Shown: piece by piece, positions 1 through 64,000 of the stretch | Layout of the letters: every line of letters begins with the position of its first letter | How positions within the stretch are numbered: the stretch's first letter is position 1 | Assembly (NCBI RefSeq): GCF_024505185.1 | Contig: NZ_JANIBJ010000010.1 | Span: forward strand, 1-64,000 | Direction of reading: 5' to 3' | Origin: Methylomonas subterranea | Lineage (GTDB): Bacteria > Pseudomonadota > Gammaproteobacteria > Methylococcales > Methylomonadaceae | DNA: 64,000 nucleotides | Position numbers and translations under genes: made by a program | Notes under the pieces: generated by a model | Databases searched by the model: none | Seen by the model: only the letters and a program-made list of their open reading frames with translations | Told to the model about the DNA's origin: nothing

Positions 1-47
1 TTAAGTTAAATCCTTATTCTCAAAATATTAAGTTAAAAGCTAAGGCT

Positions 48-122
48 GTAGGCTGGGTAGAGCAACTCGAAACCCAACAAAAAATCGTCAAGCTGGGTTT
101 CATTTCACTCAACCCAACCTAC
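48..122. repeat. Dispersed inverted repeat (GTAGG..GGG type)
   Basis: Positions 48-62 and 108-122 are imperfect inverted copies (13 of 15 bases pair), and inside them a second pair (69-78 with 92-101) can also fold, giving a long cruciform. The consensus GTAGGYTGGG is typical of dispersed palindromes in proteobacteria. At the very edge the 10-mer TTAAGTTAAA occurs at 1-10 and again at 28-37, so a short direct repeat may continue out of the window. No coding capacity is seen. Confidence 0.5.
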
Positions 123-141
123 AAAGCTTGTCGTAACTCAA

Positions 142-334
142 CCAGGTTTTCTCCTGGCAGATTTGTCTTTAGATACTTTCTTTTGGCAACGCACAAATTC
201 GTCAGGAGCGAATTTGAACAGCCAAAGGCTGGCCCGAAGGGTGAAAGCCAAGGATGGCTTTCATAGCAGAAAGTATCTCGCTTGTCGGTGCGAGAACCGA
301 CTTCAAAACAGCCCGTCGTCATGACGAGACAAAT
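142..334. repeat. Large multi-hairpin structured element
   Basis: This stretch folds almost completely by perfect stems. ATTTGTC (161-167) pairs with GACAAAT (328-334); AGATACTTTC (171-180) pairs with GAAAGTATCT (269-278). Within the latter sit three perfect hairpins: 194-201 with 209-216 (8 bp), 219-223 with 227-231 (5 bp), 242-250 with 255-263 (9 bp). Between the two closing stems lie 284-289 with 296-301 (6 bp) and a 12-base palindrome at 316-327. A further hairpin (142-146 with 153-157) precedes the whole. A 67-codon frame crosses the element but is better explained as a by-product. It may be a mobile non-coding repeat or a structured RNA; the orientation is unknown. Its right arm touches the stop codon of the next gene. 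Confidence 0.6.
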
Positions 335-534
335 TATTCAGCCTTTTCCCAAGCCCTCTGCGCCTGTTCCGACAAAGTTTCCACCGACTCCCCAATCCAA
401 AGCTGCGTTTGCCACTCGGTATAATCAAACTTATCGCGTTTTATCAACATAATAAAGCGCTCGGCATCGACCATCCCAAGCGACGAAAATATGGATTCAA
501 AGCCGCTGCTAATAATTTCACTATCTGTTCTCAT
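334..534 (-). CDS. Small antitoxin-like protein paired with a PIN toxin
   Basis: A 66-residue acidic protein of a family found next to PIN-domain toxin genes; the stretch ending in 'FDYTEWQ' is the part I recognise. No DNA-binding fold can be read from the sequence. It lies directly downstream of the PIN gene. If the frameshift in that gene is repaired, the toxin stop and this start overlap as ATGA (531-534), so the two would be translated together. The toxin-first order is the reverse of most type II modules. Its own stop codon touches the closing arm of the folded repeat at 328-334. The role as antitoxin is inferred from the context alone. Confidence 0.6.
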   Translation of the reverse strand: MRTDSEIISSGFESIFSSLGMVDAERFIMLIKRDKFDYTEWQTQLWIGESVETLSEQAQRAWEKAE

Positions 535-576
535 GAATCGACCTCTTCCTGTATAAACGTCAAAGGATTAACCACT

Positions 577-972
577 TTAAGTCCGGCGAGTTTGCAAGCA
601 ACTCTTTAATTGTTTATCTGTCGTTACAAAATAATCCGCTTCAACTGAAATGGCGCATGCATAATGCAAGGCATCTTTTGCATGCAATCCAAGAGATTGA
701 TAATGTTTGGCTTTGTCAATAATCTCTGCTGAAGCGGAAACTAAAAGGCTGGCATTAGCCTTCCATTTTCTGATTTCGCGTTTATGGTTGGGATACGGGT
801 TTTGATCGTTTTCGAATTGCAAAATATAAGACCAAATCAACCGATATTTGCCATTTAAAATATTTTCCTGAATATAAAGTTTTGCCTGGGTCTCCAGGAA
901 AATGTTGGCATGCGATTGATCATCGTAAGGTCGATTAAAACAGCAGTTATCCAGATATACCAACATCATCAA
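577..972 (-). CDS. PIN-domain toxin-like nuclease, C-terminus frameshifted
   Basis: A PIN-domain protein of 131 codons, probably a ribonuclease toxin of the VapC type. Acidic residues expected to bind metal are present in 'YLDNCC', 'QFEND', 'KDALH' and 'TTDK'. Three ATGs stand at the start; the third (966) best fits the family. After 'TDKQLK' the frame runs into an unrelated tail and stops at 577. One frame over, the same DNA continues with the usual family ending 'GLKVVNPLTF' and stops at 531, overlapping the next gene's ATG. So a single-base insertion or two-base deletion lies at about 590-605. The core domain is whole and the protein could still be active; it may equally be a decaying gene or a sequencing error. 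Confidence 0.65.
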   Translation of the reverse strand: MMMLVYLDNCCFNRPYDDQSHANIFLETQAKLYIQENILNGKYRLIWSYILQFENDQNPYPNHKREIRKWKANASLLVSASAEIIDKAKHYQSLGLHAKDALHYACAISVEADYFVTTDKQLKSCLQTRRT

Positions 973-990
973 CTCACAGTTTTGTGTCGC

Positions 991-3600
991 CTAATTCAAC
1001 CGCTCCTTCACCCACTCCGGCACTGCCTGTAACGCGGCAGCCAAATTGGTGGGATCATTCCCGCCGGCCTGCGCCATATCCGGCCGGCCGCCGCCTTTGC
1101 CGCCGACTTGAGTGGCAACGAAATTCACCAGTTCGCCGGCCTTGACCCTATCCATGGTGTCCTTGGAAACGCTGGCGATCAGGCTGACTTTATCGCCGCT
1201 GACCACCGCCAGCACCAAGGCCGCCGTGCCGAGTTTGTTTTTGAGTTGATCAGCCAAATCGCGCAGGGCTTTGGGGTCGACATCATCCAGCTTCACGGCC
1301 AACACTTTGACGCCGTTAACATCTACGGCTTGACCGGTCATTTCATCGCCGGCCGAACTGGCCAGCTTGGCTTGCAATTTTTCCAGCTCTTTTTCCAACG
1401 TGCGGTTTTTTTCCAGCAATTGCTGGACTTTATCGGCGGCTTTATCCGGCGAGGTTTTCAACAGGCCGGCTATGCTTTGCAGGGATTTCTCGTGCTGAAG
1501 TATCCAGTCCAGCGCGGCTTTGCCGGTGACGGCTTCCAGCCGGCGCACACCCGCCGCCACCCCTGTTTCGCCGACGATTTTGAACAAGCCGATGTCGCCT
1601 GCCCGGTCCACGTGAGTACCGCCGCACAACTCGGTGGAAAATTCGCCAATTTTCAGCACTCTCACTTCGTCGCCGTATTTTTCGCCGAATAGTGCCATAG
1701 CGCCGGCCTTCATGGCATCTTCCTTGGCCATCACTTCGGCTGCCACCGGGTTGTTCAAGCGAATTTGTGCGTTGACCATGTCTTCAATGATGGCGATTTC
1801 CGCCGCCGTCATCGGCTCGAAATGCGAGAAGTCGAAACGCAAGCGCTCGGCATTGACTTGCGAACCCTTCTGCGCCACATGCTCGCCCAGCGTGGTGCGC
1901 AAGGCCGCGTGCAACAAGTGAGTGGCGGAATGGTTGCGTTCGGTGGCTTTGCGGGTTTCCGCGTCGACGCTGACTTCGCAGGCCTGACCACTGACTAGCG
2001 TGCCCTGCAACACTTTGCCTTTATGCAGAAACAGTTTGCCGCCTTGTTTTTGGGTGTCGTGCACTTCAAACACCGCGCCGCCGCATTCGATCAGACCGGT
2101 ATCGCCGACCTGACCGCCGGACTCGGCGTAAAACGGGGTTTGATCCAGAATCACCACCCCTTCGTCGCCGGCTTCCAGACTTTCCACAGGCTGACCTTTT
2201 TTATACAAGCCGATGATTTCCACCGAACCATTCAAGGTGTAATAGCCGGTGAATTCGGTGTCGCTGTCGTGTTTGATGTCCTGATCGTAATCGGCCGCGA
2301 AGCTGCCGCCGGCACGGGCACGGTCGCGCTGGGCGCTCATTTCCACTTCGAAACCGTGGTGGTCGACGCTGAGATTGTGTTCGCGGGCGAAATCGGCGGT
2401 CAAATCCACCGGAAAGCCGTAGGTATCGTACAACTGAAACACCACGTCGCCGGGTATCACGTGGCCGTCCAGTTTGGCTACGCAGGCTTCCAGAATTTTC
2501 ATGCCTTGTTCCAGGGTTTCGGCGAAACGCTCTTCTTCCTTTTTCAATACCCGCTCGACTTGTTCCTGGGCCTTGGCCAGTTCCGGATAGGCTGTACCCA
2601 TCTCGGCCACCAATGGCGCCACCAACTGGTAGAAGAACACTTCCCGGATGCCCAAACGGTAACCGTGGCGAATGGCGCGACGAATGATGCGGCGCAACAC
2701 ATAGCCACGGCCTTCATTGGACGGCAATACGCCGTCCGCCACCATAAAGGCACAGGAACGAATATGGTCGGCGATCACCCGCAAGGAGCTGTTGTTTAAA
2801 TCGCTGGTGCCCGCCAATTTGGCGGCCATTTTCAGCAGGCTTTGGAACAAATCGATTTCGTAGTTGCTATGCACACCCTGCAACACGGCGGCAATCCGTT
2901 CCAAGCCCATGCCGGTATCCACAGATGGCGCCGGCAGCGGCGTCAGGTTGCCATCCTTGTCGCGGTCGTATTGCATAAACACCAGATTCCAGACTTCGAT
3001 ATAACGGTCGCCGTCTTCATCCGGGCTGCCTGGAGGGCCACCGGCAACATGTTCGCCGTGGTCGTAAAAAATCTCGGTGCAAGGGCCGCAGGGACCGACA
3101 TCGCCCATCGACCAGAAATTATCCTTGGCACCGATGCGGGAAAAACGGGCCGGGTCGATTTTGACGTCTTCCAGCCAGATGGCTTCGGCCTCCGAGTCTT
3201 CATTGAATACCGTCACCCACAGCCGCTCGGCCGGTATGCCGAGTTCCTTGGTCAAAAAGTCCCAGGCGTAATGAATGGCTTCTTTTTTGAAATAATCGCC
3301 GAAACTGAAGTTGCCCAACATTTCGAAGAAGGTATGGTGGCGGGCCGTGTAACCGACATTTTCCAGGTCGTTATGCTTGCCGCCGGCCCGCACGCAGCGT
3401 TGACTGGTGGCGGCGCGTGTAAAATCGAGCTTTTCGCGACCTAAAAACACATCCTTGAATTGCACCATGCCGGCGTTGGTGAACAGCAAGGTAGGATCGT
3501 TGCCCGGCACTAAAGAGCTGGAAGGACGCACGGCATGGCCGTGTTGGCGGAAAAATTCCAAAAAGGCGGCCCGCAATTCGGCGCTGGTCATTTTTTTCAT
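991..3600 (-). CDS. alaS: Alanyl-tRNA synthetase
   Basis: AlaRS charges tRNA-Ala in the cytoplasm and removes mischarged Ser and Gly. The 869-residue length is normal. The N-terminal class II catalytic domain begins with '[10 protein letters not shown]', then come the tRNA-recognition part, the editing domain with the zinc-binding motif '[12 protein letters not shown]' and '[13 protein letters not shown]', and the C-terminal DHHA1 part rich in glycine ('[15 protein letters not shown]'). Two in-frame ATGs are possible at the start (3600 and 3591). In many gammaproteobacteria alaS follows recA and recX directly; here toxin-antitoxin genes sit in between, and the VapC-like gene stops only 25 bases upstream. 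Confidence 0.98.
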
Positions 3601-3625
3601 GGTGGTTATGTCGGTTGATTTAATT

Positions 3626-4027
3626 TCAATAATCGCGGCCGATCAGCCGGCCTTGTAATTCAAGATAAGTCGGAAACACCTTATCAAAACTCAATAGTTG
3701 CGCATCCTCAATTAACGCGGTGGCAATAATCAAACGATCTTGCGGATCTTTATGCTGCTCTGGCAAAGCCACGGCCAAACTGGCGATTTGCGGGGTAACC
3801 GGCAAGAATTTGACACATTCGGAGTCAATCACATCTTCAAGCCATTCCGCGAATTCGCAGCCCAAATCGATTCGGCCATGCCGAACCAGCCACGCCATCT
3901 CGAAAACGGAAATGGTAGAAACCGCTACTTCATCGGCCTGTTCAATTAAATCGACAATACCGGACGACAAACGCCCCGGTATCTGATTAATCCACCAATG
4001 CCAAATATGTGTATCCAATACGATCAA
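3626..4027 (-). CDS. VapC-like PIN-domain toxin
   Basis: A 133-residue PIN-domain protein, probably the RNase toxin of a type II system. Putative metal-binding acids are in 'LDTHIW' near residue 5, 'FEMAWL' near 43, 'PQDRLI' near 96 and 'SFDKVF' near 114, which is a complete set. Its start overlaps the stop of the upstream antitoxin-like gene by four bases (ATGA, 4024-4027), the usual arrangement for translational coupling. The stop lies just before alaS, so read-through could join them. The target RNA cannot be predicted from sequence. Confidence 0.85.
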
Positions 4028-4284
4028 TCGGTCAATCCCCAGTCTTCGGCGGACAGCGTGTTGATGACGTCGCCCTGCTCTTTCACTCGACCCGCGAATT
4101 GCGCGGGTGGCCTGCGTTTTCTGATCGGCGTAGCGAGTTGATCTTCATCCAGCAATGACACCGTAACTAGGATGCGGTGGTGTTGCAAATGTTTCGGAAT
4201 AACAATTGCTTCCGGTGCATCGTCATACACTTGCCTAAATTGCGAAGTCGACGGCATAAGTTCATTTGAAAAATGAGCAGTCAT
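4024..4284 (-). CDS. Antitoxin-like partner of the VapC-like toxin
   Basis: An 86-residue protein directly upstream of, and overlapping, the PIN toxin gene. The segment 'DAPEAIVIPKHLQHHRI' is typical of a family of small proteins coded before PIN toxins, in which a short beta-rich N-terminal part is followed by a flexible tail that would wrap the toxin. I see no classical helix-turn-helix or AbrB signature. Function is inferred from the position, the size and the ATGA overlap. Confidence 0.75.
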   Translation of the reverse strand: MTAHFSNELMPSTSQFRQVYDDAPEAIVIPKHLQHHRILVTVSLLDEDQLATPIRKRRPPAQFAGRVKEQGDVINTLSAEDWGLTD

Positions 4285-4315
4285 TTTACTTATCTCGTTG
4301 GTTGGTATTTTTTGT

Positions 4316-4549
4316 TCAACGCCTACGGACTTCGCTTTCCTCCGAATACGCTTCGCTATTCGGAGCTACGAGTTCTATTTTGCACAACTGATTTAAAGCT
4401 TCGCCAATAATCTCAAACTGGCGCTCCACGGCAGAACGTAATAAACGATCCGATCTATAGTCCGCAACCGTTTTACCGGCAACAAATTCCAGAATCGCTT
4501 CAGCAGCGAAATGGGCATCCCAGAGAAAGACTCGAGGATCACGCTGCAT
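4316..4549 (-). pseudogene. HEPN-domain (DUF86) toxin gene, truncated by a hairpin repeat
   Basis: The frame from 'MQRDPRVFLWDAHFAAEAIL' to 'RSAVERQFEIIGEALNQL' is the first half of a HEPN/DUF86 (HepT-like) RNase toxin. The family then continues with a helix holding the catalytic R-x4-6-H motif. Here the frame instead runs into the repeat at 4340-4377 and ends in the peptide 'ELVAPNSEAYSEE', with no catalytic motif; 77 codons remain of about 110. The missing part is not found downstream in any frame, since the next antitoxin-like gene begins there. The start at 4549 overlaps the end of the nucleotidyltransferase gene by 11 bases, the normal MntA-HepT layout. It is most likely non-functional. 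Confidence 0.75.
4340..4377. repeat. Hairpin repeat, copy 1
   Basis: CTCCGAATA (4340-4348), an 8-base loop, then TATTCGGAG (4357-4365) form a perfect 9-bp hairpin followed by GCTACGAGTTCTA. The same 38 bases, with two differences, recur at 4902-4939 in the same orientation. This copy sits inside the HEPN gene and replaces its 3' half. Confidence 0.8.
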
Positions 4550-4850
4550 AAACCAACTCGCGACTTTGTTCGATACTGGCGAGCAAATAAGGGTTTTGCA
4601 ACGCGGCAGTTTCCGCCAAATCCACATGTCGGCCAATCAGTTGCTCCAACTCTTGCTGTAGTGCAAAAAACACCTGTAACGAAGACCTCTGACCGTCTTC
4701 AGCAAATTCGACCAAAAAGTCTGCGTCGCTATATTCCAAATCGAAGTCAACGGCACGCGCAGCCGAACCGAATACCTCCAGACGCTTCACCCGATAGTGT
4801 CTGCATAGGTCGACAATTGCGGATTTATTTTGCTGAATTAACGGGTGCAT
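4539..4850 (-). CDS. MntA-like nucleotidyltransferase antitoxin
   Basis: A minimal nucleotidyltransferase of 103 residues from the ATG at 4850 ('MHPLIQQNK'). The signature 'VFGSAARA' followed by 'YSDADFLV' gives the GS and D-x-D residues of the nucleotidyltransferase fold. In MntA-HepT systems this protein AMPylates a tyrosine on the HEPN toxin and so silences it. A longer frame to 4994 exists, but its extra N-terminus is the translated hairpin repeat at 4902-4939 and is very unlikely to be used. Its partner toxin is truncated, so the antitoxin is now an orphan. Confidence 0.8.
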   Translation of the reverse strand: MHPLIQQNKSAIVDLCRHYRVKRLEVFGSAARAVDFDLEYSDADFLVEFAEDGQRSSLQVFFALQQELEQLIGRHVDLAETAALQNPYLLASIEQSRELVYAA

Positions 4851-4901
4851 GGTTAATTTTTGGCCTTGATTTATTTGAGCAGGACTTAGGCTTAAAAACT
4901 T

Positions 4902-4939
4902 CTCCGAATATGCTTCGCTATTCGGAGCTACAAGTTCTA
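4902..4939. repeat. Hairpin repeat, copy 2
   Basis: Second copy of the element at 4340-4377: CTCCGAATA (4902-4910), loop TGCTTCGC, TATTCGGAG (4919-4927), then GCTACAAGTTCTA. It lies just upstream of the nucleotidyltransferase gene, so the two copies frame this gene and the remaining half of the HEPN gene as direct repeats about 560 bases apart. Confidence 0.8.
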
Positions 4940-4994
4940 CAAATGTACGGAGTAGCCGATTAGATGCCGACGCAAGCAAGCGTATCTGCCACAA

Positions 4995-5251
4995 TTAACG
5001 CCCAACCAATTTGTCATATTCCGCATGGCTACCTATCCAAACCCACAAAAAACCATCCGGCACTTGAACCGCCAGGGCACGATAGCCAATACCAATTCGA
5101 GCCGACCATACCTTACCCGCTTTTTTAAACTGCAATGAAGGATGACTTGGATCGGTTTTTACAATTCAAAATTTTTGTCAGCCAAACGTTGGATTTCAAT
5201 TGGCAATTGGTCGTAACTCTTCCAAAACGCCGATGATGCATGATGCTTCAA
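4995..5251 (-). pseudogene. RelE/ParE-type toxin gene with a frameshift
   Basis: Reading leftwards from the TTG at 5251 gives 'KHHASSAFWKSYDQLP' and then 'LADKNFEL', a RelE/ParE-like toxin start, followed at once by a stop. Adding one base near 5161-5165 restores the frame: it then reads 'KTDPSHPSLQFKKAGKVW' and later 'GFLWVWIGSHAEYDKLVG', and ends at 4995. This is the full family pattern at the normal length of about 85 residues. The gene overlaps the end of the upstream antitoxin gene by four bases. A one-base deletion has therefore inactivated the toxin, unless it is a sequencing error. Confidence 0.75.
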
Positions 5252-5460
5252 AGCTCGCGTGCCTTGCCTGACTGATACTCAGTTAACGCATTGTTGATTA
5301 AAACATCCAGCTTGCCTTCCGACTCATCCGTTTCGATCTTTTGATCCCAACGTCTTTGCTCGAACTCAACAAACCAATCACGTAACTTTGCAAATGCTGC
5401 GTTATCCAACGCCGCAATACGTTGTTCCAACAGTTCCACTTCATTTAAGGTATTAGCCAT
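5248..5460 (-). CDS. Antitoxin-like partner of the broken RelE-type toxin
   Basis: A 70-residue protein starting at the ATG at 5460, with AGGTG six bases before it (an upstream GTG at 5466 is the alternative). It has an N-terminal helical stretch ('EVELLEQRIAALDNAAFAKL') and a charged middle ('VEFEQRRWDQKIETDESEG'), like small antitoxins coded before RelE/ParE toxins. It overlaps the stop of recX when the longer start is used, so it is likely transcribed with recA and recX. With the toxin broken it would be an orphan antitoxin. Confidence 0.7.
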   Translation of the reverse strand: MANTLNEVELLEQRIAALDNAAFAKLRDWFVEFEQRRWDQKIETDESEGKLDVLINNALTEYQSGKAREL

Positions 5461-5462
5461 AA

Positions 5463-5954
5463 TCACCTCACGAATTTAATCTTCAACTCCGCAAACAAGC
5501 GTTTGATCATCTCGCCACTAAACCCGCGTTGTTGCAGGAAACGGCTGCGCTTCAGCCACTCGTTTTGCGTTAAAGCTGTTTCCTCACCATATTTGTTGTA
5601 GTACACATCCATCAGCAAATTCTGCCAACCGCCCTGCTCGTCGGCTTGTTCATCCAAATCAGTTTCGTTGATGCCGCGTTGTTGCAACTCGTATTTTATC
5701 CGTGCCGGACCGTAGCCGCCGGCAATCCGCTGCCGGATGTAAGATTCCGCGTAACGCGCTTCGCTTTGCCAGTTTTGCGCGGCCATATCGGCGATAACCG
5801 GCTCTACTTCATGGCGCTCAAATCCGCGCAGCGCCAGCTTATCCAGCAATTCCTTTCGGCTATGCTCGCGTCTGGCTAATAAACGCAGACAAGTCGCTTC
5901 GATTTGTTGCCGGCGCTCAGTCGCCGTCGACAAACTCGACGTCTGCTTCCGCAT
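5463..5954 (-). CDS. recX: Regulatory protein RecX
   Basis: RecX binds RecA filaments and limits recombinase activity. The 163 residues from the ATG at 5954 hold the three-helix repeats of the family ('[21 protein letters not shown]', '[28 protein letters not shown]', '[19 protein letters not shown]'). The chosen start lies inside the last codons of recA, and a longer frame reaches 5990; a TTG just after the recA stop is another option. Co-transcription with recA is the rule for this gene. Downstream follow toxin-antitoxin genes rather than alaS. Confidence 0.93.
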
Positions 5955-6972
5955 CGGGCGCGACCGGCGGCAATGTTGCCAACTTGGCAAAGGCTTTTTC
6001 GCGGATGGCTTTTTCCAGGTCGGCGGCCTTGTCCGGATTGTCCTTTAGAAACTGCTTGGCGTTGTCCTTGCCCTGACCGATTTTGTCGTTGTTGTAGCTG
6101 TACCAGGAACCGGATTTTTGCACAAAGCCGAATTCCACCCCCAAATCCACCAGTTCGCCGAAGAAGGACACCCCTTCGCCGTACAGAATCTCGAAATCGG
6201 CCTGTTTGAACGGCGGCGCGACTTTGTTTTTAACGACTTTGACGCGGGTTTCGTTGCCTATCACCTCATCGCCTTTTTTGATGGCGCCGATACGGCGAAT
6301 ATCCAGCCTAACCGAGGCATAAAACTTCAGCGCATTACCGCCGGTGGTGGTTTCCGGGTTGCCGAACATCACACCGATTTTCATCCGCAATTGGTTGATG
6401 AAAATTACCAATGTGTTGGAACGCTTGATATTGGCGGTGAGTTTGCGCAAGGCTTGCGACATCAGTCGCGCTTGCAGGCCCATGTGCGAGTCGCCCATGT
6501 CGCCTTCGATTTCGGCTTTCGGCGTCAGTGCCGCTACCGAGTCCACCACCACGATGTCCACCGCGCCGGAACGTACCAGCATGTCGGTGATTTCCAGTGC
6601 CTGTTCGCCGGTATCCGGCTGCGACACCAGCAAATCGTCGATGTTGACGCCGATTTTTTCCGCATAAACCGGATCCAAGGCATGCTCGGCATCCACAAAC
6701 GCCGCCGTGCCACCGAGTTTTTGCATTTGGGCAATGGTTTGCAGCGTTAAAGTGGTTTTACCGGAAGATTCCGGCCCGTAAATTTCAATGATGCGCCCAC
6801 GCGGCAAGCCGCCCACGCCCAGGGCAATGTCCAACGAAAGCGAGCCGGTGGAAACGACCTCGATATCGCGGGATGCGGCGACATCGCCCATGCGCATTAC
6901 CGAGCCCTTGCCGAACTGTTTTTCGATCTGCATCAAGGCAGCGCCCAAAGCCTTTTTCTTGTTCTCGTCCAT
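5917..6972 (-). CDS. recA: Recombinase RecA
   Basis: RecA forms filaments on single-stranded DNA, drives strand exchange and triggers LexA cleavage. The 351-residue protein has Walker A 'GPESSGKTT' near residue 68, Walker B 'VVVDSVAAL' near 140, the L1/L2 loops ('[20 protein letters not shown]', '[19 protein letters not shown]') and the acidic tail '[12 protein letters not shown]'. I chose the ATG at 6972 because GGGG stands six bases before it; an in-frame GTG at 6984 is less likely. I looked for a CTG-N10-CAG LexA box in the 100 bases upstream and found no convincing one. Confidence 0.98.
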
Positions 6973-7079
6973 TTTGATCCCCACACAATCCGCGACTGAT
7001 TAAAGCCGTGCATTATCACACAGATAGCCGCCCGTGAAACAGTATCCATGCGCCGCCGCCGCCGCTGATTCGCTGAATT

Positions 7080-7592
7080 TCACTCGCTGTCGACGATTTC
7101 CAGGCAACGTTGAAAAGTGCCGCGTACGATGAACAAGGTCATCACTATCGGATACAACAAATAGTGGTCCGGCATGGCCAGACCGACCAGCACCCCCACG
7201 GCCAAGGCACAGGTATCGAAACGCGACAAATATTGCTGCAAATAACGCAAGGCATCCCGCGATTCGCTGTCGAAACGGGGCGCTTTGTTGATGAAGGCCA
7301 GCAACATCCAGCCACTCAACAAGGCGTAATAGATGGGAAACACATGAAACATCGGCGAACCCTTGCTGAACATAGGTTCCCAGTAGCCGTACCAAGCCCA
7401 CAAAACGCCGCAGGAAAAGCCGTCCTGCCAGACATAGCTCGGCAGCTTTTTGCCGCAACCGCCCAACAGGAACAGTCCGGCCAGACAGGCACCGGCCAAC
7501 CAAACCGGTTCGTCATTCAGAAAAGGCAAATACAGACTCTGGGTTTGCACCAGCGTCGTCAAGACGATACAGAAAACGATGAAAATTGGCAT
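7080..7592 (-). CDS. Inner-membrane protein of unknown function
   Basis: A 170-residue protein with about four or five hydrophobic segments: residues 1-20, 29-46, 84-104 and 130-160 are clearly membrane-like. A glycine/cysteine pair 'LGGCGKKLP' follows the second one. I do not recognise the family. It lies alone between recA and the SRPBCC-domain gene on the same strand, 31 bases downstream of the latter. There is no signature to suggest a substrate. Confidence 0.7.
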   Translation of the reverse strand: MPIFIVFCIVLTTLVQTQSLYLPFLNDEPVWLAGACLAGLFLLGGCGKKLPSYVWQDGFSCGVLWAWYGYWEPMFSKGSPMFHVFPIYYALLSGWMLLAFINKAPRFDSESRDALRYLQQYLSRFDTCALAVGVLVGLAMPDHYLLYPIVMTLFIVRGTFQRCLEIVDSE

Positions 7593-7623
7593 GAGCTAGA
7601 CCGGTTTGGACAAAAGCCTTAAT

Positions 7624-8094
7624 TTACACGTCCACGCCCCATTTAGCATCTAAACAGGCTTGCCGGGTATCGAAAATTTCTTGCAGTTTTTTTCGTATCA
7701 GCAGACTGTGCATCATCCGCCCGAACCAGCCATACGGCATCGCATAAAACACAATGTCTTCCATGACGATATGCCCCTGCCGTTGGGACAGACGCACTTC
7801 GTGGCTCCAGAACTTAAACGGACCGACCGCTTGTTGGTAGACGAAACGATGCGGTTCCTCGCAGTGGCTGATTTCGGACAGCCAGGGCATGGGCCAGCCG
7901 AACACGGCTTGCATGCGGTAAGCGATCATCAAGCCGGCGTGGATTTTTGCCGGGACTCTTGAAGTGATTTCTACAGTGAAAAAGTCCGGCGTTATCTGAT
8001 TCAGGTATTGCGGCGACGAGAAAAAATCCCAGGCTTCCGGCAACGTAAGATTCAATGCCTGTCGACGATAAAGTTGATAAAGATTCATGCGCAT
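7624..8094 (-). CDS. SRPBCC-fold ligand-binding protein
   Basis: A 156-residue protein resembling the START/Bet v1-like (SRPBCC) cyclase/dehydrase family, with the pattern 'LPEAWDFFSSPQYLNQITPDF' at the N-terminus and 'WSHEVRLSQRQGHIVMEDIVFYAMPYG' in the middle. Such proteins bind hydrophobic ligands in a cavity between a long C-terminal helix and a beta-sheet. It has no signal peptide and is probably cytoplasmic. The ligand is unknown. Its length and start (ATG at 8094 or 8088) fit the family. Confidence 0.8.
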   Translation of the reverse strand: MRMNLYQLYRRQALNLTLPEAWDFFSSPQYLNQITPDFFTVEITSRVPAKIHAGLMIAYRMQAVFGWPMPWLSEISHCEEPHRFVYQQAVGPFKFWSHEVRLSQRQGHIVMEDIVFYAMPYGWFGRMMHSLLIRKKLQEIFDTRQACLDAKWGVDV

Positions 8095-8164
8095 TCACCC
8101 GGAACAGACGGATTCTCCATGCACTCAATCTACCGTAAAAAATGATTTTTACCCGTCGTTGCGC

Positions 8165-9766
8165 TTATCCGGCCCGCAGTTTGGGTACGGCCGCCAGCAA
8201 GGTTTTGGTGTAAGAGTGGCTTGGCCGTAGCAAAACCTGCTCAACCAAACCGCGTTCGACGATCTTGCCCCGGTACATCACCGCCACCTCGTCGGCCATT
8301 TCCGCCACCACGCCGAAACTGTGGGTAATCAGCAAATAGCTCAAACCTTGCCGGGCTTGCAGATTCTTCAATAGCGCGATGATTTGCGCCTGCACGGAAA
8401 CGTCCAACGCGCTGGTCGGCTCGTCGCAAATGATCAGCTTGGGCTCCACCGCCAAAGCGCGGGCGATACAGATGCGCTGGCGTTGGCCGCCGGAAAATTC
8501 GTGCGGATAACGCAAGGCCGCGTCGGCCGGTAAATCGACTTGTTTAAGCAAATCGGCCACACGGTTTTGTTTTTCCTCCCGGCTGCCGCCGGGCCGCAAC
8601 GACACAAGCCCCTCGGCGATAATATCGCCCACCAGCATCCTGGGGTTCATGGCCGAGAACGGATCCTGGAACACGATCTGCATTTCGGCGCGTTGTTTAC
8701 GCAGGGCTTCGCCGCTTAATTGGCTTAAATCCTCTCCGTCGAACAATACCCGTCCGGCATGAGACGGAATCAGATTCAGCAAGCCCTTGCCCATGCTGGT
8801 CTTGCCGCAGCCGGATTCGCCGACCAGAGCCAGCGTTGTGCCGGCCCGCAGTTCGAAATCCACCCCGTCCACCGCCTTGACATGGCCGACCACGCGCTTG
8901 AACACGCCTTTGCGGATAGGGTAATAAACCTTGAAATCCTCGACTTTTAGCAACGCCGGCTTAGCCTCGGCTTGCTTGCCCAGACAACTTTCGATCTTCG
9001 GCAGCGCCGCCAACAATTTCAAACTGTAGGGGTGTCTGGCTTGGCGGAAAAATTCGCCGGTCTCGGCCGTTTCGACGATTTTGCCGTTTTGCATCACCGC
9101 GATGCGGTCGGCGATATTGGATACCAGCGCCAAATCGTGACTGATCAGCCACAAGGCCATGCCGGTCTGCTGCTGCAGATTTTTCAGCAAGTCCAGAATC
9201 TGCGCCTGTATGGTCACATCCAGCGCCGTGGTCGGCTCGTCGGCGATCAACAAATCCGGCTGGCCGGCCAAGGCGATGGCAATCATCACCCGCTGGCGTT
9301 GGCCACCGGACAGTTGATGCGGGTACTCGTTGACGCGGCGCTCGGGCTCCGGTATTTCCACTTGTTTGAGTAACTCCAAAACCCTTTGCCTGATTTGCTT
9401 TTGGGTTAGCTGAAAATGCAGCTGCAATACTTCGGCAATTTGCGCCCCGATGGTCATGACCGGATTCAGCGACGACATCGGGTCTTGAAAAATCAAACCG
9501 ATGCGGCGGCCGCGCAGTTTGCAGAATTCTATTTCCGGAATTTTAAGCAAATCCTGGTCTTGCAGGGTAATCGATTGCGCCCGCATGCGCGCGGCATTCG
9601 GCAATAGCCGCAGCACCGACAATGCGGTGATGGACTTGCCCGATCCGGATTCGCCGACCAGGGCAAAGGTTTCGCCGGGGTGGATTTCGAAGCTGATGTC
9701 GTCGACGACTTTGGTTTGGCCGAAGGTAACGGTGAGGTTGGTAACGGTTAAAAGCGATTGCGGCAT
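8165..9766 (-). CDS. yejF: Oligopeptide ABC transporter, double ATP-binding protein YejF
   Basis: A 533-residue protein with two ABC ATPase domains in one chain. Each half has a Walker A ('GESGSGKS' near 38, 'GESGCGKTS' near 314), a signature ('LSGGQRQR' and 'FSGGQRQR') and a Walker B ('[12 protein letters not shown]', '[12 protein letters not shown]'). Both halves end with the extra oligopeptide-transporter segment ('[12 protein letters not shown]', '[12 protein letters not shown]'). It energises uptake by YejB and YejE. In the normal yejABEF order it should follow yejE, but here the IetAS-like pair lies in between; the stop of the protease gene and the yejF start share one base (TAATG at 9764-9768). 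Confidence 0.92.
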
Positions 9767-12345
9767 TAGCGTTGTTCAATCTTGATTTGGGTTTGAATAC
9801 GACTGCGAATTTCCTGGTAAATCGGAATAGAGATACCTTCTTTAACTTCCATGGTGACTGCAAGCGCATAGGGAATCTGCTCGTCCAGCTTATCAACTGC
9901 ATCGGAATTGCATTGCACAGGAATGACCAATTCGTCGCCATCCTGATAATAAGATACCTTACTGCTTTCCAATATTTCGTGTTGAACGGTACCACGCCTG
10001 ACCTGATTCCATTCTGCCTCTTGTCTGCTCAATCCAAGCAAATCGGTATTTTTTGGGGCTTCAAAAAACAGTTTGGCTTGGCGCAAATAGCGATGGTTAG
10101 GATTGATTGGCGTGAACCAGGCCAGAGTAATCGTTAAACGCCGCCATTGTTTGGAGTTTGCCAAGGAAGGCGGGAGCGGAAAACGGTATTCGTGGACTTG
10201 TTTCTCGCCAATATGCCCACAGCCGATAACTGTCGCGCGTTGTTCCGTACAAGCCAGAACCCTTGAGATATTGGCGTTGCCGTAACCAATAAATTTGCTG
10301 GCATAACTTTTAAATTGTCGAGAGTTGGCGGGTGTCTTTAGATGTTGATCCAATGCCTCTTCGGCACCTTCTCTGGAGGCGCTATGCACTAGTAAGGCTT
10401 TGATTAGAACGGCAATTTGGTTTTCCTGTATGGCACCGGCCGTTTGCTGCCTAAGGGTATCGATGACTTCATAGATCTTGGCACCAGCACGGGAGGCCAA
10501 TGCCGTGGCGTTACTGCTACCGCGTGTGTAACTCGAAGCCGATTGATCGCCTGGCTGGCCTTCAACGGCTACTTTTTGCCCGGGTGACAAAATAGATTCA
10601 GAAAGCTTAAAAGAGCTGCCAATAGGTGGAGTATTAAATAATTGCTGGCCACCAGGCAATAAAATGTCAGGTTTAATAGACCGTCGAAAACCATGGCCTA
10701 AGCAGTTTGTGGGACTAAATAATTTCGTTTCCGGAAGAATATCTACTCGTCTTGCCCAATATGAAATAGTTGAACTGTCACTATGGCTGGCCCCTACCGT
10801 AATGGAATTTAGCGATTCGGCAGGAGAAATAATCCGACGATGACGGGCCGTCTCGTTGATTTTAGTCAACGTTATTTGAGTTTTTTCCGCATCGCTCAAG
10901 CAATTGAACTCGTCCTCGGAAACGCCGAGATCGATCGACTCATTGATATTGCCGGTACTGACGCAAAATAGCACTTTATATTTCCACGACAGCCAATCCA
11001 ACAATTTCGCACAAGGACTCAGCGTATGAATAAACATCCGGGATGGGTCGCCAAAGGACAGATTAATGATCTTTACCGTATCGGCTTGGGCCGGAACATC
11101 CCCTTCGCCTTCGAACATACGACGGACGGCACGTTCGATACGATCTTCATAAAAAACCTCATCCGGTACATGTTCAACCCGATTTTTCGCATGCGGGTTG
11201 GGTTGCATAATAGGACGAAAATAAACCGGTCTCGTTAACGGAAGTTCGTTAGCATCCAACTCACCGTGTATGACCAACGAAGCCATTGCAGTGCCATGTT
11301 TTCTGTTGCCGGGCTGATACTCGTTTTCCAGTTCGTCAGCATCGTCCAAAATTAACCGGTCTTTTAACCAGGTATGTTGGCTGAACGGTACGCCGTCTAA
11401 AATTGCAACTATCGGATCGCCTCTGACTGGATATTCCGGCGCTGCTTCTATTGGAGCCGTTTCATCGGGCGAGCTGGTCAACGATTGTCCGGTTGGGCGA
11501 AAAAACATAATCGACGGCAGCTTCAATAAATTGATGTCCAACTCGTTTCTATCAATCTTTTCGACTATCGATTGAATGCTATTTCTGGTTAATTGGGCTT
11601 TTGCCGCATGAAAGCCGATCTCTGGGTACTCAAGAAATGGACTGATTAACTGTCCGGATAATTCTTTCAATAAAGTTTTAAAAACAGCCTCATTTTGCTT
11701 TCTGGTCTGTCTGTCCCTACGGTAAAAGAACTCTACTTGGAAATTGATGAGTTGGTGTGCGGTGTCCTCGTACTCCAAATCTTCGCGCCAAATATCGAGA
11801 ACACCGGTTTCTATTAATTGCTCTTGTATCCCCCAGCGCCGAATAACCTTGATTTGGGAGAATACGTCTCTCCATTTGGCTTTACCTGGAGGTAAATCGT
11901 TTGTTTTTTGCCATTGATTCCAAAGGGCTAGCAATTCGGACAAACCTTGTTGGTTGGTCATGGCAAGATACAACCGACCTTCAACAAGCTTATCGGTTTT
12001 CTGTTGTTTGCTGTCTTTGTTGAAAAAATACTCATCCGGCTCGAATTCCTCGTCCCATTCGGCCAGCCATTCCAGCCCGGGTGTATTGGCAATTGCGCGT
12101 TGAAAGTCCTCTAGGCGTCCAGCCGTTTCAATCACCAACACCATTTCAGGTTCAATTCCGGCAATTGAAGCAGACAATATCGCCTGATCAGCTCGAAATT
12201 GTTTCTCCAGAGTTTCAAACTGCGGCGTTAACCGTGAAATTTGTACTTGCTTTGCCAGTGCATTTAGTGGTGGGAAACCAGCTCTTCCCTTTGGAGGATC
12301 AACAATTTTTGCTTGGGGGAAAATCAATAACGGTAATTCGGCCAT
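9766..12345 (-). CDS. ietS: IetS-like subtilisin family serine protease
   Basis: An 859-residue S8 (subtilisin-like) protease without a signal peptide, so probably cytoplasmic. The catalytic triad reads as Asp317 in 'VAILDG', His350 in 'KHGTAMA' and Ser611 in 'GSSNATA'. A long N-terminal part (about 300 residues, many charged) and a C-terminal beta-rich part flank the protease core. It is coded directly after an AAA ATPase, with start and stop sharing a base (TAATG at 12345). The ATPase-subtilase pair is known as IetAS, first seen as a plasmid incompatibility/exclusion factor and later listed as an antiphage system. The DNA here is visibly more AT-rich than the yej genes on both sides, a sign of transfer. 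Confidence 0.75.
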   Translation of the reverse strand: MAELPLLIFPQAKIVDPPKGRAGFPPLNALAKQVQISRLTPQFETLEKQFRADQAILSASIAGIEPEMVLVIETAGRLEDFQRAIANTPGLEWLAEWDEEFEPDEYFFNKDSKQQKTDKLVEGRLYLAMTNQQGLSELLALWNQWQKTNDLPPGKAKWRDVFSQIKVIRRWGIQEQLIETGVLDIWREDLEYEDTAHQLINFQVEFFYRRDRQTRKQNEAVFKTLLKELSGQLISPFLEYPEIGFHAAKAQLTRNSIQSIVEKIDRNELDINLLKLPSIMFFRPTGQSLTSSPDETAPIEAAPEYPVRGDPIVAILDGVPFSQHTWLKDRLILDDADELENEYQPGNRKHGTAMASLVIHGELDANELPLTRPVYFRPIMQPNPHAKNRVEHVPDEVFYEDRIERAVRRMFEGEGDVPAQADTVKIINLSFGDPSRMFIHTLSPCAKLLDWLSWKYKVLFCVSTGNINESIDLGVSEDEFNCLSDAEKTQITLTKINETARHRRIISPAESLNSITVGASHSDSSTISYWARRVDILPETKLFSPTNCLGHGFRRSIKPDILLPGGQQLFNTPPIGSSFKLSESILSPGQKVAVEGQPGDQSASSYTRGSSNATALASRAGAKIYEVIDTLRQQTAGAIQENQIAVLIKALLVHSASREGAEEALDQHLKTPANSRQFKSYASKFIGYGNANISRVLACTEQRATVIGCGHIGEKQVHEYRFPLPPSLANSKQWRRLTITLAWFTPINPNHRYLRQAKLFFEAPKNTDLLGLSRQEAEWNQVRRGTVQHEILESSKVSYYQDGDELVIPVQCNSDAVDKLDEQIPYALAVTMEVKEGISIPIYQEIRSRIQTQIKIEQR

Positions 12346-13316
12346 TACTCCATTCCTTGTGGTTTAGGCTTATATCGGCTTTGCCATTGATGCAATACAG
12401 CCGTGGTGATGTTTTTGGCATTATCGGTTTGTTTACTTAATATTGCTCGTCTGACAATCGTCAGACAGACCTCTTCAATTTCGGAAAAGTTTGTCCCCAA
12501 CATTTTCTTAGCCATTGTTTCGGCGGCTAAGCCGAACTTGACCGATGTCTTTTGTTCCATCGCGGCAATGAATAAAGTGATTTTATCCCGTGAAGGAAGG
12601 GGCAGTTCAACTCTCACCTGGAAGCGTCGCCACACGGCTTTGTCCAACAGTTCCGGGTGATTACTGGCGGCGATCACCACCACATAATCCGGCAAATCGT
12701 CCAATTGCAGTAGTAATGAGCTCACTACGCGCTTGATTTCACCTGTTTCATGGGTATCGCCGCGCTCTTTGCCTATTGTTTCAAACTCATCCAAAAACAA
12801 AACGCAACGTTGAGTTTTTACGTAATCGATGATTTGTTTCAACCGGCTGGCGGTCTCACCCAGGTAGCTGCCAATTAACGTATCGTAGCGAATGGAAACC
12901 AGGGGGTACATTAATTCGGTTGCTATCGCTTCGGCCAAACTGGTTTTGCCATTGCCGGGAGGACCGACCAGTAGAATTCGATTTCGGGCTGACAAGCTAT
13001 AGGCGTGCAACAATTCGGAACGGTGCTGTTCTTCGATTAAATCATTAATTTGTTCCCGTGCCAGATCCGGAACAAAAACTGTCGATAACAATCGTTTTGG
13101 CGTTACTTCGTAAACCAAGTCATTTTGTTTTTGCGATGCAATAGAACGCTGCGGCACCAATTCAGTGCCGAAAGAATTTTGCAGCCGGTCGGCTAGAATC
13201 CGATGCCCTTTATCGCGCTCATCGGCAATCAAAGATTCAGCCGCTTTACGAAACGCAACTTGATCACCTCTGCTACCTGAGCGAATTAGGCTAACCAATA
13301 CATCAGCTCTAGCCAT
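12345..13316 (-). CDS. ietA: IetA-like AAA+ ATPase
   Basis: A 323-residue AAA+ ATPase. Walker A is 'VGPPGNGKTS' near residue 117, Walker B 'VLFLDEFE' near 172, sensor 1 'VIAASNHPELL' and the arginine finger region 'VWRRFQVRVELPLP' follow. An N-terminal helical part of about 100 residues precedes the ATPase core. Pairing with the subtilase gene, which starts within its stop codon, matches the IetAS system, in which the ATPase is thought to control the protease. It starts 46 bases after yejE stops; no promoter is evident in that gap, so it is probably read as part of the yej operon. Confidence 0.77.
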   Translation of the reverse strand: MARADVLVSLIRSGSRGDQVAFRKAAESLIADERDKGHRILADRLQNSFGTELVPQRSIASQKQNDLVYEVTPKRLLSTVFVPDLAREQINDLIEEQHRSELLHAYSLSARNRILLVGPPGNGKTSLAEAIATELMYPLVSIRYDTLIGSYLGETASRLKQIIDYVKTQRCVLFLDEFETIGKERGDTHETGEIKRVVSSLLLQLDDLPDYVVVIAASNHPELLDKAVWRRFQVRVELPLPSRDKITLFIAAMEQKTSVKFGLAAETMAKKMLGTNFSEIEEVCLTIVRRAILSKQTDNAKNITTAVLHQWQSRYKPKPQGME

Positions 13317-13362
13317 AAATGGAATTCCTAAGTCTCATTGCTTAACTTAAAACAAGTTCTTA

Positions 13363-14703
13363 TTATACATTCGCCCTCCGTGGGTCAAACGCATCCCTAA
13401 CACTATCGGCGAACAAATTCGCTGCCAATACCAGCGCGAACATGAACGCGAAGGCCGCCGCCAAAGACCACCACACCACGGGCTCTCTGGCCATTTCCAG
13501 GCGGGCGCTGTTGATCATGTTGCCCCAACTGTGGGTGGTGGGATCGACACCGATGTTGATGTAGGACAGTACCGCCTCGGCCAGTACCAATGAGCTGAAA
13601 TCCAGCACCACGGCGATCAAGACGATGTGCATGACGTTGGGCAGGATGTGGCGGAACAGAATCATGGCCGGCTTGACACCCAAAGCCTGGGCAGCCAGCA
13701 CGTATTCCATTTCGCGCAGCTTGAGGGTTTCGGCGCGCAACAAGCGGCACAAGCCGGTCCAACTGGTCACACCCAAAATCAGGCACAAAAACAGCAGGCG
13801 CATGTCGGCCCGCACTAGCAAACTGTTGAAGTTTTCCGGATGGTTGGCCATGTAGACCTGCACCATCAGAATCGAGGCGGCAATCAGCAACACGCTGGGG
13901 ATGGAATTCAGAGTGGTGTAGATAAACTGGATCAGGTCGTCTACCCAGCCCTTGAAAAAACCGGCCATGATACCGAACACGATAGCCAGCGGCAGCATCA
14001 CCAGCGTGGTCAGCGAACCGATCACCAAACCGGTACGTATGCTTTTTAAGGCCTGATAAAACACGTCTTCGCCGACTTTGTCGGTACCGAGCACGTGGTA
14101 ATACGCCGATAGGGAAAACAAGGTATAACAACCGCTCACCACCAAAAACAAGGTGGCCCAGACCGCCTTGCTGCTGGACGTTCGCCATAATGCCCGCCGC
14201 CGCTCATGCTGATCGCCCCAGGCCAGCAATAACACCATCAACATCAGACCGGCACCCCTGCTAAATCCGCTAAAGGTCTTATCGAACACGTCGCCGACCC
14301 ATTCCGTTTCTGGATCGGCCAGATGGGCGCCGCCGTATTGCAGACGCGGGTAATCCCAACGAGTGGAGCCGTCTGGAGCGGGTATGCTTTCCTTGGCATA
14401 GCCATGCGCCGCAAACGGCGCGGAATAGGTTTTCTCGCCGTGCTTGCGCATGGTGTCGCAGGCTACATCCAGCAGGCTGACGGCCTCGTTACCGCGGCTG
14501 TCGCCAGCCTGGAAATGTATCGAGTCGGCCAAGCCGATCAGCGCGAAACACAACAACAAAGTCAACGAGGCCATCGCTACCGGGTTGGCGGCAATTTTTT
14601 TTAACGGCCGGCGCATATGTTGCTGGCGGCTTAGATAGCAGACCAAGCCCGCGCTGGCCAAAACCAACAGATAAATCAGCCCGTCGGTCCATAACACGAT
14701 CAT
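13363..14703 (-). CDS. yejE: Oligopeptide ABC transporter permease YejE
   Basis: A 446-residue inner-membrane permease. It has two N-terminal membrane segments separated by a periplasmic loop of about 100 residues, then the BPD-transporter core with the EAA-like loop 'EYVLAAQALGVKPAMILFRHILPN'. It pairs with YejB to form the channel for oligopeptides. Start and stop of yejE and yejB share the bases at 14703. Compared with E. coli YejE it is long, because of the periplasmic loop. Confidence 0.93.
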   Translation of the reverse strand: MIVLWTDGLIYLLVLASAGLVCYLSRQQHMRRPLKKIAANPVAMASLTLLLCFALIGLADSIHFQAGDSRGNEAVSLLDVACDTMRKHGEKTYSAPFAAHGYAKESIPAPDGSTRWDYPRLQYGGAHLADPETEWVGDVFDKTFSGFSRGAGLMLMVLLLAWGDQHERRRALWRTSSSKAVWATLFLVVSGCYTLFSLSAYYHVLGTDKVGEDVFYQALKSIRTGLVIGSLTTLVMLPLAIVFGIMAGFFKGWVDDLIQFIYTTLNSIPSVLLIAASILMVQVYMANHPENFNSLLVRADMRLLFLCLILGVTSWTGLCRLLRAETLKLREMEYVLAAQALGVKPAMILFRHILPNVMHIVLIAVVLDFSSLVLAEAVLSYINIGVDPTTHSWGNMINSARLEMAREPVVWWSLAAAFAFMFALVLAANLFADSVRDAFDPRRANV

Positions 14704-15680
14704 CAGCTCAACCTCACGCGCGGATCGACCAGGGTGTAGGAAATATCGGTCAACAGCAGGCCGGCGATATATAGCACGGAGCCCAGAAACACCATGGCCC
14801 GCACGATGGAGAAATCCTGCCGGTTGATGGCATCGATGGTGTAACTGCCCAAACCGGGGATGCTGAAAAACGACTCCATGATCAAGCTACCCATGAACAA
14901 CAGCGGCAAAACCACCACCACGCCGGTCAGAATGGGAATCATGGCGTTTTTCAGCACATGCTTGAACAGCACCTGGGTTTCGCTGAGGCCTTTGGCGCGG
15001 GCGGTGCGGACATAGTCCCGTTCCACTTCCTCCAAAAACAAGCTGCGATACCAACGCACGCCGGAACCGATACCGGCCACCACACTGATAATCACCGGCA
15101 AAATCAGAAACTTGATTGCCGCCCAGCCATCGTCGTAACCGGAAATAGGCACCAGTTTCAACAACTTGCCGATCAAAAACTGGCCGCCGATGATGTAAAA
15201 CAAAGACGACACCGACATCAGCATCACCAGCAACACACTGCTACCCAGCTCTACATAGGTATTGCGGAATAACACCACCAACAGAGCCAGGGTAATGTTG
15301 ACCGACAAACCGACGATCAGGGACGGCAAGGCCAGCGCCAGACTGGGCCACATGCGCTGGCGTATGTCGCTGCCTATATTCCGGCCGCTATCCGAGAGAC
15401 CGAAATCGAACAAAAACAGGTTGATCGATTTTTGATAAAAAATGGTTTCGCTCAGCTGTTTGCCACCGGTCTGTTCGGCATTCCACAGCAAGGGCAAATC
15501 GTAGCCGTGTTGATGCTTCCAATTTTGGATGGCTTGCTCGGTGACCCGCTTTTGACCCAACTGCATGCGGGCCATGTCGTCCGGGCTGTTGACCACGAAG
15601 AACAATACAAAGGTCAGCACATTGACCGCAAGCAGCAACGGCAAGGCATAAAGAATGCGGCGTATGACATAACTCATCAT
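14703..15680 (-). CDS. yejB: Oligopeptide ABC transporter permease YejB
   Basis: A 325-residue permease of the DppB/OppB type, with the N-terminal family motif 'YVIRRILYALPLLLAVNVLTF', six membrane segments and the ATPase-contacting loop 'DYVRTARAKGLSETQVLFKHVLKN'. It ends in 'YTLVDPRVRLS', typical for the family. It overlaps the end of yejA by four bases, or nearly abuts it when the second ATG (15677) is used. Confidence 0.93.
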   Translation of the reverse strand: MMSYVIRRILYALPLLLAVNVLTFVLFFVVNSPDDMARMQLGQKRVTEQAIQNWKHQHGYDLPLLWNAEQTGGKQLSETIFYQKSINLFLFDFGLSDSGRNIGSDIRQRMWPSLALALPSLIVGLSVNITLALLVVLFRNTYVELGSSVLLVMLMSVSSLFYIIGGQFLIGKLLKLVPISGYDDGWAAIKFLILPVIISVVAGIGSGVRWYRSLFLEEVERDYVRTARAKGLSETQVLFKHVLKNAMIPILTGVVVVLPLLFMGSLIMESFFSIPGLGSYTIDAINRQDFSIVRAMVFLGSVLYIAGLLLTDISYTLVDPRVRLS

Positions 15681-17830
15681 GATTGCGTCTCCTGTTGCCG
15701 GCGCCGGTAAGCCTTAACCGCCGGTAAAAACGCCACGGCCAACAACACAAAACCCAACAACAACGGCCAGAATTCAGCCTGGTTCCACTCCTGGCGCTTT
15801 TGTTCGCGCAAGTCGGTATCGACACGGCTGTATTTCAGACGGTTATTGATCATGCGGGCCGGTTTCAAGTTTTGGTACCAACTGTGCAGCAGGGCGAAAT
15901 CCTTGGGGTAGTAGCCGAACAGCCACGGCGCATCGCGGCGCAAAATGTCTTGCATGCGGTCGATGATGATTTGCCGTTCCGGGCCGTTGTCCATGTTGCG
16001 CATTTTTTCGAACAGGCGGTCGAATTCCGGGTTGGCGTAATTGCCGGCATTTTCGCCGCCCTGCCCGACCTTGGAATTGGGGCCGTACAACAGGAAGAAA
16101 AAGTTTTCCGGATCGGGATAATCGGCATTCCAGCCCCAGACGAAAATCTGCGCCGCGCCGGTACGCATTTTTTCCTGAAAACGGTTGTAATCGGTACCGC
16201 GTATCACCAGTTGGATGCCGAGCTTTTCGAATTGTTTGCGGTACCAGTTCATCAAGGCCTTGTCGTCGCTGCCGGTGGCCGTGGTGTCGAAATACAGCAA
16301 CAGGGCTTGACCGGTTTTTGGGTCGATACCGTTTGGGTAACCGGCTTCGGCCAGCAATTGTCTGGCTTTTTCGATGGCTTTACGCTGCGGCTTGCCGTTT
16401 AGCCAGTCGTAGACGACGGGATTGATGCCGGCCGCGCCGTCCCGGTACCCGAAGATACCCGGAGGCAGCGCGCCTTGCGCCGCCAAACCGCGGCCGTTGG
16501 CGAAAATGGCGATGAATTCCTCGTAATCGACCGCAATCGCAATGGCTTGCCGCAGTTTGCGGCTTGCCTCGCCAGCGCCGCCTAGCACCGGGTCCAGCAT
16601 GTTAAATCCCATGTAAAAAATCGAGGTCGCCACCGAGGTATGCAGCTGAATCTGTTTATCCCGCATCATCGGCGTTAACAGCGGATCGCCGCTGCCGGAA
16701 AACTGCACGGCCTGATCGAAGCTGTCCGAGGCAATGCCGGAAGCATCGTAATAGCCCTGCAAAAATTTGGCCCAATAGGGAATGGTTTCCTTTTCCAAGG
16801 TGTACACCACCTTGTCGACAAACGGCAAGAGCTTACCGGCATCGTTCAGCAAGCCGGCTTCCTTATCGCCCGGATCGCCGTCGGTCGGGTAAAAATCGGC
16901 ATGGTAATGGGGGTTTTTCGCCAACACCATGCGCCGGTTGGGATTGTTTTCTTTTAGCCAAAACGGCCCGGTACCGATCGGAAACCAGTCCAGGGTAATG
17001 TTTTTGTTTTTCAAGCCCGGCTGGTCATAAAACGCATCGGCCTCCCAAGGCATGGGGGCAAAAAACGGCATGGCCAGCCAATATTCAAACTGCGGATATT
17101 TGCCCTTGATACGGATGCGGTAGGCATGCTCGTTGACGGCTTCCACGCCGCGCAGGTTTTGGTTTTTCAAATCGGCGATGTCTACAGCTGCGGTTTGCCG
17201 GGTAAATTCGCTAAAACCGTCGATATAGCCGGCCATCAATTCGGCGATCGGCGACTGAATTTTTGCATAGGCCAGGCGCTTGATCTGGTAAACATAATCT
17301 TCGGCCGTCAAGCTTCGGCTCTGTTGCACCGGCAAGTCCGCCAGCGTGTCGATTGCCGCCAATTGCTCTTTGCTCAAGGCATGATACAGATACCGGCCGG
17401 GCTCGCTTTGACTGAAGGCGGGATGCGGTTGAAACTCGATGCCGGGTTTGATGCTTATCAGGTATTCGCTAAACGCCACTTCCGTGTCGCTGGCGGTCTC
17501 CGCCAGTGCGTTGCCTTGTTTGTCCAGATAGCGAACCTCGGGCATTTCGGCGGCCGTTAAGGGCTGCAATTGATAAGGGCGCTTCAGATAATGATATTGC
17601 AGCGGCGGTTCGTAAATTTGGCAGATAAAGCCGTATTCGTCGCTGCTGTATGCCACCGCCGGGTCCAGGTGTTTCGGCCGCTCGGCAAACGAGGAATACA
17701 GAATGGATTGGCCGTGGTCGGCCTCGGGATAAGGGTTGTTGAGCTGGGAAATGTCGCAGGCGGTCATTATAAAAACCGATAGCGTCAGCATTAGCGTGCG
17801 AACTTTGGGAAGCGACTGAGTGCTGGACAT
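15677..17830 (-). CDS. yejA: Oligopeptide ABC transporter substrate-binding lipoprotein YejA
   Basis: A 717-residue SBP family 5 binding protein. The ATG at 17830 is preferred over the longer frame (to 17983) because a signal peptide then follows directly, ending in the lipobox 'IMTAC'. The protein has the family elements 'FAERPKHLDPAVAYS', 'PFWLKENNPNRRMVLAKNP' and 'GWNADYPDPENFF'. A C-terminal hydrophobic segment ('LLLGFVLLAVAFLPAV') and an Arg-rich tail are additional, so it may be held in the membrane at both ends. It is the first gene of the yej operon. Confidence 0.9.
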   Translation of the reverse strand: MSSTQSLPKVRTLMLTLSVFIMTACDISQLNNPYPEADHGQSILYSSFAERPKHLDPAVAYSSDEYGFICQIYEPPLQYHYLKRPYQLQPLTAAEMPEVRYLDKQGNALAETASDTEVAFSEYLISIKPGIEFQPHPAFSQSEPGRYLYHALSKEQLAAIDTLADLPVQQSRSLTAEDYVYQIKRLAYAKIQSPIAELMAGYIDGFSEFTRQTAAVDIADLKNQNLRGVEAVNEHAYRIRIKGKYPQFEYWLAMPFFAPMPWEADAFYDQPGLKNKNITLDWFPIGTGPFWLKENNPNRRMVLAKNPHYHADFYPTDGDPGDKEAGLLNDAGKLLPFVDKVVYTLEKETIPYWAKFLQGYYDASGIASDSFDQAVQFSGSGDPLLTPMMRDKQIQLHTSVATSIFYMGFNMLDPVLGGAGEASRKLRQAIAIAVDYEEFIAIFANGRGLAAQGALPPGIFGYRDGAAGINPVVYDWLNGKPQRKAIEKARQLLAEAGYPNGIDPKTGQALLLYFDTTATGSDDKALMNWYRKQFEKLGIQLVIRGTDYNRFQEKMRTGAAQIFVWGWNADYPDPENFFFLLYGPNSKVGQGGENAGNYANPEFDRLFEKMRNMDNGPERQIIIDRMQDILRRDAPWLFGYYPKDFALLHSWYQNLKPARMINNRLKYSRVDTDLREQKRQEWNQAEFWPLLLGFVLLAVAFLPAVKAYRRRQQETQS

Positions 17831-17973
17831 TATGCGAAGGCCTTGAAAACTTAACGGCATTCTAACAACAAGCCATAAAAATAATAAGTGGGCAAGAAGG
17901 ATGCTGAAACCAATGCCGCTCGGTTCAAGCACACTTGCGAGGCGGACCGCCGCGGCAAGCGCGCCATCCAGCT

Positions 17974-18001
17974 CGGTTCCCACGCAGGACCGCGGGAACC
18001 G
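17974..18001. repeat. Palindromic repeat (GGTTCCC..GGGAACC type)
   Basis: CGGTTCCC (17974-17981) and GGGAACCG (17994-18001) form a perfect 8-bp stem with a 12-base loop. There is no T-run on either side, so it is not a clear rho-independent terminator. The sequence resembles a dispersed palindrome common in methanotroph genomes. It sits between fabV and yejA, both read leftwards, and could still slow transcription. Confidence 0.5.
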
Positions 18002-18014
18002 GGCATGACGGAAT

Positions 18015-19205
18015 TTAAGCCAGATTGCCTATCGGCGCCTCGGGGTTGACGTCGGCTTCGTAATCGACACCGTCTACCTCGAAACCGAACAGTTTCATGA
18101 ACTCGTGTTTGTAACCGGCGAAATCGGTCAGCGTGTTGATATTGTCGTTATTGACCTGTTGCCACAGTTCGTTGACCTTATCCTGCACTTGCGGTTGCAG
18201 CTCTTTTAAATCGGCACGCAGGCGGCCTTCCTCGTCCAGTATCGGGCTGACGCCGTACAGACTGTCGCGGAACAAGTTGTTGACCTGCTCGATGCAGCCT
18301 TCGTGACTGCCCTGTTCCTTCATGACCTTGAACAGCAAGGCCAGATACAGCGGCATCACCGGAATCGCCGCGCTGGCTTGGGTGACCACGGCTTTCAACA
18401 CGGAAACCCTTGCGTCGCCGCCCAATGCGGCGAGCTTGGCACGAATATCGATCACGCGCTTGTCCAGGTCTTTCTTGGCCGCGCCTATGGTGCCGTGCCA
18501 ATAAATATCCCAGGTGACTTTTTCGCCCAGATAAGTAAAGGCGGTGGTTTTGGCCCTCTCCGCCAACACATCGGCTTCGGCCAGGGCATCTATCCACATT
18601 TGCCAGTCTTCGCCGCCCATTACCGCCACGGTGTTATCGATTTCTTCCTGGGTGGCCGCCGGCAGCGTGAAGGATTTAATCACTTCCTTATCGGTATCGA
18701 TGCCGTTCTGCACCAGATCCTTGCCTATCGGTTTCAGAGTGGAGTTGTGGGTAACACCGGTTTTCGGGTGAGTGCGGCGCGGCGCAGCCAAGCTATAAAT
18801 CACCAGATCGACCTTGCCCATATCCTGCTTGATGGCAGCTATGGTTTTTTGTTTGATGTCGTCGGAAAAAGCGTCGCCGTTGATGCTTTTGGCATACAGA
18901 CCTTCGGCTTCGGCGAATTTATGAAACGCCGCCGAGTTGTACCAACCCGGCGTACCCGGTTTGTCGGCCGTGCCCTCGCGTTCGAAGAATACCCCCAGGG
19001 TTTTGGCGCCTGCTCCGAATGCCGAGACGATGCGCGAAGCCAATCCGTAACCGGTGGAAGCACCCAGAATCAACACGTTTTTCGGCCCGCCGGCGATACC
19101 GCCAAAGCCTTTGACATAGTCGATCTGCTGTTTGACGTTGGCTTCGCAGCCGACCGGATGGGTGGTAACGCACATAAAGCCGCGTACGCGAGGTTTGATA
19201 ATCAT
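18015..19205 (-). CDS. fabV: Enoyl-[acyl-carrier-protein] reductase FabV
   Basis: FabV catalyses the last, NADH-dependent reduction of each fatty-acid elongation round. The 396-residue protein begins at the ATG at 19205, which has AGGAG eight bases upstream; a longer frame to 19280 is not needed. It opens with '[17 protein letters not shown]', has the nucleotide-binding loop '[16 protein letters not shown]' and the catalytic pair Tyr-x8-Lys in '[10 protein letters not shown]'. FabV enzymes are commonly far less sensitive to triclosan than FabI. Confidence 0.97.
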
Positions 19206-19427
19206 GTTGCTCCTCAAATCAAGCCATGAAAGATTATGAACAGAGTTGCCTAGGCAAGACCCTTTCGCCGAAAGCCGCAAAGTTTATCCCATGCAATGAC
19301 AGAACAGGGAAATTAATGTCGCTTTGACCCGGCCCGCGCAAGCAACCGGCATTGTTACGAAGCGGCCTTTTCTTGCTACAGTCAAATCAAAAGAGTTATC
19401 GTTTAACATTCATTGCATGAGTCCACC

Positions 19428-19862
19428 ATGAACGAACAATTGCATTTAGTCTGCCCTTATTGCTCGGCGGTCAATCGCCTGCCGCCGCGGCGGCTGCGGC
19501 AAAACCCCAAATGCGGAAAATGTCACCAGCCACTTTTCGATGCGCGCCCCTTGCAGTTGCATAGCCGGAATTTCGATACCCACCTCAACCGCTGCGACAT
19601 CCCGCTGCTGGTCGATTTCTGGGCCGACTGGTGCGGACCGTGCAAGATGATGGCGCCGGCGTTTGCGCAAGCCGCTCAACTGCTGGAACCGGATGTCCGG
19701 CTCGGCAAATTGAATACCGAAACCGAAGCCGCCATCGCCGCCCGTTACAACATCCGCGGCATCCCAACGCTGATTTTATTTCAAGGCGGGCGCGAACTCG
19801 CCAGACAAGCCGGTGCCATGAGTAGCGGGGATATCGTCCGCTGGACGAAAGCCCACCTTTGA
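19428..19862 (+). CDS. trxC: Thioredoxin 2 (TrxC)
   Basis: A 144-residue cytoplasmic disulfide reductase. An N-terminal zinc ribbon (Cys9, Cys12, Cys29, Cys32 counted from the ATG at 19428) precedes the thioredoxin fold with the active site 'WCGPC' (Cys69, Cys72). That zinc domain sets TrxC apart from TrxA. A TTG-started longer frame (19413) is possible but would move the zinc ribbon away from the N-terminus. TrxC is often linked to the oxidative stress response; a peroxiredoxin gene is close by. Confidence 0.93.
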   Translation: MNEQLHLVCPYCSAVNRLPPRRLRQNPKCGKCHQPLFDARPLQLHSRNFDTHLNRCDIPLLVDFWADWCGPCKMMAPAFAQAAQLLEPDVRLGKLNTETEAAIAARYNIRGIPTLILFQGGRELARQAGAMSSGDIVRWTKAHL

Positions 19863-19887
19863 CCCGTTACGCGAGCCCATCAAGCGC

Positions 19888-21417
19888 TTACTCTTCCGCC
19901 TTGCGGGTGTAGCGGTGCTTGACGCCGACGGGAAAGTACTCCGGATCGGCAAAGGCATGCAGAGACACCCTGGGCAACTGCCGCTCTACCGGCGTGTAAT
20001 GGGCAAACTCGCTGTTCAATCTTAATAACTGGGTTTTTACGGCCAGCGCGATGGTCTCCGGCAAACCCGGATCGGGCGTAACAGCGGGCAACAGTTCCAC
20101 GGCAATATGCAACTCCTTGTCGCCCAAGGCCGTTTCCCGCGCCTGCAAAACAAATTTTCCCGTTACCCGGCGCGCAATATCGTCCCGCTCCAGACCCACG
20201 GCGACATTCTCCGGATAAATATTGGCGCCGTAGTACGACACCGTAAAATCCGCCCGGCCGAATACGAACACGAACGGCAATCGGCGCGGCGCGAAATCGG
20301 CCGGCAAACCCAGCTCGGCAAGCGAATCAACGCCTTGTTGTTGCAGAAAATCCCACATCTCGGCGTAATTCAACACGCCGCCCTTGTCGGCTATGTGATA
20401 GCGCACTAAGGGCACGCTGTTCTCGCCGGACACCACCAGGGTGTTGTCGCGCACTTCAAAAAAACGGCTACGGGGATCGTATTGCACCAAGGTTGGCAGA
20501 CGAGATTCGCCGAACAACTCGCGGGCGGCCCGCGGATGTTTTGCCAACCAACGGCGGATGGCGATGCTTAACGGCGTTTCATTGCCCAACACGCCGCCGT
20601 CGGCGGTACCGTATAGGGAAGCCGAATCGAAACAAGGCTGAACCGAGCCGGTATGGCGGCCGAGCAGAGCCCGCCATTCTTCGCTGAAGACTTCGCCGGC
20701 GAACACCAGCTTTGTGCGGTATTCCGCCCAAGCCACGCCTTCGGCGGCGCCGGCGTCCAACACATCCTTGACGAAAGGCGGATAACCCAGCAGCACGGTC
20801 TGTTCGAAATGCGGCGCCAATTCGCGCACTACCCGGAAAATTTCGGCTTTGTTGTTGCCGGGCGTCGCCACCATCAAGGGATAGCCCTTGCGGGCCAGAT
20901 GCCAGCAACATGAGGTGGTAAACAAACCGCCCACCCAGTTACCCAAGGCAAAACAGACCACCGCCAGGGTGCTGCGCCCGCCGGCAGCGAAGCTGTCCAC
21001 AAACACCTGTTCGAAACGCACGGCCACGTCCAACTCGTAGGCCGCCGAACGCGGCCAGAAAGTGGCTTGACCGGTGGAACCGGACGACACCGCCACCCGA
21101 TCCGCGCCGAGCAAACTACCGCCCAGGCAACGTTGCGGCAAGGGGTAACTTTGCATGTAATCGGCCTTGTTCATCATCGGCAAGGTTTGAAAGGCCGCGA
21201 AATCGGTAATTTGGGCCGGATCGATTTTCCTTGTCGCCAGAAAATCCCGATAAGCCGGCACCTGTTCAACGCAACGCTTAAACAGTGCCAACACCCGGGC
21301 TTGCGGATCGCCCGCATGCTGTTCGTCCAACAGTTGATCGAGCGAAGCATTGCCATATCGTGCAAACGCGGCGTCAAAGTTTGGGATAGTTTGCTTGGGC
21401 ATGAAACCTGGTTCCAT
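19888..21417 (-). CDS. PaaK/CapK-like adenylate-forming enzyme
   Basis: A 509-residue member of the phenylacetate-CoA ligase-like family, which activates a carboxylic acid with ATP. The phosphate loop 'VSSGSTGQATFWP' lies near residue 112, 'PCFDSASLYGTADGG' holds the A5-type motif, and 'YYGANIYPENV' near 405 fits the C-terminal hinge region. No carrier protein or biosynthetic gene is adjacent, so the substrate is unknown. The second ATG (21402) may be the true start. The gene converges on trxC. Confidence 0.8.
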   Translation of the reverse strand: MEPGFMPKQTIPNFDAAFARYGNASLDQLLDEQHAGDPQARVLALFKRCVEQVPAYRDFLATRKIDPAQITDFAAFQTLPMMNKADYMQSYPLPQRCLGGSLLGADRVAVSSGSTGQATFWPRSAAYELDVAVRFEQVFVDSFAAGGRSTLAVVCFALGNWVGGLFTTSCCWHLARKGYPLMVATPGNNKAEIFRVVRELAPHFEQTVLLGYPPFVKDVLDAGAAEGVAWAEYRTKLVFAGEVFSEEWRALLGRHTGSVQPCFDSASLYGTADGGVLGNETPLSIAIRRWLAKHPRAARELFGESRLPTLVQYDPRSRFFEVRDNTLVVSGENSVPLVRYHIADKGGVLNYAEMWDFLQQQGVDSLAELGLPADFAPRRLPFVFVFGRADFTVSYYGANIYPENVAVGLERDDIARRVTGKFVLQARETALGDKELHIAVELLPAVTPDPGLPETIALAVKTQLLRLNSEFAHYTPVERQLPRVSLHAFADPEYFPVGVKHRYTRKAEE

Positions 21418-21440
21418 AAATGAGTTATGCAGCGCGGCGG

Positions 21441-21974
21441 CTACCGGTCGGCTTGCAGGCGTAGCAAACTTTCAGCCACCCTTTCGGCATCCAGCGCGGG
21501 ATCGACGTCATCATCAATCCGCCGAATGACCAGCGCTGGATCAATAATAAACGTCCAACGCTTGGCCATGTTCAATACCGGAATCTTAACCCCATACAGT
21601 TCCGTGACCTTGGCATCGGGGTCGGACAATAAGCTGAATGTCAGCTTGTGCTTGTCATGGAAAGCCCGCAGGTCGGCGGGATCGTCGGTGCTGATACCGA
21701 ACACCTCGGCATTTTGCCCGCGTATGACCTTAATGGCATCGCGAAAGGCACAGGCTTGGGCGGTACAGCCCGGCGTGCCTGCCTTGGGATAAAAATACAA
21801 CACCGTCCAGCCTTGGTTTTGCCGATCCAGCAAGTTTATCCGCCGGCCATCATGAGCCGTCAATTCGAATGGCGGCGCATTCCGGCCTACCCGCAAAGCG
21901 TCCGCATGCGCCACGCAGCCCCACAGCAAGCCCATCGACAACACTATCCAGCGAAAAAGAACCGACATAAGCAA
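21441..21974 (-). CDS. Peroxiredoxin of the BCP/AhpC-TSA type, exported
   Basis: A 177-residue thiol peroxidase. Residues 1-24 look like a signal peptide ('LFRWIVLSMGLLWGCVAHA'), so it probably acts in the periplasm, unlike cytoplasmic BCP. The peroxidatic Cys70 and a likely resolving Cys75 lie in 'AGTPGCTAQACAFRD'. Conserved 'FGISTDDPADLRAFHDKHKL' follows. It stands just upstream of the ligase gene on the same strand, 23 bases apart. Confidence 0.87.
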   Translation of the reverse strand: MLMSVLFRWIVLSMGLLWGCVAHADALRVGRNAPPFELTAHDGRRINLLDRQNQGWTVLYFYPKAGTPGCTAQACAFRDAIKVIRGQNAEVFGISTDDPADLRAFHDKHKLTFSLLSDPDAKVTELYGVKIPVLNMAKRWTFIIDPALVIRRIDDDVDPALDAERVAESLLRLQADR

Positions 21975-22078
21975 CCTCTAAATAAGCGTTAAACATGCCG
22001 CGTAAAACCGGCTTTGCGAGCGCTTTGTAGTTTACCGGCCCGGCCCGAATGTCAATCAAGCCCGGCATCCCGGAACCG

Positions 22079-23749
22079 TCAGGATTTTAATTTATACAGC
22101 GGCGGGTTAAATTTAAAGCCGAAATGTTGCGGATCTTCGCCTATCACGGCGGCGGAAAAAATATAAAACACATAATCGCGGGTTTCCGCCGGCAGTTCGT
22201 AATTTTGCAGGAAAGTCCAAAAATTCCTGTCCCTTGGATTGTCCGGCATCTGCCTGATCATGCCTTTCACCCGGTTGTCGCCATAGTTGTAGCTGGCCAT
22301 CACCAATAAGCCGGAAGCTTGCGCCTCGGTGCTGTATATCTTGCGCAGATATTTAATCCCCGCCTGGGTGGCCTGGGCAAAATCGAAGCGGCCGTCCTGC
22401 TCGTCGTATTCCCGTACTTCGGCCAGCGGCCCCGGCGTTATGCCGTATTCCCGGGCAGTGCTTGCCAGCAACTGCCAAGCTCCCTTGGCGATGCCGAAGC
22501 GGGTCTCGGGACCGATCGCGCGGGTGTCGTAATTGCTTTCTTGCAAGGGCAAATAAATGAAATACAAGGGCAGGCCGTAATTTTTCAGCCCGGCAATCAC
22601 GGGTTCCAATAGATTTTCCTTTTCCAGCATGGCGATGGCGGTTTGCAGCCTTGCCGTGCCCTGCCAATACTGAATGTATTTGCGCACTTCGGAAACGAAT
22701 TCCTCCGGCAGTTCCAGTTCGCTTTCGCCCAATTCGCGCGCCACCTTGGCAATGAGTTCGTTTTCATATTGCGCGGCGGTAGGAAATCTGAGTCTCAGGC
22801 TGTTGGCTTCGTCGACATATTGCCGGTACTTGGCTTTCATGTTCGCCAACCGCTCTCGCTCCTGCCGCATGCGTAATCTTTCGGCGGCGATTTGCTCCTG
22901 CTGTAATTTCAATTGCTCCTGGGATATTCTGAGCTTTTCGCTGGCAATCGCCGCCAGCGTTTCGTCAAGAACCGCCGCGCTTTCCTCCAGTTTGATATCG
23001 GCCCGCGCAATATTGACCTCCAGCGACTTGATGTCGTAGAACATATCGATGGCCAATTTGCGGGTGTTTTCCAAGGCAATCTGTTGATAGGTCACCAAGC
23101 CGACAGCCGCCACGAACAAACCCGCCAGAGCCCAGATGACTTTTTCATAGCTCTTGGAGCGCTTGACCCGGTCTTTATGAATCACCCGCCGCGCCATCAG
23201 GGTGTAATCGCCCATGTCTGGACTATCTTCCTCGGCCAGCAGGCGCGCTTCAATATCTGCTTGCGATACCGGCCGGTGCGGGGATGCGGTGTTGGTTTGC
23301 CTTTCCGGAACGGAAATAAGGGTGGCGTCCGGCGCCAAGTGCGCCCGGCTAGCGGCAGCTTGTTGATCATGCCGGATATGCAGATAAACGCCGGCCACGC
23401 CCAGGGCGATCATCACCGGAAACTGCAGGATTTCCTTGTCGGGAATCAACCGGCCGTCGATGAAAACGCCATTGGTGCTATTAAGGTTATACAACCACCA
23501 GACACCAGCCTCTTTCCTGATTGCCATGTGATAACGGCTGACCACATCGTGGGTAATGACAATGCCATTATCCGCCGCCCGCCCCGCGGTAAAACCGTCG
23601 GCAAATTTAAAATGCCCCAGCACGTTTCCCCGCGCATCCAATAGCTCGATCTCCAGCCCGTCTCTTTTCGGCGCCAATACCGTGCGGTCATCGTCCCGCT
23701 GGGTATCGACGGCAAGGTCCGGCTTGATTCTGGTTTTGTCATCGGTCAT
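22079..23749 (-). CDS. FHA-domain / membrane / lytic transglycosylase fusion
   Basis: A 556-residue protein with an unusual order of parts. Residues about 30-125 are an FHA domain, a phosphothreonine reader ('FTAGRAADNGIVI', 'VVSRYHM', 'NSTNGVFIDG'). One membrane helix follows at 204-222, then a long coiled coil (about 245-320), and then a C-terminal SLT-type lytic transglycosylase with the catalytic Glu in 'LQESNYD' and the family motif 'GAWQL'. The topology would put FHA in the cytoplasm and the enzyme in the periplasm, so a phosphorylation signal could be passed to peptidoglycan cleavage. No kinase gene is adjacent. Confidence 0.85.
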   Translation of the reverse strand: MTDDKTRIKPDLAVDTQRDDDRTVLAPKRDGLEIELLDARGNVLGHFKFADGFTAGRAADNGIVITHDVVSRYHMAIRKEAGVWWLYNLNSTNGVFIDGRLIPDKEILQFPVMIALGVAGVYLHIRHDQQAAASRAHLAPDATLISVPERQTNTASPHRPVSQADIEARLLAEEDSPDMGDYTLMARRVIHKDRVKRSKSYEKVIWALAGLFVAAVGLVTYQQIALENTRKLAIDMFYDIKSLEVNIARADIKLEESAAVLDETLAAIASEKLRISQEQLKLQQEQIAAERLRMRQERERLANMKAKYRQYVDEANSLRLRFPTAAQYENELIAKVARELGESELELPEEFVSEVRKYIQYWQGTARLQTAIAMLEKENLLEPVIAGLKNYGLPLYFIYLPLQESNYDTRAIGPETRFGIAKGAWQLLASTAREYGITPGPLAEVREYDEQDGRFDFAQATQAGIKYLRKIYSTEAQASGLLVMASYNYGDNRVKGMIRQMPDNPRDRNFWTFLQNYELPAETRDYVFYIFSAAVIGEDPQHFGFKFNPPLYKLKS

Positions 23750-23991
23750 TGGAATCGGCTACCAATCAAGTTCGATCACGCTGAATCCGGCGTTTGCGGT
23801 TGCCGGATGTAAATGGCCGCGACAGCGCCATGGGCAAAACTCGCAAAGCGGCCGTTTTTGATTGTAATACAGTTCGAAGTTACCGGCAGATAATGCGGAG
23901 TTGATTTTTGCAGAGCCACCGGCCGCTGGACCTCCCCGAAACATTGCTGTCGGAGTCGCCAAGGCGCTTGGTCTGCTTGTGAAAATATGAT

Positions 23992-24067
23992 TGGCGTCCC
24001 CACGGGGGTTCGAACCCCGGTTACCGCCGTGAAAGGGCGGTGTCCTAGGCCACTAGACGATGGGGAC
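23992..24067 (-). tRNA. tRNA-Glu (TTC), copy 1
   Basis: A 76-base tRNA including CCA. The acceptor stem pairs GTCCCC with GGGGAC, the anticodon loop CTTTCAC carries TTC, and the T-loop GTTCGAA is present. It is identical to the copy at 24127-24202 and lies downstream of gltX. Confidence 0.97.
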
Positions 24068-24126
24068 CAAGACTTTTGAAACTTAACTGACTGATGCGGA
24101 TGTTTAACCCATGCCAAGCGGAATGT

Positions 24127-24202
24127 TGGCGTCCCCACGGGGGTTCGAACCCCGGTTACCGCCGTGAAAGGGCGGTGTCCTAGGCCACTAGACGATGGGG
24201 AC
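24127..24202 (-). tRNA. tRNA-Glu (TTC), copy 2
   Basis: Identical in sequence to the tRNA at 23992-24067, with the repeat unit 135 bases apart and a few flanking bases shared. The tandem copy raises the dose of the only anticodon needed for both Glu codons. Confidence 0.97.
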
Positions 24203-24227
24203 CAAGACATTAAACAATCAACTACAT

Positions 24228-24303
<76 letters not shown>

Positions 24304-24344
24304 GTAGTTGAGACCGCGCATTATACGGACTTTTAAATCGTTGT

Positions 24345-25739
24345 CTAGTTATTTTTTATAAAGTTAATCGCGCGGGCAATTCTATCCAGGGTTCTTTCCT
24401 TGCCCAATAATCGCAGGGTGACGTCGATGGCCGGCGAGACACCGCAACCGCATACCGCAACCCGCAGAGGCTGGGCCACCTTGCCCAGATTCAGTTGCAA
24501 CTGTTCGGCACTGTCCAGCACCACCTGATGCAGGGTTTCGGCTTCCCATGTCTCCACGGCGTCGAAACGGCTCCACAAATGCTGCAAAATATCGTCGACG
24601 CCGGCCTTGAAATTTTTCTTCACCGCCTTTTCATCGTAAGCCTCGAAATCCCGGTAAAAATACAGACTTTCTTCCGCCATATCCACCAGGGTTTTGCAGC
24701 GCTCGCGTTGTGCCTTGACAACCTCAAGCAAGGCCGGCCCGCTGGTGGGATCGATACCGCGCTCGCCCAGATGCCAGCTTAAATGGTGGGCCACATGAGC
24801 AGGATCGCCGTTCATGATGTATTGGTGATTCAACCAGAGCAATTTTTCGGTATTGAAGGTCGATGCCGATACGTTGACTTTTTCCAGCTCGAACAACTGT
24901 ATCATTTCGTCGAGACTGAACAACTCTCTATCACCGTGCGACCAACCCAACCGCACCAGATAATTCAATAACGCTTCGGGCAAAAAACCGTCGTTGCGAT
25001 ACTGCATCACGCTGACCGCGCCGTGGCGCTTGGACAGACGCGCGCCATCCGATCCCAAAATCATGGGTACGTGCGCATACACCGGCAATTGCGCGCCCAA
25101 GGCCTTTAAAATATTGATTTGCCGCGGGGTGTTATTGACATGGTCGTCTCCGCGAATCACGTGGCTCACGCCCATATCCATGTCGTCGACCACTACCGTC
25201 AGGTTATATGTCGGCGTGCCGTCGGAACGGGCGATAATCAAATCGTCCAACTCTTTGTTGGCGACTACGATACGGCCCTTGACCAGGTCATCGATAACCA
25301 CCTCGCCGTGTTCCGGATTCTTGAATCGCACCACCCGCTCGCCATCGCCCGTTGCGCCATGCCGACATTTACCGTTATAACGCGGTTTTTCCTTGGCGGC
25401 CATTTGCTGCTCGCGCAAGGCATCCAACTCTTCGCGGCCGCAATAGCAATAATAGGCATCCCCCTGATCCAGCAGTTGCTGAATCACTTCCTTATAACGG
25501 TCGAAGCGATGAGTTTGGTAAAACGGACCTTCGTCATATTCCAGACCCAACCAAGTCATACCTTCCAGAATGGCGTTGACCGACTCCTGGCTGGAGCGCT
25601 CCAGATCGGTATCCTCGATGCGCAAAATGAATTTACCGCCATGTTTGCGGGCATATAACCAGGAAAACAAGGCCGTTCTGGCCCCGCCGACATGCAAATA
25701 ACCGGTGGGACTGGGGGCAAAGCGGGTTCTTATACTCAT
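24345..25739 (-). CDS. gltX: Glutamyl-tRNA synthetase
   Basis: A 464-residue class I synthetase that charges tRNA-Glu. The HIGH motif appears as '[15 protein letters not shown]' and the KMSKS motif as '[11 protein letters not shown]'. A zinc-binding cluster ('[12 protein letters not shown]' and 'KCRHG') lies between them. Length and both domains are normal. The gene is followed on the same strand by tRNA-Ala and two copies of its own substrate tRNA, a common but noteworthy arrangement. Confidence 0.97.
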
Positions 25740-26051
25740 TTCTTTTTCTTACCTGTTGAAAAATTGATACCGGGACCTCGCGGGCGGCATGCCATCGGAC
25801 CGATTGCTCGCCCGCATTTGCCCGAAACATTCTCGCCATCCCAATACCATGGATATCGACGCGCAAAAACCGCCGAGGCAAGCTTATCAGGGCATAACCG
25901 GATAAAACACTGTTATTATTTCACGGCACGGGTTTAAGTTGAACGTAAGCGCTAAAAAATTAAGATAACGGCCTGGAATAGCACTCATATAATGCTAGAC
26001 TCCTAACCAAGGCAAACAGCCGATAATTCAAAAACAAACGGGAGATTATTA
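25740..26051. other. Intergenic region between gltX and the vWA-OmpA gene
   Basis: A 312-base divergent intergenic stretch. It must hold the gltX promoter (leftward) and the promoter of the lipoprotein gene (rightward). Apart from the TATAAT at 25988-25993 and the GGGAG before the lipoprotein start I see no recognisable element, and no credible small gene. Confidence 0.5.
25965..25993 (+). promoter_or_regulatory. Possible promoter of the vWA-OmpA lipoprotein gene
   Basis: A perfect -10 hexamer TATAAT at 25988-25993 lies 58 bases before the start codon. The base run 17 bases upstream (ATAACG at 25965-25970) is a poor -35, so the promoter would need an activator or be weak. Confidence 0.35.
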
Positions 26052-27230
26052 ATGCAAAAAATGCTCACTATCACCGCGGTCCTGACCGGGGCCATCCTGT
26101 CGGGTTGCGCCACGCAATCCAGCAACAATTTTCAGGCCTTTCAAGCCGACGACCTGAACGCCCAAATTCAGGCCGGCCTGCTGGTACAAAAAACCGACAG
26201 TTTTTTCGTCCTGAACGACTCATCGTCCTCGATGAGCAAAACCTATCTGAACTCACCGGATTACAGCGGCACCAAACTGGACGTCGAAAAAAACCTGTTG
26301 AACAAGTTCAACCAAACCATTCCCGACATCACTTTATCTTCCGGTTTGCGTAGTTTCGGTTTCGGCCCCTGTGTAAAGTGGGGCGCCACGCATCTGAATC
26401 AACCGTTGCAAAGCTATTCGACCAGCGGCTTCGAAAGCGCCATCACATCCCTGCAATGCTCTAGCGGCGGCACACCCTTGGCTACCGCGCTGAGCGAAAG
26501 CAGCAAGGATATCGCCTCCGCCCCCGGCAATATCGCCGTGATCGTCTTCAGCGACGGCATGGATGAAATTTCACCGGTACCGGCGGCGGAAGCCTTGAAA
26601 GCCCGATACGGCGACAGATTGTGCGTGTATACCGTGTGGGTGGGCAACGATAGCGATGCAGCCGGCCAGGCAAGCCTGCAACAAATCGTCAACACAGCCG
26701 GTTGCGGCATGTCCACCGATGCCAACGCCATTTCCAGCCCTGCCGGCATGAGCGATTTCGTCAAGCAGGTGTTCTTTAAACCCGGCTCGCCGCAAGATTG
26801 CTCCACCCGGGACGACGATAACGACGGCGTCAACAACTGCGCCGACAAATGCCCCGACACGCCGAAGGGCGCCATTGTCGACAAAGACGGTTGCTGGGCC
26901 TTCCACGGCGTGTTGTTCGATTTCGACAGCGACAAAGTCAAATCGAAATACCACCCCATGATCAAAAATGCGGTTGACGTGATGAAACTCAACCCAGGCT
27001 TGACCATTGAAATCCAAGGCCACACCGACAGCTACGGCAGCGATGCGTACAACCAAAACCTGTCCGAGCGCAGAGCGCGGTCGGTCAAGAACGAGCTGGT
27101 CAGCCAAGGCGTGAGCGCCAACCGCCTGACTACCGTGGGCTTTGGCGAATCGCAACCGGTTGAGACCAACGAAACCGACGAAGGCCGCGCTTACAACCGC
27201 CGGGTGAACTACAAACGCACCGACAAATAA
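26052..27230 (+). CDS. vWA and OmpA domain lipoprotein
   Basis: A 392-residue outer-membrane lipoprotein with signal peptide and lipobox 'ILSGC' (Cys19). Residues about 50-235 form a von Willebrand factor A domain with the metal-ion site 'NDSSSSMS'. A short calcium-type aspartate cluster ('RDDDNDGVNNCADKCPDTP') joins it to a C-terminal OmpA peptidoglycan-binding domain ('GHTDSYGSDAYNQNLSERRA', with the binding Asp and Arg). It probably anchors the outer membrane to the wall and may bind a protein partner through vWA. GGGAG stands seven to eight bases before the start. A terminator follows directly. Confidence 0.9.
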   Translation: MQKMLTITAVLTGAILSGCATQSSNNFQAFQADDLNAQIQAGLLVQKTDSFFVLNDSSSSMSKTYLNSPDYSGTKLDVEKNLLNKFNQTIPDITLSSGLRSFGFGPCVKWGATHLNQPLQSYSTSGFESAITSLQCSSGGTPLATALSESSKDIASAPGNIAVIVFSDGMDEISPVPAAEALKARYGDRLCVYTVWVGNDSDAAGQASLQQIVNTAGCGMSTDANAISSPAGMSDFVKQVFFKPGSPQDCSTRDDDNDGVNNCADKCPDTPKGAIVDKDGCWAFHGVLFDFDSDKVKSKYHPMIKNAVDVMKLNPGLTIEIQGHTDSYGSDAYNQNLSERRARSVKNELVSQGVSANRLTTVGFGESQPVETNETDEGRAYNRRVNYKRTDK

Positions 27231-27250
27231 GTCTGGCGGCAAACCCAAAA

Positions 27251-27274
27251 GGGAGGCTTGGCCTCCCTTTTTTT
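27251..27274. terminator. Bidirectional rho-independent terminator
   Basis: GGGAGGC (27251-27257), loop TTG, GCCTCCC (27261-27267) and then seven T. On the other strand the stem is followed by TTTT. It lies between the convergent lipoprotein and nuclease genes and can serve both. Confidence 0.9.
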
Positions 27275-27285
27275 GCCCCGCCGCT

Positions 27286-28125
27286 TCAGTTTTTTAAAAC
27301 TTTGATTTCTCCGGGATGGCGCACCTGCACGGCAAAACGATCCTTGTTTTTAGCCACCCAACCCCTGACCTCCAGCAAAGCGCCGACATAAGTCCGTGGC
27401 GCCGGAAACAAATTCAGGTTTTTGTTTTCTATCCGCACCGACACCTTGTCGGAAAACTGCAAATAACTGTATTTGGCCGTTTGTTTTAGCGCGCCGACGC
27501 GGCCGGAAATACGCTTCCAGCCCCGATAATTTTCCTCATTCAAGACCTGAAACGGTTGCGGCGCATAGGCCGGTAATGCCCAGATTCCCAGACCCGCCGT
27601 CTCGGCGGCCCGCTGGGCATCCAGCAAGGCCCGCGCGTATTTGAGATTCGGCGGATAGATATTCACCGCCGCCAAACCCAAGCTCACCAATTCCAAATTG
27701 ATATGCCGCTTATCCTCGGTAAACACATACGCCAGACCGCGCTGGTATTTGTCCTGCTTTTCGACATCGCCTTCCAGCCTGACCCTCTTATGCTCGATGC
27801 GCTGCCGCAACCACGCCCTGGCTTGCTCGCCGCCGGGTTCGGCATTTTTGTTGCGTCCGGCCACTTCCGGCGTATTTACCCCCAACAGGCGTACTTTGCG
27901 TCCGTCGCTTAACAAGATTGTGTCGCCGTCGTAAACTTTTTCCACCCGGTAATAAACCGCTTGCGGCACTACTGTTAAAATCCTGCCATCCGCCTGCTTG
28001 CGATCCGAATAATGGCGCCGCCCCTGCCCATCGACCCATTCGTACACCCCCGCGCGGACCGCCAGCGGTATCAGTAGTATCAGCAGCAACAGGCAAACTC
28101 GTAACGCGGCTGTTTTATTCAACAT
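27286..28125 (-). CDS. Exported SNase-like nuclease with DUF4124 head
   Basis: A 279-residue protein from the ATG at 28125, with a signal peptide ('LRVCLLLLILLIPLAVRAG'). A short DUF4124 segment ('VYEWVDGQGRRHYSDR') is followed by a thermonuclease (SNase) fold with 'VYDGDTILLSDGRKVRLLGVNTPE', 'QARAWLRQRIEHKRVRLE' and 'DKYQRGLAYVF'. The catalytic Arg, Glu and Arg of the family appear to be present ('RLLGVNTPE', 'EPGGEQA', 'DKYQRG'). A C-terminal OB-like part ends the protein. It likely cuts nucleic acids in the periplasm or outside. Confidence 0.85.
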   Translation of the reverse strand: MLNKTAALRVCLLLLILLIPLAVRAGVYEWVDGQGRRHYSDRKQADGRILTVVPQAVYYRVEKVYDGDTILLSDGRKVRLLGVNTPEVAGRNKNAEPGGEQARAWLRQRIEHKRVRLEGDVEKQDKYQRGLAYVFTEDKRHINLELVSLGLAAVNIYPPNLKYARALLDAQRAAETAGLGIWALPAYAPQPFQVLNEENYRGWKRISGRVGALKQTAKYSYLQFSDKVSVRIENKNLNLFPAPRTYVGALLEVRGWVAKNKDRFAVQVRHPGEIKVLKN

Positions 28126-28137
28126 ATTTAATACCCT

Positions 28138-28695
28138 ATGATCAGCGACCAACAAATTATCGACGCCACCCGCCAGTGGCTGAACACCTTCATCATTGCC
28201 TTAAACATTTGCCCGTTCGCTCGCCGCGAACAACAAAGAGACAGCATACGCTACCGGGTTGCCCGCGCGGAAGGAACGGAAACAACCCTGGAAACCTTGA
28301 TAGAGGAATGCCGGTTTCTGGATGAGCACCCCGAAACCGAAACCACGCTGTTGATTTTGCCAAACGGTTTTGCCGATTTCGACGATTACCTGGACATGCT
28401 GGACATAGCCGAGCGTTTGTTACAAGCCCAACACTACGAAGGAACCTACCAGATAGCCAGTTTTCATCCCGCTTACTGCTTTGAAATGGCCAGCGAACTG
28501 GAGCAGGACGACCCCGCCAATTACACCAATCGCTCGCCCTACCCCATGCTGCATATTATCCGCGAATCGAGCATAGACCGCGCCGTGCGGAGCTATCCAG
28601 ACCCGGAAAACATTCCGGCCCGCAATATCCAGCTGACCCGCGAATTGGGCCTGCAAAAGCTGCAAGCCCTGCTGGCGGCCTGTTATCCGGAATAA
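28138..28695 (+). CDS. DUF1415 family protein
   Basis: A 185-residue protein with the DUF1415 marks 'LNICPFARREQ', 'LLILPNGFADFDDYLD' and 'ASFHPAYCFE'. The family is widespread in proteobacteria and its function is unknown; conserved Cys and His residues hint at metal or redox chemistry. It diverges from the nuclease gene, only 12 bases separating the two starts, so their promoters overlap the opposite gene. Confidence 0.88.
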   Translation: MISDQQIIDATRQWLNTFIIALNICPFARREQQRDSIRYRVARAEGTETTLETLIEECRFLDEHPETETTLLILPNGFADFDDYLDMLDIAERLLQAQHYEGTYQIASFHPAYCFEMASELEQDDPANYTNRSPYPMLHIIRESSIDRAVRSYPDPENIPARNIQLTRELGLQKLQALLAACYPE

Positions 28696-28785
28696 CGCCG
28701 CCTCTCTTACAGGCAGTGGCATCAAGCCTAGTCGACCGCGCCGCAAGAACCGCGCTTAAAACATCCGCATTCCCTTCCCTCCGCA

Positions 28786-28835
28786 GTCTGTCGTAAAAGC
28801 ACTCTCTCCTCGAGGGAGGGTTAGGGATATCAATA
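28786..28835. repeat. Degenerate CTCTC-GAGGG hairpin repeat
   Basis: The sequence around CTCTCTCCTCGAGGGAGGGTTAGGG looks like a worn copy of a common dispersed repeat whose arms are CTCTCCC and GGGAGAGGG, and CTCCTCGAGGGAG can fold. A related worn copy lies at 57985-58045. It sits in the 164-base gap between two convergent genes. Confidence 0.35.
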
Positions 28836-28859
28836 GGGAAACTATCAGGGATGGAAGCC

Positions 28860-31457
28860 TTAGCGGTCAATCCAGGCGCATTGAAATTCATCGGCGCTCA
28901 GCGGCGGCGCCAGATAATAGCCCTGGTAGACATGGCAGCCGCATGACTGCAACAAGGCCAGCTGGAACTGGTTCTCAACGCCTTCCGCCACCACCGTTAT
29001 ACCCAAAATTTGTCCCAGCGACACAATGGTTTTGATGAAGGCCGCCTCGTTCGAAGCCGGATCGCCGGCATAGGCCTTGATAAAGGAACGGTCGATTTTC
29101 AAGGTCTGAATCGGCAATAGCTTTAAATACGACAACGACGAATAGCCGGTTCCGAAATCGTCCATGGCCACATGAATGCCGCGCCGGCGAATTTGCCTCA
29201 GCAAGTCGGTGGCTTTGTCGACATCATGCATCACCAAACTTTCGGTAATCTCCAACTCTATCCAGCCTGGCTCGACACCGGTGCGGGACAGAATATCATC
29301 CAGCACCGCAATGAAATCCTCGGCCAACAACTGCCTGGGGGACAGATTTATCGCCACGCGAAAACCCGCTCGGCCGCCGGCCCAGACCTTGGCTTGCAGA
29401 CAGGCCGTCTTCAAAATCCATTTGCCCAGCGGAACGATTAAGCCGGTTTCCTCGGCAATGCCGATAAAGGCGTCCGGCGGCATCATGCCGATACCGGGGC
29501 GCCGCCAGCGGATCAAGGCTTCCGCGCCGCATAACCCGCCATCGGCGCAAAAAGCCTTGGGTTGGTAATAAAGTTGAAATTCTTCCTGCTCAATCGCCAT
29601 CCGCAGGGCATTTTCCAGCAACAGCCGCTGCTGCGCGGCCGCATTCATACTGGCTTCAAAATAATGAAAAGTGCCTCGGCCCTTGGATTTAGACACATAC
29701 ATGGCGGTATCGGCGTGCTTGGTCAGGGTGTAAAAATCCTCGCCATCGTCCGGAAACACCGCGATGCCGATGCTGACGCCGATATAAACCTCGTGCTCGT
29801 TCAGTTGCACCGGCCCCTCCATCACCTCGATCAGTTGCTGAGCCAGTTCGGTGGCAACGGAAATACCCGTTAGACCGGGCAAAATGATGGTGAACTCGTC
29901 GCCGCTCAGGCGGGATACCGTATCCGATTTACGCAGACAGCTCTGAATCCGGCTGGCCACGATTTGCAACAGACAGTCGCCGGCCCAATGCCCCAATGTG
30001 TCGTTGATGACCTTGAAATGGTCCAGATCCAGAAAAAACAAGGCTATGCGGGATTGATTGCGCTCCGCCAACAGCATCTCCTGCTCCAGCCTGTCCTTGA
30101 ACAAGGCCCGATTGGGCAGCTTGGTCAGCATATCGTAATACGCCAACTGCTTGAGGTCCTGCTCGGTTTGTTTTTGGTAACTGATATCGGTGGCAATCGC
30201 CACATAATGCGTCAGCCTGCCCTGTTCGTCGGTCACCGCATTGATGCTGGTCAGCATGGGGCAAAATTCGCCGTTTTTGCGGCGATCCCAAACCTCGCCC
30301 TTCCAGTAACCCTGATTCAACAGAGATTGCCATAACTGGTCGTAAAAAGCCTGATCGTGAAGATGCGATTTCAACAGCCGGGTATTCTGACCCAACACTT
30401 CATGGCGTTGATAGCCGGTAATGGCGCAAAAGGCGGCGTTCACTTCCAGAATCGTCCCCCGCGGATCAGTGATAAAAATAGCTTCCCCGCTATTTTCGAA
30501 GACTTTGTCGCTCAAACGCAGTTGCGCTTTGCGATTTTTCAATTCGCTGATGTCCAGCGCGGTCAGCACCGCGCCTTCGAACTTGCCCTGCGCCGAGTGC
30601 AACAGGCTGCTGTTCAGCCAATACACGGGCTGTTGCGCCAACGGAACTTTACCGAGGAGATGATGTTCGCCGCTGTAGCGGCCATTCAGGCGGATGGTTT
30701 CCAGCAACACCGAATTTAACGGCCAGGGCAGACTGGGCAGTTGTTCGGCCAATTGCCGCAATTCCGCCGCCGGCAGCAAATCGTCGATCCGGACGCCCAA
30801 CAACTCCGCCTCGCCGTACCCCAATTCGCGGGTCACGGCCGCGTTCAGCCGGCGGATCTGGCCGCTTTGGTCTATCACCAACAGCAGATCGTCCATGGTA
30901 TCCATGACGCTCTCGACAAAACGGCTCAAGGCTTGCTGCTGTCCAACCCTCTTCTTCAGCGCGATTTTTTGCGCCTCGGTCTCGCTGAGCATGGCATCCA
31001 TGGTTTGGGTAATCACCAGGATTTGCCGCTCCTGCTTTAGATTGGCCAAGCGTAATTGCTCGACTTCCTCGCGCAGTTGTTGCACGGTACGCGAGCTTTC
31101 GTCGCCGGTCGGTGCAACGGCTTGCAGCCGCTCGACGTCATCAAGGGAGACAAAAAATTGCCCGTCGAGAGCCGTCACCGGATAACCGTCGGTTTTTAGC
31201 GACACCCTATGGCCGTGCGCGGGACAGTTCAGAGTATCGCCGTTGCGCAGCGGACAGGCAGACAGATCGTAGCCTTGATGAGGGCAGCGAGCCGGCACGG
31301 CACGATATTCGCCGTCGAGGTTAAACAGCAAAATATCCAGCGGACGTTGCCGACCCGGCAATTGCAATCTTCCAGCCCAGCGCGGCGGCCCGGCGGAATC
31401 GAGTATTTTCAAAGCTTCGATTACTGCCAACGCTGTATTGGCGATAGGCTGACTCAT
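28860..31457 (-). CDS. Rieske-PAS-PAS-GGDEF-EAL cyclic di-GMP signalling protein
   Basis: An 865-residue protein from the ATG at 31457. Residues 30-105 form a Rieske [2Fe-2S] domain with Cys58-x-His60 and Cys78-x2-His81. A coiled coil (about 120-170), two PAS domains ('VMDTMDDLLLVIDQSG' and 'ENSGEAIFITDPRG'), a GGDEF domain with intact 'RLSGDEF' and an EAL domain with 'AEALIRW', 'EITESLV' and 'DDFGTGYSSL' follow. Both catalytic sites look usable, so it can make or break c-di-GMP. It lacks a signal peptide and membrane helices. Its start overlaps the stop of the hydrogenase maturation protease gene (ATGA, 31454-31457), making it the fourth gene of the hydrogenase operon. The Rieske centre probably takes electrons from the hydrogenase small subunit. 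A longer frame upstream is Arg-rich out-of-frame read of the protease gene and is rejected. Confidence 0.88.
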   Translation of the reverse strand: MSQPIANTALAVIEALKILDSAGPPRWAGRLQLPGRQRPLDILLFNLDGEYRAVPARCPHQGYDLSACPLRNGDTLNCPAHGHRVSLKTDGYPVTALDGQFFVSLDDVERLQAVAPTGDESSRTVQQLREEVEQLRLANLKQERQILVITQTMDAMLSETEAQKIALKKRVGQQQALSRFVESVMDTMDDLLLVIDQSGQIRRLNAAVTRELGYGEAELLGVRIDDLLPAAELRQLAEQLPSLPWPLNSVLLETIRLNGRYSGEHHLLGKVPLAQQPVYWLNSSLLHSAQGKFEGAVLTALDISELKNRKAQLRLSDKVFENSGEAIFITDPRGTILEVNAAFCAITGYQRHEVLGQNTRLLKSHLHDQAFYDQLWQSLLNQGYWKGEVWDRRKNGEFCPMLTSINAVTDEQGRLTHYVAIATDISYQKQTEQDLKQLAYYDMLTKLPNRALFKDRLEQEMLLAERNQSRIALFFLDLDHFKVINDTLGHWAGDCLLQIVASRIQSCLRKSDTVSRLSGDEFTIILPGLTGISVATELAQQLIEVMEGPVQLNEHEVYIGVSIGIAVFPDDGEDFYTLTKHADTAMYVSKSKGRGTFHYFEASMNAAAQQRLLLENALRMAIEQEEFQLYYQPKAFCADGGLCGAEALIRWRRPGIGMMPPDAFIGIAEETGLIVPLGKWILKTACLQAKVWAGGRAGFRVAINLSPRQLLAEDFIAVLDDILSRTGVEPGWIELEITESLVMHDVDKATDLLRQIRRRGIHVAMDDFGTGYSSLSYLKLLPIQTLKIDRSFIKAYAGDPASNEAAFIKTIVSLGQILGITVVAEGVENQFQLALLQSCGCHVYQGYYLAPPLSADEFQCAWIDR

Positions 31458-31906
31458 ACCGACAACAACTCGCGTATCACGCGGACCGCCTCCGGTACCG
31501 CCCCTTCCGCCGCGGCGGACAGACCGAGGCAAAAAGCTTGTACCCCCTCGACCTCGACACCTACGATCAGAATCTCCGGCGGAGGGGCGCGGAAGATTTT
31601 CAGCGCTTCCAGCAGATACGCCAAGCCCAGCCCGTGACCGGTGGGGCTTTGTTGCCGGACGCTCAAATCTTCCGGCTTCAATATGCAAATTTGGCCGATA
31701 TTGCCGCGACCGGCCAAGGCATCGACCAGAATTGCCTGTCGGCAACCCCGCAGAAGCCCCAGCGCATCGAGCCCGGCGATGCCGGCGTTGCACAGCTCGA
31801 CATCGGCCGGCCAGGTCTGTAGCCGCAAGCTTTGGAACACTCGAATCCCAAAGCCGTCGTCGCCATGCAACTCGTTACCGAAACAAAGCACCCGCCGCTT
31901 AGGCAT
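31454..31906 (-). CDS. Hydrogenase maturation protease (HyaD/HupD type)
   Basis: A 150-residue endopeptidase that clips the C-terminal tail of a NiFe-hydrogenase large subunit once nickel is in place. The N-terminal motif 'GNELHGDDGFG' holds the nickel-sensing acids, and 'ILVDAL' the second one. It starts three bases after the large-subunit gene and overlaps the next gene by four. Classical H2-sensor hydrogenases have no cleavable tail and no such partner, so its presence here is informative. Confidence 0.9.
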   Translation of the reverse strand: MPKRRVLCFGNELHGDDGFGIRVFQSLRLQTWPADVELCNAGIAGLDALGLLRGCRQAILVDALAGRGNIGQICILKPEDLSVRQQSPTGHGLGLAYLLEALKIFRAPPPEILIVGVEVEGVQAFCLGLSAAAEGAVPEAVRVIRELLSV

Positions 31907-31909
31907 CGC

Positions 31910-33448
31910 TCAAGGCCATAACGTGACGCGTTTTCCCGTGTCCAGAATGTGTACGGTACAAACCAGACAGGGATCGTGGGAGCGAATGATGTGGCCGATT
32001 TCCAGCGGATCGTCCGGGTCGTCGACCCGCATGCCGATCAAACTGCTTTCCCAATGACCATGCCGGCCCGCGCTGTCCTTGGGCGAGGCGTTCCAGGCAG
32101 TCGGAGTGACGACTTGATAACGACTGATGGCGCCGTCGGAAATTTGCAGCCAATGGCCCAAGCCGCCGCGCGCGGCGGTGACCAGTCCAAATCCCTCGCC
32201 GTCGGGAATGTCCCCATCGGCGGGAGCCAGCATATGCGGCTCGTCCAGGTTAGCGGCCAACTCGAGCAGGGTTTCCCGCATGCCGCGCAGCAACTTGGCC
32301 GTGCGGCGCAAGCGGGCGAATTGACGCAACCAGGCGTTGCCGCCCTCGGCCCGGTATAGCGAGACTATCAGCGCATCGCCGTCTATCAACGCATCGGCCA
32401 GCGGCCCGGTTTGCACCACTTTATCCTGGTAACGCGGTGCTTTGCACCATGTGTAACGGTCGGAATGCGGCTGGTAATCCGGCACGGTTTCGCCCTGAAA
32501 CGGGTGCCGGCCGCCGGGGTATTGTTGAAACCAGGCATGACGCACATGCTCCGTGATTCCGGCTTGATCGAAAGGCTCGATATCGCCGGTTTCACCGTTC
32601 AAAAAACCGGCCTTGAACAAGCGCTTGTTGTGCGGCGGGAAGGTATCCGCATCTAGCGGATCGTCGTAAGCACCGTAACTAAGCATATGCGGCGTACCGA
32701 AACCCAGCCGATGCAGGCCGACTTCACGGCTGATCAGGGTAAACAGACCGATGGCGCTATCGGCGTGAGCGGCCTTCTCGCTCAACCAGGCAAAAAATTG
32801 TTCGGCGCTCTGTAAATCCAGCCAGGCATCCAGGTCGGCACCGGTGACGCTTTGTTCGAACCAGCGGGTCAGCCGGTTGAGGATGGACAGGCTGTCGAGG
32901 ATATGGCGGCTGTTGGCCGAAGTGGTAACACCGCCCGGCAGCATATAAGACGAATGCGGCCATTGGCCGCCGAACAGCGCGACGATCTCGACGATATGCC
33001 GGGAGTTTTCCAATGCTCCCCTATGCACCGAGCCCTTAAACGGCTGAAACGCGGCCAGGGCTTTTGGGTAAAACGACCGATTTTGGTACTTTGGGTGACA
33101 AAAGTCGGCGGTGAAAAACAGGAACGACTGGCGCAAATCGCTCTGCACCGTTTCGGCCATCAGGCACAGGTTACGGATGCGCACGGCATTGGGCGGCACC
33201 GGAATGCGGCCGACCTGTTCCAAGGCCAGCACGGCGGCATTTAACTGCGCGGTACCGCAAATCCCGCAAATCCGTGGTGTAATCACCAGCGAATCGGTAG
33301 GCTTGCGGCCCAGCATGATTTGTTCGAAACCGCGATACAGCGTGCCTATGCAGCGGGCGTCGACCACCACGTTGTCTTCCAGGTCAAGCTGGAAATCCAG
33401 ATCGCCCTCTACCCGGTTCATTTCAATTTGGATGGTTCTGCGGCTCAT
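31910..33448 (-). CDS. NiFe-hydrogenase large subunit, H2-sensor type
   Basis: A 512-residue catalytic subunit from the ATG at 33448 (the longer frame is an out-of-frame read). The nickel ligands lie in 'RICGICGTAQ' (Cys61, Cys64) and 'DPCLVCTVH' near the C-terminus. Four positions match Ralstonia HoxC, the regulatory hydrogenase, with a shift of one: Asp16 ('RVEGDL', normally His), Ile63, Gln68 (normally His) and Phe111 ('FLFF'). In HoxC these mark an oxygen-tolerant, slow enzyme used for sensing. Unlike HoxC, twelve residues follow the last His, a likely cleavable tail. It has no export signal. The chain is otherwise complete. Confidence 0.9.
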   Translation of the reverse strand: MSRRTIQIEMNRVEGDLDFQLDLEDNVVVDARCIGTLYRGFEQIMLGRKPTDSLVITPRICGICGTAQLNAAVLALEQVGRIPVPPNAVRIRNLCLMAETVQSDLRQSFLFFTADFCHPKYQNRSFYPKALAAFQPFKGSVHRGALENSRHIVEIVALFGGQWPHSSYMLPGGVTTSANSRHILDSLSILNRLTRWFEQSVTGADLDAWLDLQSAEQFFAWLSEKAAHADSAIGLFTLISREVGLHRLGFGTPHMLSYGAYDDPLDADTFPPHNKRLFKAGFLNGETGDIEPFDQAGITEHVRHAWFQQYPGGRHPFQGETVPDYQPHSDRYTWCKAPRYQDKVVQTGPLADALIDGDALIVSLYRAEGGNAWLRQFARLRRTAKLLRGMRETLLELAANLDEPHMLAPADGDIPDGEGFGLVTAARGGLGHWLQISDGAISRYQVVTPTAWNASPKDSAGRHGHWESSLIGMRVDDPDDPLEIGHIIRSHDPCLVCTVHILDTGKRVTLWP

Positions 33449-33450
33449 GC

Positions 33451-34392
33451 TCAGGGATCCATGGTCTTGTTCAACACCCGCTCCGGCGCGGCTTCGTGCG
33501 CCAGACTTTTGTAAGCCATATAATTGGCGCGCTCCACTCCCAAGGGCAGGCTGACCGGAATGGGACCAATTTTTTCGGTGCGGAACAAATCCTGATCGGA
33601 CGGAAAATCCGCCGAGGTACAGCCGAAGCAAGGCACTCCGGCGCGGGTTTTACTGCCGCGACCGTTCCACAGCTCGGTATTGCAAATCGCCATGGTTACC
33701 GGCCCCTTGCAACCCAGATTGAAGAACATGCAGCCCTTGCCGCCGAATTCGCTGTCTTCCACATCGTATTCATGATACTCGTTGCGGGTACAGCCCTGGT
33801 GCACCATGGTATTGAAAAAAGCCCTGGGCCGGTTGAGATGATCCAGTTCCAACGGCAAGCCGGAAGCCAGCATGGCCAGGGTTTTGCTCATTGCATTCGG
33901 ATGAGCCGGGCAACCCGAAACATTGACCACCGGCCGGCCGGCGCGGGAACGCCAGTCGATTGACAACAAACCGCCGGGATTCTGCTTATCGAACTGCAAG
34001 CCGAGACAATCGGTGGGATTGGGCGGGGCCGCGTGCACGCCGCCGTATGCGGCGCAGGTACCCATCGCCACCAGATAAGCGGCTTTGTCCGCCAGTTGCA
34101 GGATCAGACTCATTTTGGAGCGCCCGCGGTACGGATCGTACATGCCGGAGCCATTGGGCCCGGTCATGATGCTACCTTCCACGCACAAAATATCCAGGAC
34201 CAGCCTGTCCTCGAGAATCGCATCCAGCACGGCGTCCAGATGCTTTTTAGGTTCGGCGGACAGCGAGGGCTGCCACAGAAATTCAATCCCGTAACTATCC
34301 ACCAACTCTTCCACGGAAGGACTGTCCGCGCACAAAATCGACATGGTGTCGCCGCCGCAAGAACCGGTTTGTAGCCAAAGTAACGTAGTCAT
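33451..34392 (-). CDS. NiFe-hydrogenase small subunit, cytosolic sensor type
   Basis: A 313-residue electron-transfer subunit that starts without a Tat signal, as in group 2 (cytosolic) hydrogenases; 'LLWLQTGSCGGDTMSILCAD' resembles HoxB/HupU. Ligands for three iron-sulfur clusters are seen: 'GTCAAYGG' and 'GCPAHP' (proximal), 'VHQGC', 'GKGC', 'LGCKGP' (distal), and 'ICN', 'PCFGC' (medial). The first proximal motif reads C-G-G-D, so an Asp takes the place of the second Cys of C-x2-C. It is the first gene of a four-gene operon; no sigma-54 promoter could be recognised in the 240 bases upstream. Confidence 0.9.
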   Translation of the reverse strand: MTTLLWLQTGSCGGDTMSILCADSPSVEELVDSYGIEFLWQPSLSAEPKKHLDAVLDAILEDRLVLDILCVEGSIMTGPNGSGMYDPYRGRSKMSLILQLADKAAYLVAMGTCAAYGGVHAAPPNPTDCLGLQFDKQNPGGLLSIDWRSRAGRPVVNVSGCPAHPNAMSKTLAMLASGLPLELDHLNRPRAFFNTMVHQGCTRNEYHEYDVEDSEFGGKGCMFFNLGCKGPVTMAICNTELWNGRGSKTRAGVPCFGCTSADFPSDQDLFRTEKIGPIPVSLPLGVERANYMAYKSLAHEAAPERVLNKTMDP

Positions 34393-34639
34393 AAATGCCT
34401 CCGCCGCGCGTTGCGTTTTAATGCCCGCCGATTATCGAATCCAACCCCATGCGGCGGAAGCGGTCAATCCGTCAAAGTCCACGATAGGGCGCGGAACATG
34501 GAATTATAAAACATAAAATCCGGCCACCGCGGACGCTTACCCGACCACTTCAATCGCTATGGCCGATTTTCGACACGGCGTTCGGAATATGATTCCGCGG
34601 TACAGCCGCTTGCGTCCATCGCCGGGCCGATTGGGACAA

Positions 34640-34672
34640 AAAAACCCGCTCAGCCCCGAGACTGGCGGGTTC
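34640..34672 (-). terminator. Rho-independent terminator of the TPR gene
   Basis: Read leftwards, AACCCGC (34671-34665), a loop with a small inner stem, GCGGGTT (34649-34643) and a run of T follow the stop of the TPR-protein gene by about 20 bases. Confidence 0.85.
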
Positions 34673-34693
34673 TTGCCCGATGGGAAAAACCCG

Positions 34694-35395
34694 TCAGGAG
34701 TAGTAATCGAAATCTTCGGTTTTTTTCAGCTTGAACGAAGGTTCCGCGTTGATTTCCGCATCGACCAGTTTTTCCCGCACCGGCTCCGGCCGGGCTTTCA
34801 AGGCTTCGATAAATTCGACAAACCAGGCCGTCTGTTTGACATTATCCATGTCTTCGTCCTGCAGAATGTTGACGGGATCCGGCAAGCTGCCTGAATCCCT
34901 GGCTTGCTGCAAGTACCGCAGACAAGCCTCTTCGTCGCCGCGCAACGCGCGGATACAGGCCAGATTATAAGCCGCGCTGCCATTTTGAATCCGGCAGGCC
35001 TTTTCGAAAAAATCTTCCGCCAAGCCGTACAAACCGGCTTTGCCGTCATCCTGACTGATACGGGCCAACTCCATGAACGCCACCCCGCCGTCAATGGCGG
35101 CGCCCAGATAATTCGGCGCCGTCAGCAGACAAAAGGAAAACTTGGAGATGGCATCTTCATAAATCTCGATGGCTTCCGCCACCGGCCGGCTTCTGGCTTC
35201 GTGCAACAAGGCAAACCCCCAGTTGTACAGTGCTTCCGAAAACAACAAGTTATCGGCAATCACACTGGCAAAACCTTGATAGGCACTTTTATAAAGCTGT
35301 TCGGCCCTGCCGGCCTCGCTTTTACGGGCTTGCGCCACCTGTTTGATGGCGGCATCCAGAGTGGAACGCTTTTTAAGGGAACTCAAAAGTGACAT
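34694..35395 (-). CDS. TPR-repeat protein
   Basis: A 233-residue helical protein from the ATG at 35395 (a longer frame to 35587 lacks family character). Repeated helix pairs such as 'AEQLYKSAYQGFASVIADN', 'FSEALYNWGFALLHEARSR', 'GLAEDFFEKACRIQNGSAAY' and 'ACIRALRGDEEACLRYLQQA' are TPR/Sel1-like and serve protein binding. The acidic C-terminus ends in 'EDFDYYS'. No enzyme motif or signal peptide is present. It diverges from the DUF2288 gene and is closed by a good terminator. Confidence 0.8.
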   Translation of the reverse strand: MSLLSSLKKRSTLDAAIKQVAQARKSEAGRAEQLYKSAYQGFASVIADNLLFSEALYNWGFALLHEARSRPVAEAIEIYEDAISKFSFCLLTAPNYLGAAIDGGVAFMELARISQDDGKAGLYGLAEDFFEKACRIQNGSAAYNLACIRALRGDEEACLRYLQQARDSGSLPDPVNILQDEDMDNVKQTAWFVEFIEALKARPEPVREKLVDAEINAEPSFKLKKTEDFDYYS

Positions 35396-35484
35396 GACTG
35401 ACTCCTTATTGGTCGGTTTTGCGGCAAGTTGCGCTAAAATAGCCGCAAAGTCTACAACATCACCGCCGATTACCGGAACATTAA

Positions 35485-35811
35485 ATGACAAACACCATGG
35501 GCTACATGGAAAAATTAAAACTAAACCAGGAAACCTCGCTGATCTGCTGGCTGGAATTACAGCGTTTTTTTGCCGCCGGCCTGGCAATAAGCATCGAGGA
35601 CGAACTGGACTTGGTGGAAGTGGCCTATCAATTCTCCGTGGACAACAAACATCAGGTGGGGGAATGGCTGAAAACCAAGCGCATCGGCCCTGTCACCGAC
35701 CGCCAAGCGGAAGACTGGTTCAACCGGCAAGCCGAGGTTTGGGCGGTCGTGGTCAAACCCTGGATCCTGGTACAGAACAGCACCGCCCGCCCCGGCCAAA
35801 TCAGTCCCTGA
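35485..35811 (+). CDS. DUF2288 family protein
   Basis: A 108-residue protein with the DUF2288 pattern 'LICWLELQRFFAAG', 'VDLVEVAYQFSVDN'-like text and 'WLKTKRIGPVTDRQAEDWF'. The family is small, cytoplasmic and of unknown function, found mostly in cyanobacteria and proteobacteria. A second ATG at 35497 is the other possible start. Its last 11 bases overlap the end of the DoxX gene on the opposite strand. Confidence 0.85.
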   Translation: MTNTMGYMEKLKLNQETSLICWLELQRFFAAGLAISIEDELDLVEVAYQFSVDNKHQVGEWLKTKRIGPVTDRQAEDWFNRQAEVWAVVVKPWILVQNSTARPGQISP

Positions 35812-36445
35812 AATAACGCCGCTCCAACCAATAATCGACACTGACAAAGCGGCCGCCACCCATGAAAAACAGTACCAGCAACATGATGAAATAGGTAGCG
35901 GCAAACTCTATGCCGTTGTTTAGGATAACCAAGTTGCCGTTTTCGGTCAGCCATTGATAATCCCCCTGAGACTGCAAAATTTCCTTGGCCTGCTGCAGGC
36001 GCTCCATGGCCCCCACCGTGCGGTCGCTGGCGAAAAATCCGCTGCCGGCGGCAATGGCCAGCCAGCCGTTGCTCCAATGCGTGGTAATCGCGGCAAACAG
36101 CATGATCACCATCAACGGCAGCGCTATCAAGCGGGTCGCCAGCCCCAGCAACAGCAGCAAGGCTCCCAGCGTCTCGAACAGCGCCACCAGAAACACCAGC
36201 AAATAAGGCGCCGGCAAGCCCAAACCCCATTCGGCGTTACCGAACCAGTCGGCGGTTTCGGAAAAATTAGTGAATTTCTTCGTGCCGGCCATCCAGAACA
36301 CCGGCACCAAATATAAACGCAACAACAGCGGCGCCGTAAAATCCAGAAACCTGGCCTTGTCGAATGCTCGTCTCAACATGGCCAGCGTATCCGGCGCTTT
36401 TTCTAGCGCCAGCGCCATAAATTCGGAAAAAGTTTTATTATTCAT
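35801..36445 (-). CDS. DoxX family membrane protein
   Basis: A 214-residue inner-membrane protein with the DoxX layout of four helices: 'LRLYLVPVFWMAGTKKF', 'YLLVFLVALFETLGALLLLL', 'IALPLMVIMLFAAITTH' and a last one 'AATYFIMLLVLFFMGGG'. An insertion of some 50 hydrophilic residues separates helices three and four. DoxX proteins are linked to quinone or thiol oxidation in several bacteria; the exact role here is unknown. Confidence 0.85.
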   Translation of the reverse strand: MNNKTFSEFMALALEKAPDTLAMLRRAFDKARFLDFTAPLLLRLYLVPVFWMAGTKKFTNFSETADWFGNAEWGLGLPAPYLLVFLVALFETLGALLLLLGLATRLIALPLMVIMLFAAITTHWSNGWLAIAAGSGFFASDRTVGAMERLQQAKEILQSQGDYQWLTENGNLVILNNGIEFAATYFIMLLVLFFMGGGRFVSVDYWLERRYFRD

Positions 36446-36474
36446 GCCCAGTCCTCGTGTAACCCTATTAAGAT

Positions 36475-36822
36475 ATGAATATCCGCCCTAGCTCCCTGTT
36501 TGCCGATATTCCCCGACAACTTCCGGCGGAATTATGCCAAACGTTGTTTGAGAATCCCACCGTTCGCATCGAACGCATAGTATCAAGAGGCCACTATAGC
36601 GCGGAAAACGCCTGGTACGATCAAGCGCAAACCGAATGGGTGATCTTGTTGCAAGGCCAGGCCAGAATCGGTTTTGCCGACGCCGAGTCGGTGGAGTTGA
36701 ATCCCGGCGATTATTTGCTGCTGCCGGCGCATTGCCGGCATCGGGTCGAATGGACCGCCACCGACCAGCCGAGCATCTGGCTGGCGGTGCATGTCGGAGA
36801 AACCGACTCGCCGGCAGCCTGA
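36475..36822 (+). CDS. Small cupin-domain protein
   Basis: A 115-residue single-domain cupin. The two motifs are 'TEWVILLQGQARIGF' and 'ELNPGDYLLLPAHCRHRVEW', with His in 'PAHCRHRVEW' as a likely metal ligand. Such small cupins often are metal-dependent or ligand-binding proteins of unknown substrate. It diverges from the DoxX gene across 29 bases. Confidence 0.85.
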   Translation: MNIRPSSLFADIPRQLPAELCQTLFENPTVRIERIVSRGHYSAENAWYDQAQTEWVILLQGQARIGFADAESVELNPGDYLLLPAHCRHRVEWTATDQPSIWLAVHVGETDSPAA

Positions 36823-36893
36823 CGCTTCCGACGAAAACCGCTTGCCCGCCCGCCGATGTTGGCGCCAAAGGCCAGCATGCCGGGAAAGTACGA

Positions 36894-38150
36894 TCAGCCC
36901 ACCGCAACCGGCATCCGCATGCGCCAGCCATAATAAGCGATGTACAGATAGCACAGCACGGGCACGCCCAATGCCGGCTGAATCCCCCAATTGTCGGCCA
37001 GCCAGCCCTGCAACAGCGGCACGATGGCGCCGCCGACGATGGCCGCGCATAAAATGCCGGAACCCTGCCCGCTATGCCGGCCCAAGCCGGTCAATGCCAA
37101 GGCAAAAATGGTCGGAAACATGATGGAGTTGCATAAACCCACCGACAGCAGACTCCACATCGCCAACTCGCCGCTGCCCACGGCGGCGGCCGTTACCAAC
37201 AAACAGGCCGCCAGCGCATTAAACGCCAACAGCGAAGCGGGCCGCAACACCCGCATCGCCGCCGCGCCGACAAAGCGCCCGACCATGGCCCCGCCCCAGT
37301 AAAACGACACATACTTGCCGGCGTCTTGTTCGGCCAAGCCGGCTATTTCGGGCCGGCCCAAAAAACTGACCATAAAACTGCCTATCGCCACTTCGCCGCC
37401 GACGTAGACAAAAATCGCCAGCGCGCCCAAAACCAGGTGCGGATACCGCCAGGCACTGCCTTGCCCTGCTTCGCGAGTCCGGGCGGGTTCCATGTCGATC
37501 TTGGGCAATTTCAACAGGGCAAACACCGCAGCCAGACCGAACAACACCGCCGCCAAAAACAAATACGGATTTTGTACCGCCGCCGCTTGGCTGGCCTGAT
37601 AGATCGACAATTGTTCGGCATCCAACCGGCCGATTTCGTCCGCGCTTTTCACCGTCGCCGACAAAATCAACAAAGCGCCGAAATACGGCGCCAACGTGGT
37701 GCCCAAGGAGTTAAAGGCCTGGGTCAAAGTCAATCGGCTGGATGCGGTTTCCGCCGGTCCCAGCACCGTCACATAAGGATTGGCCGCCACCTGCAACAAG
37801 GTAATGCCGGCAGCCAACACGAAAAACGCCGTCAAAAACAAGGGATAGGCCCGCAGGCCGGCCGCCGGATAAAACAACAGACAACCCAAGCCGGCAACCG
37901 ACAGCCCGGCAATGATGCCGCCCTTGTAACCGATTTTTTCCACCAGCCAGCCGCTGGGCACGGACACCACGAAATAGGCCATGAAAAAGCAAAACTGGAT
38001 CAACATGGCCTGAAAGTAATTCAGCGTGAACAGCGCCTTTAAATGCGGAATCAAAATGTCGTTCAGACAGGTGATGAACCCCCAGATGAAGAACAAAGTC
38101 GTCAAGACCGTCAAAGCCCCGTTATACGCTTGAGCCTGTTGTCCCTTCAT
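36894..38150 (-). CDS. Sugar MFS transporter (FucP/GluP type)
   Basis: A 418-residue transporter with about twelve membrane helices. It belongs to the FHS subfamily that brings in fucose, glucose or galactose with protons, as shown by '[23 protein letters not shown]', '[13 protein letters not shown]' and '[11 protein letters not shown]'. It lies 14 bases after the beta-glucosidase gene, so the two are likely expressed together to use sugars freed from glycosides. Confidence 0.9.
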
Positions 38151-38164
38151 TGCGGCGACCCGGC

Positions 38165-40495
38165 TTAGTTTGCGACGACGTTGAAACGGGCCGTTTCGGC
38201 GCCGACCATGACATCAAATTCGCCCGGCTCGACGATGCGCCGCTTGTCCACGCCGATGAACGACATATCCTCCGGCGTCAGCGTGAAACTCAGGGTCTGC
38301 TGCTCACCGGGTTGCAACTCGACTTTTTTAAAGGCCTTCAATTGCTTGACCGGCCGGGTAACCGAGCCGACCAAATCATGCAAATACACCAGCACGGCTT
38401 CCTTGCCGGCAAGCTTGCCGGTATTTTTGACCTTGACACTGACCTCGACCGAATCGCCCAAGGCAATGCTGTTGTTATTCAGCGTTAAACCGCTAGTTTC
38501 GAATTGGGTATAACTCAAACCATGGCCGAACGGATACAGCGGCCGGTATTGATTGGCTTCAAAGGCTTCCATGGGTTTATGGTCGTAAGGCGTCACATCG
38601 TTGGCGGCGCGCGGATAGCTCAACGGCAATCTGCCGCTGGGATTGACGTTGCCGAACAGGATGTCCGCCATGGCCGCCCCGCCTTCCATGCCGGGCAAAA
38701 AACCCAGCAGCACGGCCTGGGCCTGTTCGGCGATTTCGGTGATGATGCGCGGCCGGCCGCCGAAGGTCACCAGAATCACCGGTTTGCCCGCCGCGAAAAT
38801 CGCCCGCGCCAATTGCAATTGCACGGCCGGCAACTCCAGGCTGTCGATATTGCCGACGGTTTCGGTATAGGTATTTTCGCCCAAGGCCAGAATTACCACA
38901 TCGTGCTGGCGGGCCTGGGCCACGGCCTGTTCGATATTGATTTCCTCGCTGTAGCGCTGGCCGCCCACGTAAGTGACCTTGCCGGCGGATTTCTGCTGTA
39001 AAGCCTTCAATAAGGTCAATTTATCTTGCGGGTACCATTGCTCGGCGTCTCCCTGCCAGGTGATGGTCCAGCCGCCGTTCATGACGCTGAGCAAATTGGC
39101 GGTGGGGCCTGTCAGCAAAATGCGGGTTTGTTTGCTCAACGGCAAAATGCCGTTGGCGTTTTTGGCCAGTACGATGGCTTCTTCGGCTGCCTGACGATTG
39201 ACGGCTTGCCCATCGGCAGTCGCAAAATTGCCGGCGACCGGTATAGACGGCTCGCGGCGCTCGAACAATCCGCTTTGCAGTTTGACCCGTAAAATGCGCC
39301 CGACTGCTTCGTCGATGCGGCTCTGCGGCACCTCGCCGGTTTTGGCCAAGTCCAGCAGCAAATCGTAAAACGAATAATCGAACGGCACCATGCTCATGTC
39401 CACGCCGGCCAGCACGGCGATTTTGACCGCCTCGCGCGGCGATGCAGCCAGTTTGTCGCGGGTATGCAAGCGAATGATGTCTTCCCAATCCGACACGGTA
39501 AAACCGGTAAAGCCCATTTCGCCACGTAGAATTTCGGTCAGATAATGGTAGTTGGCGTGACCGGGCAGGCCATCCACTTCCGCCGAATTGATCATCACCG
39601 TCGGCGCCCCGGCCAGCACGCCGGCCTGAAACGGCGGCAGAAAATATTCGCGCAGGGCCCGCTCGCCTATCCAGGCCGGGGTACGGTCTTTGCCATTCAG
39701 CGGATAGCTGTAGCCGACGTAATGTTTCAAGCAGGTCGGCGCCTTGTCGGCGGCGGAAAAATCCTCGCCCTGATGGCCGCGAATATAGGCGCTGCCCATG
39801 GCCTCGGCCAGATGCACGTCTTCGCCGTAGGTTTCCCACAAACGCGGCCACAGGGGCTGGCGGCCTATGTCCATCACCGGCGCAAAATTCCAGTCCAGAC
39901 CGGACGCCTTGACGGCCCGCGCGGTGATTGCGCCGGCTTTTTCCGACAGTTCGGTATTAAAGGTGGCGGCCATGCCGATGGCCTGCGGAAACAATGTCGC
40001 GCCCTGGGTATAGGTGGCGCCGTGTATGGCATCGATGCCGTAAATTACCGGGATTTTCAGGCGGGTCTTGGCGGCGGTTTCGCGGATGACTTGTGTCATA
40101 TTGCGCCATTTGGCTATCGGCTGGGCCTTGTTGTTCGGGGTGGTCGGCGTATTCAGAATCGAGCCGACATGATGATTGAACAAGGCGTCTTCCAGCTTGG
40201 CCCGGTCGATGGGGTTGTCGGCATCCTGACCGTTTTCCACCGACACCACGCTGAAATCGATTTGCGTCATCTGCCCGACTTTTTCTTCCAGGGTCATTTG
40301 CCCCAACAAGTCTCTAACTTGGTTTTCGATGACATCGTTTGCTTGTTGCGCGGCCACGGCAGACTCCAATCCAGCGGTTAAAAATAAGGTAAATAAAAGG
40401 GCTTTGCTGTTCAAATTGTTTATGAGGGCGAATAAAATGAAAGCTCGGTTTAACAAACCGCGACGGGAATGCAGCGCATTATAAAGGCAGTTCAA
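38165..40495 (-). CDS. bglX: Glycoside hydrolase family 3 beta-glucosidase (BglX type)
   Basis: A 776-residue enzyme that releases glucose from beta-glucosides. An exported form is likely ('[19 protein letters not shown]' near residue 32-50). The GH3 N-terminal barrel carries the nucleophile Asp in '[10 protein letters not shown]'; the sandwich domain and the C-terminal fibronectin-III domain ('[21 protein letters not shown]') follow. The very first 30 residues are not typical, so an alternative start downstream is possible. It is the first gene of a pair with the sugar transporter. Confidence 0.9.
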
Positions 40496-40517
40496 ATAGC
40501 CGCCAGGGGCCGGCGGA

Positions 40518-43500
40518 TTATTTTAGCAGGGCTTCAAATTCCGCCAATGGCAAGGGCTGGCCGAACAAATAGCCCTGATAATGCGCGCAACCATTATCCA
40601 ACAGAAATTGCCGTTGCTGCTCCGTCTCCACGCCTTCGGCGATAACATCCAGATTCAGACTTTTCGCCATCGCGATAATGGTGCGCACAATGGCTTGATC
40701 GCCGGAATCGAAAGCGATATCCCGCACGAAAGACTGATCGATTTTTAGCTGGCTTAGCGGTAATTTTTTCAGGTATTGCAGCGAAGAATAGCCGGTACCG
40801 AAATCGTCCAGGGAAAACCGCACGCCAATTGCACCCAAGGCGCTCATGATGGCGATGGCATTGTCGATTTTTTCAATCAAAATGTTTTCGGTCAGTTCAA
40901 GTTTGAGCGAATTGGGGGCAATCGCATGTTGCCGAATCACCTCTTCGACCTGCATGACGAAATCGACCTGGAAAAATTGTTTGGGACTGACGTTGATCGA
41001 TACAAGCAAACCGCTCGCGCTGGGCGATTGTTGCCATGCTTTGATTTGGGCGCAGGCCTGCTCCAATACCCAGCGATCGATTTCCAAAATCATGCCGTTG
41101 TCTTCCGCCAGCGGGATAAACTCGGCCGGCGGCACCGCTCCTCGCGCCGGATGAAACCAACGAATCAGTGCTTCCGCTCCCACCACGCGTTTGTCGGCAT
41201 CCACCTGTGGCTGATAATAAAGCTGGAATTGTTGTTGGCTCAGTGCCTTGCGCATTTCGTTTTCCATCGCCGCCTTCGCAATCACCTTGTTCTGCATTTG
41301 CGGGTCAAAAAAACACAGGGCGTTGCGGCCCGATGTTTTGGCTTGATACATGGCGATATCGGCCTGCTTCAGCATTTCATCGGCCTGCTCGACGCCATGA
41401 AACAAGGCCGCGCCGATGCTGGGGGTGCTGATATAGTCGTGCTTGTCGAGTTTAAACGGCTGGTTGATGGCGTTGAGAATTTTACGGCCCACGCTTCTGG
41501 CCTGTCTGGCGGCCACATAGGTATCCTGATGCAGACCCTCCAGCATCACCACGAATTCATCGCCCCCCAGGCGGGCCACCGTGTCGTTTTCGCGCACACA
41601 GGACAACAAGCGCCGCGCCACCTGCCGCAGCAACAAATCGCCCATGTCGTGTCCCAGGGTATCGTTGAGGGTTTTGAAATTATCCAGATCGATAAACAAC
41701 AGGGCCCCCTTGGCGCCGCTGCGATGGCTTTTGGCCAGGGCGGGCTTGAGGCGTTCCTGCAACAAACGCCGATTGGGCAAGCCCGTCAAGGGATCGTAGA
41801 ACGCCAGACGTTCGATTTCCTCGGCGGCGGATTTCCTCAGCGTGATATCGGTCAGCGTACCCACATAATGCGTCACCCGCCCGCTCTGATCCTTGACCGC
41901 TTTGATGGTCAAATACTCGGGATAAATCTCGCCGTTCTTGCGCTGGTTCCAGATTTCCCCTTCCCATGCCCCTTGCTGCTCGATACACTGCCACATCGCC
42001 GCGTAAAAATCGCTGTCCTGCCGCGCAGAGTGCAATATATTGGGATTTTTACCGATTACCTCTTCGGCCGCATAGCCTGTGATGTCCGTGAAGGCCTTGT
42101 TGACCCGCAAAATGATATTATCGGCGTCGGTCACCATCATGCCTTCCTGGGACTCAAACACGGTGGCGGCAATCCGCAATTGGTGCTCCGCTTGCTTGCG
42201 GGCCGTGATATCGCGGGTTACCGCCAGATGTACCACCTCGCCGTTCGCCAAGGTCATCGGCACGCCGTTGGTCTCCAGCCAGCGCCGGCCACCCTTCAGT
42301 CCTATCACTTCATATTCCAGCCGCATGTTTTCGCCGCCTATGATGCGGCGATGCAATTCGGCAAAGTCCTTTTGATACGGGGGAGCAATCACGCCGAATA
42401 CCGGCTGGCCGACCACTTGTGCCTCGCTATCGGCCTCCAGCATGGCCAGTCCGGCCGGATTCATTTGCAGGACCTTGCCTTTCGCGTCAACGATTTTGAT
42501 ACATTCCGGCTCGTTTTTGATGATTGCGCGCAGATGCAGTTCGCTCTCGATCAGCTTGGCTTCAATCTGTTTGCGCTCGGTAATGTCGCGAGCGGCGGCA
42601 AACACCCCCAACACCTTGCCCTGCCTGTCCCGATAAACGTTGGCATTGTAAAGTACCTCGGTAATCCGCCCGGAGATATGCCGAATCGCCAAGGGGTAGT
42701 CTTTTACAAAACCCTCGGTAAATACCTGTCTATAGCCCAAGCGCGCCTTGTCCGGTTCGGTAAAATAGGTGGCGAAATCGCTGCCGATCAGTTGTTCTCT
42801 GGCCAGCCCGGTAACCTGTTCCGTAGCCGTATTCACGTCGGTGATTTTACCTTCGGCGCTGATGGTGACCAGAGGATCCAGACTGGCCTCGATCAGGCTA
42901 CGCGCATATTCGGCCGCTTGCCGCGCGGCATCCTCCGCCTGCTTGCGTTCGCTGATATCGATGAAGGTGGCTATCGCGCCGGTCAAAACGCCGCCGGTGA
43001 CAATGGGCTGAGACCAGTACTCCACCGCTATCGGGCTACCGTCCTTGCGCCAAAACACTTCATCGGTAACATGAATGTCGGCTTGCTGGCGATACGCTCG
43101 ATACATGCGACAGGCTTCCGCGGGGTAGCGACTGCCGTCCGGGTAAGAATGATGAATCAGTTCGTGAATATGCCTGCCGATCAGTTCATCGGCGCTGTCA
43201 TAGCCCAAAATACGCAGAAAAGACCGGTTTACGAATCTGCAATTGCCTTCGACATCGACCCCGTAGACTCCTTCCGCCATGGAATTGAGCAAGGATTCGA
43301 TTTGTAGATGGGAATCGCGTAGCGCTGTTTCGACCCGTTTTCGTTCGGTAATATCGTCTTTAACCGCCACATAATGAGTGACGGTACCATCCGCTTGGTG
43401 CACGGGAGAAATCAGCGCCTGTTCGGTATATTCGGAGCCGTCTTTTCGCCTGTTGATGAACTCGCCCTGCCAGGCCCGGCCCCGGGTCAACATATCCCAC

Positions 43501-44267
43501 ATGGAACGATAGGTTTCCGCCGGGGTTTTTCCCGATTTCAACAGACTGGGATTGCGTCCCAGGATTTCGGCGCGGCTGTAACCGTTTGCCTTTATGAAGG
43601 CTTCGTTGACGAACTCGATGTTGGCATCCAGATCCGTAATCACAATGGAACTGGGGCTTTGCTCCACCGCCAATAATAATTTTCCAAGAAATTCATAGTC
43701 CCGTTGATGCTCGGAAAGCTCCCGCATCAAGTGCAAGGTATTGGCGGACAAGCTGTCGTAGATGGACAGAATGATCTCGATCAAGGCATGGCGGGCATTG
43801 TTCATTTTTTCGCTAGCCTGCCGCTTGGCGGCCGCCAACGGTAAACCGGAGCGCATGGCCAGCACGATCAGGGACAAATATCTGTCGCTTTCCAGAATGT
43901 GTCCGGCCAACCAGCGAACCAAAAAAGAAAGCACCTCCCCGAGCAACTCATTTTGCGGCCTGGCGGCCTGCTCGTCCTTAAGCTTGAGCACCGCGACCAC
44001 AAACTCCCGGTGAACCTTTATGTGCTCGAGCTCGAGCACGTCTTCGGGTAAATACCGCTTCCAAAGCGCTTCCTCGGTCTGAAAATGATAGGCGGCATAA
44101 TCGGCAAGCTCGTCAAAAATGACGTTCATTGCCGGCAGATCGGCCTGGAGAGCGGCATGCCCGGCCAACAGATTCAGTAAATGAACCAACTTTTTATGTT
44201 GCTGATCGATTTCGGCCACGCCTGTATTGAAATTTTCGTTCCACGGAAAAATATCAATTGAATTCAT
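40518..44267 (-). CDS. Hemerythrin-PAS5-GGDEF-EAL cyclic di-GMP protein
   Basis: A 1249-residue protein from the ATG at 44267. The N-terminal 135 residues form a bacteriohemerythrin with its seven di-iron ligands ('DQQHKKL', 'YHFQTEE', 'EHIKVHREF', 'GHILESD'), which binds oxygen or NO. Five PAS domains follow, each preceding the linker 'DITERK' type. The GGDEF domain is intact ('RLGGDEF') and the EAL domain has 'AEALIRW', 'ELTENILIE' and 'DDFGTGYSSL'. It has no membrane helix. It could set c-di-GMP in answer to oxygen and several other signals. Confidence 0.92.
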   Translation of the reverse strand: MNSIDIFPWNENFNTGVAEIDQQHKKLVHLLNLLAGHAALQADLPAMNVIFDELADYAAYHFQTEEALWKRYLPEDVLELEHIKVHREFVVAVLKLKDEQAARPQNELLGEVLSFLVRWLAGHILESDRYLSLIVLAMRSGLPLAAAKRQASEKMNNARHALIEIILSIYDSLSANTLHLMRELSEHQRDYEFLGKLLLAVEQSPSSIVITDLDANIEFVNEAFIKANGYSRAEILGRNPSLLKSGKTPAETYRSMWDMLTRGRAWQGEFINRRKDGSEYTEQALISPVHQADGTVTHYVAVKDDITERKRVETALRDSHLQIESLLNSMAEGVYGVDVEGNCRFVNRSFLRILGYDSADELIGRHIHELIHHSYPDGSRYPAEACRMYRAYRQQADIHVTDEVFWRKDGSPIAVEYWSQPIVTGGVLTGAIATFIDISERKQAEDAARQAAEYARSLIEASLDPLVTISAEGKITDVNTATEQVTGLAREQLIGSDFATYFTEPDKARLGYRQVFTEGFVKDYPLAIRHISGRITEVLYNANVYRDRQGKVLGVFAAARDITERKQIEAKLIESELHLRAIIKNEPECIKIVDAKGKVLQMNPAGLAMLEADSEAQVVGQPVFGVIAPPYQKDFAELHRRIIGGENMRLEYEVIGLKGGRRWLETNGVPMTLANGEVVHLAVTRDITARKQAEHQLRIAATVFESQEGMMVTDADNIILRVNKAFTDITGYAAEEVIGKNPNILHSARQDSDFYAAMWQCIEQQGAWEGEIWNQRKNGEIYPEYLTIKAVKDQSGRVTHYVGTLTDITLRKSAAEEIERLAFYDPLTGLPNRRLLQERLKPALAKSHRSGAKGALLFIDLDNFKTLNDTLGHDMGDLLLRQVARRLLSCVRENDTVARLGGDEFVVMLEGLHQDTYVAARQARSVGRKILNAINQPFKLDKHDYISTPSIGAALFHGVEQADEMLKQADIAMYQAKTSGRNALCFFDPQMQNKVIAKAAMENEMRKALSQQQFQLYYQPQVDADKRVVGAEALIRWFHPARGAVPPAEFIPLAEDNGMILEIDRWVLEQACAQIKAWQQSPSASGLLVSINVSPKQFFQVDFVMQVEEVIRQHAIAPNSLKLELTENILIEKIDNAIAIMSALGAIGVRFSLDDFGTGYSSLQYLKKLPLSQLKIDQSFVRDIAFDSGDQAIVRTIIAMAKSLNLDVIAEGVETEQQRQFLLDNGCAHYQGYLFGQPLPLAEFEALLK

Positions 44268-44633
44268 GGCGACTTTTAGCGGGGGAATGAATTTACTAGC
44301 CTTGGGCAACGGCGGTATGGGTTGGATGAAGGACTTTCCGGTCGGAATACTGATATCGGTGTATCAATATCACAATTACCCGGCAATTAATACAAAACCG
44401 GTAAAAACCGCTGGTGGCGACGAGCGATACGTTATGACTTGCATGCCCGCGACGGCATTGTGCGGCCTGTTTGTCGCTAGTCAAAGCGGCGTAGCGGGAT
44501 ATTTGATTTGAATCGGCCGAGCCGGATTGTTTGAACTGGGAGCAGTTTGACCGATAGTCAAAAGGCAATGCCGGATCGATCGCTGATCGGCATGGTGAAA
44601 CCTAATGCCGCACCTGATGGACGGACGTAAAAA
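44268..44633. other. Intergenic region upstream of the hemerythrin gene
   Basis: About 366 bases. Short open frames exist on both strands (44227-44511 and 44296-44568) but lack family resemblance or ribosome sites. The region should hold the promoter of the hemerythrin gene; I see no clear repeat or operator. Confidence 0.5.
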
Positions 44634-44663
44634 AGCCATCTCCCGCCGCGGCAAGAGATGGCT
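44634..44663 (-). terminator. Terminator of the small membrane protein gene
   Basis: AGCCATCTC (44634-44642) pairs with GAGATGGCT (44655-44663); the loop can form an inner GCCGCGGC palindrome. Read leftwards the stem is followed by TTTTTT, as needed for a rho-independent terminator. Confidence 0.85.
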
Positions 44664-44699
44664 AAACTGACTAAGAATTTATTATTATTTTAGCTTTTC

Positions 44700-44897
44700 T
44701 TATTCGGCTAATTTCAGTACATCGTTGTTGAAGTCTTTGTGTTTCGCCAACACTTGAGCTTCGGCGGCGGCGGTGGTTTCGCCACTCATTTGTAAGTGTT
44801 TGGTTTCGTCTTTTTTCAGCAGGAATACGCCGATGACCGCGATCAGGGTTACCGCGATAACGACGGTCATGGTGTTGTCTTTTTCTTGTTCAGCCAT
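44700..44897 (-). CDS. Small single-pass membrane protein
   Basis: A 65-residue protein starting at the ATG at 44897, preceded by GAGG nine bases upstream. It has a charged head ('MAEQEKDN'), one membrane helix (about residues 10-28, 'MTVVIAVTLIAVIGVFLL') and an alanine- and lysine-rich tail. I do not recognise the family. A terminator follows, and the facing polyphosphate gene starts some 200 bases away, so it is an independent unit. Confidence 0.75.
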   Translation of the reverse strand: MAEQEKDNTMTVVIAVTLIAVIGVFLLKKDETKHLQMSGETTAAAEAQVLAKHKDFNNDVLKLAE

Positions 44898-45099
44898 TTT
44901 TAAATCCTCATTTGATTGTTGTAATAATAAAAACCCTTTTAAAGGGAGCAACTCGAGTTGCATGTCGAAGTTAGTATTGTTTTTGGTCGACGGGGCATTT
45001 TTTACACTTAATTTTGTTTTGTGTCAAAACATTATTTCAAAAGATGCCATAAACCTTTTTGTCCGGTAAAGTGATACCAAAAAACCAGGAGTTCGCATC

Positions 45100-46596
45100 G
45101 TGTTCGAAGTTGCCGAATTAGGCCATGCCGTGGAAAAAACCGTGTACAAGGAAAGGTCAGCTCAATTGCGCACGGAGCTGCTGACAATTCAAAACCGCCT
45201 TGGCAGCTACCCATTCCCGGTTATCGTGATTATTTCCGGCGTGGACGGCGGCGGCAAGGGCGAAGTCATCAATAAGCTCAATGAATGGCTGGATCCTCGC
45301 TACATGCGTACGATCGCACTGAGCAACGCCACGGACGAGGAAAGGGAACGGCCGAAATTTTGGCGTTATTGGCGCACATTACCGGCCAAGGGCACGATTG
45401 GCGTCTATGTCGGTTCCTGGTACAGCGACCCTATCGCGCAACGGGTGTACCAAAAGATCGACGACCCTGCCTTGCAAGCCGAGCTAACCCGGATAAACCA
45501 GCTGGAAGAACTGTTGACCGATGACGATGCCCTGATCATCAAATGCTGGCTGCATTTAAAAAAAGACATGCAGGTCAAGCGTTTGAAACAACTCGCTAAA
45601 AACCCCGCCACCAGTTGGCGGGTCACCGACAAGGACCGGCAACATCTGGGGCTTTACGATGAATTCATCGGCGTGGCGGAAAACGTTCTCAGCGAAACCA
45701 GCAAAGCCTGCGCCCCCTGGCTGATTGTGGAAGGCTCGGACATACGTTACAGCAGTCTGACGGTAGGCCAACATATCCTCGAACGCATTCGCCAGCACAT
45801 CCAGCACTACGAAAACAGGCTGGCGGCGGCCGATCAGGCAGACGAGACCAGCAAGAGCCAGCTCGAACAATACAATTTGCTGGATGCCCTGGACCTGAGT
45901 CTGAAGCTGAATAAGACCTCTTACAAAAAGCAACTGGAAAAATATCAGGGCAAGCTCAACGAACTCAGCCGGCACGCGCTGGAGGCCAAACGCTCCAGCA
46001 TCCTGGTCTTTGAAGGTTGGGACGCGGCCGGCAAGGGCGGCGCCATCCGGCGACTGACCGAAGCCATGGACGCCCGCCATTACCAAGTCATCCCAATCGC
46101 CGCTCCCACCGACGAAGAACGTGCCCACCATTATCTCTGGCGCTTTTGGCGGCATATTCCGCGCGCCGGCCAAGTCACCATTTACGACCGCAGCTGGTAC
46201 GGCAGGGTCCTGGTCGAACGGGTGGAAGGACTGGCGAAACCCGCTCAATGGCAGCGGGCCTATTCGGAAATCGTAAATTTCGAGGAAGCCATGCTGGCCC
46301 ATGGCATCGTTGTGATGAAGTTCTGGTTGCATATCGATCATGCCGAACAACTGGCCCGCTTCAAGCGCCGGGAAGAAATCAGCTACAAACAGTTCAAGAT
46401 TACCGAAGAAGATTACCGCAACCGCGAAAAATGGGACGATTATCAAAAAGCGGTCAATGAAATGATTGCACGCACCAGCACCGGCAAATCGCCCTGGCTA
46501 TTGGTGGAAGCCAACGATAAATTCCATGCCCGCATCAAAGTCATCAAAGCCTATTGTGAATGTCTGGAGAAAATGCTCGATGAGCCCAATAAGTAA
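45100..46596 (+). CDS. pap: Polyphosphate:AMP phosphotransferase (class II PPK2)
   Basis: A 498-residue protein of two fused PPK2 domains. It makes ADP from AMP with polyphosphate as donor. Each domain has its own Walker A ('SGVDGGGKGEV' near 47 and 'EGWDAAGKGGA' near 306) and the lid element ('GSWYSD', 'DRSWYGRVLVERVEG'). In characterised class II enzymes the C-terminal domain is catalytic. The start is GTG. The 3' end overlaps the TRAP-associated lipoprotein gene by 17 bases, so the gene heads a TRAP transporter operon, an uncommon partner. Confidence 0.93.
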   Translation: MFEVAELGHAVEKTVYKERSAQLRTELLTIQNRLGSYPFPVIVIISGVDGGGKGEVINKLNEWLDPRYMRTIALSNATDEERERPKFWRYWRTLPAKGTIGVYVGSWYSDPIAQRVYQKIDDPALQAELTRINQLEELLTDDDALIIKCWLHLKKDMQVKRLKQLAKNPATSWRVTDKDRQHLGLYDEFIGVAENVLSETSKACAPWLIVEGSDIRYSSLTVGQHILERIRQHIQHYENRLAAADQADETSKSQLEQYNLLDALDLSLKLNKTSYKKQLEKYQGKLNELSRHALEAKRSSILVFEGWDAAGKGGAIRRLTEAMDARHYQVIPIAAPTDEERAHHYLWRFWRHIPRAGQVTIYDRSWYGRVLVERVEGLAKPAQWQRAYSEIVNFEEAMLAHGIVVMKFWLHIDHAEQLARFKRREEISYKQFKITEEDYRNREKWDDYQKAVNEMIARTSTGKSPWLLVEANDKFHARIKVIKAYCECLEKMLDEPNK

Positions 46597-47464
46597 CGCT
46601 CGCCGCCTGAAACAAACCATCGCCCGTCCGCTATTGTTGCTGAGCCTGTTGTCCGGCCCGAGCGGCTGCGGTTATATGATCAGTTCGGCGACCGAGGATT
46701 TTTCCGAGCGTCTAAAACAAACCGTGTTGGCGCAAAACGACCCGCAAACCGTCACAGAGGCCTTGCCCGCCTATCTATTGATGCTGGAAGCCTCCGCCGC
46801 CGGCAATCGGGATGACGAAGGCCTGATGTTCGCCAATGCCAAACTGTACACGGCTTTTTTAAGCCTGCTGCCCGACGACACGCCGCGCAAGCCGAGGCTG
46901 AGCAGAAAAGCTCTGGACTTTGCCCTACGCGGCTTGTGCCTGCGCAAGCAAGACTGGTGCGATTTGCAGCAACGCCCCATTACCGACATGCCGGCCTTGC
47001 TGGCGCAAGCCGAACAATGCGATACCGACAGCCTGTACAGCGCCGCCGCCGCTTGGTCGACCTGGATTCAGGCCAACAAAAGCGATTGGAACGCCATCGC
47101 GCAACTGGCCCAAGTCAAACAAATCATGCAAAAAGTCATCGAGCTGGATGAAACCCATCAGCAAGGTAGCGCACATGTTTATCTGGCCGTACTCGAAAGC
47201 CTGATCCCGGAAACATTGGGCGGCCGGCCCGAACTGGCCAAGCAACATTTTCAACGAGCCCTGCAACTGGCACCGGACAACCTGATGATCAACGTGCTGT
47301 ATGCCAAACATTACGCCCGCATGATTTTCGATCGCGAGTTGCACGACACGCTGTTAAAAACTACTCTTAGCAGCCAGGTTACGGCCCCGGGCCTGACCCT
47401 GATCAACACCTTGGCCCAACAACAAGCGCAACAACTGCTCGATAGCGCCAACGATTATTTTTAA
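46580..47464 (+). CDS. TRAP transporter-associated TatT lipoprotein
   Basis: A 294-residue lipoprotein starting at the ATG at 46580 inside the end of pap. The signal peptide ends in the lipobox 'SGPSGC'. The remainder is helical and matches the TatT (TRAP-associated T component) family: 'FARRALRGL'-like helices, 'YLAVLESLIPETLGGRPELAKQHFQRALQLAP' and 'KHYARMIFDRELHDTLL'. TatT is thought to help the binding protein reach its ligand in the periplasm. Confidence 0.85.
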   Translation: MSPISNARRLKQTIARPLLLLSLLSGPSGCGYMISSATEDFSERLKQTVLAQNDPQTVTEALPAYLLMLEASAAGNRDDEGLMFANAKLYTAFLSLLPDDTPRKPRLSRKALDFALRGLCLRKQDWCDLQQRPITDMPALLAQAEQCDTDSLYSAAAAWSTWIQANKSDWNAIAQLAQVKQIMQKVIELDETHQQGSAHVYLAVLESLIPETLGGRPELAKQHFQRALQLAPDNLMINVLYAKHYARMIFDRELHDTLLKTTLSSQVTAPGLTLINTLAQQQAQQLLDSANDYF

Positions 47465-47480
47465 TGACTCACGTTTAACC

Positions 47481-48488
47481 ATGAAACCAAACTTACTCAA
47501 ATCGCTGGCTTTCGGCCTATTGTTATTTAGCGGCCAAGCCATGGCGGCGGTCACGCTGAAAATCGCCACGCTGTCGCCGGACGGCTCTTACTGGATGCAA
47601 AAAATGCGCGCCGGCGGCGCGGAACTGGAAAAACAAACCGAAGGCCGGGTAAGCCTGAAGTTTTATCCGGGCGGCGTGATGGGCGATGACGCCACCGTAT
47701 TGCGTAAAATGCGGCTGCGCCAATTACAAGGCGCGGCCGTGACCAGCGGCGCCTTGAGCGGCATTTATCCCGACATTCAACTATACAATCTGGTTTTACT
47801 ATTCCGGAACGCCCGGGAAGTCGACCACGTGCGGCAAAAAATGGATGCCGAACTGATGGAAGGCATGGAACAGCACGGCATGGTGGCCCTGGGATTCGCC
47901 GATGTGGGCTTTGCCTACATGATGTCCACCGTACCGATTCGGACCTTGGCCGACATGCGCAGTCAGAAAGCCTGGGCGCCGGATGACAATAAAATTGCCG
48001 TCAACGCCCTGCAGGCCTTCGACATTTCACCGATTCCCCTGCCGCTACGGGACGTGCTGATGGGTTTGCAAACCGGCATGATCAATGTCGTGGCCGGCTC
48101 GCCGGTGGGCGCGCTGGCCCTGCAGTGGCACAGCAAGATCAAGTACGTCACCGACTTGCCCATGTTGTATTTGTTTGGCGTGTTGGCCATCGATAAAGCG
48201 GCATTCGACGAGATTGCTCCCACCGATCAGGCTATCGTTCGCCGCATCATGGCGGGCGTCATCAAGGAAATAGACCAGCACAGCCGCGAGGATAACGAGC
48301 AGGCCATCGTCGCCCTGAAAAACCAAGGCATTCAATTTGTCGAACCCAGCCCGGAAGCCGCCGAGGAATTGAGACAAAAAATTGCCGCCACCAACAGCGA
48401 ATTTGAAAAAACAGCCAGCCTGAGTCCCGAAAAAACGGCGAAACTGCACCGCCATCTGGACGATTTCAGAAGCCAAGAAAAGCCCTGA
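47481..48488 (+). CDS. dctP: TRAP transporter substrate-binding protein DctP
   Basis: A 335-residue periplasmic binding protein with a signal peptide ('LAFGLLLFSGQAMA'). The DctP fold shows 'LKIATLSPDGSYWMQKMRAG', 'GRVSLKFYPGGVMGDDATVL' and 'LRDVLMGLQTGMINVVAGSP'. The family subtype that travels with TatT usually lacks the conserved Arg of C4-dicarboxylate binders; the ligand here is unknown. It is followed by both membrane subunits. Confidence 0.9.
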   Translation: MKPNLLKSLAFGLLLFSGQAMAAVTLKIATLSPDGSYWMQKMRAGGAELEKQTEGRVSLKFYPGGVMGDDATVLRKMRLRQLQGAAVTSGALSGIYPDIQLYNLVLLFRNAREVDHVRQKMDAELMEGMEQHGMVALGFADVGFAYMMSTVPIRTLADMRSQKAWAPDDNKIAVNALQAFDISPIPLPLRDVLMGLQTGMINVVAGSPVGALALQWHSKIKYVTDLPMLYLFGVLAIDKAAFDEIAPTDQAIVRRIMAGVIKEIDQHSREDNEQAIVALKNQGIQFVEPSPEAAEELRQKIAATNSEFEKTASLSPEKTAKLHRHLDDFRSQEKP

Positions 48489-48493
48489 CAGTC

Positions 48494-48973
48494 ATGGACT
48501 TGCTGGTTAAATTACACCGTTTGTTTTTGAAGGCGGAAAACCTGTTGCTGTCCGGCCTGTTGTTATCGTTGATCCTGATTGCGGTGACTCAAGTCGCGAT
48601 GCGCAATGTATTCGGCGGCGGACTGTTGTGGGCCGATGCCTACACCCGCATCAGCGTTCTCTGGCTGGCCATGCTGGGCGCCATGATAGGCAGCCGCCGG
48701 CAAAACCATCTGGCCATCGACGTTATCGTGCGCTTTCTGCCGGCGCGCTGGAAAACCATCGCAACGAGACTGAGCAATGGAGTCACCAGCCTGATCTGTT
48801 TTGCCGCCGCCTGGTTCAGTTGGGATTTTTTGGCGCGGGAATCGGCGTATGCCGATATCGCCTTCGCCAACATTCCCAACTGGTGGTGCGAAGCCATAAT
48901 CCCGGCGGCTTTCTTCGTCATTGCCTTGCGCTATGGCGTGGCGGCTATATTGCCGCAAAATCAACCCGTTTAA
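48494..48973 (+). CDS. dctQ: TRAP transporter small permease DctQ
   Basis: A 159-residue protein with four membrane helices: 'LLLSGLLLSLILIAVTQVAM', 'RISVLWLAMLGAMIGSR', 'GVTSLICFAAAWFSWDFLA' and 'AIIPAAFFVIALRYGVAAIL'. This is the normal DctQ layout. It sits five bases after dctP and four before dctM. Confidence 0.9.
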   Translation: MDLLVKLHRLFLKAENLLLSGLLLSLILIAVTQVAMRNVFGGGLLWADAYTRISVLWLAMLGAMIGSRRQNHLAIDVIVRFLPARWKTIATRLSNGVTSLICFAAAWFSWDFLARESAYADIAFANIPNWWCEAIIPAAFFVIALRYGVAAILPQNQPV

Positions 48974-48977
48974 ACAC

Positions 48978-50255
48978 ATGACTTTCGCTCTCATCCTCCT
49001 GCTGGTGGCGATGCTGCTACTGGGCACGCCGCTGTTCGCGGTGATTCTGGCCGCAACCATGCTCGGTTTTTATAGCGCCGACATAGACTTTACCGTCATC
49101 GCCGCCGAATTGTACCGGCTCGCCAACACGCCTTTATTGGTGGCCCTGCCCTTATTCACGCTGGCCGGCTATATCTTGTCGGAGTGCAACACCTCCGAAC
49201 GCCTATTGCGCCTGACCAAGGCTTGGTTCGGCTGGATGCCGTTCGGGCTGGCAATCATTTCCCTGTTGACCTGCGCCGTATTTACCGCTTTTACCGGGGC
49301 GTCCGGGGTCACCATTATTGCCTTGGGTGCCCTGCTGCTGCCGGTATTGATCAAGGAAGGCTATCACGCCCGCTACAGCTTGGGGCTGGTCACCACCTCC
49401 GGCAGCCTGGGACTGTTATTGCCGCCCTCGGTACCGCTGATTTTGTACGGCATCATCGTGCAACAACTGGATATCGGCGAAAAATTCACGCTCCCGCAGC
49501 TGTTTCTGGCCGGTTTTCTGCCATGTCTGCTGATGATAGCGTTGTTGATGGCTTGGACGATCTGGGGCAACCGGCACGTGAAGCTGGAGAAATCCGCATT
49601 CGACCGCGGCGAGGCCTTGGCCTCGATCAAAGCCATCGCCTGGGAATTGCCCCTACCCCTGTTCATCATGATAGGCATTTTCGGCGGTTATCTGGCTGTT
49701 TCCGAAGTCGCCGCCGCCACGGCGCTGTATGTTTTGCTGATAGAAGTTTTTATTTACCGGGAAATTCATCTCGCCGGCCTTGGCAAAATCGTCGGCGACG
49801 CCATGCAGATGCTGGGCGGCATTTTGTTGATTCTGGGGGTATCCATGGCCTTCACCAATTACCTGATAGACGCCGAAGTCCCCATGCGCCTGTTCGAATG
49901 GGTCAAGCAGCATGTCGACGACAGGCTGGGCTTTTTACTGCTGCTGAACCTGTTTTTGCTGGTGCTGGGCGCCATTCTGGATATTTTCTCGGCCTTGGTG
50001 ATCGTGGTGCCGCTGATCGTGCCGATCGCGGTCAGCTATGGGGTACATCCCATACATCTCGGCATCATTTTTCTGGCCAACATGCAGATCGGCTACCTGA
50101 CGCCGCCCGTGGGCATGAATCTATTCATTGCCAGCTATCGGTTCAATAAATCCATTGGCGAGCTTTACCAAGCCACCCTGCCCTTCATGCTGATATTGTT
50201 CATATCCGTGCTCATCATCACCTACATGCCATGGCTTAGTTTGTGGTTTCTTTGA
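48978..50255 (+). CDS. dctM: TRAP transporter large permease DctM
   Basis: A 425-residue permease from the ATG at 48978 with about twelve membrane helices. Family signs are 'LLLVAMLLLGTPLFAVILAAT', 'GASGVTIIALGALLLPVL', 'GYLTPPVGMNLFIASYRF' and 'TYMPWLSLWFL'. It moves the substrate with sodium (or protons) after handover from DctP. The longer frame to 48921 overlaps dctQ and is out of family. Confidence 0.92.
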   Translation: MTFALILLLVAMLLLGTPLFAVILAATMLGFYSADIDFTVIAAELYRLANTPLLVALPLFTLAGYILSECNTSERLLRLTKAWFGWMPFGLAIISLLTCAVFTAFTGASGVTIIALGALLLPVLIKEGYHARYSLGLVTTSGSLGLLLPPSVPLILYGIIVQQLDIGEKFTLPQLFLAGFLPCLLMIALLMAWTIWGNRHVKLEKSAFDRGEALASIKAIAWELPLPLFIMIGIFGGYLAVSEVAAATALYVLLIEVFIYREIHLAGLGKIVGDAMQMLGGILLILGVSMAFTNYLIDAEVPMRLFEWVKQHVDDRLGFLLLLNLFLLVLGAILDIFSALVIVVPLIVPIAVSYGVHPIHLGIIFLANMQIGYLTPPVGMNLFIASYRFNKSIGELYQATLPFMLILFISVLIITYMPWLSLWFL

Positions 50256-50384
50256 CGGGCGAGTTGGCTTGACGGTTGAAATAACCAAAAAAACATCCGT
50301 ATTTTTTAACCGGCGTTTTTCAATCGTCGCTGTTCGCCGTCAGCCCCTGTTTCGCTTGGCCTCAACAAAAATAAACACTGTTTT

Positions 50385-50506
50385 TTGGGTGGCCGAAAAG
50401 CAACCTTTGCGGCCCGGAAACCACGAAATAGATTGCCAAAGCCACTTTCCTGGGGTAACCTGGATTTTCCTTTTATCAATACTACTTAAATGTAAGGAGG
50501 TAGAGG
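50385..50506 (+). promoter_or_regulatory. Possibly structured leader of the RlpA-like gene
   Basis: GGCCG (50391-50395) pairs with CGGCC (50410-50414), and GT/AC can extend the stem. A second pairing possibility lies around CCTGGGGTAACCTGG (50450-50464). The text has a distant look of a c-di-GMP-I aptamer ('CAAAGCCAC') but the core does not align. A very strong ribosome site AAGGAGGT (50494-50501) ends the leader. Confidence 0.25.
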
Positions 50507-50908
50507 ATGCGAAAGAGAAACAGGTGGTTGCTTAAAACCATACTCTCCATTTCGTTAATGTCCTTTTACACAATCAGTCTGGCCAAAGCAGAAAGACCGG
50601 ACACCGCACAAGCCCGTAAAGCCGGGATTGCGTCTTTTTATAACGACAAATATCAAGGCCACGCCACCACAAGTGGTGAAAGCTACGATAAAAATGCCTT
50701 AACCGCCGCCCACAACAGTTTACCCATGGGCACACGGCTAAGGGTTACCAACCTGAAGAACAATCGTAGCGTGATTGTTAAAGTCAATGACCGCTTGCAA
50801 CGATCCAGCAAAAGGTTGATTGATGTATCGAAAAAAGCCGCTAAAGAGCTCGGATTCGTCAACGCCGGACTCACTAAAGTAAAAATTGAAATTTTAAGCG
50901 TTGCTTAA
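50507..50908 (+). CDS. RlpA-like double-psi beta-barrel protein
   Basis: A 133-residue exported protein: signal peptide 'TILSISLMSFYTISLAKA' and then one DPBB domain with the RlpA pattern 'GIASFYNDKYQGHATTSGE', 'TAAHNSLPMGTRLRVTN' and 'IVKVNDRL'. RlpA enzymes cleave peptidoglycan strands that lack stem peptides; there is no SPOR domain and no lipobox here. The catalytic Asp lies in 'NDRL' and the Glu in 'SGESYD'. A strong ribosome site suggests good expression. A short frame just upstream (50269-50535) has no support. Confidence 0.87.
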   Translation: MRKRNRWLLKTILSISLMSFYTISLAKAERPDTAQARKAGIASFYNDKYQGHATTSGESYDKNALTAAHNSLPMGTRLRVTNLKNNRSVIVKVNDRLQRSSKRLIDVSKKAAKELGFVNAGLTKVKIEILSVA

Positions 50909-50932
50909 AGTTTGACTTTTTACCTCACCCAC

Positions 50933-50961
50933 AAAAAAGCCCGGTATTACCGGGCTTTTTT
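50933..50961. terminator. Bidirectional rho-independent terminator
   Basis: AAAAAAGCCCGG, a short loop, CCGGGCTTTTTT; the stem and the A/T runs are symmetric, so it can stop both the RlpA-like gene and the facing BI-1 gene. Confidence 0.92.
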
Positions 50962-50980
50962 AGTTTCAGCGGCTTACCGA

Positions 50981-51646
50981 TCAATCGTCGCCGCCAAACA
51001 CGCCCAACAACTGCAACAAGCTGGTAAACAGGTTATACAGCGATACATAGAGCGATACGGTGGCCAGGATGTAGTTGGTTTCGCCGCCGTGCACAATTTC
51101 ACTGGTCTGATACAAAATCATGCCGGACATCAGCAAAATAAACATGACCGAAACCGCCAGCGTCAGAGCAGGGATGGAAAATACCAACGCACCCAAGCCG
51201 GCCAAAAACGCCACCAACACGCCGACCATCAAAAAGCCGGCCATAAAGCTGAAATCCTTGCGGGTGGTCAACGCGTAGCCGGACAAGCCCAAGAAGATGA
51301 CGCCGGTACCGCCCAGCGCCGTCATGATCAGTTCATGCCCATTGCTGAAAGCCCGCAGGTACATATTTAAAATGGGGCCCAAGGTCATACCCATGAAACC
51401 GGTCAGGGCAAACACAAATACAATGCCCCAGGCGCTATTGCTGAACTTTCCGGTTAAAAACAACAGGCCAAAATAGCCGACCAATGTGATAATCAGACCT
51501 GGATGGGGTAAATTCAATGCCATGGACGCGGCAGCCATCGCCGCGCTGAACAACAATGTCATAGATAGCAGCAAATAAGTGTTTTTTAGAACCTTGTTGG
51601 TTTCTAAAATGCCGGCTTCCGAACGTACGGCGGTATTTAAACGCAT
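50981..51646 (-). CDS. Bax inhibitor-1 / YccA family membrane protein
   Basis: A 221-residue protein with seven membrane helices, ending in the family signature 'YVSLYNLFTSLLQLLGVFGGDD'. 'NTYLLLSMTLLFSAAMAAAS' and 'GHELIMTALGGTGVIFLGL' are typical. YccA-type members bind the FtsH protease, and BI-1 proteins can leak calcium. I chose the ATG at 51646 since GGAGG stands eight bases upstream; a TTG at 51661 is further from the ideal. Confidence 0.92.
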   Translation of the reverse strand: MRLNTAVRSEAGILETNKVLKNTYLLLSMTLLFSAAMAAASMALNLPHPGLIITLVGYFGLLFLTGKFSNSAWGIVFVFALTGFMGMTLGPILNMYLRAFSNGHELIMTALGGTGVIFLGLSGYALTTRKDFSFMAGFLMVGVLVAFLAGLGALVFSIPALTLAVSVMFILLMSGMILYQTSEIVHGGETNYILATVSLYVSLYNLFTSLLQLLGVFGGDD

Positions 51647-51771
51647 GATCATGTCCTCCAAATAATAAAATTAACATCCATTAGGACTGCGCAAGCCGGG
51701 GAGAGTTTCCCCGATATTGCAATCCCTGCATTCAGTATAAACAACAATCAGCCCAGAGAGGGTAAATACCT

Positions 51772-52182
51772 ATGTCAGCAGAAACGCCCTATGATTTTAT
51801 AGGCGGAGAACAGGCCATCCACAGCCTGGTGGATAGATTTTATTTTTACATGGACATTTTGCCGGAGGCCCAGGGCATCCGCGCCATGCACCAAGCCAAT
51901 CTGGCATCGGCAAACGACAAACTGTTCAAATTCCTGTCCGGTTGGCTGGGCGGCCCCAACCTGTTTATCGAGGAATTCGGCCACCCCATGCTACGAGCCC
52001 GGCATTTCCCGTTCAAAATCGGCGTCTCCGAACGCGACCAATGGATGTTATGCATGAACAAGGCGCTGGCGGAAATCCCCATGGATCCACGCTTGCACAC
52101 CAACATTCAAGCGGCGCTACAACAACTGGCCACCCACATGATCAATCAGGAAGTACATGACGGCATTGAAACCTCACCCTAA
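51772..52182 (+). CDS. Truncated hemoglobin, group II
   Basis: A 136-residue globin of the 2/2 fold, group II (trHbO). It has 'FYFYMDILPEAQGIRAMH' in the B-C region and 'FGHPMLRARHFPFKIG' with the proximal His, then 'QWMLCMNKALAE'. It binds O2 or NO with haem in the cytoplasm. Its end overlaps the next gene by 26 bases, so the two are co-expressed. Confidence 0.93.
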   Translation: MSAETPYDFIGGEQAIHSLVDRFYFYMDILPEAQGIRAMHQANLASANDKLFKFLSGWLGGPNLFIEEFGHPMLRARHFPFKIGVSERDQWMLCMNKALAEIPMDPRLHTNIQAALQQLATHMINQEVHDGIETSP

Positions 52183-52912
52183 AGCGCCATCCTCGGATGA
52201 GGCTCCCATCAGTTATCAAGTGCGCCGTAGCGAACGAGCCAGCAAAACCCGCATCATCGTCTCGGCCGACAAAATTGAAGTCGTGGCACCTTTAAAGACT
52301 TCCGAACAACGCATCCACGCTTTCGTTGCCACGCAACGGGATTGGATTCGGGACGCGCAAAAACGGGTCGAGCAACGCGCCGGACAGATAAAATCGCTGG
52401 CGCCTCCGGCATATGTCGACGGCGCCCCGGTACCTTTTCAAGGCCGGCAAATCCCGCTCGAGATCAAGCCCGGCAAACACAAAAATCCCCGCGTGCAATT
52501 CACCGGCGCGCGGTTTGAGGTTTACCTGAACCAAGCAGGCGCCGACAACGGCTCGGATAGCATCAAGACCGCCCTGCAAACCTGGATGAAGCAGCATACC
52601 CGGCAGATGGCCCTGCAACTGCTGGAAAAACACCGCTCAAGCCACGGTCTCCTGCCTCGTAGCCTGAGGATAAAAACCCAAAAGAGCCGCTGGGGCAGTT
52701 GCGGACCTCATAACGACATCAACTTGAACTGGCTGTTGGTATTGGCGCCGCCGGTCATTATGGAATACGTGGTGGTACACGAGCTATGCCACATCCGGCA
52801 CAAGAATCACTCCCGGGATTTCTGGCAACTGGTGTCGGCGCACATGCCCGACTACCTGGAGCACCGCCAGTGGCTTAAACAGCACGGCGGCAGCCTGATG
52901 CGGGGTTTATGA
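52157..52912 (+). CDS. YgjP-type metal-dependent hydrolase (DUF45)
   Basis: A 251-residue zinc metalloprotease-like protein of the UTP pyrophosphatase/DUF45 group. The zinc site is 'HELCHIRHKNH'. The domain starts with 'VRRSERASKTRIIVSADKIEVVAP' and includes 'RWGSCGPHNDINLNW', a family hallmark. The substrate is not established. It overlaps both neighbours (globin by 26 bases, the thioredoxin-like gene by four). Confidence 0.88.
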   Translation: MTALKPHPKAPSSDEAPISYQVRRSERASKTRIIVSADKIEVVAPLKTSEQRIHAFVATQRDWIRDAQKRVEQRAGQIKSLAPPAYVDGAPVPFQGRQIPLEIKPGKHKNPRVQFTGARFEVYLNQAGADNGSDSIKTALQTWMKQHTRQMALQLLEKHRSSHGLLPRSLRIKTQKSRWGSCGPHNDINLNWLLVLAPPVIMEYVVVHELCHIRHKNHSRDFWQLVSAHMPDYLEHRQWLKQHGGSLMRGL

Positions 52913-53391
52913 TGCCGGGCAAGGCTGGCTTTTATTTTTTTGCGCTGTTATTCGTATTTGGCGGACAGTTTCTGCGCACCAGCGGCCTGGTCACCGGCAT
53001 GCCCCCCGAAATCCGCACAGCCACGCTGTCGGGCCAACCCTCCATGCCCTTGATTGCCAAGGGGCCGGCAATGGTCTATTTCTGGGCGGAGTGGTGCGGC
53101 GTCTGCCGAGGCATGCAAGACAACGTGACAGCGGTTTTACACGATACAGCCGGCCTTACGGTGGCGCTTCGCTCCGGCGACAAACCCCGGCTTGCAGAAT
53201 ATTTGGATAACAACAAACTCGACTGGCCGGTCGTGGATGACAGGGACGGCGCCATCGGCCAACTATATGGCGTCAGCGCGGTCCCGGCGCTGTTCTTCCT
53301 CAACCGCCAGGGCCGCATCGTGTTTACCAGCTCCGGCTATACCAGTGAGTGGGGACTGCGTCTAAGACTATGGCTGGCCGGCTTGCTTTAA
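52909..53391 (+). CDS. Membrane-anchored thioredoxin-like protein
   Basis: A 160-residue protein with an N-terminal hydrophobic anchor or signal ('FYFFALLFVFGGQFL') and a thioredoxin fold with active site 'AEWCGVCRGM'. The cis-Pro loop is 'GVSAVPALFFLNRQG'. It resembles ScsD/TlpA-like periplasmic disulfide reductases. No matching membrane donor (ScsB/DsbD) is adjacent. It overlaps the previous gene by ATGA. Confidence 0.87.
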   Translation: MMPGKAGFYFFALLFVFGGQFLRTSGLVTGMPPEIRTATLSGQPSMPLIAKGPAMVYFWAEWCGVCRGMQDNVTAVLHDTAGLTVALRSGDKPRLAEYLDNNKLDWPVVDDRDGAIGQLYGVSAVPALFFLNRQGRIVFTSSGYTSEWGLRLRLWLAGLL

Positions 53392-53476
53392 GTCTCGATT
53401 CGGTGTATTAAATTTCCCGATAAAAATTTGGCTTTTTTATGCGCTTCGTCGTCAACCACCCAAGACAACCAGCACC

Positions 53477-56400
53477 GTGCCCGATCGAAATCACAATCAA
53501 AGCATCCGCCTGGGCCTGATGGCTCCCCTGACCGGCTTGGTGGGCATGTATGGCCCGGAAATCGTGCGGGCGGCGCAAATCGCCTGCAATGAAATCAACC
53601 AAGGCGGCGGACTCTTGGGTAAAAAGTTGCAGCTCGTCGTCGAAGACGACGGCAGCCTGCCCGGCTCGGCGGTGCCCGCCGCGCTGCGGCTGGTGCAAAA
53701 TCACCATTGCGCCGCCATTATCGGCAACCTGCTATCCAATTCGCGCATTGCCGTCGCCCATCAGGTGGCGGAACCCTTGCGCGTTCCCTATTTGAATTTT
53801 TCATTTTACGAAGGCAGCATTTTCAGCCGGTATTTTTTCCATTTCGCCGCCCTGCCCAATCAACAGATTGACAAAATGATACCCGCCATGGCCCAACGCT
53901 ACGGCTTAAAAATGTATTTTGCCGGCAGCAATTATGAATGGCCGCGCGGTTCTATCGATGCCGCCAAACAGGCTCTCAGCCGGCTGGACGGCGATGTGGT
54001 CGGCGAAGACTATCTACCCATCAATGCCGACAGCACCGAAATCGAACAGTTGTTAAAAAAAGTGGCGCGCTCGGGCGCCGACGTGTTCGTACCCTATTTT
54101 GCCGGCATCGACCAAATTGCCCTGCTGAACCGCTTCTGCGAAATGGGTTTAAAGCCGCGCATAGCCGTCGCCATGGGACATTTCGACGAAACCCTGGCGC
54201 AACAGCTGTTACCCGAAGTGCGAGCGGGCTTTTATTCCAGCAATACCTATTTCATGTCACTGGACACCCCGCAAAACCACCAATATCTGCAGCAACTGGC
54301 CGCCTTGCCGGGCGTGAACGGCATCTGGCCGCACGGTAACGGCGTGGTAACCAACTTTAGCGAAGCAACCTATGTCTGCGTGCATGCCTTTGCCGACGCC
54401 GTGCAACGTTGCGGAAGCACGGACGCCACTGCTCTGGTTACGGCCCTGGAAACCACCAGCGTGCTGGCGCCGCAAGGCTGGGTACAAATGGATGCAAGCA
54501 CCCATCACGCCTGTGTGAATACATTTTTGGCGCGCGGCAATAGCGACGGCAGCTTCAGCATCCTCGAGCGTTTCGGCAACACCCCGCCGGTCATACCCAA
54601 TCGCTATCAAACCCAGCCGCGCCAGCCGCTAGAACTGGGGCTACCGCCCTCCCTGATGGAACAAGTCAATGCCAAGGCGGAAATCAGCCTGCGCAAACTG
54701 AATACCGCCCACCAGATTCTTTCGCTTGCCGACATGGCGGTTCTGGCGACCGACGAAAACGGCGTGATTCAGGAAGCCAACCCCAATGCGGGTCATTTGT
54801 TCGGCTACAGCCCCGAGGAAATGCGCGGCATGCCCATTCATTTACTGGTACCGCCGCATTTGCGTCAGCGACACGCGGAAATGGTCCAGCTGTTTGTCAG
54901 GGCCGACGAAACCGAACGCCCCATGTCGCAACGCGGCGAAATTACCGGATACCGGAAAGACGGCTCGTTTTTTCCGCTGGAAGCTTCCATCGGCAAATTT
55001 CGTAACGGCGAGCACTGGATGCTGGTGGCCACCATGCGCGACATTTCCGAACTCAAGCGCAAACAAGTGGATTTGTTATGGCAGGCCACCCACGATGAAC
55101 TGACCGGCCTGCCCAACCGCAACCTGATTCACGAGCGCCTGAACCATGCGCTGCAACGCAGTCGCAGGCAGGGCTTGAGTCTGGCCCTGCTATTTGTCGA
55201 CCTGGACGGTTTCAAACTGATCAACGACACCTATGGCCACAAAACCGGCGATCAACTGCTGCAGCGAGTGGCCAACCTACTGATGGACATGGTACGACCC
55301 GGCGATACCGTGGCCCGCTTGTCCAGCGACGAATTCGTCATTCTCTGCGAACAACTGGAACAACCGACCTCGATTTCCGCCCTCGCAGAGCGAATCAACC
55401 ACGCCCTGCGCCAACCCATGGCGCTGAACGGCCAGCAATTGTATCTGAGCGCCAGCATCGGCATTGCGGTTGGTCATGGCACCACGCATTCGGCGGACGA
55501 TTTATTGCGCGCCGCAGATACCGCCATGTACGAAGTCAAGGAACAAGGCCGGGACGGCTGGCATTTTTTCAGCGCGGGCCTGGAAGAAAAAGTCCGGCAA
55601 AAATTGTCGATTTCCAATGGTTTGCGACTGGCAATTGAGCGGGAAGAGTTATCGGTGCGCTTCCAGCCCATCGTCGATTCCGATCTCCCGCACATAGTCG
55701 GCGCGGAAATGCTGCTGCGCTGGCAGCCCGCCGAAGGGCCTATTTCTCCGGCCCTGTTTATTCCGGTCGCCGAAATGACCGGCAGCATCATTCCCATAGG
55801 CGCCTGGGTATTGGCCCAGGCCTGTCAAGCGGAGGCCGATTGGCGCACGCGTTGGGGCGATAGGGCTCCCGGCTATATTTCCGTAAACGTTTCAGCCCGC
55901 CAATTGAATGAAAGGAATTTGCTGGACGAGGTCAAGGCCATGATTAAAACCCATGCCTGCGATCCCTCCCGCATCCTGCTGGAAATCACCGAAACCGCGC
56001 TGATGGCGGATATCGACACCAATCTGAGAATGTTGCGCAGTCTGGCGGATTTAGGCTTCCGGGTCGCCATCGACGACTTCGGCACCGGCTATTCGTCACT
56101 TGCCCAATTGACCAAACTCCCCGTCAACGTGTTGAAAATCGACAAGGCCTTTATCGACGGTATCGAACATCAACCCGAAAGCCGGGCCGTGGTCAAGGCT
56201 ATCATCGGGCTGGGGCGGGCCTTGGGCCTGAAAATGGTTGCCGAAGGCGTGGAAAACGCCGCGCAATTATTGGAATTGCGCAACTTCGGTTGCGATTACA
56301 TTCAAGGCTATCTGTTTTACCGCCCGTTGCCGGCGGCCGAATTTATCGAAACCGTCGAACAGAACATTAACGCCAAACAACAAGCGCTGGAACCGCCGCT

Positions 56401-56833
56401 GTTTTTCCTGATCTATCACAGCCAAGCCTCATCCGAGTTGGCGGGCGACCAAGTCCCGGAATTACTGGAACAAACCCGGCGTTCCAATCTGCGCCGCGGC
56501 ATTACCGGCTGCCTGCTGCACCAGGACGGTTATTTCATGCAGTATCTGGAAGGAAACAGGCAAAACGTACTGGATTTGCTGGCGCACATCCAAAAAGACC
56601 CAAGACACCGCAACCTTGAGATCATCATGCAAGGCAACGAATACCACCGGGTATTTCCGGAATGGAGCATGGGCTTCCGCGAAGTGGGCCATCACCTCAA
56701 CCACATCGACTTTCCAGACGCGGGCAAACCGCCCTTCAGCCTGCCGGAATTGGCCCGGGATCCGCGTACCAGCTATATCTACATCACCTCGTTTCGAGAT
56801 AGCGGACAGCATAAATCCGCCTATCCGGCCTAG
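53477..56833 (+). CDS. Binding-protein / PAS / GGDEF / EAL / BLUF multidomain protein
   Basis: An 1118-residue protein. Residues 8-375 are a type I periplasmic-binding fold of the branched-chain amino acid/AmiC kind ('IRLGLMAPLTGLVGMYGPEI', 'LVVEDDGSLPGSAVPAA'), but with no signal peptide, so it works in the cytoplasm. A PAS domain (about 410-525), GGDEF (about 530-690) and EAL (about 700-950) follow. GGDEF reads 'SSDEF' and EAL 'EMLLRW', so the cyclase is probably dead and the phosphodiesterase uncertain. The last 130 residues form a BLUF blue-light domain with the key Tyr ('FLIYHSQ'), Asn ('RSNLRRGITG'), Gln ('FMQYLEG') and Trp/Met ('EWSMGF'). The start is GTG. No other gene of a pathway is adjacent. 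Confidence 0.9.
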   Translation: MPDRNHNQSIRLGLMAPLTGLVGMYGPEIVRAAQIACNEINQGGGLLGKKLQLVVEDDGSLPGSAVPAALRLVQNHHCAAIIGNLLSNSRIAVAHQVAEPLRVPYLNFSFYEGSIFSRYFFHFAALPNQQIDKMIPAMAQRYGLKMYFAGSNYEWPRGSIDAAKQALSRLDGDVVGEDYLPINADSTEIEQLLKKVARSGADVFVPYFAGIDQIALLNRFCEMGLKPRIAVAMGHFDETLAQQLLPEVRAGFYSSNTYFMSLDTPQNHQYLQQLAALPGVNGIWPHGNGVVTNFSEATYVCVHAFADAVQRCGSTDATALVTALETTSVLAPQGWVQMDASTHHACVNTFLARGNSDGSFSILERFGNTPPVIPNRYQTQPRQPLELGLPPSLMEQVNAKAEISLRKLNTAHQILSLADMAVLATDENGVIQEANPNAGHLFGYSPEEMRGMPIHLLVPPHLRQRHAEMVQLFVRADETERPMSQRGEITGYRKDGSFFPLEASIGKFRNGEHWMLVATMRDISELKRKQVDLLWQATHDELTGLPNRNLIHERLNHALQRSRRQGLSLALLFVDLDGFKLINDTYGHKTGDQLLQRVANLLMDMVRPGDTVARLSSDEFVILCEQLEQPTSISALAERINHALRQPMALNGQQLYLSASIGIAVGHGTTHSADDLLRAADTAMYEVKEQGRDGWHFFSAGLEEKVRQKLSISNGLRLAIEREELSVRFQPIVDSDLPHIVGAEMLLRWQPAEGPISPALFIPVAEMTGSIIPIGAWVLAQACQAEADWRTRWGDRAPGYISVNVSARQLNERNLLDEVKAMIKTHACDPSRILLEITETALMADIDTNLRMLRSLADLGFRVAIDDFGTGYSSLAQLTKLPVNVLKIDKAFIDGIEHQPESRAVVKAIIGLGRALGLKMVAEGVENAAQLLELRNFGCDYIQGYLFYRPLPAAEFIETVEQNINAKQQALEPPLFFLIYHSQASSELAGDQVPELLEQTRRSNLRRGITGCLLHQDGYFMQYLEGNRQNVLDLLAHIQKDPRHRNLEIIMQGNEYHRVFPEWSMGFREVGHHLNHIDFPDAGKPPFSLPELARDPRTSYIYITSFRDSGQHKSAYPA

Positions 56834-56846
56834 TTCCCCCCGCCCG

Positions 56847-57896
56847 TCAACCCAAAATTTCGATGAATTGATCGACCTGCCGCCGCCGGGTGGCGAAACT
56901 GGTGACCAGGCGCAACAACACTTCATTCTCCCCCAACAGCTCTGGCTTGGAATGAGGCGGATTCCAGACATAAAAAATGGCGCCCCGTTGCTTCAGGTAC
57001 TCGGCACGCTCTTTATCCACAATACAAAAAACTTCGTTGGCCCCGGCCGGCCACGCCAGGCGGGCATGCTTGGAAGCGCGGATTCCGTTTTGCAGGCACC
57101 GCGCCATGTCATTGGCATGCCGCGCCAGTTCCAACCAGAGGCCGTCGGTCAAATAAGCCTCAAACTGGCAGGCGATAAAGCGGGTTTTGGAAAACAGCTG
57201 TGCGGCCCGCTTACGAATGAATGGTAAGTCCCTGGCCATCTCGGGCCGCATAAAAACTAGCGCTTCCGCGCACCAGCAGCCGTTCTTGGTGGCGCCGAAG
57301 GAAATAATGTCGACGCCGAGTTTCCAGGTCAACTCGGCCGGCGACAAATTGAGGGCAACCAAGGCGTTAGCGAAACGCGCGCCATCCATGTGCAGGGGTA
57401 ATTGTTTTTGTTGAGCGATGTTTGCGATTGCCGCGATTTCATCCGTACCGTACAAAGTGCCGATTTCCGTGGCCTGGGTGATGGATATCGCCATCGGTTG
57501 GCCGCTGTGGACAAAACCCGGCGGAAAACGGTTGATTTCGGCGATAAGATGGCGCGGATCGATTTTGCCGTTTTCCCCATCCACCGGCGCAAGCCGGGCA
57601 CCATGAGTAAAGAACTCCGGCGCGCCGCATTCGTCCTCGATCAAATGCGCCTCCCTATGACAAAAAGTGACGCCGCCCGGCCGGTTTACCGCCGCCAACG
57701 CCAGGGAATTGGCCGCGGTGCCCGTGCCGACAAAGAAAACCGCCACTTCGCGTTCGAACAGGTCGTTGAATTTTTGTTCAACCAGCCTGTCCAGCTCGCT
57801 GGCGCCGTAGGGTACGGAAAAACCGCCCGACTCCTCCAGCAGCCGCCGCGCAATCACGGGGTGGGCACCCGCCCAGTTATCCGAACCAAATATCAT
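56847..57896 (-). CDS. Low-specificity L-threonine aldolase family enzyme
   Basis: A 349-residue PLP enzyme from the ATG at 57896 (the longer frame to 57947 adds a poor tail). The pattern is 'FGSDNWAGAHPVIARRLLEE', 'PLHMDGARFANALVALN' and the PLP lysine in 'FGATKNGCWCAEAL'. It cleaves L-threonine or L-allo-threonine to glycine and acetaldehyde, or works in reverse. It faces the BLUF gene with 13 bases between the stops. Confidence 0.92.
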   Translation of the reverse strand: MIFGSDNWAGAHPVIARRLLEESGGFSVPYGASELDRLVEQKFNDLFEREVAVFFVGTGTAANSLALAAVNRPGGVTFCHREAHLIEDECGAPEFFTHGARLAPVDGENGKIDPRHLIAEINRFPPGFVHSGQPMAISITQATEIGTLYGTDEIAAIANIAQQKQLPLHMDGARFANALVALNLSPAELTWKLGVDIISFGATKNGCWCAEALVFMRPEMARDLPFIRKRAAQLFSKTRFIACQFEAYLTDGLWLELARHANDMARCLQNGIRASKHARLAWPAGANEVFCIVDKERAEYLKQRGAIFYVWNPPHSKPELLGENEVLLRLVTSFATRRRQVDQFIEILG

Positions 57897-57984
57897 CACA
57901 GTTTCTCCTGACCTGTAACCACGCCAAGGGCTTAGGATTCCGCCCAAAATAACTTCCGCATTCTATTCCCGCCGGAGGCTATCG

Positions 57985-58045
57985 TGAAAGCCAATCAGTC
58001 CCTTCTCCCGCCGCACCCGCGGGGCATAAAGGAGAAGGTTAGGAT
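57985..58045. repeat. Worn hairpin repeat (CCTTCTCC..GGAGAAGG)
   Basis: CCTTCTCC and GGAGAAGG are complementary arms around GC-rich bases, followed by TTAGGATGAGGG. The order matches the same dispersed family as the piece at 28786-28835, but both are degraded. Confidence 0.45.
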
Positions 58046-58234
58046 GAGGGATCAGCGAAGTAATTAGGAACGGGTTCCTTATGGCCGCTATTTTCCGAAC
58101 GCTTCCCTATCCGCGCATGGGCGCCGACAAGGGATGGATAAAAAGTTCGATTTATCCGCCGACTCTTTTAATTTAATCATAATCAAAACTTCACGGCATT
58201 TTAAGGCGGCAACGTTAGAATCCTCACGCCCGAT

Positions 58235-58293
58235 CCGGTTTATGGGATTTTGTCCCGCCAGCCTCATTCGCCTTGGCGGTGCAGACAAACCGG
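58235..58293 (+). promoter_or_regulatory. Possible three-way-junction leader RNA
   Basis: CCGGTTT (58235-58241) pairs with AAACCGG (58287-58293). Inside, GGGA/TCCC (58244-58256) and CGCCA/TGGCG (58256-58278, sharing one base) form two hairpins, giving a three-way junction that ends 35 bases before the start of a small gene. No known riboswitch core was recognised. Confidence 0.3.
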
Positions 58294-58328
58294 GGTTTCG
58301 GGCGAACCGGCAAGAAGGGGGAACAGAC

Positions 58329-58466
58329 ATGAAAAACAAAACAACCGCCAATAATGATCTTTATAAAACCATGGGCTATGCCGCGCTAATGTTGAGCCTA
58401 TCCCTTCCGCTTTCCATCTTGGTCATGCAGATATTCGACTTCATTTTGGACAACAAGGGCATCTGA
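58329..58466 (+). CDS. 45-residue single-pass membrane protein
   Basis: The frame 'MKNKTTANNDLYKTMGYAAL' onward has one strong membrane helix ('ALMLSLSLPLSILVMQIFDFIL') and a short charged end. AAGGGGG stands nine bases before the ATG, which supports translation. The larger frame around it is not needed. I do not recognise the family; similar small membrane peptides often modify a transporter or enzyme. It is alone between divergent or convergent neighbours. Confidence 0.65.
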   Translation: MKNKTTANNDLYKTMGYAALMLSLSLPLSILVMQIFDFILDNKGI

Positions 58467-58613
58467 CGAAGCCTTCCGGCGGTAATTTGATCCCCGCCCC
58501 GTAATCCGCTACGTTCCGGCTCACTGAAAAAACATTCCAACGCCGGAAACGCTGAAATCGCCAAGAAAATCCAAGCGTTCGACTCTTTATAACCTTTGGC
58601 GGCGCGCCGTTTC

Positions 58614-59825
58614 TCAGCGAATCAGCTGATTCATTTCGAATATCGGCAACAAAATCGCCAGCACGATGAGCAACACCAGCAAGCCCATGCTTAAAATCAG
58701 CGCCGGCTCGAACAGCCCCATGGTCAGTTCGGTCAGATCCTGCATGTCGCGTTCCTGGTCATCGGCGGCGCTTTCCAACATGCGCGGCAACTGGCCGCTG
58801 GCCTCGCCGCTGGCGACCAGATGTATGGTCACCGGCGGAAATAGTCGGCTGGTTTCCAGAGCCTTATTAAGGCTCTGCCCCTCCCGCACTCTCAGCGCGG
58901 CGGTTTCCACGGCTTTGCGCATGGCGTCGTTGGCCAGTACCTGGCTGGAAATTCTCAAAGCCACCAGCAATTCCACGCCGCTGTTGGTCAAAATGGCCAG
59001 CGTGCGGGTAAAGCGGGCGTTGTTGATGCCGCGGGAAAACTTGCTCACTATCGGCGTATTCAACAGCCAGCGGTGAAACAGCATGCGCGGTTTATCCCGC
59101 CGCAATACCAGTTTGGCCGCCAAACCGGCCAGCGCGGCCAACAGCAACAACAGCAAGCCGTAACGCTGAAAAAATCCGCTGCAGGCGATCAAACCCTGGG
59201 TAATGCCGGGCAGTTCCCGCCCCGTCTTGTCGAACACCCCGGTAATTTCCGGCACCACGTAAGTCAACAAGCCTATCACCACCAACAGAGACACCAGAGT
59301 CAACAGAACCGGATAAATCATTGCCATTTGCAATTTACGATGCAACTGGCCCTTGTCGCTCAAATAATCCGCCAGTTTTTCCAGTACCTGATCCAGCTTG
59401 CCGGACGATTCGCCGGCCTCGATGGTGGCCCGATACAAGGGCGGAAAGGTGCTGGGAAACCACTGGCAGGCCTGGGCCAGACTCTGGCCTTCCAACACCC
59501 GGCTTCTGACCGCCAGCAAAATCCGCCGCGCCTTGGCCGATTCCAGTTGCCGCGCCACGATGGCCAGGGCTTCGTCTATGGCCAGACCGGATTTCAACAG
59601 GGCCGCCAGTTGCCGGGTGATATGCGCCAGCGCCCGCATACCTATGCGTTGTTGCCAGAGCCGCAAACCACCGCCGGCTTCCTTTTTACGGACTTCCTGT
59701 ATATCCAACAGCGTCAGACCCCGACTCTTCAGCTGCTGGCGGGCGGTTTTGGCGCTATCGCTTTCCAGCGCGCCCTTAAGGCCGCGGCCTTGCTTGTCTA
59801 TCGCCTGATATTCGAAGGCCGGCAT
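58614..59825 (-). CDS. gspF: Type II secretion inner-membrane protein GspF
   Basis: A 403-residue polytopic platform protein. It has two related T2SSF halves with 'ITRQLAALLKSGLAIDEAL' and 'FTRTLAILTNSGVELLVAL', each followed by a membrane helix, and a last helix 'LILSMGLLVLLIVLAILLPIFEM'. It couples the GspE ATPase to pseudopilus assembly. It starts three bases after gspE and is the last gene of the set; gspG-M are not in the window after it. Confidence 0.95.
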   Translation of the reverse strand: MPAFEYQAIDKQGRGLKGALESDSAKTARQQLKSRGLTLLDIQEVRKKEAGGGLRLWQQRIGMRALAHITRQLAALLKSGLAIDEALAIVARQLESAKARRILLAVRSRVLEGQSLAQACQWFPSTFPPLYRATIEAGESSGKLDQVLEKLADYLSDKGQLHRKLQMAMIYPVLLTLVSLLVVIGLLTYVVPEITGVFDKTGRELPGITQGLIACSGFFQRYGLLLLLLAALAGLAAKLVLRRDKPRMLFHRWLLNTPIVSKFSRGINNARFTRTLAILTNSGVELLVALRISSQVLANDAMRKAVETAALRVREGQSLNKALETSRLFPPVTIHLVASGEASGQLPRMLESAADDQERDMQDLTELTMGLFEPALILSMGLLVLLIVLAILLPIFEMNQLIR

Positions 59826-59828
59826 GGT

Positions 59829-61355
59829 TTAGTCCTTCAACGTCATCCGCAAGGCTTCATCGAGACTGGTTTCGCCGGCCAGCACCTTGTCCAGCGCGCT
59901 TTGCTGAATACTGGGCGCCAGCGTGCGGGCATACTGCTCGAGCTCCATATCGCCGGCACCATCATGTATCCGTTTTGTCATGCCGCTATCCAGCGCTATC
60001 AATTCAAAAATCCCGGCCCGGCCCTTGTAGCCGTGGCCATAACAGAGCGGGCAACCCTGCGGCCGATAGACCTTCACGACGGCATCCGGCATCCCCGCAT
60101 ACCCCAGGCCGAGTAAATCCCGCCCATCGACGGCGGCCGCTTGCTTGCAATGCGGACACAACACCCGCACCAGGCGCTGGGCTATCACGCCGACCAGACT
60201 GGAAGCCAGCAAAAACGGCTCTACGCCCATGTCGCGCAAGCGGGTAATGGCGCCGACCGCGGTATTGGTATGCAGGGTGGACAGCACCAAATGCCCGGTC
60301 AAACTGGCCTGCACGGCGATTTCGGCGGTTTCCCGGTCGCGTATCTCTCCCACCATCACCACATCCGGGTCTTGCCGTAAAATGGCCCGCAAGCCCTTGG
60401 CGAAAGTCATTTCCACCTTGCTGTTGACCTGGGTCTGACCTATGCCGTCCAGGTAATATTCTATGGGGTCTTCCACGGTCAGAATATTGCGGCTGCGTTG
60501 ATTGAGCTGGTTGACGATGGCGTACAGGCTGGTGGTTTTACCGGAACCGGTGGGGCCGGTCACCAAAATGATGCCGTGCGGGCGGGCTATCATGCCTTGA
60601 ATACACTCCAACTCGCTCTGAGCCATGCCGACCTGCTTCAGGTTTAATTGATTGGCCTGCTTGTCCAGCAAGCGCAACACCACCCGCTCGCCGTGGCCGG
60701 ACGGCAGGGTCGATACCCGCACATCCACCGTGCGACCGCCGATATTCAGCGAGATGCGTCCATCCTGCGGCAGGCGTTTTTCGGCGATATCCAGTTTGGC
60801 CATCACTTTCAAGCGCGAAATTACCATGGGGGCGAATTCGCGCTGCGGCTCGATAATCTCCCGCAACACACCGTCCACCCGAAAGCGCACCACCATGCGC
60901 GCTTCGTAGGGCTCGATGTGTATGTCGGAGGCATTTTCCTTGACGGCTTCGGTCAGCAAGGCGTTGATCAGGCGAATGATCGGCGCTTCGTCCTCGCTTT
61001 CCAGCAAGTCTTCCGGCTTGGGCAGATGCTGGGCCATCTCGGATAAATCGAGATTTTCGTGCAGGTCATCGACCATTTGCCGGGCATGGCCGGCCTTATG
61101 TTCGTAGGCCGTTTGCAGGCGGCGCTCGAAATCCCGCTCGGAAACCGCTTCGAAAGGCGCCGCCCGCTCCAGCAGGCGTCTTACTTCCAGCAAGGCCGTC
61201 ACAGGCGCGTCCGGACGATAAACCACGCGAGCCTGTTGCGCCTCGTTGTAGACCACGACGACGCCGAAGCGCTTGGCAAAGCCGTAGCCGGGCATGCGCC
61301 TGGCCGCAGACACCGGTTCCGTTAATTCGCCGCTCGGCAATTCAAGGTTCGACAT
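59829..61355 (-). CDS. gspE: Type II secretion ATPase GspE
   Basis: A 508-residue hexameric ATPase at the cytoplasmic face. Walker A is 'GPTGSGKTTSLYA' near 258, Asp box 'VEDPIEY', Walker B 'VVMVGEIRDRETAE', His box 'LSTLHTNTA'. A zinc-binding tetracysteine (Cys-x2-Cys in 'CPHCKQ' and 'CPLCYGHGY') follows, as in true GspE. The start overlaps the end of gspD by 14 bases. Confidence 0.97.
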   Translation of the reverse strand: MSNLELPSGELTEPVSAARRMPGYGFAKRFGVVVVYNEAQQARVVYRPDAPVTALLEVRRLLERAAPFEAVSERDFERRLQTAYEHKAGHARQMVDDLHENLDLSEMAQHLPKPEDLLESEDEAPIIRLINALLTEAVKENASDIHIEPYEARMVVRFRVDGVLREIIEPQREFAPMVISRLKVMAKLDIAEKRLPQDGRISLNIGGRTVDVRVSTLPSGHGERVVLRLLDKQANQLNLKQVGMAQSELECIQGMIARPHGIILVTGPTGSGKTTSLYAIVNQLNQRSRNILTVEDPIEYYLDGIGQTQVNSKVEMTFAKGLRAILRQDPDVVMVGEIRDRETAEIAVQASLTGHLVLSTLHTNTAVGAITRLRDMGVEPFLLASSLVGVIAQRLVRVLCPHCKQAAAVDGRDLLGLGYAGMPDAVVKVYRPQGCPLCYGHGYKGRAGIFELIALDSGMTKRIHDGAGDMELEQYARTLAPSIQQSALDKVLAGETSLDEALRMTLKD

Positions 61356-63213
61356 TTAGAGGGTATTGATCGGTGGCGTCCGGCAACAGCGGCGGCTGCT
61401 CGTTGGGCAGCAACAGCAGTCCGTCCCGATTGAACTGCCGTTGCTGGTCGCGCATATAGCTGTATTTGTCTTGGGTCACGCCGGCGGCGGCTTCGCCTTC
61501 CCGCATGATGCGCGCTCTTAAAAACACCATCAGATTGGTCTTGTTGACCGTGGTACTGGTCGATTGAAACAAATAACCCAATAGTGGAATGTCCGAAAGC
61601 AGCGGCACCTTGTCGACCACTTCGTTGACGTCGTCCTTGATCAAACCGCCCAGCACCAGCACCTTGCCGTCGTCGACCAACACCGAGGTTTCGATCTGGC
61701 GCTTGTCGAAACTTTGTCCATCCTTACCGGTGACGCTGGACACTTCCTGGGTGACTTTCAACTTGACCGCATCGCCTTCGTTGATTTGCGGCAACACCTT
61801 GAGTTTGATGCCCACGTCCTGACGCTGCACGGTCGTGAAAGGGTTGCTGGCTCCCGAGGTATTGGTGGTGAAGCTGCCGGTATTTAACGGGATGTTCTGG
61901 CCGACGATGATGCTGGCTTCTTCGTTATCCATCGTCACCAGGGATGGAGTCGACAGAATGTTGACATCGGTATCGGTGGCGAAGGCATTGATCAAAGCCT
62001 TGATTTCGCTGCCGGCCAGATAGCCGACGCTCAAGCCCTTGCCCAGGGAAGTGACGAATTGCGAGAAATCCAGCGATTCCTTGCCGTCCTTGCTATAGGC
62101 ACCGAACACCTTGCTGCCTTCCTTGGTTTGCCATTCCACCCCCAGTTGCTGGTTCTTGTCGTAGCGCACTTCGGCAATGATGGCTTCGATATGCACTTGC
62201 GCCCGTCTGACGTCCAGTTGCCGCACCACGTTTTTCAAGGTACGCATCTTGTCGCGCGGCGCCGTGATAATCAGTGAATTGGAGGCTTCGTCGGCCCGCA
62301 CGTCGAACACTTTGTCGGCATGGGCCTTGGGCGTGGCCTTGTCGGCGGCCGCGTCCTTCAAGGCGCCCACTCCGGTCAAGGTTTCCACCAAGTCCTTGGC
62401 CAGAGCGTAACGCATGTATATCACTTCGGTGTCGCCGTCCTTTTCTATCGGCGCGTCCAAGTTGGCTATCAAGGCCCGCATTTGCAGCCGCGTATCCGAA
62501 TTGCCGCCGATGATGATGCTGTTGGTGCGCTCGTCCGCCACCAAGGGCGGCGGAGGCGTGGCTTTACCGGCATTGCCGGCGGTGAGCATATTGTTCAGCG
62601 GTTGAATCAGCTCCACCGCATTGCCGTGGCGCAGATTGATCACTTCGATGGCTTGGGCATCGCTTTTGTCGACCTGTCTGATCATCATTTCCAGCCGCGC
62701 CACGTTGGCGGCGGTATCCGAAATGATCACGGTATTGCTCTCGGGCACGGCCGCCATAAAGGCGTATTGCGGCATCAGCGGCATCAAGGTCTGCACCAGT
62801 TGATTGGCGTCGACATGCTGGACCTGCACGATGCGGGTTTGCTGTTCGTCGGCGTTTTTGGCATCGGGCCGCAACTCGCCCGGCGCTCCGTCCTGCTTGG
62901 CCGAAGTATTGGGCACAATTTTGACGATATTGCCGTTGGGCACCGCCGAGTAGCCGTGCACCTTCAATATCGACAGAAATACATCGTATACCTGTGCCGA
63001 CCGCATGGGAGTGGAGGTCACCACGGTAATGTTGCCGGTGATACGCGGGTCGACCACAAAATTTTTGCCGGTGGCGTCCGCCACGGTTTCGATCAAGGCC
63101 CGGATATCCACATCCTTGAGATTCAGCGAAAACTCCTGCTGCTCCGCCCAGCTGGTTTGGCATAACAAAACCAATAGCCAGCCCAGCCACGCGCGTGTTT
63201 TTTTAATTGCCAT
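61342..63213 (-). CDS. gspD: Type II secretion secretin GspD
   Basis: A 623-residue outer-membrane secretin with a signal peptide ('AWLGWLLVLLCQTSWA'). The N0 domain ('FSLNLKDVDIRALIETVAD') is followed by N1-N3 repeats and the secretin pore domain ('VDKVPLLSDIPLLGYLFQST'). The S-domain for a pilotin seems short ('NEQPPLLPDATDQYPLNVEP'). It opens the channel for folded exoproteins and lies between gspC and gspE. Confidence 0.95.
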   Translation of the reverse strand: MAIKKTRAWLGWLLVLLCQTSWAEQQEFSLNLKDVDIRALIETVADATGKNFVVDPRITGNITVVTSTPMRSAQVYDVFLSILKVHGYSAVPNGNIVKIVPNTSAKQDGAPGELRPDAKNADEQQTRIVQVQHVDANQLVQTLMPLMPQYAFMAAVPESNTVIISDTAANVARLEMMIRQVDKSDAQAIEVINLRHGNAVELIQPLNNMLTAGNAGKATPPPPLVADERTNSIIIGGNSDTRLQMRALIANLDAPIEKDGDTEVIYMRYALAKDLVETLTGVGALKDAAADKATPKAHADKVFDVRADEASNSLIITAPRDKMRTLKNVVRQLDVRRAQVHIEAIIAEVRYDKNQQLGVEWQTKEGSKVFGAYSKDGKESLDFSQFVTSLGKGLSVGYLAGSEIKALINAFATDTDVNILSTPSLVTMDNEEASIIVGQNIPLNTGSFTTNTSGASNPFTTVQRQDVGIKLKVLPQINEGDAVKLKVTQEVSSVTGKDGQSFDKRQIETSVLVDDGKVLVLGGLIKDDVNEVVDKVPLLSDIPLLGYLFQSTSTTVNKTNLMVFLRARIMREGEAAAGVTQDKYSYMRDQQRQFNRDGLLLLPNEQPPLLPDATDQYPLNVEP

Positions 63214-63234
63214 GCTGTTGAATTGAAGAGTGAA

Positions 63235-63768
63235 TTAGGGATTGGGCGCCGACAACGACAGGGGATTGGGGTCGAATTGCAGGGATTCGTTACGCTGCCG
63301 GCGTTCCAACAGTACCCGCGTTTTTTCGATACGCCTCAGCACCGCTTCTTCCGGCAGAGTGTCGCCTTCGCGGTACTTTTGTTGCATGCCATCGGCGTTT
63401 TGGATGATGGCGTAACGGTTAGCCGACGGGCCGGAAAGTAAAAAAGTCCCCAACAATTTGAGCCGCAAAGTGGTCGCCGCCACTTCGGCGGCCTCCTCTT
63501 CAACGCCGGTTTCTTCCCTTCCGAGTAAATGCCAGTCGGCGATATCCAGATAATCGGCGACAGGTTCTGCCGCCGGCGCCGGCGGCAACTCCTCGGCCGG
63601 CATCTCCGTGAATTCCGCCGGTCCGGGCCAACTAAACAAAACCCAAATCAGATACAGCGCGCTGGCAACGGCCGCCGCCAGCGGCGGCACCACTTGCCCG
63701 CCGAATGACAGGGTGGAAAATCGCGCCTTCGCGGTTTCGTTTACGGATAGTAGCCATAACTTCGTCAT
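63235..63768 (-). CDS. gspC: Type II secretion protein GspC, short form
   Basis: A 177-residue protein from the ATG at 63768. It has one membrane helix ('LAAAVASALYLIWVLFSW'), a Pro/Ala-rich linker, and the HR domain ('TTLRLKLLGTFLLSGPSANRYAIIQN', 'QQKYREGDTLPEEAVLRRIEKTRVLLE') that contacts the secretin. The C-terminal PDZ domain of longer GspC proteins is missing; the chain ends soon after HR. A longer frame to 63858 is possible. The gene is the first of the gspCDEF set. Confidence 0.85.
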   Translation of the reverse strand: MTKLWLLSVNETAKARFSTLSFGGQVVPPLAAAVASALYLIWVLFSWPGPAEFTEMPAEELPPAPAAEPVADYLDIADWHLLGREETGVEEEAAEVAATTLRLKLLGTFLLSGPSANRYAIIQNADGMQQKYREGDTLPEEAVLRRIEKTRVLLERRQRNESLQFDPNPLSLSAPNP

Positions 63769-64000
63769 GGCCGAATTATGCGAAGTCAATATGACTGTTT
63801 TATGACAGGAGGCGGATTCCCGACCGCTGGCCCGCTCCGATTCAATCAGGGACTGCAAGCGCCGGCGGCTGAGACGGGCATATTTACCCCGAACGGCCGG
63901 GTTACGGCAGGCCTGCCGTCAGCGCCGGCAGTCTGCATGAAAAAGAACTTTGTAATCAAACTGTTATAAAGCTGTAACAAAACAGCAGTATTCTGGCCGG

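Follow-up and report, generated by a model that had tools for sequence, protein, structure and literature searches.

A putative H2-sensing group 2c [NiFe]-hydrogenase operon with a Rieske-coil-PAS-PAS-GGDEF-EAL receiver

The closest described relatives of the system presented here are the group 2c [NiFe]-hydrogenases, which the HydDB table lists as 'Diguanylate cyclase-linked (putative)' and describes as enzymes that 'may' sense H2 and change c-di-GMP (PMC5037454). An H2-to-c-di-GMP role for this group is also proposed in a paper on the Thiomargarita enzyme (PMC4853749). Since group 2c has already been published as diguanylate cyclase-linked, the core of this idea is not new, and no experiments on any group 2c system were found in the excerpts of the literature searched. 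According to work on other H2 sensors, sensing depends on the continuous activation of H2, on electron transfer and on the formation of a complex (PMC10073562), and the exact signalling mechanism is still under investigation (PMC6978683). Whether an H2-sensing hydrogenase informs its partner by electrons or by shape is thus an unsettled question.

The window (the whole stretch of 64,000 nucleotides analysed) comes from a probable methane-eating bacterium and carries a four-gene operon on the minus strand. It encodes a [NiFe]-hydrogenase small subunit (313 aa, 33451..34392; Pfam Oxidored_q6 and NiFe_hyd_SSU_C), a large subunit (512 aa, 31910..33448; Pfam NiFeSe_Hases), a maturation protease (150 aa, 31454..31906; Pfam HycI, TIGR00072) and a Rieske-coil-PAS1-PAS2-GGDEF-EAL protein, hereafter the receiver (865 aa, 28860..31457; Pfam). 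The sequence-only reading had described these genes as overlapping or nearly touching, and the coordinates agree: the gaps are 2 and 3 nt, and 4 nt are shared between the end of the protease gene and the beginning of the receiver gene. Adjoining, overlapping genes on one strand suggest that the GGDEF-EAL gene is co-transcribed with the hydrogenase. A promoter scan gave no excess (4 sites versus 3.4 in shuffles), and terminator-like sites were in modest excess (14 versus 8.9). The maturation gene hypD is present in the genome.

In a large-subunit tree of 91 rows, the window's enzyme fell inside a clade (SH-aLRT 100) separate from groups 2a and 2b; this was a quick search with SH-aLRT values only and a long-branch warning, including 8 loci from the genome set and omitting L096, L107 and L110. 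The clade takes its name from published reports: Methylobacter large subunits (from the 80 best of 541 related stretches) are 79-83% identical to the window's, and a study that used HydDB reports 2c enzymes in this genus (PMC12810054). The hydrogenase would therefore be assigned to HydDB group 2c, and this placement, together with the HydDB table (PMC5037454), supports the earlier proposal that a hydrogenase of the sensor type is linked to an enzyme of c-di-GMP turnover. The L2 metal-binding motif SHDPCLVCTVH (31949..31981, minus strand) has His for Phe at one place relative to the group 2c motif quoted as SFDxCLVCTVH in PMC4853749, which also gives SHDaCLVCTVH, with the same His, for Thiomargarita. 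After ...CTVH the large subunit continues into an extension, ILDTGKRVTLWP (31913..31948, minus strand), which is presumably removed by the maturation protease and is absent from 11/11 group 2b large subunits. No Tat-like leader was seen by eye at the start of the small subunit, MTTLLWLQTGSCGGD, and the top PDB matches of both subunits are from Huc (7uur/7utd for the small subunit, 7uus/7utd for the large). The small subunit has Asp15 (codon 34348..34350, minus strand) at the second Cys position of the proximal cluster, where, among the best 80 of 541 related stretches, group 2c has Asp in 59/70 small subunits and Glu in the other 11/70 (70 of 71 loci, the L066 contig carrying no small subunit), compared with Cys in 11/11 group 2b and Asn in 3/3 group 2a enzymes. 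This apparent replacement of a cluster ligand by Asp or Glu in all 70 group 2c small subunits is new here.

Four large-subunit residues had been put forward as a sign of sensing. The alignment confirms that D16, I63, Q68 and F111 correspond to residues D15, I62, Q67 and F110 in HoxC of Cupriavidus, but the sign is weaker than claimed, because D16 and I63 are not diagnostic, occurring also in the 3/3 group 2a enzymes examined, and Gln68 is not general: of the group 2c enzymes (best 80 of 541 related stretches), 52/70 carry His and 18/70 Gln at position 68, and 54/70 carry Phe, 14/70 Met and 2/70 Tyr at position 111. We therefore rejected the four residues as proof of sensing.

The receiver contains the two PAS domains, SGDEF and EAL noted in the sequence-only reading, with Pfam finding PAS in two stretches, GGDEF and EAL. 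From its N-terminus, with all features on the minus strand, it comprises the Rieske domain (residues 10-104, 31146..31430), a single long helix that we take as a coiled coil (residues 120-187, 30897..31100; AlphaFold2, block pLDDT 78-98), PAS1 (residues 188-303, 30549..30896; AlphaFold2 model and coil-PAS1 profile), PAS2 (residues 318-425, 30183..30506; Pfam), the GGDEF domain (residues 439-595, 29673..30143) and the EAL domain (residues 616-852, 28902..29612). In the alignment the catalytic EAL residues are kept (EAL, DDFGTG, KIDRSF, EGVE), and an I-site-like RKSD lies five residues ahead of SGDEF, which is the sole such change among 40 aligned receivers (best 80 of 541). SGDEF cyclases can be active. 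Because the window's receiver departs here from the other aligned receivers, its cyclase activity is less sure than its predicted phosphodiesterase activity. A GDEL motif was seen upstream of GGDEF in several receivers.

We then asked which part of the receiver stays with the hydrogenase. In a sample of 201 family genomes drawn from a larger group, coil-PAS1 directly adjoins the hydrogenase in 31/31 group 2c genomes (E 2e-63 or better), and a genome survey thus bears out the association of hydrogenase and receiver that the sequence-only reading proposed to look for. A second, unlinked copy is present in 2/31 of them, and 0/170 of the remaining genomes reached this level (best 64 bits, with up to 16 candidates scored in each genome). 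The coil-PAS1 profile, built from 26 receivers, also picked an ORF beside each of 12 group 2b hydrogenases at 38.8-67 bits, including the Cupriavidus ORF annotated 'ATP-binding protein', which we take to be HoxJ; of these hydrogenases, 11 were placed in the tree and L137 was assigned by similarity, their neighbours were counted by profile match alone, and the ORF at L117 ends at the contig edge. Other PAS ORFs in group 2b loci scored 37 bits at most and any PDB chain 32.8 at most. Conversely, a profile of 10 of the 12 group 2b neighbours matched coil and PAS1 of the window's receiver at 36.8 bits and PAS2 at 10.9, and hhalign joined the coil-PAS1 and group 2b neighbour profiles at 99.5% (E 6e-23). 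The specificity for PAS1 over PAS2 comes from this reverse HupT/HoxJ profile, the forward PAS2 cut-outs having held a PAS1 tail (scores to 99.6). Since a generic multi-PAS kinase (G186) reached 52 bits with the coil-PAS1 profile, inside the HupT/HoxJ range, the link to HupT/HoxJ is good, not exclusive. These comparisons indicate, as a new observation, that the constant part of the receiver is a coiled coil with a special PAS, homologous to the coil-PAS of group 2b HupT/HoxJ.

What follows this constant part varies. We surveyed 71 group 2c loci, which are no census, since they come from the 80 best of 541 related stretches, found with a query dominated by methanotroph sequences. The hydrogenase and protease genes are conserved as a block throughout, and the output behind them is exchanged, an observation that is new here: in this set of the best 80 of 541, the 64 readable loci have GGDEF-EAL in 40, a histidine kinase in 23 (L097 among them, by Pfam) and neither in 1. 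The same coil-PAS is found in 22/23 of the kinase-output operons, and the output changes at least three times on the large-subunit tree. The contrast drawn in the sequence-only reading, in which known sensors signal to a kinase and this one to c-di-GMP, is consequently not supported as worded, with 23/64 readable group 2c operons encoding a kinase. Of two basal relatives, L104 has a kinase without PAS by Pfam and no detected coil-PAS1, and L134 has a kinase with a PAS that the coil-PAS1 profile misses. Locus L092 shows no signalling gene within 2.9 kb downstream, in a stretch not ended by a contig edge, and the L041 receiver is a split ORF.

The Rieske motif reported earlier as intact (C58-x-H60, C78-x2-H81) is exact and invariant in 22/22 aligned domains, the window's included, and the domain's identity is supported by Pfam above cut-off (E 2.1e-7) and AlphaFold2 models, with Rieske proteins as top Foldseek matches at a best E of only 2.6e-3. 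An intact Rieske is found in 23/71 group 2c loci; 19/40 GGDEF-EAL loci have no Rieske, and 21/23 kinase loci have no intact one (best 80 of 541 for all counts). Because most members lack it, the Rieske cannot be the general signalling route. The 23 domains form one clade, which points to a single origin, and the domain was probably ancestral and lost repeatedly. The Rieskes of L060 (under the Pfam cut-off) and L088 (by eye) look degenerate. The SAR324 operon (L055) encodes its Rieske in a small ORF of its own; as this ORF shares the receiver's frame and is one stop codon away from it, the gene may be split or the sequence may contain an error. Derivation from HucE was not supported: with the 2c Rieske profile HucE scored 14.6-28 bits, less than the 40.5 bits of a generic Rieske encoded in the same genome (using 3 of the genome's 4 other Rieskes and leaving out L149, which is without the search pattern), and in the tree HucE does not branch as the sister group of the 2c Rieskes.

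We propose, with a probability of about 70%, that the cytosolic group 2c hydrogenase is an H2 sensor that relays its state to the downstream receiver, so that H2 changes c-di-GMP. Judging by the fold and the kept ligands, the NiFe site would split H2, and the small-subunit clusters would conduct the electrons onward. The hydrogenase would dock on the coiled coil and PAS1, as their homology to the HupT/HoxJ coil-PAS suggests, and electron transfer, a change in docking or both would alter the coiled-coil dimer and shift the balance of GGDEF and EAL. The Rieske, lying ahead of the coil, would probably be an electron acceptor, a discharge point or a second redox input. Sensor and output behave as separate modules: relatives retain the sensor and coil-PAS1 but have a histidine kinase or no Rieske. 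One version, which we think less likely than not, makes the electrons themselves the signal: they would run from the Asp/Glu-ligated proximal cluster to the receiver-fused Rieske, whose redox state would set c-di-GMP via the coil, the Rieske being an ancestral input later dispensed with where the signal goes straight to the coil-PAS common to group 2b kinases. Somewhat short of even odds, we place the alternative in which docking to coil-PAS1 signals by conformation, as is assumed for HoxBC-HoxJ, with the Rieske outside the signal path as a leftover or a second input (O2, redox poise, NO). The loci that keep the same coil-PAS1 and outputs without an intact Rieske speak for it, as do the two degenerate-looking domains and the small subunits, in which no column separated 5 Rieske from 7 Rieske-less lineages and the best columns were noisy. 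Against it, the four ligands are invariant where present despite a mean column identity of 46%, the 23 domains form one clade, and the separate SAR324 ORF, unless it is an artefact, would suit a soluble electron carrier.

Two further readings were considered. Huc, the nearest solved relative, is an uptake enzyme, and a NifU-Rieske protein is encoded in 5/6 group 2a-like clusters examined (it was not seen in the Runella stretch), named HucE in PMC12319191. The window's enzyme might feed metabolism, with the Rieske as electron exit and the c-di-GMP enzyme only reporting flux. We consider this improbable: the window's Rieske forms part of a signalling protein, its nearest Rieske relative is not HucE, and kinase-output relatives have the kinase after the hydrogenase in place of the Rieske-c-di-GMP protein. 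It is unlikely, if less so, that H2 is sensed chiefly to control the cell's other hydrogenases via c-di-GMP. Full-length PF00374 matches above 580 bits, read as group 1 from score and length, occur among the matches listed in 15/31 group 2c versus 29/170 other genomes (31/170 counting two partial matches; Fisher p 0.0005, ignoring kinship), and the window's genome has one such group-1-type hydrogenase; yet 16/31 group 2c genomes are without such an enzyme among the matches listed, and the operon holds no other hydrogenase gene. Should the sensor reading be true, H2 would be linked to c-di-GMP-controlled behaviour such as biofilm formation and motility in methane-oxidising bacteria. As group 2c includes natural variants that have or lack a Rieske acceptor and that signal through c-di-GMP or kinase outputs, the question of electrons versus shape becomes directly testable.

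Compared with known systems, the window's operon shares with HydDB group 2c, as described in the excerpts available, the hydrogenase class, the downstream GGDEF/EAL gene and methylotroph hosts; those excerpts make no mention of a Rieske, kinase outputs, protease-kinase fusions, a shared receiver PAS or an Asp/Glu proximal ligand. DosP, an oxygen-sensing PAS-PAS-GGDEF-EAL protein, has the same GGDEF-EAL layout and PAS fold and, to our knowledge, no hydrogenase or Rieske partner. The nearest solved relatives of the Rieske are the oxygenase-type ferredoxins BphA3, CarAc and T4moC, which share fold and motif but only ~20% identity, and the window's domain is fused to a signalling protein. Group 2a Huc resembles the enzyme in large-subunit fold, D16, I63 and a gene cluster that includes a Rieske protein, and differs in having Asn15, Gln at the distal-His place, His68 and Leu at the F111 place (3 examined), while HucE is a NifU-Rieske outside the 2c Rieske group (5 compared); by clade, Asn ligand and HucE-type Rieske (3 group 2a subunit pairs, 5 HucE) the window's enzyme is not group 2a. 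In group 2b (HoxBC-HoxJ, HupUV-HupT) a heterodimer likewise adjoins a receiver with a homologous coil-PAS, and all four of D16, I63, Q68 and F111 are shared. Identity to the window is 35-40%, however (best 80 of 541 related stretches), the 11 group 2b large subunits end at ...CTVH, their proximal ligand is Cys as against Asp15, and no GGDEF-EAL receiver was seen beside a group 2b hydrogenase in the loci surveyed. The window's system thus appears to work like group 2b, through a coil-PAS receiver, yet by its extension, Asp15 and position outside the 2b clade it is not a member of that group.

The operon studied here is tightly packed and lies on the minus strand of the window (28860-34392), with intergenic spacers of 2 and 3 nt and a 4-nt overlap between the last two genes. 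It encodes a hydrogenase small subunit (313 aa), a large subunit (512 aa), a maturation protease (150 aa) and a receiver of 865 aa with Rieske, PAS, PAS, GGDEF and EAL domains, in which the Rieske residues C58, H60, C78 and H81 stand exactly where the sequence-only reading had placed them. The large subunit carries a C-terminal extension, to which the protease of the operon corresponds, whereas all 11 aligned group-2b large subunits stop at ...CTVH. The genome (4.4 Mb in 104 contigs) also contains hypD and encodes a full-length group-1-type hydrogenase.

The best solved relative of the large subunit is Huc, a group-2a enzyme. In a 91-row tree built with a quick search, the window falls in a separate clade of 75 rows (SH-aLRT 100), with the three group-2a and eleven group-2b reference enzymes outside it, and within that clade in an 18-row methanotroph clade (support 100). 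Large subunits of Methylobacter share 79-83% identity with that of the window, and a 2025 study that used HydDB reports group 2c in this genus (PMC12810054). The proposed link from H2 to c-di-GMP thus fits the class, but it is not new: the HydDB table describes group 2c as 'Diguanylate cyclase-linked (putative)' and states 'May sense H2 and regulate processes through cyclic di-GMP production' (PMC5037454), and a Thiomargarita paper restates the proposal after Greening et al. (PMC4853749), so the core idea is about ten years old.

The four large-subunit residues put forward as sensor marks (D16, I63, Q68 and F111) do all match HoxC, but D16 and I63 are also present in all three group-2a enzymes examined. 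Since only 18 of 70 group-2c enzymes have Gln at position 68 (His in the other 52), Q68 is not diagnostic of group 2c. Gln68 is almost limited to the methanotroph Rieske clade, inside which locus L045 has His, and occurs outside it in L070, L090 and L092; at position 111, 54 of the 70 enzymes have Phe, 14 have Met and 2 have Tyr. At the level of sequence, Q68 and F111 together separate the window from group 2a. A stronger class mark than these four is the second proximal-cluster position of the small subunit (window 34348-34350), a putative ligand, which is Asp (59) or Glu (11) in all 70 group-2c enzymes, in contrast to Cys in group 2b (11/11) and Asn in group 2a (3/3).

Our scan of genome contigs covered 80 loci (the best 80 of 541 related stretches), the window and an Ideonella plasmid; 71 of the loci listed belong to group 2c or its nearest kin (the window, L037 and L039-L107). 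Contigs end before the output in seven of these (L060, L066, L081, L094, L095, L096 and L100). In the 64 readable listed loci the output after the protease is GGDEF-EAL in 40 and a histidine kinase, usually hybrid, in 23, with at least three output changes on the large-subunit tree; L092 (Pyrinomonadaceae) has the hydrogenase and protease with neither output, and no signalling gene within 2.9 kb downstream. Protease and receiver share a single open frame in 11 readable listed loci and in the contig-cut L100 (the set being L065, L067-L070, L073, L075, L089, L100, L103, L105 and L106), as Pfam confirms in L065 and L073, and these are apparent fusions of the protease to a coil-PAS1 receiver, coil-PAS1 being the coiled coil and first PAS domain. 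A histidine kinase part follows wherever the contig extends so far. Among neighbouring genes, a c-type cytochrome gene follows the GGDEF-EAL receiver in Ideonella dechloratans (L037:16869-18884), and both Sulfuricella loci (L054:4090-6798 and L082:4473-6917) have an extra PAS-GGDEF-EAL gene immediately upstream of the small subunit.

Intact Rieske domains were found in 23 of the 71 listed loci: 21 GGDEF-EAL receivers, the kinase of L097, and L055, where the Rieske is a separate 112-aa ORF upstream of the kinase receiver, in the same frame and parted from it by one stop codon. The domain is apparently degenerate in L060 (under the Pfam cut-off) and L088 (by eye). With a joint Rieske-coil profile, the only full-length match among those listed from a 369-genome class sample is in the window; the other genomes (136 with a match) show, among the matches listed, either just the Rieske part or, in G010, just the coil, located at the group-2c operon of that genome. 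All 23 group-2c-linked Rieskes form a single clade (100/98) in a 59-row tree of only 107 columns, with 31 generic and 5 HucE domains as comparison rows. Since loci with a Rieske branch both near the base of the hydrogenase tree and among its derived lineages (at least four changes), a single gain followed by several losses is the simplest reading, although change counts alone do not separate gain from loss. An AlphaFold2 model (mean pLDDT 88, pTM 0.55) contains the Rieske sandwich, one 68-residue helix and one PAS; among Rieskes with a solved structure, oxygenase ferredoxins come closest, both in profile searches (E 8e-6) and by fold (a modest Foldseek E of 2.6e-3). On the reading favoured here, some lineages have the Rieske as an extra acceptor of electrons or as a second redox input, and it is not a relay that the whole family requires.

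The analysis shows how the genes are ordered, which domains they encode, that hydrogenase and receiver co-occur, that the receiver is homologous to HupT/HoxJ and that the ligands are conserved. The group-2c hydrogenase would split H2 and dock on the receiver, a signal would pass from one to the other, and c-di-GMP would shift in a direction that is itself predicted. Signalling by HoxBC is reported to depend on continuous activation of H2, on electron transfer and on the formation of a complex (PMC10073562). The window receiver has intact EAL motifs and SGDEF in place of GGDEF, the sole such case among 40 aligned receivers, so its output possibly leans to phosphodiesterase. In Sedimenticola hydrogenitrophicus (L056) the EAL motifs are altered (DGFGAG, AAGVE) and GGDEF is intact, and this receiver may therefore act as a cyclase only.

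The constant part of the receivers is coil-PAS1, with terminal GKxEGA-like motifs; it was undetectable in one of the 23 listed output kinases (L104). The sequence-only reading had called for a genome survey of co-occurrence, and this bore it out: in a family sample of 201 genomes, with a group-2c enzyme counted at 62% identity or above and up to 16 candidates scored per genome, coil-PAS1 lies at the hydrogenase operon in 31/31 group-2c genomes (E 2e-63 or better) and matches at that level in 0/170 others. Two of the 31 (G079 and G011, of the window's genus) also encode coil-PAS1 at another, unlinked site, in a protein whose output is a hybrid kinase of kinase-receiver-Hpt type (L184:6734-9868 and L185:6417-9551, both on the minus strand), so one hydrogenase sensor may serve two receivers there. 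A group-1-type enzyme, which we defined from our own reading of matches as a full-length PF00374 match above 580 bits, occurs among the matches listed in 15/31 group-2c genomes versus 29/170 others (p 0.0005, not corrected for kinship). It is missing, among those matches, from the remaining 16/31, so regulating an uptake hydrogenase cannot be all that the system does.

No report of a Rieske receiver, kinase outputs or the shared PAS was found in the full-text literature covered. The one paper found to name Rieske, GGDEF, EAL domain and hydrogenase together puts EAL/GGDEF/PAS and NifU-Rieske in separate gene clusters near hydrogenases (PMC12727194). Priority for these three points is not certain, because most subscription papers and the original Greening paper lay outside the search.

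PAS1 is similar to the PAS domains of DosP, FixL, NifL and MmoS. The next-best coil-PAS1 matches in the family sample are HupT-like ORFs adjoining group-2b-like small subunits (G145, 64 bits; G002, 56 bits), and a generic multi-PAS kinase in G186 matches about equally (52 bits). ORFs adjoining 12/12 group-2b hydrogenases (the eleven tree members and L137) score 38.8-67 bits with the profile, versus at most 37 for other PAS ORFs at the fetched loci and 32.8 for the top PDB chain. A reverse profile from ten of the group-2b-adjacent ORFs gives 36.8 bits with the coil and PAS1 of the window receiver and 10.9 with its second PAS (PAS2); 64 of 65 PAS2 controls score at most 22.9, the 65th being a HupT-like ORF itself. 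Profile-profile comparison of coil-PAS1 with these ORFs gives 99.5% (E 6e-23). Group-2b and group-2c sensors thus appear to share one kind of coil-PAS partner.
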